This document shows positions 1-28,411 of a stretch of DNA of 28,411 nucleotides, one piece after another. The stretch is taken from positions 1 through 28,411 of the IMG/VR virus record IMGVR_UViG_3300030054_000081, one strand, 5' to 3'. Source of the DNA: a virus. Numbering within the stretch: position 1 is the stretch's first letter; every line of letters begins with the position of its first letter. The notes under the pieces were generated by a model, which saw only the letters and a list, made by a program, of their open reading frames with translations, was not told the origin of the DNA and ran no database searches. A program made the position numbers and the translations under genes.

Positions 1-1254
1 ATGTTGAACGCAATGGGCAAGGCCGCCAGACAGGCCGCCTACCAGCTTTCCACTCTCAGCACCGCCGAGAAAAACCGTGCGCTGCTGGTGATTGCCGACA
101 TGCTTGAGGCTAACAGCCAGAGTATTATTCAGGCTAATGAACTGGACATGTCCGCCGCCCGTGACAGCGGCATGACCGACGCGTTACTCGACCGCCTGCT
201 GCTGACTCCTGCGCGTTTATCCGCTATTGCCAGCGACGTGCGTGATGTCTGCCGTCTGAGTGATCCGGTAGGGCAGGTGATAGATGGTTCCATGCAGGAC
301 AGCGGATTACGGCTCGAACGCCGTCGGGTACCCCTTGGCGTGATCGGCGTAATTTATGAAGCGCGTCCTAATGTCACCATCGACGTCGCCAGTTTGTGCC
401 TTAAAACCGGCAATGCGGCCATTCTGCGCGGCGGCAAAGAGACGCACCATACCAATCAGGCCACGGTGAAAGTGATTCAGCAGGCACTGGAGCAGTGCGG
501 TTTGCCGAAGGCGGCAGTGCAGGCCATCGACAGCCCCGACCGTGCGCTGGTGGCCGAGATGCTGCGTCTGGATAAATACATCGACATGCTGATCCCCCGC
601 GGTGGTGCGGCGCTGCATAAGTTGTGCCGCGAGCAGTCAACTATTCCGGTGATCACCGGCGGCATTGGCGTGTGTCACACCTTCGTTGATGAAAGCGTGG
701 ATTTCGCCAAAGCGCTGACCGTGATAGAAAGCGCCAAAGTACAGCGCCCAAGTGCCTGTAACAGCCTCGAAACGCTGCTGGTGCATGACGCCATTGCCAG
801 CCGCTTCCTGCCAGAGCTCAGCACTAAAATGCACGCAGCCGGCGTCACGCTGCACGCAAGCCAAGCCGCCATGCCACATCTGCAAAACGGCCCGGCGAAA
901 GTGGTGGCGGTGGAGGAAGAGGATTACTCGGACGAATGGCTGTCGTTGGATCTCAACGTCACGATAGTTGCTGACATCGACGCCGCCATCGCGCATATCC
1001 GCGCCTACGGCACCGAGCACTCTGACGCTATCCTCACCCGTTCCATCAGCCAGGCCGAACGCTTTGTGAATGAAGTGGGCTCCTCGGCGGTGTACGTCAA
1101 TGCCAGCACCCGCTTCACCGACGGCGGCCAGTTTGGCCTCGGCGCTGAAGTCGCGGTCAGCACCCAAAAACTCCACGCACGCGGCCCAATGGGACTCGAA
1201 GCCCTGACGACCTATAAGTGGATTGGCTATGGTGACGATTTAGTCCGTCCGTAA
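1..1254 (+). CDS. proA: Glutamate-5-semialdehyde dehydrogenase (gamma-glutamyl phosphate reductase)
   Basis: Second enzyme of proline synthesis: NADPH-dependent reduction of gamma-glutamyl phosphate to glutamate-5-semialdehyde in the cytoplasm. The 417-residue product has the family's full length and is alignable by eye with E. coli ProA throughout. It contains the block [17 protein letters not shown] (about residues 111-127), the glycine-rich LRGGKET stretch, the catalytic cysteine in [13 protein letters not shown] (Cys253), and the near-invariant C-terminal block [20 protein letters not shown]. The window starts exactly on the ATG; proB would be expected just upstream but is outside. The gene is intact, ends 160 bases before the tRNA gene, and marks the host side of the prophage junction. 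Codon use and conservation are those of a core chromosomal gene. Confidence 0.97.
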
Positions 1255-1267
1255 GAGGAACAGAAGG

Positions 1268-1301
1268 GCACCGGTGGATTTGCAGAGGATGAAACCGGTG
1301 C
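1268..1301 (+). terminator. Inverted repeat after proA, possible terminator
   Basis: GCACCGGT (1268-1275) is followed, after 18 bases, by its exact reverse complement ACCGGTGC (1294-1301). The hairpin starts 13 bases after the proA stop. It is followed by AAAAAA rather than a T-run, so on the plus strand it is not a canonical intrinsic terminator. It may stabilise the proBA transcript 3' end or help Rho-dependent termination. Confidence 0.4.
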
Positions 1302-1358
1302 AAAAAATCCTAAAATCAACAGGTTGTTGAGAAAAGCAGCAATCGCACTTTCTCACTA

Positions 1359-1387
1359 TTGACTCACGCTGAAGATTTCAATAAATT
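1359..1387 (+). promoter_or_regulatory. Promoter of the tRNA-Thr gene
   Basis: TTGACT (1359-1364) and TAAATT (1382-1387) are separated by exactly 17 bases, a strong sigma-70 arrangement. The bases after the -10 are CG-rich (ACGCCAC), which fits the GC-rich discriminator of stringently controlled stable-RNA promoters. Predicted start near 1394, about 24 bases before the mature tRNA 5' end. Confidence 0.75.
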
Positions 1388-1416
1388 ACGCCACGTAGTC
1401 CCCGCAGCACTCAAAA

Positions 1417-1500
<84 letters not shown>

Positions 1501-1507
1501 CAAGCAG

Positions 1508-2611
1508 TTACCCCAGCTTGACCACCTTATCAAATCCACCTTGTGCCATATTTGTGCCATCAGTGACGATCATTGAGTCCAGTTTTCTCGCATGCTCTGA
1601 CAGGTGATTTGGGGAAAGATGTGCGTATCGGCGCACCATCTCAATACATTCCCAACCGCCCATTTCCTGCAACGCTGAAAGCGGAACGCCACTTTGAATT
1701 AACCAGCTTGCCCAGGTATGCCTCAGGTCGTGAAATCTGAAATCCTCGATACCTGCCAGCTTCAACCCCTTCTGCCATTGTCTGTTGTCATCAACGCGCA
1801 TTTTCCGCACCGCCGGGGTCATACTCCCGTCTGCTCGGTTTTTCGCTTTGGTGTGAACAAACACCCACCGAGAATGCTGACCGATCTGCTTTCTGAGCAC
1901 GGCACAGGCCGTATCGTTCAGCGCCACGCCAATCGCCTTCCCACCCTTAGCATTTTCAGGATTGATCCATGCGACCTTTCGTTGCATGTCTATTTGCGAC
2001 CACTCCAAATTTATTATGTTGGAGCGGCGCAAACCTGTCGAAAGTGCAAAAATCACTACCGGCCTAATGATCTCCGGCATGCACCTGATCAGCCTTTCCG
2101 CCTCTTCACGCGTAAGCCAGCGAATGCGCTTATTAGGTGTAGCGCGAGATTTAAGATTAGGGGCTTTATCCAGCCAGCCCCATTCTTTCTCAGCGATGCG
2201 TAACAGACTGCGAATGAAGGCCAAATAGAGGTTCTTCGTTGCCTGGCTAACATCCGTTTTACCGAGCGTCTTCCTATTCTTTAAACCCGCCACGGCAGAG
2301 GTGATCTCCTCCGGCCGGATACCCGAGATAGCTCTCCCTGAGAAATGCTCCAGAAAGAATTCTATCTTGGTTTTGTCATCGTCAATCGAGCGCTTATGCT
2401 CTTTGTCAGTTAACCAGCGGACGCAGGCTTCCTCGAAAGTTTTTTGAGGCGCTTCTCCGAGGCGGCTGACGCGCCATGATTCTGATTTCAGTTTGTCGTG
2501 CAGTTCCTGCGCTTCGAGCTTGTCTGACGTGTCAAGAGACCGCCTAACACGCTTGCCGTCTGGCGTTGTGAAGTCGCAGTACCAAGTTCCACCACGTTGT
2601 TTGATCGCCAT
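1508..2611 (-). CDS. int: Tyrosine recombinase, phage integrase
   Basis: Catalyses site-specific integration and excision between the tRNA-Thr site and the phage attachment site. The 367-residue protein has an N-terminal arm-binding domain ([14 protein letters not shown], a three-strand sheet typical of this group), a SAM-like core-binding domain around residues 70-165, and a catalytic domain. Visible active-site elements are the first arginine in LSTGLRRSN, the HDLRH box, the GGW position and the nucleophile tyrosine in RRYAHLSP. The start is set by ATG with AAGGA six bases upstream. It is the last gene of the leftward operon, and its first 124 bases overlap the upstream HTH gene in another frame. 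It looks intact. Confidence 0.95.
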
Positions 2612-2850
2612 AAACTGTCCTTATTACGGCCATCTGATTCACTCACGGCCTGATTGTGCTTTTGATTGTGAACATACTCAAGACATGCAGATTTCAATAT
2701 CTCAAATCTGCCCCCGCCGTTTTCGCCAGACTTACCCGCACTCAGTCTTTTATTTTTTATGAGTTGCCGAACAGTTCTGGGGGATTTTTTGAGATAAGCG
2801 GCTGCGGTGTTCAGGTCGAAGACCTCATCATCCAATCTAATTTCTGACAT
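2488..2850 (-). CDS. Excisionase-like helix-turn-helix protein overlapping int
   Basis: The N-terminal 60 residues form a MerR/excisionase-type winged [22 protein letters not shown] followed by a basic wing with GGGRFEI. Its position directly before int in the same operon is the usual place of xis, so a role in excision directionality is likely but inferred. The C-terminal 41 residues are read from int DNA in a different frame and end inside int. Related phage proteins that I recall carry a similar tail with SLCRSNN- and SQRQT-like motifs, which suggests the overlap is a fixed arrangement rather than an accident. Start ATG lies 2 bases after the previous stop, with GAGAGGTAACC upstream. Confidence 0.75.
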
Positions 2851-2852
2851 GG

Positions 2853-3065
2853 TTACCTCTCTTCAAATTTGCCGTTGAGCACGCCAATCGTCCACAGAAA
2901 ATCGACCAGTCGGTAAATCGGCTTAATGGGTTGGTAGTGGCGTTTGATGATCGGGCCGGAAAGTTTATCGAATGGGGTTTTGGGATTGGCCGCTACGGCC
3001 TGGTGAAGTTCGTCGTTGCATCTCCGCGCAGCGGAGCGCAGGGCGTTGCGTTCCTGCTCATTCAC
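2853..3065 (-). CDS. Small phage protein of unknown function (70 aa)
   Basis: A short soluble, basic protein (NEQERNALRSAARRCNDEL at the start, then a proline-rich middle and KPIYRLVDFLWTIGVL near the end) with no domain I recognise. It uses a GTG start. Its first 8 bases overlap the end of the preceding 53-residue gene, and it stops 2 bases before the HTH gene, so it is translated as part of the compact leftward operon. Its place between the methyltransferases and int/xis is typical of small accessory early genes. Coding status rests on operon packing and a plausible overlap start. Confidence 0.65.
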   Translation of the reverse strand: MNEQERNALRSAARRCNDELHQAVAANPKTPFDKLSGPIIKRHYQPIKPIYRLVDFLWTIGVLNGKFEER

Positions 3066-3219
3066 ATGGCGGCTCCTTCAGCGCATTAACGCTGCTGACC
3101 ACGCTGTCAGCAAACTCCTTTGCCTCAGTGTAATCGCTGGTGGAAAGCTCCCCCAGAGGGGAAGCAGCATTCAGGTAATTCTTATAGGCCGTAAGCCAAA
3201 GATTTTGCAGTTCGTTCAC
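3058..3219 (-). CDS. Small phage protein of unknown function (53 aa)
   Basis: GTG start overlaps the stop of the cytosine methyltransferase gene as GTGA, with AGAGGT six to seven bases upstream. The 53-residue product begins MNELQNLWLTAYKNYLNAA, is acidic, appears wholly helical, and ends LKEPPCE. No family recognised. Its stop overlaps the start region of the next gene by 8 bases, so both junctions show translational coupling. That continuous packing, and the absence of any other use for these 160 bases, are the reasons to call it a gene. Confidence 0.7.
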   Translation of the reverse strand: MNELQNLWLTAYKNYLNAASPLGELSTSDYTEAKEFADSVVSSVNALKEPPCE

Positions 3220-5201
3220 GCGGCCACCTCTTTACGTTCGTTGCACATCTCTGGCAGGTTTGCCCGAACTAGTGCTTCAGCGAACGGCGGTGGGACGGCA
3301 TTGCCGCAGCGTGCCACCTGTTTATCTTTTGCGTATTTCTTGCCGCGATAATCCTGATCGATGATGTACCAAGAAGGGAAACCCTGCGCCGCATAAAGTT
3401 CATGGGGCTGGAGCATACGCATACCGATGTCGACGATTTGATAATCCACACCCTCGACAGTGACCAGGCCGAACCGGTCATTCGTTGTAACGGTATGCAG
3501 GGACTCCTTCAGGCTGACGCCTTCTTTCTCGTTGCCGTAGTATTTCAGCAACAAGGCACGGACTTCACCGATATGCAGGCCGCCGGCCGTTATGGTCGGT
3601 GCAGGTTCGGTGACTGGCTGGCCGTCTTTGCAGGTACCGCGCAGTTTGATGAGGTTGGAGGTGACCAGCGCGTGGTGGTCGGTAGTAGTGACGGTGTGCG
3701 CCGGTGCATCCATTGCGGCGCCAGCGCCGGTGTAATTACCTCCGAAGTGTTTTGCGAGGAACGCGGCGCATAACCGACTGTGTCCACCACCGCCAGCTGT
3801 GATGGTGCCGTTTGGCTCATCAACTGCATGGCCTACGCTGTTCCCGAACTCGCGGGCTATCACTGGCGCAACCAGTAGATGCTCAGCCTTACTGGTAACG
3901 GTCGTCAGTGGCTTGCCTGCCTCATATGCCATGCGGTCACCGCCGAAGCCTGTTTGTCCAATACGAGCAATGACTGGAGCAATAAGGGCGGAATGTGATT
4001 CTTTCATCACCGTGTGAAGAGGCACGTCAGCCGCACGCGGTTTACCCTGATATTCGGAACCTCCAGCGCCAACAATGAAAGGTGACAGAGTTGCTTCAAC
4101 CATCCCCAGCGCATGACCATTTCCGCCTGGCCTTTCAGAAGTGCCAGCCGTGATCGTCGATAATGGCTTGTCACATTCCTGCCCAGTCGCACCGGTGCGG
4201 AATTTGGTGATGTGCGGTGTAACGACCGCATAACCGTGGGTTTCCGTGATCGTCTGAAGTGGCTCATCCAGTGGCTGCCCACGGAAACAGTCATAGGCTG
4301 TCTTGGTGCTGGTGTGGTTGCACTTCACGATAAACGGCGTGGCGTTGTCGATCACGAAGCGCTGAATGCCGCGAGCAATACGCTTGAGCGTGTTCTCGGC
4401 CAACGAGCGCTTACGCTCGAAAATGCTCGGGCATGGGATTAACCAGTCGATGCACTCTGCGGCCGTGCGCCACGGCGCTAACTTGCCGCTTTGAACGTCC
4501 AGTGACTTCGGATCTGCGTGGCTGGCTTCCGGCCAGACAACTGGCGTGCCATCGCAACGCATCACCATAAAGAAACGTTTCCTGATAGTTGGTGCGCCGA
4601 AGTCGCAGGCGCGCAGCTCGCGATGATCTACAACGTAACCCAAACCGGCAACCAGGCGGCGCGCATCATCACTGTCAGTATTGATGCCCAGCACTTCGCA
4701 GCATTCTTCTAAAGCAGGATGATCTGCGGCAACGCCAGTGGTTAGCATTCCGATGAACGCGGCGAAGGTTTCACCGGCGCGAGAGCGGTCAGGGTGGTTC
4801 ATGCCATTTTCGTCTGTAAGCAGCGGCCCCCACGTTTTAAATTCTTCGACGTTCTCAAGCATCATGACACGCGGACGCTTGGCCAAGGCCCAGCGGATAA
4901 CAACCCATGCCAGACCGCGAATTTCCTTCTTAACCGGTGCGCTGCCCTTGGCCTTACTGAAGTGTCGGCAGTCAGGGCTGAACCAGGCTAAACCCACTGG
5001 GCGGCCAGCGGTCGCTGCAATGGGGTCAACGTCGAATACTGACTCGCAGTAATGCAGCGTTTCGGGGTGATTGGTGCTATGCATAGCAATGGCATTCTCG
5101 TCGTGATTAATCGCGATATCAACGCTGCGACCCGTCGCCATTTCGATCCCCGTGCTGGCACCACCGCCGCCCGCAAAATTGTCTACGATGATTTCTCTCA
5201 T
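3216..5201 (-). CDS. C5-cytosine DNA methyltransferase with repeated recognition region
   Basis: Transfers methyl groups from SAM to cytosine C5 in DNA. Motif I is DNFAGGGGASTGIE (residues 7-20). The catalytic cysteine sits in WFSPDCRHFSKAKG (Cys78), with Asp in place of the usual Pro of the PCQ motif, as in other phage enzymes I recall. Motif VI is MLENVEEF (about 114-121), motif VIII GAPTIRKRFF (202-211) and motif X GNAVPPPFAEAL near the C terminus. At 661 residues it is far longer than common enzymes of about 330-430. The excess is a region (about 300-580) with eight repeats of a P-x(1-3)-T-[IV]-[TM] segment followed by a hydrophobic strand. The gene overlaps the upstream adenine methyltransferase by ATGA and the next gene by GTGA. 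Likely protects phage DNA from host restriction. Confidence 0.92.
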   Translation of the reverse strand: MREIIVDNFAGGGGASTGIEMATGRSVDIAINHDENAIAMHSTNHPETLHYCESVFDVDPIAATAGRPVGLAWFSPDCRHFSKAKGSAPVKKEIRGLAWVVIRWALAKRPRVMMLENVEEFKTWGPLLTDENGMNHPDRSRAGETFAAFIGMLTTGVAADHPALEECCEVLGINTDSDDARRLVAGLGYVVDHRELRACDFGAPTIRKRFFMVMRCDGTPVVWPEASHADPKSLDVQSGKLAPWRTAAECIDWLIPCPSIFERKRSLAENTLKRIARGIQRFVIDNATPFIVKCNHTSTKTAYDCFRGQPLDEPLQTITETHGYAVVTPHITKFRTGATGQECDKPLSTITAGTSERPGGNGHALGMVEATLSPFIVGAGGSEYQGKPRAADVPLHTVMKESHSALIAPVIARIGQTGFGGDRMAYEAGKPLTTVTSKAEHLLVAPVIAREFGNSVGHAVDEPNGTITAGGGGHSRLCAAFLAKHFGGNYTGAGAAMDAPAHTVTTTDHHALVTSNLIKLRGTCKDGQPVTEPAPTITAGGLHIGEVRALLLKYYGNEKEGVSLKESLHTVTTNDRFGLVTVEGVDYQIVDIGMRMLQPHELYAAQGFPSWYIIDQDYRGKKYAKDKQVARCGNAVPPPFAEALVRANLPEMCNERKEVAA

Positions 5202-6052
5202 GCTTTCGCTCCCATAGCGCGCGCCAGTGTCCCAGCGGTTTGTATGATTTGGGCCATTGATAGGCCATCGATTTTTAAACGGTTGATGTGGTGGCGCAAC
5301 TTGTTCTGTAGGTGCGCGTCAAGACTTGATGACTCGGCAACCTGATCAAATAGGTGATGAACCTCGGCAGGCCAAACTTGATTGTTTGTCTCCGGCACGG
5401 GAATGATTTCGGGGGGTGTCTGCTGATAAAATTGCGGTGTTTTTATTTCAACGTTATTGATTGGCGACTCATTACCCCACGAATCCCAACCGGATATTTC
5501 TTGCCTGGCGAAAAGCTCTATCCGGCTGACATCACCGTAAAGCAGTTCGAGCCGGTGCCGCGCTTCCCATGGCTTGGCGCTGTGCTCACCGAGTGGTGAG
5601 TAAATCACCTGTTTCACGCTGGCGCTGGCGCGTTCCAGTCCTGAACCGCGCACAGCGATTAGCAGGTCCTCGCTGTTAGCACGGGTGTAGTTCCCGCCGT
5701 TCATTCGCGTTTGAGCATTCAGCAGTTCGAGGAAGTCGTAAAAGTCCTCAACCTGTCCAGCGGACAGCGCTTTGTTGATGTGCTGCTCAGCCAGCTGGTT
5801 AAGCTTCACCCAAGTGAAGCCCTTCATTGTGCGGACCTGAAAGCCCCATGACTCCGCGAGCTTTACCGCTTCGGCGTTGTGAGTGCCGGTGTACCACATT
5901 GCCAGCACGGCATTTTCAGCAGCGATGGACCAGACCGGAAGCCGCATCAGATCGGTCAGCGTCATTGTGCTGTAGTGATTACCTGCCGCACCGTTGCTGA
6001 TGACGTTGTCGTAGCGCCACGGCGGATCCGCGTAAATAAGTTGGTATGTCAT
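5198..6052 (-). CDS. MT-A70 family adenine-N6 DNA methyltransferase
   Basis: The catalytic motif DPPW (residues 9-12, in LIYADPPWRYDN) lies at the extreme N terminus, as in phage MT-A70 enzymes that methylate adenine N6 in DNA. Further family blocks are HYSTMTLTDLMRLPV and AMWYTGTHNAEAVKLAESWGF, then TWVKLN, and ARHRLELLYGDVSRIELFARQ at the C-terminal end of the catalytic domain (about residue 190). A C-terminal extension of some 95 residues follows, with a proline-rich linker and predicted helices, and is not recognised. Start and stop overlap both neighbours by ATGA, so the three methyltransferases are translationally coupled. No restriction endonuclease is present nearby, which points to anti-restriction or regulatory methylation. 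Confidence 0.92.
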   Translation of the reverse strand: MTYQLIYADPPWRYDNVISNGAAGNHYSTMTLTDLMRLPVWSIAAENAVLAMWYTGTHNAEAVKLAESWGFQVRTMKGFTWVKLNQLAEQHINKALSAGQVEDFYDFLELLNAQTRMNGGNYTRANSEDLLIAVRGSGLERASASVKQVIYSPLGEHSAKPWEARHRLELLYGDVSRIELFARQEISGWDSWGNESPINNVEIKTPQFYQQTPPEIIPVPETNNQVWPAEVHHLFDQVAESSSLDAHLQNKLRHHINRLKIDGLSMAQIIQTAGTLARAMGAKA

Positions 6053-7008
6053 GCTGTGGTCACCTTCTTGCCTGTACCGGTTATGCTTTCTACCCGGCGG
6101 GGAACGAGAGCTGAATATTCAGGATTGAGCTCGCAGATCACCGCGTTCCTTCCGTGAAGCAATGCGACGCCCGCCGCGGTGCCGCTGCCGCCAAATGGGT
6201 CGAGAACGGTACCGCCAGCAGGACAACCAGCAAGAATGCATGGCTCTATAAGGGCCGGAGGGAAGGTGGCAAAGTGAGCCTCTTTGTAACCGCGGGTAGC
6301 TACTGACCAGACGCTCCTTTTGTTACGCGTTGCTATATCCCATTGCGACTCGTCGCATTCGGTGCGATGTGTGCCGTAAGCTTGACCGGGGATCACCTGT
6401 GCCCGCTTGCTTCCATCACGCTTAAATGAATCGCGCCGGGATCTGGTGTTTCCCGTTATCGTGCGTTTACCCCCTTCGGAGTTATTAAAGGTGCTGCCAT
6501 TGATATAGGCACCACCCCGGAAGCTATTTGCATTTCCTTTTCCTGTGAGGTTCGCAGGTTCTTTAATGGCTTCTTGGTCGAAGTAATAGCGCGGGAATTT
6601 GGTCAGTAGAAAAATGTATTCATGCGCTTTGGTGCAGCGGTCACGAGTGCTTTCTGGCATGGCATTTGGCTTCTGCCAGATAATGTCCTGACGTAGGCAC
6701 CAACCGTCTGCCTGCAATGCGAAAGCTAATCGCCATGGCATGCCCTGAATTTGCTTTTTACTGTCCCAGCCATCCCCCATGTTGACCCAGAGAGTGCCGT
6801 CATCTCGCAGAACGCGGCGCACGGCGCGAAAAACCTCTACCAATTTATTAATGAATTCGCTCGGGGTGTCTTCCAGTCCGATCTGGCCTTCAACTCCATA
6901 ATCGCGGAGGCCGTAATACGGAGGGCTGGTAACGCAGGTATGAACGGATTTTTCAGGCAAGGACTGCATTGATACAATGCAGTCACCAATAAGAATTTCG
7001 TAGCTCAC
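6049..7008 (-). CDS. DNA methyltransferase, TSPPY type (N4-cytosine or N6-adenine)
   Basis: Motif IV TSPPYYGLRDYG lies near the N terminus (residues 27-38) and the SAM-binding DPFGGSGTA near the C terminus (about 268-277), an order typical of beta-class amino-methyltransferases. Ser-Pro-Pro-Tyr is more usual in N4-cytosine enzymes, while adenine enzymes mostly have Asp/Asn-Pro-Pro-Tyr, so m4C is possible but not proven. The middle (about residues 155-215) is basic and low in hydrophobics (repeats of R, S, G, N), perhaps the target-recognition part. I place the start at the GTG that overlaps the previous stop as GTGA (319 residues); an in-frame TTG five codons upstream is less likely. Confidence 0.88.
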   Translation of the reverse strand: MSYEILIGDCIVSMQSLPEKSVHTCVTSPPYYGLRDYGVEGQIGLEDTPSEFINKLVEVFRAVRRVLRDDGTLWVNMGDGWDSKKQIQGMPWRLAFALQADGWCLRQDIIWQKPNAMPESTRDRCTKAHEYIFLLTKFPRYYFDQEAIKEPANLTGKGNANSFRGGAYINGSTFNNSEGGKRTITGNTRSRRDSFKRDGSKRAQVIPGQAYGTHRTECDESQWDIATRNKRSVWSVATRGYKEAHFATFPPALIEPCILAGCPAGGTVLDPFGGSGTAAGVALLHGRNAVICELNPEYSALVPRRVESITGTGKKVTTA

Positions 7009-7244
7009 GCCGGTACCCCGCAAATTTTTGAAAGAGAGCGGTGATGATTCATGACCGTCGCCACGTATGACGCTTTACGGTTCATCACCTCGATGGAATA
7101 GTTCCGGCCGCCGACGCGGACCTTATACGTCTCGCAATTCTTTGGCCGGGCGTAATCGCCGTATTTCTTTTGATGGGCACTGAGAGCAGCATCAGCCGCG
7201 CGCCGCTCGGCAGGCGTGGGCTGACCGCGAATGATGTGTCGCAT
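7005..7244 (-). CDS. Small basic phage protein of unknown function (79 aa)
   Basis: ATG at 7242-7244 has GGAGA six bases upstream; an in-frame upstream extension would run through a terminator hairpin and is rejected. The product begins MRHIIRGQPTPAERRAADAA and is strongly basic, with a beta-rich C-terminal half (YKVRVGGRNYSIEVMNRKAS). No family is recognised. It overlaps the TSPPY methyltransferase by GTGA, so it heads the methyltransferase cassette. The fold could be a small DNA-binding or anti-restriction partner, but nothing in the sequence proves this. Confidence 0.72.
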   Translation of the reverse strand: MRHIIRGQPTPAERRAADAALSAHQKKYGDYARPKNCETYKVRVGGRNYSIEVMNRKASYVATVMNHHRSLSKICGVPA

Positions 7245-7260
7245 GGCTTTCTCCAGGCGT

Positions 7261-7281
7261 AAAAAAACCGCCCGGGGGCGG
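7261..7281 (-). terminator. Intrinsic terminator inside the leftward operon
   Basis: Read on the minus strand: CCGCCC, loop CC, GGGCGG, then seven T. This is a compact strong hairpin followed by a U-run. It lies downstream of the AT-rich gene 7401-8201 and 17 bases upstream of the start of the 79-residue gene, so leftward transcripts must pass it to reach the methyltransferases and int. Confidence 0.85.
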
Positions 7282-7400
7282 CAAGAGGAAATAAAATTAA
7301 GTTCTTCGACCGGTAGCATGTATATAGACGTGATAATTACTTAACTTAGAAATTACTCCTGAAATATCAATCAGGCTATTAGTATTGTGTTACACCAATA

Positions 7401-8201
7401 TCAATAGGCGGGGTTTAATATTTTTTGTCGGGTTTTTTCAACAGTTGCTTTATTTAAAAGAAAATTTGTTTTTAAATTTGATGTTACTTCAACTAAAACA
7501 TATTTATCAAGCGAATCATGAATGCCATAATTAATTAGAGCTGCGGAGAATGTCTGCTCATTAATTTCTATACCCCCAAAACTATTAATTGGGAATGGGT
7601 TGTCACGATGAAAGAAATTACCTTTATCTATGCAAAGATTCTTCGTTTGATTGTTTATCATGTAGGTGAATATATATGCGAAATTCTCAGTAAGAACGAT
7701 ATCTTCATATTTTACAGTATGAACTGCTATAGGTGGATTATTGGGGTCGAAGTTGACGTAATTATCCGTGTCACAATAAATTATCTTACCCGTGGTGGTG
7801 GTTATATTAATTTTTATATCATCCATTACATTTAATTTGACTTCACCATTTCTCGAGTAAAGTTTGCTGTAATGTGGTATTTCAATTTTAACTGTCTCAT
7901 ACGCCTTTATTAACTCAGGAGATTCGAGTTTCATTAGCGTTATTTTATTATCATGATTTAACTTTGCCACGATGGATGAAATAGTTATTGCTTTGTCTCT
8001 TTTGTTGGTAAATATAATGTCGTTAATATGCGTGCCATATAGCCTGTCATTATTTAATGCGAATGATGCGCCAACTTTAGTTGTCATTTTTTGAATTGCA
8101 AAATAGATTGTAAAAAAACTACCGATAATAACAAAAGGGTTTGCTTGAAAAATGGAAAAAAGCCACGTTATATCAGTTATAACTTTTTGATTAATCATCA
8201 T
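7401..8201 (-). CDS. Membrane-anchored protein of unknown function, AT-rich accessory gene
   Basis: A 266-residue protein with one N-terminal membrane segment (about residues 12-38, with PFVIIGSFFTIYFAIQ) followed by a large soluble domain rich in beta-strand-like and Asn/Ile/Lys-rich sequence. No signal cleavage site or enzyme motif is evident. The gene and its flanks (about 7320-8440) are visibly AT-rich compared with neighbouring phage genes, use many ATA, TTA and AAT codons, and are bounded by noncoding gaps of 119 bases upstream of the next terminator and 237 bases before the next gene. This is the look of a recently gained moron. Possible roles are superinfection exclusion or another defence function; none is proven. 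Either of the two consecutive ATG codons may be the start. Confidence 0.75.
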   Translation of the reverse strand: MMINQKVITDITWLFSIFQANPFVIIGSFFTIYFAIQKMTTKVGASFALNNDRLYGTHINDIIFTNKRDKAITISSIVAKLNHDNKITLMKLESPELIKAYETVKIEIPHYSKLYSRNGEVKLNVMDDIKINITTTTGKIIYCDTDNYVNFDPNNPPIAVHTVKYEDIVLTENFAYIFTYMINNQTKNLCIDKGNFFHRDNPFPINSFGGIEINEQTFSAALINYGIHDSLDKYVLVEVTSNLKTNFLLNKATVEKTRQKILNPAY

Positions 8202-8438
8202 GTTTCTTATCTAAAGTGTGTTTCTTATAGTCTAACTAAAAAAGCATAGAGTAGACAAGAAACTTAGATGAGCAGATAGGGAGACTACCTTAGATGACAT
8301 GAATGCCCTGCTTCTTACATGAAAAAACTTTGAAAGGACGTTTATATATAAGTGTCATAAAATGCAATTTTTTCATGTTATAACTAATCATTCGTCTGAA
8401 AACATTTGTATGCCAACCATTTAACTATCAGGAGTATC

Positions 8439-8624
8439 TTAAGCGCGATTTTCCAATTCATGCTTGAGTTTTTTTCGACGCTCAATCTCGTCAAGCGTGT
8501 CGAGGTAGAGCCAGCCCGGACGACGGACTGGCTTGCCTGCTTTCAACCCTTCGAACTGGGCGATGGCATACTCGACGGCCTCCGCTTTTGTCTTGCTTTG
8601 GTGGTTGTCAGCGTATTTTTTCAT
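8439..8624 (-). CDS. Small charged phage protein (61 aa)
   Basis: A short soluble protein, MKKYADNHQSKTKAEAVEYA at the start and DEIERRKKLKHELENRA at the end, mostly helical and highly charged, possibly a ribbon-helix-helix or coiled-coil protein. No known family recognised. It starts 9 bases after the HNH gene stop in the same operon. The ribosome site is weak, so coupling to the upstream gene is likely. The 237 bases that follow it contain no gene. Confidence 0.65.
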   Translation of the reverse strand: MKKYADNHQSKTKAEAVEYAIAQFEGLKAGKPVRRPGWLYLDTLDEIERRKKLKHELENRA

Positions 8625-8633
8625 TGCCAGCGC

Positions 8634-9146
8634 TTACGCCAGGACGGGCGGGTGGGGCGCGAGCGGCTCACCATAAATTGGAGTGTTATGCCGGTGCCAG
8701 TCGGTATGATAACTACTGCATAGCCACATAACATCGAGCGGTTTTGTGTAATCGCAATGATGTGCATGAAGCTGCTTAACGGTAGAGCAACACTCGCATG
8801 CTTCAGGACGAACCAGCTTTCCTGCGCGCAAAAAATTGCCCACTAATAAGTGGGCTTTTCTTTTGGCTGGAAACTTTTCCTGATATCGCTGGTGACATGC
8901 AGCAACAACAATTTTTCCTTTTGTTGATTGTCTGTATGTCTTTTTAAGTTCGATGCGCTCAGTGCTTTGATCGCGTTGTTGGTCATAACTTTGATAGTGA
9001 TGGAAATTTAAACGGCGGTTGATGGCGTTATCTAACTTTGTGCATTCCTTGCACTTATTTAGGTGCCCATCAGCCATTCGTGCGTGTTTATAGAAAGCTG
9101 ACAAAGCCTTGTCGGCTTTGCACTTGAAACAAATTTTTGTATGCAT
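8634..9146 (-). CDS. HNH-family protein with N-terminal zinc ribbon
   Basis: N-terminal zinc-ribbon cysteines C6xxC9 and C33xxC36 are followed by a helical linker and a C-terminal HNH-like block: C117xxC120, then HAHHCDYTKPLDVMWLC (127-143) and YHTDWHRHN. The HH-x-DY-x-KPL-x-V-x-WLC signature is typical of phage HNH endonucleases that cut DNA using a divalent metal. The expected second cysteine of the last CxxC pair is replaced by Tyr146, so the structural zinc site may be weakened. The gene lies between the SSB-like gene and a small gene in the early operon. It may be a homing-type nuclease or a replication/recombination nuclease; activity is uncertain. Confidence 0.8.
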   Translation of the reverse strand: MHTKICFKCKADKALSAFYKHARMADGHLNKCKECTKLDNAINRRLNFHHYQSYDQQRDQSTERIELKKTYRQSTKGKIVVAACHQRYQEKFPAKRKAHLLVGNFLRAGKLVRPEACECCSTVKQLHAHHCDYTKPLDVMWLCSSYHTDWHRHNTPIYGEPLAPHPPVLA

Positions 9147-9187
9147 TGTTTATCTCCAACTTATTACGCCCCGGAAATAAAAAGGGC

Positions 9188-9892
9188 TTAATTAAAAGGT
9201 ATGTCATCATCGAAATCAGGCACCTGTTGCTGAGGCGCGTTGTTTTGGCGATTAGCAGCTGCCTGCTGTAAGCGAGACGTCTGCGTCTGATTGGCTTGCT
9301 GAGCGTATGGGTTAGTTGGCGGCTGTCCGCTGGTCGTACGCTGACCAGTGGCGGCGGCGTTCGGATCGCGTTCGTCGCGGTCTTTCAGCAGCGCCACTAG
9401 CTTATCGACTGCTTCAGCCGGGGAATTTTCTGCGTGCTCAGCGTAGGTTTTACGCGTGCCGCATTTGAACACCTGGCGGATCTCCATCTTGTAGCCTTCG
9501 CCGCCGTCGTTTTTGGTGTAAAGCGTCTTTTGCAGGACTAGACCAGCGGGTTTGCCTTCCAGTGCTTGGTTGTGCCATTCGAGACCTTCAGGCCCTTGGA
9601 TTTGTACCGGCGCGGCTTCTTTGATGCCAGCGGACCAGAGCAGCGCAGAGATCAGACCCATGCCAAAGGTTGGCTCTCCATCGCGGCCGAGGAAGTTGAT
9701 GCGCAGGTAGTTAGCTTTCGCACCGTGAGAATCGAAGCTAATTTCCAGCCCCTGTGACTGGCTGCCGTCTTTACCGAAGGTATAAACGGCGGAGGTGATT
9801 ACGCCCTCGTAAGCGCCGTTCTCGGAAATACCCATGCCTGCGCCAGCTTTCTTGGCGGCTTCAGCGTCGAATTTAAAGCTCATTGGTTGCAT
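9188..9892 (-). CDS. Phage single-stranded DNA-binding protein
   Basis: The 234-residue protein has a beta-rich N-terminal domain (from NGAYEGVITSAVYTF) of the type found in phage SSB-like (DUF669-like) proteins, and a Gln/Asn/Thr/Pro-rich linker (about 175-223). It ends in an acidic tip, DFDDDIPFN, very like the C-terminal interaction peptide of bacterial SSB. That tip normally recruits recombination and replication partners. Its start overlaps the stop of the ATPase gene as TGATG, with AGGAG ten bases upstream, and this pairing of SSB with a Sak4-type ATPase is a known recombination arrangement. Role: protecting ssDNA and loading the annealing/strand-exchange protein. Confidence 0.83.
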   Translation of the reverse strand: MQPMSFKFDAEAAKKAGAGMGISENGAYEGVITSAVYTFGKDGSQSQGLEISFDSHGAKANYLRINFLGRDGEPTFGMGLISALLWSAGIKEAAPVQIQGPEGLEWHNQALEGKPAGLVLQKTLYTKNDGGEGYKMEIRQVFKCGTRKTYAEHAENSPAEAVDKLVALLKDRDERDPNAAATGQRTTSGQPPTNPYAQQANQTQTSRLQQAAANRQNNAPQQQVPDFDDDIPFN

Positions 9893-10575
9893 CAGATTGT
9901 TGCTCCTAAGGAATCAGACAGGAAGTCGCAGATGGCGACGTCCACAGCTTTGAGGTCATTGTCCATTTCGGACAGGTCAGGGAATAAGTCAGGCGGTGCT
10001 TTGGCGGTGTCGTTGTCGTCACCTTTGATCAGAAAGACATGCTTACCGTCCTTCTTAATGGCGCGCAGAACGATGGAGAAATAGCCCTCTGGGGTCAGCT
10101 TTTCGTTAAGCATCTTCCCAGCGGTCTTCATGCGGATTTTGCCTTCGCTCTCTTCTGTGTGAGCCAGAAAGTAAACGCGAACGTCGTCCGGCAGCTGCGT
10201 GGCCGCAGTGATGATTCGCCAGACGTGATCCGCCATTTCAGTGAACTTGGTGTAGCCGGTTTGGTAGGCGCGCATCATGTTTTCGTGCTGCATCACCACT
10301 TGGAAGTCATCGATGATGAGCACCTTCCGCGTTTTCGACAGAACCATGCGCTGGATCTTGTCCTGCACATCATTCCAGTCGTCGGTTCGAAACACGTTGC
10401 CGCGCTGGGCCACGCCGTCGGCGTCTGGCTGGCCGTTGATGCGCCAGCCTTTCGAGCGGAAGGGCAGCAGTTTGGGGATGCATTGGATAAGCAGGCATTC
10501 ATCTGGCTGGAAGTTTCGCAGGCTGTATGACTTGCCCGCGCCAGAGTCGCCAAGGATCAGAACTGGAGTACCCAT
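9892..10575 (-). CDS. RecA/AAA-type ATPase, likely Sak4-like recombinase
   Basis: A 227-residue P-loop protein with Walker A GDSGAGKS at residues 9-16 and Walker B VLIIDDF at about 85-91, followed by a Gln/Asn-containing sensor region. This compact architecture matches phage ATPases grouped as AAA_24/Sak4, Rad51-like single-strand annealing or exchange proteins. The adjacent SSB and exonuclease genes support a recombination role. It is translationally coupled on both sides (TGATG overlaps). It is not a replicative helicase, which is encoded separately on the other strand. The assignment to Sak4 is by architecture and context only. Confidence 0.78.
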   Translation of the reverse strand: MGTPVLILGDSGAGKSYSLRNFQPDECLLIQCIPKLLPFRSKGWRINGQPDADGVAQRGNVFRTDDWNDVQDKIQRMVLSKTRKVLIIDDFQVVMQHENMMRAYQTGYTKFTEMADHVWRIITAATQLPDDVRVYFLAHTEESEGKIRMKTAGKMLNEKLTPEGYFSIVLRAIKKDGKHVFLIKGDDNDTAKAPPDLFPDLSEMDNDLKAVDVAICDFLSDSLGATI

Positions 10576-11249
10576 CAGAACATCGCTCCTAAGTAATGGC
10601 GCATGGTGAACTGCTGGTCTTCGTTCAGCTTATCCATATTGGATAAACACCAGCGAAAATAGCCCGCATCCTTTGCGGCTATATCAGCAAAGGTTTCATT
10701 TCGGTACTTTCCGAATTTCATGATGTGGAGCAGGGAAGGTTGCTTTGTGATTTCCCTCATTTCAGCGATCTTCCATTTCGCTAGGCTGTTCATGTATAGA
10801 AGGGTTGTGGCCGTTACGTAACAGTCATAAAGCGCACGGTGCGCATACAAACCTTCCGGTACGTCCGGATCCAATCCGAAGCGGTACCGCAGATACTGGT
10901 TGCCGTGTGACTTCTCTTCCGGCCAGAGTTTGCGAGCCAGCTTCATCGTGCAAACCCATGGCGCCAGAATCATCGGCAGCTTTTCCCGGTCGAATGCCGC
11001 GTTGTGAGCGACGTAGATATCAGCGCCCAAGTACTTATCAATCACAGCGTCGAGCGGCGGCGCATCAGCGACCATATCTTCGGTGATGTGGTGCAATGCC
11101 ATGGCCTCAAAACCGATGGGCTCAGGGGGCTTTACAAAGTCGCTGAGAGGGTTACAAATTTCACCGTTTACGATATCGACGCTGGCGATCTCGCAGACGC
11201 CGCCCTCGATAGAGGTTGTTTCGGTATCAATGACTCGGAAAGTGGTCAT
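10575..11249 (-). CDS. DEDDh 3'-5' exonuclease with C-terminal DUF3820-like domain
   Basis: Three exonuclease motifs are present: DTET (residues 8-11), AHNAAFD (81-87) and AHRALYDCY (136-144), giving the D-E-D-D-H set of DnaQ/ExoX-like nucleases. The C-terminal 50 residues contain FGKYRNETFADIA and AGYFRWCLSN, like the short DUF3820 domain found on other phage exonucleases. ATG at 11247-11249 has AGGA seven bases upstream and gives the motif at the normal distance from the N terminus; a longer in-frame start is rejected. Its context with the ATPase and SSB suggests it processes ends for recombination. Confidence 0.88.
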   Translation of the reverse strand: MTTFRVIDTETTSIEGGVCEIASVDIVNGEICNPLSDFVKPPEPIGFEAMALHHITEDMVADAPPLDAVIDKYLGADIYVAHNAAFDREKLPMILAPWVCTMKLARKLWPEEKSHGNQYLRYRFGLDPDVPEGLYAHRALYDCYVTATTLLYMNSLAKWKIAEMREITKQPSLLHIMKFGKYRNETFADIAAKDAGYFRWCLSNMDKLNEDQQFTMRHYLGAMF

Positions 11250-11415
11250 GCTGATTTCCTGTATCGGTTTGCGCGTCGAGATTTGCCTCGAGGTGAGCCA
11301 GGCGCATGGCCAGCCGCTCAAGGGTCGCAGGGGGTATGCAGCGGGCGACGCATATCGAGAGGATCAGGTCTTCTGTCACCTGCTCCTCAGTGGGCACGTT
11401 AACGTTTATTGCCAT
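11227..11415 (-). CDS. Small phage protein of unknown function (62 aa)
   Basis: Begins MAINVNVPTEEQVTEDLILS and ends in a polar tail with two histidines. It is helical, without a recognised family. Its 3' end overlaps the exonuclease start by 23 bases and its start overlaps the stop of the preceding small membrane gene by 10 bases, which fits the packed early operon. Evidence is limited to packing and reading-frame length. Confidence 0.6.
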   Translation of the reverse strand: MAINVNVPTEEQVTEDLILSICVARCIPPATLERLAMRLAHLEANLDAQTDTGNQHDHFPSH

Positions 11416-11567
11416 GGCGCGTTTACCAGCATCATTGTGGAAACGATCAGGGCAAAAAGAATGCCGAAGAAAACATAGCGACCAAGCATGTTGGGCTGCC
11501 AGTTACTGACGTCATCGCCGGTCAGCTTGTACCGGTATTGCTCCCTTTTTGCTGCGTTCATTTCCAT
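11406..11567 (-). CDS. Small single-span membrane protein (53 aa)
   Basis: From ATG 11565-11567 (GAGGG eight bases upstream) the product has a charged N-terminal half (MEMNAAKREQYRYKL) and one hydrophobic segment near the C terminus (YVFFGILFALIVSTMMLV, about residues 31-48). This predicts a tail-anchored inner-membrane protein. A second ATG two codons later is possible. Overlaps both neighbours. Function unknown. Confidence 0.65.
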   Translation of the reverse strand: MEMNAAKREQYRYKLTGDDVSNWQPNMLGRYVFFGILFALIVSTMMLVNAPWQ

Positions 11568-11944
11568 GATGTTTTCCCTCTGGCGCCGCGCGTGGTTGGC
11601 GCTGCCTTCGTGCGTTTCTGCATCTGCAGCATGTAGGCGCAAATGCCCTCTTTGCAGACCGTGTGAGTTTTGCTTCCGCGATACTGCTCAACCGTGACAA
11701 GCTGCAAATCGGCCGGCAGCCGGAACTTGCCACAGTAGTCGCACATCAGCGACTCAACATGCTCAGTCGCTGATGCGCAGATGACGGCTTCTCCATACTG
11801 GCGGGGCGTGCCCGCCTGGTCGGTATAGAAAACTGCATTAGCGCGGCATTCGTTGAATGTCACCAACTGGCGGCCAATGCGCAGCGGCGTGCCCGGCGGC
11901 AGTGCGGCGAGGCGTTCTCTCGATAATTTGGGGATGATCTGCAT
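11558..11944 (-). CDS. Cysteine-containing phage protein downstream of the structured RNA (128 aa)
   Basis: A soluble protein starting MQIIPKLSRERLAALPPGTP, with an apparent beta-strand segment LRIGRQLVTF and a central CDYC pair (about residues 68-71) followed by two more cysteines near KEGICAY, which may bind zinc. The C terminus is basic. No function recognised. ATG has AAGGAG upstream (good Shine-Dalgarno). It is the first gene after the structured RNA and its terminator at 12011-12245, so its expression, and that of everything leftward, depends on readthrough there. Confidence 0.7.
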   Translation of the reverse strand: MQIIPKLSRERLAALPPGTPLRIGRQLVTFNECRANAVFYTDQAGTPRQYGEAVICASATEHVESLMCDYCGKFRLPADLQLVTVEQYRGSKTHTVCKEGICAYMLQMQKRTKAAPTTRGARGKTSWK

Positions 11945-12010
11945 AGCAGCTCCTTATTTAGTCCATGACAAAACGCCCGCGGTGACTGGCAGGCTTCTTT
12001 GCGATGGATG

Positions 12011-12036
12011 AAAAAAAGCCCTCGGGGCGCGAGGGC
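12011..12036 (-). terminator. Intrinsic terminator after the structured RNA
   Basis: On the minus strand: GCCCTCG, short loop CGCC, CGAGGGC, then seven T. A strong GC-rich hairpin and U-run, 65-70 bases before the next gene. It ends the tRNA-like RNA upstream of it. Confidence 0.88.
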
Positions 12037-12210
12037 AAACACAGCATGGAGAGTTGTTAGAGAGTCGTGCGGCCGGATTCGAACCGGATCCGGGGTAGGG
12101 AACCCCGCGCATTGCCTTTTATGCTACCGACACAACGGCCATGCCCACTCATCTGCATCCACGGATACGCACGAACAATGAGTAAGGGAATGAGTAGGCA
12201 TGCCGTTGTG
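12037..12210 (-). ncRNA. Structured tRNA-like RNA, candidate C4/CI-type antisense immunity RNA
   Basis: No protein is coded here, yet the minus strand is full of paired segments. A 7-bp closing stem joins TCGTGCG (12174-12168) to CGCACGA (12071-12065). Inside are GCAT/ATGC (12124-12109), CGGGG-TTCCCTA-CCCCG (12107-12091) and a T-arm-like CCGG-TTCGAAT-CCGG (12087-12073). Upstream, 12209-12190 is complementary to 12152-12132 (20 of 21 positions, one bulge, one G-U). A shorter related complement, GCATGGAGAGTTGT, lies at 12044-12057 on the plus strand, just before the terminator. Antisense RNAs C4 of P1/P7 and CI of P4 are tRNA-like, RNase P processed, and pair with flanking segments to stop transcription; this layout matches. 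Class membership is my inference. Confidence 0.55.
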
Positions 12211-12264
12211 AGCTGGGATGATGCCCAGCTAGTGGTCTTAACGAAGCCCTGACCCGCAGGGCAG
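12211..12264 (-). other. Two hairpins upstream of the tRNA-like RNA
   Basis: AGCTGGG-ATGATG-CCCAGCT (12211-12230) is a perfect 7-bp hairpin. Next to it, on the minus strand, GCCCTG-CGGGT-CAGGGC (about 12246-12262) forms a 6-bp stem. Neither is followed by a U-run. They lie between the 43-residue gene and the tRNA-like RNA and may be part of the same transcript, perhaps marking a processing site. Confidence 0.6.
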
Positions 12265-12272
12265 CGGTAAAA

Positions 12273-12404
12273 TCACTTCGCTTCAAACACTTTCATAGCT
12301 GTTTCAATTCTTGCCGCCGTGCCTGCGTTAGGCTCAATCTGCTGGATGCGCTGAGCGTCTTGCAGCAACTGAGCGATGATGTGTTTTAATTCTTCGTTGC
12401 TCAT
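12273..12404 (-). CDS. Small phage protein of unknown function (43 aa)
   Basis: ATG with AAGGGGTGAG upstream opens a 43-codon frame: MSNEELKHIIAQLLQDAQRI at the start, IETAMKVFEAK at the end. It is predicted to be a helical hairpin with a glycine turn at about residue 28. No family recognised. The strong ribosome site, clean amphipathic pattern and place in the early operon support it as real. The region beyond its stop is the noncoding structured RNA segment. Confidence 0.7.
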   Translation of the reverse strand: MSNEELKHIIAQLLQDAQRIQQIEPNAGTAARIETAMKVFEAK

Positions 12405-12441
12405 TATCTCACCCCTTAATAACGTGATTAAAAAGGGCCGC

Positions 12442-12624
12442 CTAAGCAGCCTTGAAACCTGTCACCTCTATCCTGCATATCGGATAGGTGTAGAGCTTGT
12501 TGTCCTGAACAATTTTCTGTGCGGCTTCCATGGTTTCGGCGCTATCGCAGAACTTGATGTTCTCGTAATACGAGCCGTCGTCGCTCTCCGGCTTGCCAGC
12601 CAGAATCGTGAAACAAAGTGACAT
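12442..12624 (-). CDS. Small phage protein of unknown function (60 aa)
   Basis: Begins MSLCFTILAGKPESDDGSYY with AGAGGAAA seven bases before the ATG. A mixed alpha/beta pattern ends in YPICRIEVTGFKAA. No conserved family seen. It is the second gene after the PL leader and is followed after 37 bases by the 43-residue gene. Short PL-proximal proteins in lambdoid phages are often host-takeover factors, but that is only context. Confidence 0.7.
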   Translation of the reverse strand: MSLCFTILAGKPESDDGSYYENIKFCDSAETMEAAQKIVQDNKLYTYPICRIEVTGFKAA

Positions 12625-12625
12625 G

Positions 12626-12826
12626 TTATTTTCCTCTCATAACGTGATTAGTTGCTTTACAGGTGTGCGTTTCTTCGGCCAGATAAACTATTTCCATCGC
12701 CTTACCGGTATTTTCCGCTTTGCCAAATATTCGGTTGCAGTGATGGCACAGCACCGTCGCTTCACCGCGCCCGCTCACACCCCAAGTGATATCGTTTTGC
12801 TTGATTGGCTGTGATTCAGTAATCAT
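12626..12826 (-). CDS. Small phage protein with possible zinc knuckle (66 aa)
   Basis: First gene behind PL, with GAAGGAAAAG before its ATG. The 66 residues include CHHC (about 27-30) and a further His-x-Cys near the C terminus (THTCKATNH), a possible zinc-binding arrangement. It occupies the position of N in lambda but lacks the Arg-rich N-terminal motif of N proteins, so I do not call it an antiterminator. It ends one base before the next gene's SD region. Confidence 0.7.
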   Translation of the reverse strand: MITESQPIKQNDITWGVSGRGEATVLCHHCNRIFGKAENTGKAMEIVYLAEETHTCKATNHVMRGK

Positions 12827-13004
12827 CTTTTCCTTCCCCGTTTAGTGGTTTTATGTCTGCCGTCTCGTGTTGACAGCGGCAGGGTAAAAACACTTCTCCC
12901 TTAAAGAGCTTATTTGCGGTCGATCCCTCTCGGGGCCGGAAGTGATTACATCGCTCACCTCATCGCGTGCTGCTTAGTTGGCGTCCTGCCGTTTCGATGG
13001 AATG
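12827..13004 (-). other. Untranslated leader of the PL operon
   Basis: About 170 bases between PL and the first early gene (noncoding gap to cI totals 351 bases) hold no convincing gene. The minus strand has several pairings: GGTGA/TCACT (about 12942-12964), CCC-GAGA-GGG (about 12927-12936) and CTGCCG/CGGCAG (12857-12882). Its 5' part carries CGAAACGGCAG and its 3' part CGAGACGGCAG, a repeated element. A 25-codon frame starting GTG at 12893 with AGGGAG upstream overlaps the first gene start and might be a leader peptide (weak). Confidence 0.5.
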
Positions 13005-13033
13005 AATTTATCTCAAAGATAAAGATTGGTAAA
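13005..13033 (-). promoter_or_regulatory. Leftward early promoter PL with repressor operator
   Basis: On the minus strand TTTACC (13033-13028) and TAAATT (13010-13005) are 17 bases apart. The 17-bp operator TTTATCTCAAAGATAAA (13007-13023) covers the -10 and most of the spacer, so CI binding would block polymerase. The same operator, in reverse orientation, lies in PR. It drives all leftward genes from 12826 to int. Confidence 0.72.
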
Positions 13034-13118
13034 TAGCAAAATGATAAATATTTTATATTATCTGAGGGTGATTTTGATAAATACATGAATAATAAAGATA
13101 AATTAATTTATCTTTATT
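13007..13118. repeat. Cluster of repressor half-sites (OL region)
   Basis: GATAAA/TTTATC half-sites recur: TTTATCT 13007, AGATAAA 13017, TGATAAA 13042, TTATCTG 13058, TGATAAA 13075, AGATAAA 13096 and TTTATCT 13107. TAGCAAAATGATAAATAT (13034-13051) recurs with one change at 13951-13968 beside the cI promoter region. The segment is AT-rich and codes for nothing. Confidence 0.65.
13091..13118. repeat. Perfect 28-bp palindrome
   Basis: The 14-base arm AATAAAGATAAATT is followed directly by its exact reverse complement. It holds two operator half-sites pointing outward (AGATAAA, TTAA, TTTATCT), opposite to the operator in PL. It sits between the cI terminator and PL and could be a further repressor or Cro site, or a cruciform. 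Confidence 0.8.
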
Positions 13119-13130
13119 TTGTTTGGGCGT

Positions 13131-13155
13131 AAAAAAACCAGCTCAAGGCTGGCTT
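13131..13155 (-). terminator. Terminator of cI
   Basis: On the minus strand: CCAGC, loop CTTGA, GCTGG, then seven T, with extra pairing at the base. It starts about 22 bases after the cI stop and separates the cI transcript from PL. Confidence 0.88.
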
Positions 13156-13177
13156 CTTTAGCATTTATGGATGGGGG

Positions 13178-13930
13178 TTAACCTAAGCGTGAGTAGGCCA
13201 TCTGCCATTTTCCGACGATAAACCCTTCTATGTGAAAGGATTCTTCGTTTTCATTATTAATTTCCCAGCGCTCATATTTTGTATTGTCACTGATTACAAC
13301 AATCCTATCCTTTAGCATTTGAAGGCGTTTTATATGCGACCCCTCGCCATAGCTGAACGCATAAATGCCGTCACTTCGAAACGTTTTAACCGTGATATCA
13401 ATAATGACAAGCTCGCCCGGGTCAATCGTCCCAATCATGCTATCGCCAGCCGCAGTGGTCAATTTTAGAGAAGACGCCGGTCTGCCACCGAACATGCGCT
13501 TAGCGTATTCGGGATCAACTTCTATAGACTGAATTATCTCCGGATAATCACTATTCATACGACCAACCCCGCAACTATGCTCCGCATCTAACAATTCCAA
13601 TCTGTATGGATGATCAGTATAGTTTTTAGAGATGTTTTGCAAGTCAAAAGCGCCGCTTTTGCTAGATTCAGTATTGGAAATGCGAGTTAATCCTGGAGTG
13701 TCTTCCGATTGCGGAACATCTAACCAGCCACGGTTTAGACCAAGATTGGTCTCTACTCTGCGTGCAATTATGTCCCCAACGTTACGAGTCGCATTCACAC
13801 TAATCAGCTGGCTAAGCTGAGACGCAGGCAACCCGATTGCATCAGCAAACTGCGATTTAGTCTTACCCTCACGAATAAAAGCATCCATAAGGGCGCGCAA
13901 GTTATTGCGTCTGAAGTCTTTAGTTTCCAT
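13178..13930 (-). CDS. cI: CI-type prophage repressor, S24 autoprotease
   Basis: Maintains lysogeny by binding operators in PL and PR; cleaved after SOS induction. The N-terminal HTH (residues about 5-70: RRNNLRALMDAFI, KSQFADAIGLPASQLSQLI) binds DNA. The C-terminal LexA/S24 domain has the serine in AAGDSMIG (about 163) and the lysine in SHIKRLQ (about 200). The likely self-cleavage bond is Cys-Gly in HSCGVGR (about 118-119). I choose the ATG at 13930 (250 residues); a TTG 14 codons upstream is less likely and would overlap promoter-like DNA. Divergent from cro. PRE (14305-14337) reads into it. Confidence 0.93.
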   Translation of the reverse strand: METKDFRRNNLRALMDAFIREGKTKSQFADAIGLPASQLSQLISVNATRNVGDIIARRVETNLGLNRGWLDVPQSEDTPGLTRISNTESSKSGAFDLQNISKNYTDHPYRLELLDAEHSCGVGRMNSDYPEIIQSIEVDPEYAKRMFGGRPASSLKLTTAAGDSMIGTIDPGELVIIDITVKTFRSDGIYAFSYGEGSHIKRLQMLKDRIVVISDNTKYERWEINNENEESFHIEGFIVGKWQMAYSRLG

Positions 13931-13987
13931 TCCCGAATGTTCCCACGTATTAGCAATATGATAAATATCCAAAATGCTAAATTCGCG

Positions 13988-14016
13988 TTGTCATTAATTT
14001 ATCTTTGAGATAAACT
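13988..14016 (+). promoter_or_regulatory. Rightward early promoter PR with repressor operator
   Basis: TTGTCA (13988-13993) and TAAACT (14011-14016) lie 17 bases apart. The operator TTTATCTTTGAGATAAA (13998-14014) fills the spacer and overlaps the -10; it is the exact reverse complement of the PL operator. A further TTTATCT half-site follows at 14020-14026. Start near 14023, upstream of cro. Confidence 0.8.
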
Positions 14017-14047
14017 CATTTTATCTTTAACGAAAAAGGTAACTAAA

Positions 14048-14281
14048 ATGAGCAATGATTTACTCCGCTGGCGCAAAGAGGCTAACAAGGAAGAGTGGTT
14101 TGCTCTTGCTCAACACGTTGGGACCTCTGTTGGCTACATGAACCTGATTGCATATGGCGTTCGCCGAGCATCTCCCGACCGCGCCGAAGCAATCGAGAAG
14201 GGCACTAAATTGATAGGCAAACATTCACCAGTAACCAAAGAAAGCCTTGTTTTCGCAACTGCCCGCGTAAACGCGGCATAA
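14048..14281 (+). CDS. cro: Cro-like transcriptional regulator
   Basis: A 77-residue HTH protein directly under PR and divergent from cI, the classic position of Cro. The helix-turn-helix is seen in WFALAQHVGTSVGYMNLIAYG (about 17-37). It would bind the same TTTATCT-type operators and favour lytic growth by turning down cI. Start ATG follows AAGGTAACTAAA. The fold is like short Cro/YdaS-type proteins rather than close to lambda Cro, so family membership rests on size and location. Confidence 0.83.
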   Translation: MSNDLLRWRKEANKEEWFALAQHVGTSVGYMNLIAYGVRRASPDRAEAIEKGTKLIGKHSPVTKESLVFATARVNAA

Positions 14282-14304
14282 CTACGCACTCAATCAACAC
14301 GGAA

Positions 14305-14337
14305 ATATTAAGCAATGCAACACGCAATTACTTGCAA
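14305..14337 (-). promoter_or_regulatory. PRE-type CII-activated promoter
   Basis: Minus strand carries TTGC-AAGTAA-TTGC (14337-14324), an exact TTGC-N6-TTGC direct repeat, the known CII binding pattern. Seventeen bases after the central hexamer is TAATAT (14310-14305), a fair -10. As in lambda the site covers the start of cII and points leftward through cro into cI. Confidence 0.78.
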
Positions 14338-14629
14338 CACATCAGTGATTTGCAAGCCGGAAGTACTCGAGGGGTTTTGGCTGAAATCAGTACTGGAATT
14401 TGGGAATAAACCCCTGGCGAAGCAGATGGGAATTCATCCGACCGCGCTTAGTCGCGACAAGGCTCGGATCGCTAAGTTGGCGAGTCAAATGGTTCACCAA
14501 CTTGGGCTGCCTGCTGGATCAGTCGAAGTGCTCGGGTGTGAGCAGAATGTCGTGATAACCGGTGCCGAAGCAAAAGCGTTGCTTTTGATGCTTGAGCATA
14601 TCCGGGAGCCGAAATCTCAGGAGGCGTAA
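14315..14629 (+). CDS. cII: CII-family transcriptional activator
   Basis: The 104-residue protein has the CII-type HTH: FGNKPLAKQMGIHPTALSRDK, followed by RIAKLASQMVHQLGLP, in the arrangement of lambda CII (helices before and after the recognition helix; tetramer region after it). It would activate PRE to start cI synthesis when many phages infect. A CII recognition repeat lies at its own 5' end (14324-14337), which strongly supports the call. The C-terminal end, AKALLLMLEHIREPKSQEA, may contain the instability tail. Its stop overlaps the next gene as TAATG. Confidence 0.87.
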   Translation: MQHAITCNTSVICKPEVLEGFWLKSVLEFGNKPLAKQMGIHPTALSRDKARIAKLASQMVHQLGLPAGSVEVLGCEQNVVITGAEAKALLLMLEHIREPKSQEA

Positions 14630-14896
14630 TGAACCATATCGAATTTATTGAGCACCACATCATGCAAAAACTGACTGCTGATGGAGTATCGGTGGGGATC
14701 GCTCAGGGGGGGGGCAAGCTATGCGCTTGAACATTATCGCCGCTGCTCACAAGCCAGCGCCAAAGGCAAGATTTTCGACGACTGCATGCGCCTGGCTAAA
14801 GCGTGGGCTGATAAGCATGGCACCGCGAAAGACAAGCCGGTTAGCACCAAAAAGAAAAGCCGCACTGCTGGAACAGTACGGCCATCACTTCTTTAA
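14629..14896 (+). pseudogene. Small early phage gene, frameshifted in a run of nine G
   Basis: ATG 14629-14631 has an excellent ribosome site (CAGGAGGCGTA). The first frame reads MNHIEFIEHHIMQKLTADG and stops after 33 codons, soon after a G9 run (14706-14714). With eight G the frame would run on into ASYALEHYRRCSQASAKGKI and FDDCMRLAKAWADKHGTA to the stop at 14896 (about 88 residues). The joined product looks like a typical small phage protein found between cII and O. So this is a one-base insertion in a homopolymer: a real frameshift, a slippage-controlled gene, or a sequencing error. Confidence 0.75.
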
Positions 14897-14919
14897 AAAC
14901 CACTGAGGTTTTAACCATT

Positions 14920-15081
14920 ATGCACAAGAAACGGCGCACAGCGCAACCCCAAGAAATTACCCGTTATGACTTTGTTCGGCCAGCTGATCCAATTGGTACA
15001 GCGCCCAAAGAATTCCAGCAACGTCTCGCAGCTGAATGGCGAAAAGTTCAGGATCAGCACAAGGCCAAAGCAAATGAATAG
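14920..15081 (+). CDS. Small phage protein before O (53 aa)
   Basis: ATG 14920 opens a 53-codon frame, MHKKRRTAQPQEITRYDFVR ... [17 protein letters not shown]. The N terminus is strongly basic and the C-terminal half a charged helix. No family is recognised. GAGG lies 11 bases upstream. Its last codons overlap the start of the replication gene (ATG at 15074), giving coupling. I judge it real because it fills the gap and links both neighbours. Confidence 0.68.
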   Translation: MHKKRRTAQPQEITRYDFVRPADPIGTAPKEFQQRLAAEWRKVQDQHKAKANE

Positions 15082-16141
15082 CACAGCAGAAATTATCCAA
15101 TTTCGCGCACCCGAACAGCGCGAGGAGCGTCGCGTGGCTGATACAGATAACGGTTTCATGAGGCTGGCCAACTCGATAACTGATGCACTTTTGGTGTCCA
15201 GCTTAACTGAGCGCCAGATGAAAGTGATCTTAGCTGTCATGCGGAAAACGTATGGTTTTAACAAGCCTTTCGATCGGCTGACGAATACCCAAATTTCTGC
15301 AATGACGCGGATTCATCACACGCACGTTTGCACGACAAAAAACGAGCTTTTGACCCGTGGGTTTTTGGTTATGAATGGTCGCCTGATAGGGGTTAATAAG
15401 GTTGTATCTGACTGGAATAACGACATTAGCCAAAGTAGCAAAACATTAGCCAAGGCAGCTAATAAAAGTTTAGCCAAGTTGGCTAACGCACATTCGCCAA
15501 GTCAGCTAAACACAAAAGACACTCTTCAAAAGACAGAAAGACAAGATCCCCCTAAAGCCCCCGAGGGGCAAAACGGGAAGGAATTTTCAGAACACGTTCT
15601 GGCAGAAGCAAAACAGGCCCTGGAGTATTACAACGAGCTCACAGACGGCAGCTGCCGTTCTGCAGAACCCTTCGCAGTGCTCTTGACAGAAACCAAGACC
15701 CGCAGCGCCTACACCCTGCAAGACCTGCAGTTGGTTGTTCGCTGGGTAGTCCAGACGTGGAAGCCAAGAAATAACACAGTGGCCAAGCCAGCGAACATCT
15801 GCCGCGTAAACCGGTTTGATGGCTACCTGTCTGACGCCGAAGCCTGGCAGAAGACCAGCGTTGATATCGACTGCCAAGCCGTGATTGATGCCTACAACGC
15901 AGTAACCGAAGGCAGCATGGCACCCGCCGAACTCTACCGCGACCGTGAGTTAGCGATCCGCGAACTTGCAAGCCATCTGGCTAAACAGACCGTAGACGGC
16001 TTTAGAGCGTATTTCGAAGCTTTCCTGGTCGATGCCCGCGAATACCACTTCGGTGGCCCTGACGGCCTCGGCTGGCGCGCAGATTTCGATTATCTGATGA
16101 AGCCGGTAACTCTGCGCAAAGTTCGGGAGGGTACGCTGTGA
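15074..16141 (+). CDS. O: Replication initiator, phage protein O family
   Basis: Binds the phage origin and recruits the helicase. From ATG 15074 it has 355 residues. The N-terminal domain (about residues 22-105: [53 protein letters not shown]) is the winged-helix of phage O proteins. The middle (about 115-150) is polar and coded by the iterons. The C-terminal part contains two similar blocks, EYYNELTDG...[13 protein letters not shown] and [10 protein letters not shown]...FDYLMKP, resembling phage C-terminal replication domains. A longer in-frame start at 14966 is rejected because it would run across the previous gene. The stop overlaps the helicase start as GTGA. Confidence 0.88.
15426..15509 (+). 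repeat. Four iterons inside O, the likely replication origin
   Basis: Four 17-base units start at 15426, 15446, 15470 and 15493: TTAGCCAAAGTAGCAAA, TTAGCCAAGGCAGCTAA, TTAGCCAAGTTGGCTAA and TTCGCCAAGTCAGCTAA. The consensus TTAGCCAAGNNNGCTAA is partly palindromic. Spacing of 20-24 bases is near two helical turns, and an A-rich strand follows (to about 15545). In lambda the origin is likewise four iterons within O followed by an AT-rich segment. Confidence 0.88.
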
Positions 16142-17529
16142 TCAATCAGGAAATCGAAGCGAGTGTTATTGGTGGACTGCTGCTTGGGGGCAACACCCCG
16201 GATGCTACCGATGTGCTGGCCACTCTGGACCCGGAATCATTTTCCGTGCCGTTCTACCGCCTGACCTTCAAAGAGATCAAGCGACAGGCGAACAATCGCG
16301 GGTTAATCGACGGGTTGCTGATTGCCGAAGCCATGGGCGATGAGCACTTCGCGAACGTCATGGACACCATGCGCAAATGTCCGTCGGCGGCAAACCTCAA
16401 GGGCTATGCGCGCATCGTCGGTGAGTTCTCGCAGATCCGCCAGTTCCAGCAACTCATGGAAACCTACTACGACCAGATCACCACGGCGAACAATCACGAA
16501 CGCGCCATCGATACGATTCAGGAATTCGTCAGCCAGGTGATGAATATCAACCGCTCGCACGATGAGATCCAGCCGGTTCACATCGATGAGCTGCTGGGCT
16601 CGTATGCCGATCTGCTTGAGCATCGCCTGAAGAACGGCGAAGAGTCAGACACGTTGAAGACCGGTATCGCCGAGCTGGACGAAATCACTGGCGGCCTGAA
16701 CAACGAGGACTTCATCGTCGTGGCCGCACGTCCGGGGATGGGTAAGACCGAGTTTGCGCTTAAGGTCGCCGAAGGTGTTGCCGAAAGCACCATTCGCATC
16801 GGTGAAGAAGATTTACCGCGCGGCGTACTGATTTTCTCCATGGAAATGAGCGCTCAGCAGGTGATCGAACGCCAGTTAGCGGGCGCGTCAAATATGCCGG
16901 TTTCCGCACTTCGTAAGCCCTCCCGCATGAACGATGAGGACTGGGGCCGGATCTCAATGGGCATTAGCCGTCTGCAGGGCCTGCAGGTGTGGGTTGTCGA
17001 CGCCTCCAACCTGACTATCGAGCAAATGCGAGCTATTGCCGAGCGCCTTAAGCGCAAGCATCCGAACCTGTCGCTGATCATGGCGGACTACCTTGGCCTA
17101 ATCAAAAAGCCGCGCGCTGAGCGTAACGATCTCGCTATCGCCCACATCTCTGGCAGCCTGAAGCGCATGGCGAAAGAGCTGAAAACGCCTGTTATCTCGC
17201 TGAGCCAGCTCAACCGTGACGTCGAGAGCAGGCCTAAGGGACAGAAACGCCCGGTCAACTCAGACCTGCGCGACGGCGGATCCATCGAGCAGGACGCGGA
17301 CGGGATTTACATGCTGTACCGCGACGGCGTTTACGAGCCAGACAGCCCGGCGGCGCCGTTCGCTGAAATCATCGTGACCAAGAACCGATTCGGCATGCTC
17401 GGCACCGTTTACCAAGAATTCAGAAACGGCCACTTCATGTCGACCGACCAGGTCCGAGCCGCCGAAATCTGCAAAGTTCGCTCGCAGCCAGCGGCGTCAC
17501 AACGCACCTACGCAAGGAGGGAACTCTGA
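16138..17529 (+). CDS. DnaB-like replicative helicase
   Basis: Unwinds phage DNA at the fork, playing the part of P22 gp12 rather than lambda P. The N-terminal DnaB domain starts at residue 4 ([14 protein letters not shown]). Walker A is [14 protein letters not shown] (about 196-209), then [16 protein letters not shown], Walker [11 protein letters not shown], and motif H4 [10 protein letters not shown]...[16 protein letters not shown] with the arginine finger region. Length 463 is normal for DnaB. GTG start overlaps the O stop and has GGGAGGG upstream. No helicase loader is encoded, consistent with a self-loading helicase. Confidence 0.95.
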
Positions 17530-17951
17530 TGGATGACTTCTGCCTGCACGAAACCACGAAAGCTCAGCTCTGGCCGGTTCTCAAAGAGTTGGTTTCGTCC
17601 GGCAAGCGCTACCGCGTCAGCATTGTTGAGTGGCGCGATAAGCGCTCACTGAGTCAGAACGCGCTGCTGTGGAAATGGAACGGTGAGATCGCCAGCCAAG
17701 TGGCCAAGGCCGGAAAGGGCAAGTTCACTGCCGAGCAGCTGCACGAATATCTGAAAGACCTGTACTGCCCGCCAAAGGCAATAACCGTGATGGGCGAAAC
17801 GCGCTACGTAAAATCCACGAAGCTGCTGGATACCGGCGAAATGACCCTGTACCTCGAGCAAGTCGATGCGTGGGCACACCAGCGCGGTTTTCGCCTGACC
17901 ATTCCGGCGCGCTGTGAATATCAACAACTCAGAAATCAACAGGTGGCCTGA
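17529..17951 (+). CDS. ninB: NinB/Orf-family recombination mediator
   Basis: The lambda homologue (Orf) binds ssDNA and SSB and stands in for RecFOR in recombination. This 140-residue protein shows the family block DKRSLSQNALLWKW (about 37-50), then FTAEQLHEYLKDLYC, VKSTKLLDTGEMTLYLEQVDAW and a C-terminal ERGF/ARCEYQ-like end (RGFRLTIPARCEY). ATG overlaps the helicase stop (TGATG) and has AAGGAGG upstream. It is followed directly by rusA, as in the nin region of other lambdoid phages. Confidence 0.88.
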   Translation: MDDFCLHETTKAQLWPVLKELVSSGKRYRVSIVEWRDKRSLSQNALLWKWNGEIASQVAKAGKGKFTAEQLHEYLKDLYCPPKAITVMGETRYVKSTKLLDTGEMTLYLEQVDAWAHQRGFRLTIPARCEYQQLRNQQVA

Positions 17952-18307
17952 TGAAAACTTACGTGATTACGCCAATCTCAAAGCCTCGAATGACGCAGCG
18001 TGACCGCTGGGCGCAGCGCCCGCCAGTGCTCCGGTATCGAGCGTTTTGCGATGAGGTGCGCCTCAAGGGGATTTCTCTGCCTGAGTGCGGCTGGCACGTC
18101 ACGTTTGTTTTGCCGATGCCCACCAGTTGGAGCAAAAAGAAAAAGGCTGATATGGCGGGAAAACCGCATCAGCAAAAGCCCGATAAAGACAATCTGGAAA
18201 AAGCGTTGCTCGATGCAATCTTCGAGGATGACTGCCGAATCTGGGACGGTCGAGTGACAAAGATTTGGGGTGAATCCGGTCAGATAATCATTGGAGAAAT
18301 TAGATGA
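17951..18307 (+). CDS. rusA: RusA-type Holliday junction resolvase
   Basis: Cleaves four-way junctions symmetrically, resolving recombination intermediates. The 118-residue size is normal. The catalytic signature KPDKDNLEKALLDAIFEDD (about 76-94) supplies the aspartates of RusA (the KPDxDN pair and the distal acidic residue), and CRIWDG follows. TGATG overlap with ninB and ATGA overlap with Q show it is part of one translation-coupled block. Confidence 0.93.
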   Translation: MKTYVITPISKPRMTQRDRWAQRPPVLRYRAFCDEVRLKGISLPECGWHVTFVLPMPTSWSKKKKADMAGKPHQQKPDKDNLEKALLDAIFEDDCRIWDGRVTKIWGESGQIIIGEIR

Positions 18308-18987
18308 ATCTTGAAGCAGCTGTTAAACATTTTTCCCCGAAAAGCCTGATGATTAGTGATTCATCTCGCGCTACCGCATCTGCGGCGCTGACCGGTACCG
18401 ATGTAATGGCTGCACTGGGAATGGCCCAGTCACGGGCAGAGCTTGGTTTTGCGTTGTTCTTTGCCAAACACATGAAGGACCAAGAGAGCAGGGAGAAGGC
18501 AATCAAGCTTCTTGCTGGTGTTGCATTACGGATGGCACCGAAGTCAATCGGGAAAGTGGCAGGGCGGCAGATGGCGAAGGCCATGCTGATCATGTGCGTG
18601 CAAGCAGTTGATGTTTATTGCCGCACCGCTGACGATCCTCACGCGCGATGCCCTCAATGCAAAGGGCGCCGGAAAGTGGCTCCAATTGCTCTTGCCAATG
18701 GCGGAGGCTTGATTTGCGATTATGCACTCATGGGCAAGGCTGAGAGGCAGATAAGCGAGCCTGGCGAAAGAGATTGCCCGCGCTGTCACGGTACCGGCCT
18801 GAAAGCATCGCCATCTTCTCGCACGTACCGCGCCATAAATGCGTTGCTTCCAGATTTACCACAGCGCACATGGTCGCTTAACTGGAAGCCTTTCTACGAC
18901 CAGTTAATAAGCCACTGCGACGCAGAGGAATCGCATGCAGACGGGCAATTTATGCAAATAACCGGTGGTGGCACGTTGGCGGCGTAA
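18304..18987 (+). CDS. Q: Late gene antiterminator Q (lambda type)
   Basis: Binds DNA at qut and loads on polymerase paused just after PR', allowing it to ignore tR' and express the lysis and head genes. The 227-residue protein matches the lambda Q layout: PKSLMISDSSRATASAALTG and DVMAALGMAQSRAE at the N terminus, a zinc site from CPQC (about 116-119) and CPRC, and RTYRAINALLPDL / SLNWKPFYDQL near the C terminus. The target promoter and terminator follow within 135 bases. Confidence 0.94.
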   Translation: MNLEAAVKHFSPKSLMISDSSRATASAALTGTDVMAALGMAQSRAELGFALFFAKHMKDQESREKAIKLLAGVALRMAPKSIGKVAGRQMAKAMLIMCVQAVDVYCRTADDPHARCPQCKGRRKVAPIALANGGGLICDYALMGKAERQISEPGERDCPRCHGTGLKASPSSRTYRAINALLPDLPQRTWSLNWKPFYDQLISHCDAEESHADGQFMQITGGGTLAA

Positions 18988-19021
18988 TGCCTGATTTTAA
19001 CTAAATATAGGAACGTGATGC

Positions 19022-19050
19022 TTGCAAACTTGCCAAAAGTGTAATAGATT
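19022..19050 (+). promoter_or_regulatory. Late promoter PR' with qut region
   Basis: TTGCAA (19022-19027) and TAGATT (19045-19050) are 17 bases apart, 35 bases beyond the Q stop. The early transcribed bases TAACCATGGGATATTAAT resemble lambda's AACGATGGGTTAAT, the -10-like pause element on which Q acts. The site and its terminator (19090-19120) keep the lambda spacing. Confidence 0.65.
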
Positions 19051-19089
19051 TCGCCTAACCATGGGATATTAATACCCACAACACATTTA

Positions 19090-19120
19090 AACCTCGGCAC
19101 TCGCCGAGGTTTTCTTTTTA
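19090..19120 (+). terminator. tR'-type terminator downstream of PR'
   Basis: AACCTCGGC, loop ACTC, GCCGAGGTT, then TTTCTTTTTA. A strong hairpin and T-rich tract about 35-65 bases after the predicted PR' start, where lambda tR' is found. Its position abuts the stop codon of the opposite-strand gene, so on the other strand it may also help end that message. Confidence 0.87.
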
Positions 19121-19717
19121 TTATGTTCCTGAAAACTGTGTATGCATGGATAAATATGTCTGATATGCACCATAACCAAATGCTATCAAAGAGAGAAATC
19201 CTGCGGCAATGGCAGCAATATTAAATATACCTCCAATTTTACGCAGTTTCTCATTCCGGCCAAGATCGCTGCTCGTATAATTTGATTGAGCTAGATATGT
19301 AAATCCTGAACATAGAACGGAAAGTGCTACCCCAAAACAAAAAATTAGTAATCCTTTGGATACTAACAGTGCGGCAATGTCCATTGATTCCTTTCGCCAT
19401 ATATTTCCTATAAAAGCAAGCAACGCTATTGAAGCGCCACCATTGATAAGCAAGCAACTTTTGGCAGCATTCATGCCTATGCTGATGGTTGATCTGAACG
19501 ATTCTAGGTTGATGGCTTCATTGACTTTCATTGTCTCAATATGTAATTGATTCTGAGCTTTGAACTCTTCTAATGAAAAATCATGACCAATGCTTACCTG
19601 CGTCTTAATTTTTTGAAGGTAGTTGAGGGTGAAATCGATATCTAATTCTTTTATTCCTTTATCTTTTAAATCGTTAACTTCCTCTATTGCTTTGTTAATT
19701 ATGTGATTCGAATCCAT
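19121..19717 (-). CDS. Three-span membrane protein, antisense accessory gene in the late region
   Basis: From ATG 19715-19717 (GGAGGTTTCA upstream, perfect Shine-Dalgarno) 198 residues: a helical soluble N-terminal half (NEAINLESFRST near its end) and three membrane segments (about 85-102, 117-140, 162-184). No family recognised. It is AT-rich, points against the late operon, and has its own promoter-like site, all typical of a lysogenic-conversion (moron) gene. Superinfection exclusion or abortive infection are possible roles but unproven. A longer in-frame start lacks a ribosome site. Confidence 0.82.
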   Translation of the reverse strand: MDSNHIINKAIEEVNDLKDKGIKELDIDFTLNYLQKIKTQVSIGHDFSLEEFKAQNQLHIETMKVNEAINLESFRSTISIGMNAAKSCLLINGGASIALLAFIGNIWRKESMDIAALLVSKGLLIFCFGVALSVLCSGFTYLAQSNYTSSDLGRNEKLRKIGGIFNIAAIAAGFLSLIAFGYGAYQTYLSMHTQFSGT

Positions 19718-19746
19718 TGAAACCTCCAAGATTAAACTGTTAAGTG

Positions 19747-19755
19747 ATTCTACCA
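19747..19755 (-). promoter_or_regulatory. Extended -10 promoter of the antisense membrane gene
   Basis: On the minus strand TGGTAGAAT: TAGAAT as -10 with the TG of an extended -10 just upstream, 30 bases before the start codon. A good -35 is not evident (ATTAAA at 17 bases), as expected for extended -10 promoters. It would allow expression in the lysogen. Confidence 0.5.
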
Positions 19756-19784
19756 CTGAGTTTTACTGATTTAATTCAATTTAT

Positions 19785-19809
19785 AAGGGCTGCCAAATTG
19801 GCTGCCCTT
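19785..19809. terminator. Hairpin before the lysis genes
   Basis: AAGGGC-T-GCC-AAATT-GGC-T-GCCCTT is an interrupted hairpin with one T-T mismatch, followed by TCTCGTTTT. It may be a weak terminator or a remnant of the original junction between tR' and the lysis cassette. The rest of the 204-base gap to the holin shows nothing else. Confidence 0.5.
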
Positions 19810-19921
19810 TCTCGTTTTAGCGCCCAGTCAATCAGCACCCATCTCACCATTCCTGCAAATCGACTGCGGCGCTAAATACCTACCGACTACGCACCCAGCT
19901 CGTCACCGAGAGGGGGAGACT

Positions 19922-20248
19922 ATGAAAATGAATCAGCATTCTGACAATTTCGTTAATGGAGGCACGCTACTTACCATGCTCTCCTCACTTGCTGGCTTTA
20001 TCACCCTTGAGCGGGTCTACATGGCAACGGCCGTTGTTGGCTTGCTGATCACCATTCTCGGGTATCTGGATAAGCACAAGGCAATCAAAGAAGCCCGGAA
20101 GAATGACGCGGAGCGCATGAAGCTAGACCGCGAGCTTCACCAGGCGACAATCGACTCGCTCAAGTACCGTACTGATACACCTGCGATCACAAAATACCCA
20201 GAAGTTTCCGAGGGGATTAAAGGCGTGCTTGAAGCCGCCAAGGACTGA
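19922..20248 (+). CDS. Holin
   Basis: First gene of the lysis cassette. The 108-residue protein has a short N-terminal hydrophobic segment (TLLTMLSSLAGFITL, about 15-29) and a strong one (VYMATAVVGLLITILGYL, about 32-49), then a charged, coiled tail. Two membrane helices suit a holin or pinholin that triggers lysis by disrupting the membrane. The SD is GGGGGAG. The endolysin next to it has a SAR segment, which commonly goes with a small-hole holin (pinholin), but the long tail is not that of S21. Confidence 0.83.
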   Translation: MKMNQHSDNFVNGGTLLTMLSSLAGFITLERVYMATAVVGLLITILGYLDKHKAIKEARKNDAERMKLDRELHQATIDSLKYRTDTPAITKYPEVSEGIKGVLEAAKD

Positions 20249-20250
20249 GC

Positions 20251-20781
20251 ATGGCATATTCCAGAAGCAAGCTCAGTAAGGCCGTGATCGCTCTCATCAT
20301 TTCGGGCGCAAGCGCCTCGGCGATCCTAAGCCAGTTTCTCGATGAGAAGGAAGGTAACCGCCTCTTCTCTTATCAGGATGGCAAAGGAATTTGGACAATC
20401 TGCCGCGGCGCCACGCGCGTTGATGGAAAGCCAGTAACGCCGGGCATGCGCCTTAGCGCGCAAAAATGCGACCAGGTGAACCAGATTGAGCAGGATGCGG
20501 CGATTGCGTGGATTAAGAAGAACGTCCACGTGCCGCTGACAGCCCCGCAAATTGCCGGAATTGCATCGTTCTGCCCGTACAACATCGGCCCCGGTAAATG
20601 CTTCCCGTCCACGTTCTACCGCAAGCTCAACGCTGGCGACCGGCGCGGGGCATGCGCCGAGATAAAGCGCTGGGTGCGAGATGGCGGCAAAGACTGCAAC
20701 ATCCGCGCTAACAACTGTTTCGGCCAGATCGAGCGGCGCGACCAAGAGAGCGAGCTGACATGCTGGGGGCTTGATGGTTAA
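20251..20781 (+). CDS. SAR endolysin, glycoside hydrolase 24 lysozyme
   Basis: Cuts the glycan strands of peptidoglycan. The N terminus holds a weakly hydrophobic Ala/Ser/Gly/Ile-rich segment (about residues 9-29, AVIALIISGASASAILS), a signal-anchor-release domain that places the enzyme in the periplasm before activation. The catalytic triad E34-x8-D43-x5-T49 in EGNRLFSYQDGKGIWT fits T4-like lysozymes, and the sequence recalls R of phage 21. Cys51 and other cysteines may form disulfides. Its 3' end overlaps the Rz start. Confidence 0.92.
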   Translation: MAYSRSKLSKAVIALIISGASASAILSQFLDEKEGNRLFSYQDGKGIWTICRGATRVDGKPVTPGMRLSAQKCDQVNQIEQDAAIAWIKKNVHVPLTAPQIAGIASFCPYNIGPGKCFPSTFYRKLNAGDRRGACAEIKRWVRDGGKDCNIRANNCFGQIERRDQESELTCWGLDG

Positions 20782-21304
20782 CAAAGCGGCTGTGATAGCA
20801 ACGTTGATTATCCTTGCGCTGGTTGGCCTGCTGCTGGCGCTGGCCTTCCATTTTTATGGCGTTTCTGTAGAGGCGAATGGCAAGGTCAGCCAGCTGCAAA
20901 GCGATAACGCCTTGCAGGCGCAGACTGTCGCCACGCAGGCGTTTAACTTCCAGCGCTCAAACCAGATAGCTGGCGCCGCGCAACAATACGCCGTGCAGAT
21001 AACAGGAAAGAGTCAGGAGCGTGAAATTGAATATCGAACGATTCTCAAAAGCGAGCCGACTTGTGCTCTGTCTATCCCTGCTGACATTGCTAACAGCCTG
21101 TACGACTACGCGGACCGTCTACGTGCCAGCGCAATGCACCCCGATCCCGGCCAGCCTATTACAGCCGCTGTTAGTGCCACTACCTCCCGCCGAATAACTT
21201 ACTGCCAGGCGGTTTTGTGGATTGACCCGCTGCTTACCTTGATTGACCAGGCTAACAGCCAGCTCGCAGGCATTCGCCAGCACGAAGAGGCCAGACAGAA
21301 ATGA
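20774..21304 (+). CDS. Rz: Inner-membrane spanin Rz
   Basis: The i-spanin joins the inner membrane to the outer-membrane partner Rz1 and fuses the membranes in the last lysis step. The protein begins MVNKAAVIATLI with a membrane anchor (about residues 6-29), followed by a coiled-coil-like region (NGKVSQLQSDNALQAQ). The ATG at 20774 overlaps the endolysin stop; a TTG one codon earlier is unlikely. Rz1 is nested inside in a different frame (21027-21197), the usual lambda arrangement. Confidence 0.85.
   Translation: MVNKAAVIATLIILALVGLLLALAFHFYGVSVEANGKVSQLQSDNALQAQTVATQAFNFQRSNQIAGAAQQYAVQITGKSQEREIEYRTILKSEPTCALSIPADIANSLYDYADRLRASAMHPDPGQPITAAVSATTSRRITYCQAVLWIDPLLTLIDQANSQLAGIRQHEEARQK
21027..21197 (+). 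CDS. Rz1: Outer-membrane spanin lipoprotein Rz1 nested in Rz
   Basis: In the frame +1 to Rz, a short lipoprotein: basic start, hydrophobic stretch LVLCLSLLTLLTAC with a lipobox ending at the lipidated Cys, then a proline-rich mature part (VPAQCTPIPASLL, VPLPPAE). AGGAG lies seven bases before TTG 21027; a GTG at 21021 is in frame but too close to the ribosome site. About 56 residues. Partner of the Rz spanin in the periplasm. Confidence 0.88.
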   Translation: MNIERFSKASRLVLCLSLLTLLTACTTTRTVYVPAQCTPIPASLLQPLLVPLPPAE

Positions 21305-21633
21305 TTAAGCACTTTCTCGCATGGCTGAAAAGCATCTATTTCAAACCGGCAGCCGCCGACATAAAAACACCAGAGGTAGTAACCATGTCCGAACCACTGC
21401 AAGACCAGGCTCTTAATCACACCCCCGTCACCTCAACCATTCCAGATGTGAATATGCAGCAGCCTGCGCCAACAGCGCCAATCGCTGTGGCAGAACCAGT
21501 CAAACCACTATCTCCGCTGGAAGCGCTCAAGGCGCGCGATGATGAGTTTGTGAATTTCGTGGTGCACGGCTTGGCCGTTCTCGGCGAAGAGGCTGAGGCT
21601 GAACTGGTGGCGCTGAAAGCCAAGTATTTCTAA
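21301..21633 (+). CDS. Small acidic phage protein (110 aa, or 82 from the second start)
   Basis: ATG 21301 overlaps the Rz stop; another ATG at 21385 has AGAGG eight bases upstream and gives MSEPLQDQALNHTPVTS. The region between, KTPEVV, is an Ala/Pro-rich linker. The C-terminal domain (SPLEALKARDDEFVNFVVHG then EEAEAELVALKAKY) is helical and acidic. Similar short proteins are found after Rz genes in other enterobacterial phages, but I cannot name a function. Confidence 0.6.
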   Translation: MIKHFLAWLKSIYFKPAAADIKTPEVVTMSEPLQDQALNHTPVTSTIPDVNMQQPAPTAPIAVAEPVKPLSPLEALKARDDEFVNFVVHGLAVLGEEAEAELVALKAKYF

Positions 21634-21708
21634 GCCCGATAGAGCATTACAAGGGGCGTCAGTTTTCCTGATGCTCCTGATAATGATTTATCAACAAAGG
21701 GGTCGGCA

Positions 21709-21891
21709 ATGGCAAAGCTAAATTTAGAAGTTACACCGCCGTCCACGGCAGACGTAAACGCTGTTTTTTCAGAGGTCGAGCGCAAGTATCGAGGTAAGGC
21801 AGCCACGCCGGAAACCATCGCCGATATGGAGCGTGAAGCTGCACGACTTATTCGACGCTTAATCACTACGAAAGTGACGTTCATTAAGTAA
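21709..21891 (+). CDS. Small phage protein of unknown function (60 aa)
   Basis: Begins MAKLNLEVTPPSTADVNAVF, with AAGGGG six bases before the ATG, and ends in a basic amphipathic helix (EREAARLIRRLITTKVTF). The pattern recalls small DinI-like proteins in size only. It lies just before the terminase small subunit, where phages sometimes code small packaging helpers. Function unknown. Confidence 0.65.
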   Translation: MAKLNLEVTPPSTADVNAVFSEVERKYRGKAATPETIADMEREAARLIRRLITTKVTFIK

Positions 21892-21902
21892 GGGTACCGA
21901 TC

Positions 21903-22613
21903 ATGGCAAAACCGGACTGGGGAACACTGCAAAACCAGTACCTCGCCGATCATGCCAGCACTGGAATATCCCCTAAAGAATGGTGTGATGCGCAGGGCTT
22001 AAATTACACCTCTGCGCGCAGGTACATCAAAAAGCCTGTTGCGCAGAAAACTGCGCATAAAAAATTGCGCAAATCTGCGCAAGAGCAGACGCCACAAGAT
22101 AGCCAGCACGTAAGCAGCGTCAGCGCTGCGCAGGAAGAGCCGTCGGAAAACGAGGGTGTTCTAAAGCCGCAGCACGAACAATTTGCGCAGAACATTGCGC
22201 GCGGGATGACCCAAAAAGAAGCCGCAATTTGCGCTGGCTACTCCCCGACGCGGGCCGATACTCAGGCGCCCGTTCTGCTCAAGCGGCCAGACGTTCGCCG
22301 CCGCATCCGAGAGCTGCGTCAGGAAGCTGCGTTGCTCGTAACGTTCGACGCGAAGGATTTGGCTGAGCTTTCTTATAAATCGGCCCAGCAGGCATTAGTC
22401 GATAAGAAGTTTGGACAGGTCGCGCCAAACGTTAAGAACGCCGCACAGCTTACCGGCATCGATATGGCGGCAAGCAAGACTGAGGTTAGCGTCGATTTGG
22501 CGGGCCTGAGCTACGGCAAAGTTTGCATCGTTACCCCGGCTAATTGCCCGAGCGACGTGTGGGCTTCCCACATGGAGAAGCTGCGCGCGGGAAAAACGAT
22601 AGCCCAGTCATAA
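21903..22613 (+). CDS. terS: Terminase small subunit
   Basis: Recognises the packaging site on phage DNA and brings in the large subunit. A DNA-binding HTH region of the TerS type starts at [20 protein letters not shown], then [20 protein letters not shown] and [12 protein letters not shown] (about residues 86-140), typical of Terminase_2 proteins. The first 85 residues are a lysine-rich, low-complexity segment whose DNA holds the TGCGCA array (21989-22189). The last 70 residues include a beta-rich part for oligomerisation. Located immediately before the large subunit, which starts inside its 3' end. Confidence 0.88.
21989..22189 (+). repeat. TGCGCA repeat array in terS, possible pac site
   Basis: TGCGCA occurs seven times: 21989, 22040, 22052, 22066, 22076, 22127 and 22184. 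The four central copies are spaced 12, 14 and 10 bases apart, near one helical turn. One-base variants (TGCGCG) also lie at 22013 and 22196. The hexamer is self-complementary. In headful-packaging phages such as P22 and SPP1 the pac site lies in or next to terS. Confidence 0.7.
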
Positions 22614-23857
22614 TTGACGGTGTTCTGTACGCCTTTAGTAGTGACTGGGCGACAGATGTACTTTACGACGCGCCGATAGGTTCCGTGCGCTGGCGCTGGA
22701 TGTACGGCGGTCGCGGTGGCGGTAAGTCGGTTGAAATAGCTCGCTCTCTGGTTATTCAGGGCGCGATTGAGCCGATGATCATCCTCTGCGCGCGTGAGTT
22801 CCAAAACTCAATCAACGATTCCGTGCTGGCGCTGCTGGACGCTGAGATCCACGCGCTCGGCCTCGCTCACTTCTACAAAGTAAAGAACAACGAAATCGAG
22901 GGGCGTAACGGCACCCGTTTTGCGTTTAAAGGCCTGCGTAACAACATCCAGAGCATCAAGTCGATGTACGGCATCAAGATTTGCTGGGTGGAAGAGGCGC
23001 AGACGGTATCGCAAGACAGCTGGGACACCCTCGGCCCGACCGTTCGCGCCAATAAGTCAGAAGTTTGGGTTTCCTATAACCCACGCGAGGCAACCGACCC
23101 AACGTACATGTTGATGAAGCGCCACGAAGAAGACCCGCCGGACGGTGGAGCTATCATCCGCCAGGTTAACTATCCGGATAACGCCTTCTTCCCTGACGTT
23201 CTACGGCAGGAAATGGAGTACTGCAAACGCATCGACTACGAGGCATACGAGCATATTTGGCTTGGCTTGCCGAGGGCGATTAGCGAGGCGGTTATCTTCT
23301 CCGGCAAGTACCGCGTCGAAGCATTCCCCGATGACTTGTACCTTCAGGCTGATCGACTCTTCTTTGGCGCTGACTTCGGCTTCTCGCAAGACCCTTCCAC
23401 GCTCATCCGCTGCTTCATGCTCGATAACTCACTGTATATCGAATATGAGGCTTACGGCGTGGGCGTCGAGCTGGTCCAAATGGCTCAGTTCTACGACTCA
23501 ATCCCCGAGGCGCGAAAGTGGCCCATTCATGGCGATAACAGCCGACCGGAGACGATCAGCTACATCGGACAGCAAGGCTTCAACATCGATGCCGCGTCGA
23601 AATGGCCAGGCAGCGTAGAAGACGGCATCACTTACCTTCGCAGCTTCGAAACGATAGTCATCCATGAGCGCTGTAAGCACATGGTCGATGAGGCGCGCCT
23701 CTACTCCTATAAAACCGACCGGCTGACTGGGGAAATCCTCCCGATCATCGTCGATAAACATAACCACTGTTGGGATGCCGTGCGATATGGCCTTGATGGC
23801 TACATCACCAGCGCGGACGGCCTTGGATCGTGGGCTGCACTCGGTAAAAGAGGTTAA
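22544..23857 (+). CDS. terL: Terminase large subunit, PBSX-like
   Basis: ATPase and nuclease that packages DNA into proheads and cuts the concatemer. Walker A GGRGGGKS and Walker B ICWVEEAQ occupy the N-terminal half; nuclease acidic residues are seen in [20 protein letters not shown] and [14 protein letters not shown]. The 437-residue size suits the Terminase_3/PBSX group used by headful phages. The start is uncertain: TTG 22544 or GTG 22559 (neither has a strong Shine-Dalgarno); coupling to terS, which ends at 22613, is likely. Followed two bases later by the portal. Confidence 0.92.
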
Positions 23858-23858
23858 A

Positions 23859-25331
23859 ATGGCCCGAAAGCAACGCCGTACTGGCGAGCAGAAAAAGCCC
23901 GTCCGTACCGGCGACGGGTACAATAATTTCACAGCAAAACTAGGCGGGAACACTGCCAACATCCAGACCGGCGGCAGCTATCAGCCCGGATACATCTCGC
24001 GTAATCGTGTCCAGCTTGAATTCGCCTACCGCTCATCGTTCCTTGTGGGCGCTGGCGTGGATGCAATGGCAGATGACATGACCCGCAAGGGCATTAACAT
24101 CAGCTCAAAATTGAAGCCAGGCCAAAAGGGAAAGTTTGAAACCTTTTGGGACGATATTGCCGCTTGGGACGAGGTAAACAACACGCTCAAGTGGTCACGC
24201 CTGTATGGCGGTGCGCTGTTGGTGGTTCTCATTGAAGGTCAGGACATGAGCACGCCGCTCAACCTCGACCGCATCAAAGAGGGCCAGTTTAAGGGGTTGA
24301 TGGTATTCGACCGCTGGATGGTTAACCCAACCTATTACGACCTCATAACGGATTATGGTCCCGATTTTGGTAAGCCTAAGTTTTACAAAGTGGTGACCAA
24401 CCAGCAGGGCATTCCTCCTTGGAAAATTCACCACTCACGTCTGGTCCGCATGGAGGGTGACTCGCTCCCCTTCCAGCAAGCTCAGACGGAAAACGGCTGG
24501 GGGATGTCGGTTGTCGAACGCATTTTCGAGCGCGTTCAAGCATTCGATACAGCGACGGTCGGCACGACTCAGCTAATCCACAAAGCGCACCTGCGAACGT
24601 ATAGCATCGAAGGCTTGCGAAAAATCCTCGCGACGGGCGGCGTGATGGAGGAGGGGCTAAACAAGCACATGGATATGATCCGTGAGTTTCAGACAATCGA
24701 AGGCATGACCATCATGGATGCCAGCGATAAGTTTGAGACTCACAGTTATTCGTTTGCTGGCATCGCTGACGTCATTCTTCGCTTTGCTGAGCAGGTTTCA
24801 GGTGCTACCGGCATTCCTCTTGTGCGGCTATTTGGTCAGTCACCCTCTGGATTTAGTACCGGAGACGGCGACCTTGAGAACTATTACAGCCGCGTTAACT
24901 CGTTGCAGGAACGGCGCTTACGCCGCCCCATTCGCTGGCTGCTCGATATCTCATGGCGCTCTCTATTCGGCGAACCCCTGCCGGAAGACTTCACCTTCGA
25001 GTTTAACAAGCTTTGGGAAATGTCAGATACCGACCGGGCGACCATGGCCAGCAACGTCACAACCGCGCTGGCGACTGCCGTTCGTGATATTGGCATGTCT
25101 CCCGCCGCTGCTCTGAGCGACCTGCGGAATATGTCTGATGTGATTGGTATTGGCGGATCCATCACCGACGAGGATATTGAAAATGCGAAGTCGCAGTGGG
25201 AGGAGCCTGAACCTGAAGCCAGCGCTGCGCCGTCGTTCAGAGACCCAGTATCAGAAAAGCCTACTGGGGATAGTCAGCCAAATAAACGAAATAGTAACTG
25301 GCTCCTACGATGGTTCCCAAGCCAGCGCTGA
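23859..25331 (+). CDS. Portal protein (DUF1073 family)
   Basis: Dodecameric ring at one vertex through which DNA enters. From ATG 23859 (GAGG upstream) 490 residues. Blocks such as FLVGAGVDAMADDMTRKGI, WSRLYGGALLVVLIEG and LFGQSPSGFSTGDGDLENYY are the DUF1073 portal signature as I know it. The C-terminal 60 residues are Pro/Glu/Ser-rich and dispensable-looking. Its last 149 bases also code the start of the head protein in another frame. A longer start at 23775 inside terL is rejected for want of a ribosome site. Confidence 0.9.
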   Translation: MARKQRRTGEQKKPVRTGDGYNNFTAKLGGNTANIQTGGSYQPGYISRNRVQLEFAYRSSFLVGAGVDAMADDMTRKGINISSKLKPGQKGKFETFWDDIAAWDEVNNTLKWSRLYGGALLVVLIEGQDMSTPLNLDRIKEGQFKGLMVFDRWMVNPTYYDLITDYGPDFGKPKFYKVVTNQQGIPPWKIHHSRLVRMEGDSLPFQQAQTENGWGMSVVERIFERVQAFDTATVGTTQLIHKAHLRTYSIEGLRKILATGGVMEEGLNKHMDMIREFQTIEGMTIMDASDKFETHSYSFAGIADVILRFAEQVSGATGIPLVRLFGQSPSGFSTGDGDLENYYSRVNSLQERRLRRPIRWLLDISWRSLFGEPLPEDFTFEFNKLWEMSDTDRATMASNVTTALATAVRDIGMSPAAALSDLRNMSDVIGIGGSITDEDIENAKSQWEEPEPEASAAPSFRDPVSEKPTGDSQPNKRNSNWLLRWFPSQR

Positions 25332-25935
25332 TACCGTTGCTGGACATCTGATCGATTACTCTCAGGTTATCAATGACTGGTCCACTCAGGTCGCGCAGAA
25401 GATGTTTCTGCAAGTTGAGAGCGAAGAGTGGAATCAGTGGCGCTCGGTATCACAACAAATATCTGAGGGGCTGCGTGACATTGTCGGCAACACGCCGGTA
25501 GGTCTAGTAGCGCAGGACATCGTTTACCGCCAAGTCCAGATGATGCGGTCGCTTCCCCTTGAGGCGGCTGGACGTGTCAAAGACATTCAGGACCGCGCTA
25601 TTCAGGCGGTCATTAATGGCGAGCGTCCTGAAGATCTGTACAACATGATCATGCAGTCAGGCGATGTTGCGGCCAGCCGCGCGAGGATGATTGCCCGGAC
25701 CGAAATTGGACGAGCTACTGGCGCACTCACGGAGGCTCGGGCGGTCTCGGTTGGCTCTGAGGGCTATTGGTGGCGCATCGAGGGAGCTGGTACGCGTCCA
25801 TCGCATAAAAAAATGCGGGACAAGTTCGTTTACTGGCATAGCCCGCCAACGCTCGACGGCATGACCGGCCACGCCGGCTGCTTGCCTAATTGCAAATGCT
25901 GGCCTGACGTTCAGATCCCATCCCCAAGAAAATAA
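25183..25935 (+). CDS. Head morphogenesis protein, Mu gpF/SPP1 gp7 family
   Basis: Minor capsid protein. From ATG 25183 (GAGG nine bases upstream) the first 50 codons overlap the portal 3' end in another frame. The family signature is in the C-terminal part: RARMIARTEIGRATGALTEA, then YWWRIEGAGTRPSHKKMRD, HAGCLPNCKCWPDV with three cysteines near the end. These are the usual metal/disulfide-like positions of the phage F family. Location between portal and protease is standard. Confidence 0.9.
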   Translation: MRSRSGRSLNLKPALRRRSETQYQKSLLGIVSQINEIVTGSYDGSQASADTVAGHLIDYSQVINDWSTQVAQKMFLQVESEEWNQWRSVSQQISEGLRDIVGNTPVGLVAQDIVYRQVQMMRSLPLEAAGRVKDIQDRAIQAVINGERPEDLYNMIMQSGDVAASRARMIARTEIGRATGALTEARAVSVGSEGYWWRIEGAGTRPSHKKMRDKFVYWHSPPTLDGMTGHAGCLPNCKCWPDVQIPSPRK

Positions 25936-25938
25936 CAG

Positions 25939-25960
25939 GCCGCCATCGAGCGGCTTTTTT
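25939..25960 (+). terminator. Intrinsic terminator within the head operon
   Basis: GCCGC, loop CATCGA, GCGGC, then TTTTTT, four bases after the head gene stop. Q-modified polymerase should ignore it. Such terminators inside a late operon may set gene dosage in the absence of Q. Confidence 0.82.
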
Positions 25961-25986
25961 AATGCCCGCAATTCAGCAGGTGAACC

Positions 25987-26184
25987 ATGACAAAAAAAAT
26001 AGTTATCGACTGCCGGAAAAATGAGCACGCCGCATTTATTCAAGTGACGGTCGGTGATGTTTCTGCCGTGTATAAGCGCGCCGGTGAGATATCGGTATTG
26101 ACAGCATCTGGCCTGGGCAATGTGCGCCAGGTTAAGGCGCTTCTTCGCGAGTTCGTCAGGAATTCTGACCGCTCACTGACGTGA
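25987..26184 (+). CDS. Small phage protein of unknown function (65 aa)
   Basis: AGGTGAACC precedes the ATG. The product MTKKIVIDCRKNEHAAFIQV then TASGLGNVRQVKALLREFV is mixed beta/alpha and basic. No known family. It lies between the head morphogenesis gene and the protease, with its stop 8 bases before the next ATG. Its location suggests a head-assembly accessory protein, but nothing more can be said. Confidence 0.68.
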   Translation: MTKKIVIDCRKNEHAAFIQVTVGDVSAVYKRAGEISVLTASGLGNVRQVKALLREFVRNSDRSLT

Positions 26185-26192
26185 GGTAGGCG

Positions 26193-27446
26193 ATGAAATA
26201 TTTCTTCACCACCCGCCTTGGAGAGACTCGATTTCTTCAGGCGGACGGTTCGCTGCTGTGCAAGGACGTACCGATAGCGAGAACAGGGACGCAGATTTAT
26301 CTACCCGAAGAGATTGATCTCGAGGCTGATGCCAGCGGAACGGTGACCGTGTACCGATTGGAGGATGAGGTCTTTTCTCCGGAAACCATGGCGAGCTTCG
26401 AAGGTGTTGCCGTCACGCTTGGTCATCCAGAAGACGCCGATGGGAATATCGTTTTCGTTAACCCAAGCAATTACGCAGAACTGGCCCACGGCCACATTCA
26501 GAACGTGCGGCGTGGGGTTGTCGAGCAATCGAATCTCCTGCTGGCTGACGTCCTCGTCAAACGGCAAGAGGCTATCGACGCTATTAACGCCGGGCTTCGA
26601 GATGTGAGCTGCGGTTATGACGCGCTCTATAAACAACTCTCGCCGGGTAAGGGCAAACAATACCAAATCACTGGAAACCATCTGGCTGTCGGTATCGACA
26701 GAGGCCGGGCGGGTTCTCGCTGTGCCATCGGGGATTCAGCCCCATCCATACCTGTCAAAAAGGAGAAGCCTGCAATGTCATGGCTGAAAAAACTGGCTAC
26801 GGCCATCAAAACGAAAGATGAGGATGCTTTGCAACAACTCATCGACGAAGCGCCGGATATGCCATCTGATGGCATGGGTTCGATCCCCGGCGTAACCATC
26901 AACATGAACACACCCGCGCAGGCAACATCTTTACCGATGGAAAACAAAACCACGGTGGACGATAAGCCTGACCCGGAAAAAACCGGTGATGAAGAAGTGC
27001 CCGATTGGGCTAAGGCGCTCATTGATCGGCTGGATAAGCTTGAGGGTAAGACGGCAGACGCTGACCCTGACGATTTGCCAACAACCGATGAAGATATCGA
27101 AGAGGATAAAAAAGTCACAGGTGATGCCGCGTACAAACGCAACATTATCGCTGACGCTGAGATCCTCTCTCCGGGCTTTGCTCCAAAGGGTGATAAAGGC
27201 CTAAAGCGCCAGGTGCTGAACCACGTCGTGCGCACTGGCGACAGTCTGAAAAGTTTCGGCGTGGAAGACTTCACCAAAGCGCCTAAGGCTACGGTCGACG
27301 CGGTCTTTGCCGCTGCCGTGACGCTGAATAAAGCGAAGAACCAAATCGCGCCTCTCGGCGTGCGAACTGGTGACACCCACCGCGGGGCGGTTACACCGTC
27401 CCAACTCAATAAAATCAACGCCGACTTCTGGAAGCGCAACCCATAA
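26193..27446 (+). CDS. DUF2213 prohead protease fused to scaffold
   Basis: The N-terminal 170 residues match DUF2213 and carry an assemblin-like set of candidate catalytic residues: a His in TLGHPEDADG (about 76), a Ser in RDVSCGYDA (about 137) and a second His in ITGNHLAVG (about 165). Capsid maturation proteases of this herpes-like fold use His-Ser-His. The C-terminal half (from about 195) is acidic and helical, like a scaffold: EDALQQLIDEAPDMP, then Glu/Asp-rich, ending in AVTLNKAKNQIAPLG. Located directly before the cement and capsid genes, as such genes usually are. Confidence 0.85.
   Translation: MKYFFTTRLGETRFLQADGSLLCKDVPIARTGTQIYLPEEIDLEADASGTVTVYRLEDEVFSPETMASFEGVAVTLGHPEDADGNIVFVNPSNYAELAHGHIQNVRRGVVEQSNLLLADVLVKRQEAIDAINAGLRDVSCGYDALYKQLSPGKGKQYQITGNHLAVGIDRGRAGSRCAIGDSAPSIPVKKEKPAMSWLKKLATAIKTKDEDALQQLIDEAPDMPSDGMGSIPGVTINMNTPAQATSLPMENKTTVDDKPDPEKTGDEEVPDWAKALIDRLDKLEGKTADADPDDLPTTDEDIEEDKKVTGDAAYKRNIIADAEILSPGFAPKGDKGLKRQVLNHVVRTGDSLKSFGVEDFTKAPKATVDAVFAAAVTLNKAKNQIAPLGVRTGDTHRGAVTPSQLNKINADFWKRNP
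26775..27446 (+). CDS. Nested scaffold protein from an internal start
   Basis: An in-frame ATG (residue 195) is preceded by AAGGAGAAGCCTGCA, a strong Shine-Dalgarno nine bases upstream, and begins MSWLKKLATAIKTKDEDALQ, exactly where the protease domain ends and the acidic helical scaffold begins. Its 223-residue product would be a free scaffold, as Nu3 is inside C of lambda. It is the same frame as the long gene, so no new stop is needed. Confidence 0.65.
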   Translation: MSWLKKLATAIKTKDEDALQQLIDEAPDMPSDGMGSIPGVTINMNTPAQATSLPMENKTTVDDKPDPEKTGDEEVPDWAKALIDRLDKLEGKTADADPDDLPTTDEDIEEDKKVTGDAAYKRNIIADAEILSPGFAPKGDKGLKRQVLNHVVRTGDSLKSFGVEDFTKAPKATVDAVFAAAVTLNKAKNQIAPLGVRTGDTHRGAVTPSQLNKINADFWKRNP

Positions 27447-27456
27447 GGTAACCCCC

Positions 27457-27975
27457 ATGGCTGGAAATGCTTATGTAACCCGGATGCCCCTTGGCATTTC
27501 CGGTGCAGTAACTCGCCTGCAAGATCTGACCGCTGAGCCGGTAATTCTCGATAGCGTTAAAGTTTTCGACCAGTTTGGACTCGCGGGCAAATGGAGTGGC
27601 AATAAGTTCGTGCCACTGGAAGCTGGGGACGACATTGCTGTCGTTGCTGGAATTCTGATCCGCCCTTACCCAACGCAGGCTCAAAAAGACATTGCTTACC
27701 TTGGCGTAACTGCGGGTGTAACCGGCGATCGCCTCGCTCGCGGCTACATCTGCGTTAGCGTCCCTGTAGGTCAGGCAACGGCAGCAGTTAAAGACGCGAA
27801 AGTTTACGTCCGCGTGGCAGCACCAACAACAGCAAGCCCTCTTGGCTCTTTGCTGCTTGCGCAAGACGCAACCGCTTCTAACACCCCTGAGCTACCACTG
27901 GCGAAAGTCATGGGGCCGGGAGACGGCATCGCTGGCGCTGGCAAAGGTCACATCGAAATCGCTTACAACATTTAA
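27457..27975 (+). CDS. Capsid cement/decoration protein
   Basis: From ATG 27457 (AAGGT eight bases upstream) 172 residues, mostly beta-strand with Gly/Ala/Val repeats (YLGVTAGVTGDRLARGYI, VPVGQATAAVKDAKVYVRV). A small beta-rich protein between protease/scaffold and major capsid is the usual place of head-stabilising cement proteins (gp24-like). Start chosen by the ribosome site; a longer frame beginning within the protease gene is rejected. Binding to the capsid surface is inferred. Confidence 0.7.
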   Translation: MAGNAYVTRMPLGISGAVTRLQDLTAEPVILDSVKVFDQFGLAGKWSGNKFVPLEAGDDIAVVAGILIRPYPTQAQKDIAYLGVTAGVTGDRLARGYICVSVPVGQATAAVKDAKVYVRVAAPTTASPLGSLLLAQDATASNTPELPLAKVMGPGDGIAGAGKGHIEIAYNI

Positions 27976-27985
27976 GGAACACTGA

Positions 27986-28411
27986 ATGTTTACTATTGAT
28001 AAAGCCACCAAAGATGCGGCTGGCGCGTTCCTCGTTGGTGAGCTGGAACGTCTTGACCAGACGCTAAACCTGCCGCTTGTTTCCTACAAGTGGTCCCGTG
28101 ACATGCCACTGCGTAGTGACGTGTCTATCGCTGACGAACTGTCATCTTTCACCAACACCGACCTTGCAGCAGCGGGTGGCGTTAACCCGAATGGTAAAAA
28201 CTGGATTGGCAAAAATTCAACCGCTATCCCAACTACCAACCTGTACATCGAGAAAACGGCTCAGCCACTCACTCTGTGGGGTATGGAATTGGGCTGGACA
28301 TTGCCAGAGCTGGCCTCGGCGCAACAATTAGGCCGTCCGGTTGATGCGCAGAAGTACGACGCTATGCAACTCAAATGGAATATGGACGTCGATGAGCAGG
28401 TTTATATCGGC
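27986..28411 (+). CDS. Major capsid protein, DUF2184 family (partial)
   Basis: ATG 27986 with AAGGAACACTGA upstream opens a frame that stays open to the window end (142 codons). MFTIDKATKDAAGAFLVGEL, then YKWSRDMPLRSDVSIADELS and TLPELASAQQLGRPVDAQ match the N-terminal part of DUF2184 capsid proteins (HK97 fold): the start is soluble, with an alpha-helical arm and the WGMELGWT spot. The C-terminal two thirds lie beyond the window. Next genes should be neck and tail proteins. Confidence 0.88.
   Translation, partial: MFTIDKATKDAAGAFLVGELERLDQTLNLPLVSYKWSRDMPLRSDVSIADELSSFTNTDLAAAGGVNPNGKNWIGKNSTAIPTTNLYIEKTAQPLTLWGMELGWTLPELASAQQLGRPVDAQKYDAMQLKWNMDVDEQVYIG

Follow-up and report, generated by a model that had tools for sequence, protein, structure and literature searches.

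DicF, the small RNA of the dicBF operon in prophage Qin (Rfam RF00039), is processed by RNase III and RNase E, the 5' end of its 190-nt form being RNase III-dependent (PMC10448788), and the 3' end of a 72-nt form is made by RNase III as well (PMC5069750). In prophage Rac, an annotated terminator RNA, kilS, stands in a comparable position, and no function for KilS was found in the literature searched. Parts of the module described here have been seen singly before, as the DicF leader, as a 'dicF-like region' in phage P1 and as an 'RNaseIII' site in phage epsilon15. The C4 RNA of P1/P7 and the CI RNA of P4 (Rfam RF01695) are a second group that invites comparison, as they share with the present element a tRNA-like RNA with complementary flanks in a phage operon; an initial annotation had read the element as a CI-independent antisense RNA of this kind that closes the leftward operon. 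The stretch of DNA analysed (the window) is 28,411 nucleotides of the virus record IMGVR_UViG_3300030054_000081. Positions 1-1254 hold host proA (TIGR00407, 610 bits), followed by tRNA-Thr(TGT) at 1418-1493 and a tyrosine integrase gene at 1508-2611 reading towards the tRNA, an arrangement from which the record is taken as a prophage that occupies the proA/tRNA-Thr site, together with some host DNA.

The element lies in the left operon, behind three small ORFs and approximately 0.8 kb from the putative PL operator. The features of this region are:

13007-13023, no strand assigned: putative left operator TTTATCTCAAAGATAAA, marking the PL region; identical to the copy next to cro at 13998-14014
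12626-12826, minus strand: small ORF of the PL operon, 66 aa
12442-12624, minus strand: small ORF of the PL operon, 60 aa
12273-12404, minus strand: small ORF of the PL operon, 43 aa (phrog_32391), directly 5' of the RNA module

The sequence TTTATCTNNNAGATAAA is present in two perfect copies (13007-13023 and 13998-14014), as expected for OL and OR, and the operator motif has six near-matches including these two, a number reached by 0/100 shuffles. The identical operators at PL and PR suggest that PL is under CI control, and a lysogen would then make little of this RNA. No promoter-like site was found between the 43-aa ORF and the element. A homologue of the 43-aa ORF is present in Serratia phage BZS1, where the slot 3' of it (L022 4250-4360) is occupied by another fold closed by CTGGTGGCG...CGCCACCAG with GGTTCGATG and then by a terminator.

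The RNA module spans 12235-12011 on the minus strand and is composed of a hairpin, seqA, seqB, a tRNA-like fold and a strong terminator. Its parts, together with one segment of an earlier proposed stem, are:

12211-12230, minus strand: 5' hairpin AGCTGGG-CATCAT-CCCAGCT (sequence comparison and pairing check)
12190-12210, minus strand: seqA, the 5' arm of the A:B helix, CACAACGGCATGCCTACTCAT (fold and covariation)
12154-12189, minus strand: A-B loop of 36 nt, hypervariable across the family (family comparison)
12168-12174, minus strand: TCGTGCG, partner of 12065-12071 in the closing stem first proposed, found in type I only (pairing check and relatives)
12131-12153, minus strand: seqB, the 3' arm of the A:B helix, ending ...GGGCATGGCCGTTGTG (fold; a likely RNase III target by homology to dicF)
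12131-12136, minus strand: exchange segment GUUGUG, whose partner is either CACAAC of A or segment C (covariation and folds)
12064-12136, minus strand: tRNA-like fold, closed by B:C (ARAGORN, Rfam and folding)
12064-12072, minus strand: segment C, the 3' strand of the acceptor and rival of A for GUUGUG (covariation and folds)
12011-12063, minus strand: predicted 3' RNA of 53 nt, a single-stranded 5' part with CATGCTGTG and then the terminator (fold)
12011-12036, minus strand: intrinsic terminator GCCCTCG-CGCCC-CGAGGGC followed by TTTTTTT, with the stem at 12036-12018 (sequence)

Several parts of the initial description were borne out. The 20-nt complementarity between seqA and seqB pairs 9/9 positions in 12131-12139/12202-12210 and 12/13 in 12140-12152/12190-12202 with one bulge, and 12130-12212 folded alone gave -39.1 kcal/mol (z -4.8), which was equalled by 0/200 shuffles. 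The strong terminator, with its seven T residues, and the general A-B-C layout in a structured RNA at the terminator of the PL operon were likewise as described. The third segment, 12044-12057, stood in part: its likeness to the complement of B is confined to CCATGC and ACAAC, and it was rejected as a B complement because the pairing is not conserved among relatives. The CATGCTGTG within this segment overlaps a separate motif, (A/T)TGCTGTGT, which KilS-type RNAs carry ahead of the terminator. In the 5' hairpin, the CATCAT loop is constant and the stem is altered on both strands, to GCGGAG/CTCCGC in epsilon15 and to GCGGGG/CCCCGC in E. coli CH468. The sequence AAAGTAAAGGCGGTGGAT, 5' of this hairpin, is common to epsilon15 and E. 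coli prophages (L064, L067), where it stands at another genome position. A second hairpin, GCCTGCCAGTCACCGCGGGC followed by GTTTTGTCATGG, is located at 11975-11994 between the terminator and a 128-aa ORF and is retained in relatives that do not have the tRNA-like fold.

The tRNA-like fold with its TTCGAAT T-arm was confirmed by both tRNA-finding approaches. ARAGORN reads it as tRNA-Gly(ccc) at 12064-12134, and the Rfam tRNA model scored 31.6 bits (E 2.3e-4 in a 1.3-kb search; gathering score 29 bits), a match that was missed in the whole-window scan. The T-arm is CCGG-TTCGAAT-CCGG at 12087-12073, an anticodon-like stem-loop is present at 12107-12091, and the conserved acceptor is formed by GUUGUG(U)CGG (12136-12127) paired with CCGCACGAC (12072-12064). 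The closing stem proposed earlier, 12168-12174/12065-12071, does pair at 7/7 positions; it is confined to close type I relatives and missing in types II and III, and was rejected as the conserved closing stem. The fold could belong to an ordinary phage tRNA gene, tRNA-Gly(CCC), behind a structured 5' leader, as the ARAGORN call and the Rfam score would suggest and as do two relatives (L072 and L164) that hold a genuine tRNA-Arg(TCT) with CCA in the same slot. Identity of tRNA-Gly requires a discriminator U (U73), and a translating tRNA is expected to have a purine at position 37. When these features and an encoded CCA were sought in the fold, none was found: the acceptor is followed by TCTC, the discriminator is not U and the anticodon loop is UUCCCUA with U at 37. 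The fold is thus tRNA-like and not a convincing tRNA, and together with a T-stem of only four pairs and a score far under that of the tRNA-Thr of the same window (73.8 bits), this makes a tRNA gene very unlikely.

Relatives of the window were contigs located via neighbouring genes or the D-arm sequence. The arms of the window recur in type I relatives (L002-L005, and L047 and L052 from Hafnia psychrotolerans), the Hafnia copies showing compensating changes; in type II (L008/L024), A is ACAACAGGTAAGAGCATT and B is AATGCTCTTTCCGTTGT, and type III (L017, L029 and L039) and type IV (L040) have still other arms. Types I-IV have the same tRNA-like fold in common, that of L040 running off the contig end. 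L019/L063, with type III arms, has a different tRNA-like fold, the closing stem of which still starts in B (GTTGTGG with CCGCAAC), and in L010 and L018 the module is gone and the terminator is retained. The A-B loop of type III (approximately 100 nt; L017/L019) is a conserved piece in its own right, and an E. coli plasmid of 91 kb has it as well, close to tRNA genes (L066 3001-3114).

The layout common to the wider family is a hairpin, A, a hypervariable loop, B, a second fold and C, in which the 3' end of B, GUUGUG, pairs with A or C. The strict pattern ACAACN{2,5}AAGAGCN{38,68}GCTCTTNYNGTTGT matched at least 120 stretches of viral contigs in IMG/VR, which is a redundant collection, and 2/395 whole genomes of the order when searched as an exact pattern. 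Among the matches listed, 110 elements contain 79 different A-B loop sequences. B is usually followed by GGTG, the second fold and then C, typically CACCACAAC, and the second fold may be a tRNA (such as the Arg-TCT of L072 and L164), a tRNA-like fold or one of the AATGCGCAGGCTGATGCGC...GGAGATCAGCACC type. Annotated copies occur after Q in CUS-3 and HK633, adjoining cI in yong2 and mEp460, near a tRNA gene in phage 6947, among the tRNA genes of P1 and in lytic Klebsiella phages, and the epsilon15 record labels the A:B region as 'RNaseIII, mRNA processing'. In P1, four modules with the same A:B and B:C architecture stand in tandem over approximately 1.2 kb (L191 300-1440) around two tRNA genes and adjoin the 'dicF-like region'; they differ from the window in not being in a PL operon, in having other second folds and in having no window-type terminator RNA. 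DNA similar to this P1 region was found in 1007 plasmid records. No match to the window element was obtained in plasmids or E. coli genomes, and no Rfam family except tRNA was found over the module in the scanned loci. Matches to the betaproteobacterial toxic sRNA, anti-hemB and SorX families were below threshold, with similarity in the terminator only, and were rejected. Two viral contigs (L128 and L145) carry two copies each of the STnc100 small RNA a few hundred bases 3' of the A:B module. The window element is a member of a large and widespread, largely unnamed family of phage RNAs.

The pairing of both helices was checked by covariation. The A:B helix is represented by 74 distinct arm pairs among the matches listed, with all four Watson-Crick combinations at several positions. 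As these pairs had been selected for a helix, the test was re-anchored on the second fold alone. When the helix was not required, a score of at least 10 over 12 nt was obtained at 26/47 sites versus 1/47 with shuffled upstream sequence, and non-consensus B arms still paired at 10/13 sites. For B:C, perfect nine-base alternatives were found as GTTGTGCTG/CAGCACAAC, GTTGTGTCT/AGACACAAC and GTTGTAGTG/CACTACAAC, and in one P1 module all three strands are altered jointly (B GTTGCGGTG, A CGTAAC and C CACCGCAAC). A count of B:C pairs with G-U pairs allowed was no better than shuffles, and stricter scoring was used instead. In a swap test, elements with non-consensus B matched their own complement (score of at least 8) in 16 cases, where 200 swaps gave 3.3 on average and 8 at most; the list included reverse-strand copies, the arms being an inverted repeat, which should weaken and not inflate the test. 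At the level of sequence comparison, the A:B and B:C helices are both supported by compensatory changes. These changes also bear on the possibility that the arms are 'boundary' sequences whose main role is to provide DNA homology when phages exchange modules, with the RNA fold being secondary, as might be thought from the same arms standing around many different loops and second folds and from the CUS-3 copy being flanked by two annotated 'boundary sequences'. However, arms that differ in sequence still pair, and the joint change of A, B and C in P1 is not needed by DNA homology alone, so we give this possibility very little weight.

The full 225-nt element folds at -86.4 kcal/mol (z -3.5), and with the acceptor enforced it folds at -84.0 kcal/mol. 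The two conformations are nearly equal in energy, with a gap of 2.4 kcal/mol, and it is mainly GUUGUG that shifts between them, with no change in the upper A:B helix or in the terminator hairpin. Over 62 family members, the B:C state was favoured by a median of 3.5 kcal/mol and the upper A:B helix survived in 61/62. The element is best read as a structural RNA switch. The suggestion that it has mutually exclusive pairings was true, and the conserved alternatives are A:B versus B:C and not those involving TCGTGCG. Since neither fold alters the terminator hairpin, the terminator is not under the control of the switch in cis, and the idea that it closes the operon could not be sustained.

The kinship with C4 and P4 CI RNAs was then weighed by covariance search. 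Neither C4 nor c4-a1b1 gave an Rfam match in the window region at E<=10 with permissive filters, and the positive controls scored 68.8 bits for P1 (51 bits with c4-a1b1), 74.9 for P4 and 77.3 for Hafnia phage yong2. The element differs from these RNAs in this respect and in having no promoter of its own, and the proposed independence from CI is not supported, given the missing promoter-like site 3' of the 43-aa ORF and the identical operators that suggest a CI-controlled PL. In yong2, the C4 and isrK locus is located approximately 3 kb from an A:B helix that precedes a 51-bit tRNA, which indicates that the two are separate things. It might still be argued that a processed seqB RNA pairs in trans with A and with a downstream site, as in P4 CI or P1 C4, and terminates new transcripts at 12011, giving immunity without CI: the tRNA-like fold and antagonistic A-B-C pairings do stand within an early operon, and freed seqB could in principle pair with A on another transcript. 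Regarding target sites on both sides of the RNA, upstream A is complementary to B and the downstream 12044-12057 is so only in part and is not conserved. Duplex energies computed for each segment revealed no other site in the phage as a target that clearly surpassed shuffled queries, the best being the loop at -39.4 against -33 to -36 for shuffled queries, a weak excess. Such an antisense action is highly improbable in the face of the absent C4 match with working controls, the separate loci in yong2, the operator that PL shares with PR, the unchanged terminator and copies that lie beyond immunity loci, namely after Q, among P1 tRNA genes and in lytic Klebsiella phages. The element is probably not a CI-independent immunity determinant.

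The closest resemblance was found to the operons of DicF and KilS. The order of repressor, small ORFs, A:B helix, terminator RNA and operon genes is common to the window, Qin and Rac, and the window has both an A:B helix with conserved pairing 5' of a terminator RNA and a position after small ORFs in a left operon that appears to be repressor-controlled. In Qin (K-12), the A:B helix at L190 1674-1758 folds at -32.5 kcal/mol (z -3.0). The start of the 190-nt DicF falls at 1746, inside the B arm, when computed from the published length assuming the DicF 3' end, which is not the paper's own map, and the end of the 72-nt form falls at 1954, inside the stem that closes the next module (TTTTGTGATG.../...CATCACAAAA). 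DicF and the 3' RNA of the window are both 53 nt, and a structured stretch lies between B and the terminator RNA in either operon; this stretch is tRNA-like in the window and differs in Qin, and the processing in the window is predicted. In Rac, the A:B helix (7065-6982) stands directly 5' of kilS, and the kilS 5' end, 7003, is the start of the B arm (L201 6906-7065), which suggests that KilS, like DicF, is produced by RNase III. No second fold intervenes between B and the terminator RNA in Rac, and the tRNA-like part is therefore not needed for that scheme. An (A/T)TGCTGTGTGTAGTC-like sequence is common to the region before the terminator in KilS and several further terminator RNAs, and the same position is occupied by CATGCTGTGTTTGCCC in the window and by CATGCTGTGTGTTTGCCC (L003) and CATTGCTGTGTGTATTTGCCCC (L010) in relatives.

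These comparisons make it fairly probable, in our judgement, that the element is a processing module of a CI-controlled PL transcript, built like those that precede DicF and KilS, and its RNA is probably cut by RNase III to free a small RNA and is not an antisense switch of the P4/P1 type. The A:B helix (z -4.8), the covariation of both helices, the small energy gap between the two states, the RNase III-dependent ends of DicF within the B arm and within the closing stem of the next module, the start of kilS, the epsilon15 label and the 53-nt piece all support this reading. Against it, Rfam DicF (RF00039) gave no match in the window, the motif matrix was not significant alone in a whole-window scan even though CATGCTGTG resembles the KilS-type motif, homology of the small ORFs to ydfA/B/C was not detectable, and a second fold is absent from Rac. 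According to the processing model, transcription from PL would cross the small ORFs, and A, the loop and B would fold co-transcriptionally into a long hairpin. RNase III would cleave this hairpin and part the upstream mRNA from the 3' RNA, and the loss of A would then let GUUGUG at the end of B pair with C instead, closing the tRNA-like fold. RNase P may trim this fold, or the fold may protect the RNA. Transcription that is not protected by antitermination would end at 12011, and the final 53 nt (12063-12011), which include the CATGCTGTG motif and the terminator, would be freed as a DicF/KilS-type small RNA, perhaps via RNase E, and would act on host or phage mRNAs. Two adjacent stem-loops before a strong terminator in a PL operon, one of them the conserved CATCAT-loop hairpin with its covarying stem, are also what a cis-acting antitermination RNA would look like, in which the hairpin and the A:B helix make RNA polymerase read through the 12011 terminator in the manner of the put sites of HK022. 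This appears unlikely, as the element is placed approximately 0.8 kb from the putative PL operator and not in the leader, P1 has four copies in a row and others occur in late and lytic settings, and the cases of dicF and epsilon15 favour RNase III.

Text searches of the literature with the conserved sequences found no paper. By its title, a 1994 paper by Faubladier and Bouche concerns a widespread prophage group related to dicF, and it may already describe part of the family, the novelty of which is uncertain. A more far-reaching proposal, which we put forward only tentatively and as less likely than not to hold in full, is that the family is a widespread, unnamed class of modular phage RNAs with conserved A, B and C arms, in which the GUUGUG swap by branch migration would be gated by RNase III cleavage and the loop and a second slot for tRNAs, tRNA mimics or other folds would be freely exchanged, the window carrying a tRNA mimic so matured ahead of its terminator RNA. 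The A:B and B:C architecture ties DicF, KilS, phage tRNAs and tRNA-like folds into one scheme, corrects an otherwise plausible filing of the element as a C4-type immunity RNA, and allows a test of whether RNase III cleavage serves phages as a trigger for refolding and for the release of a small RNA.
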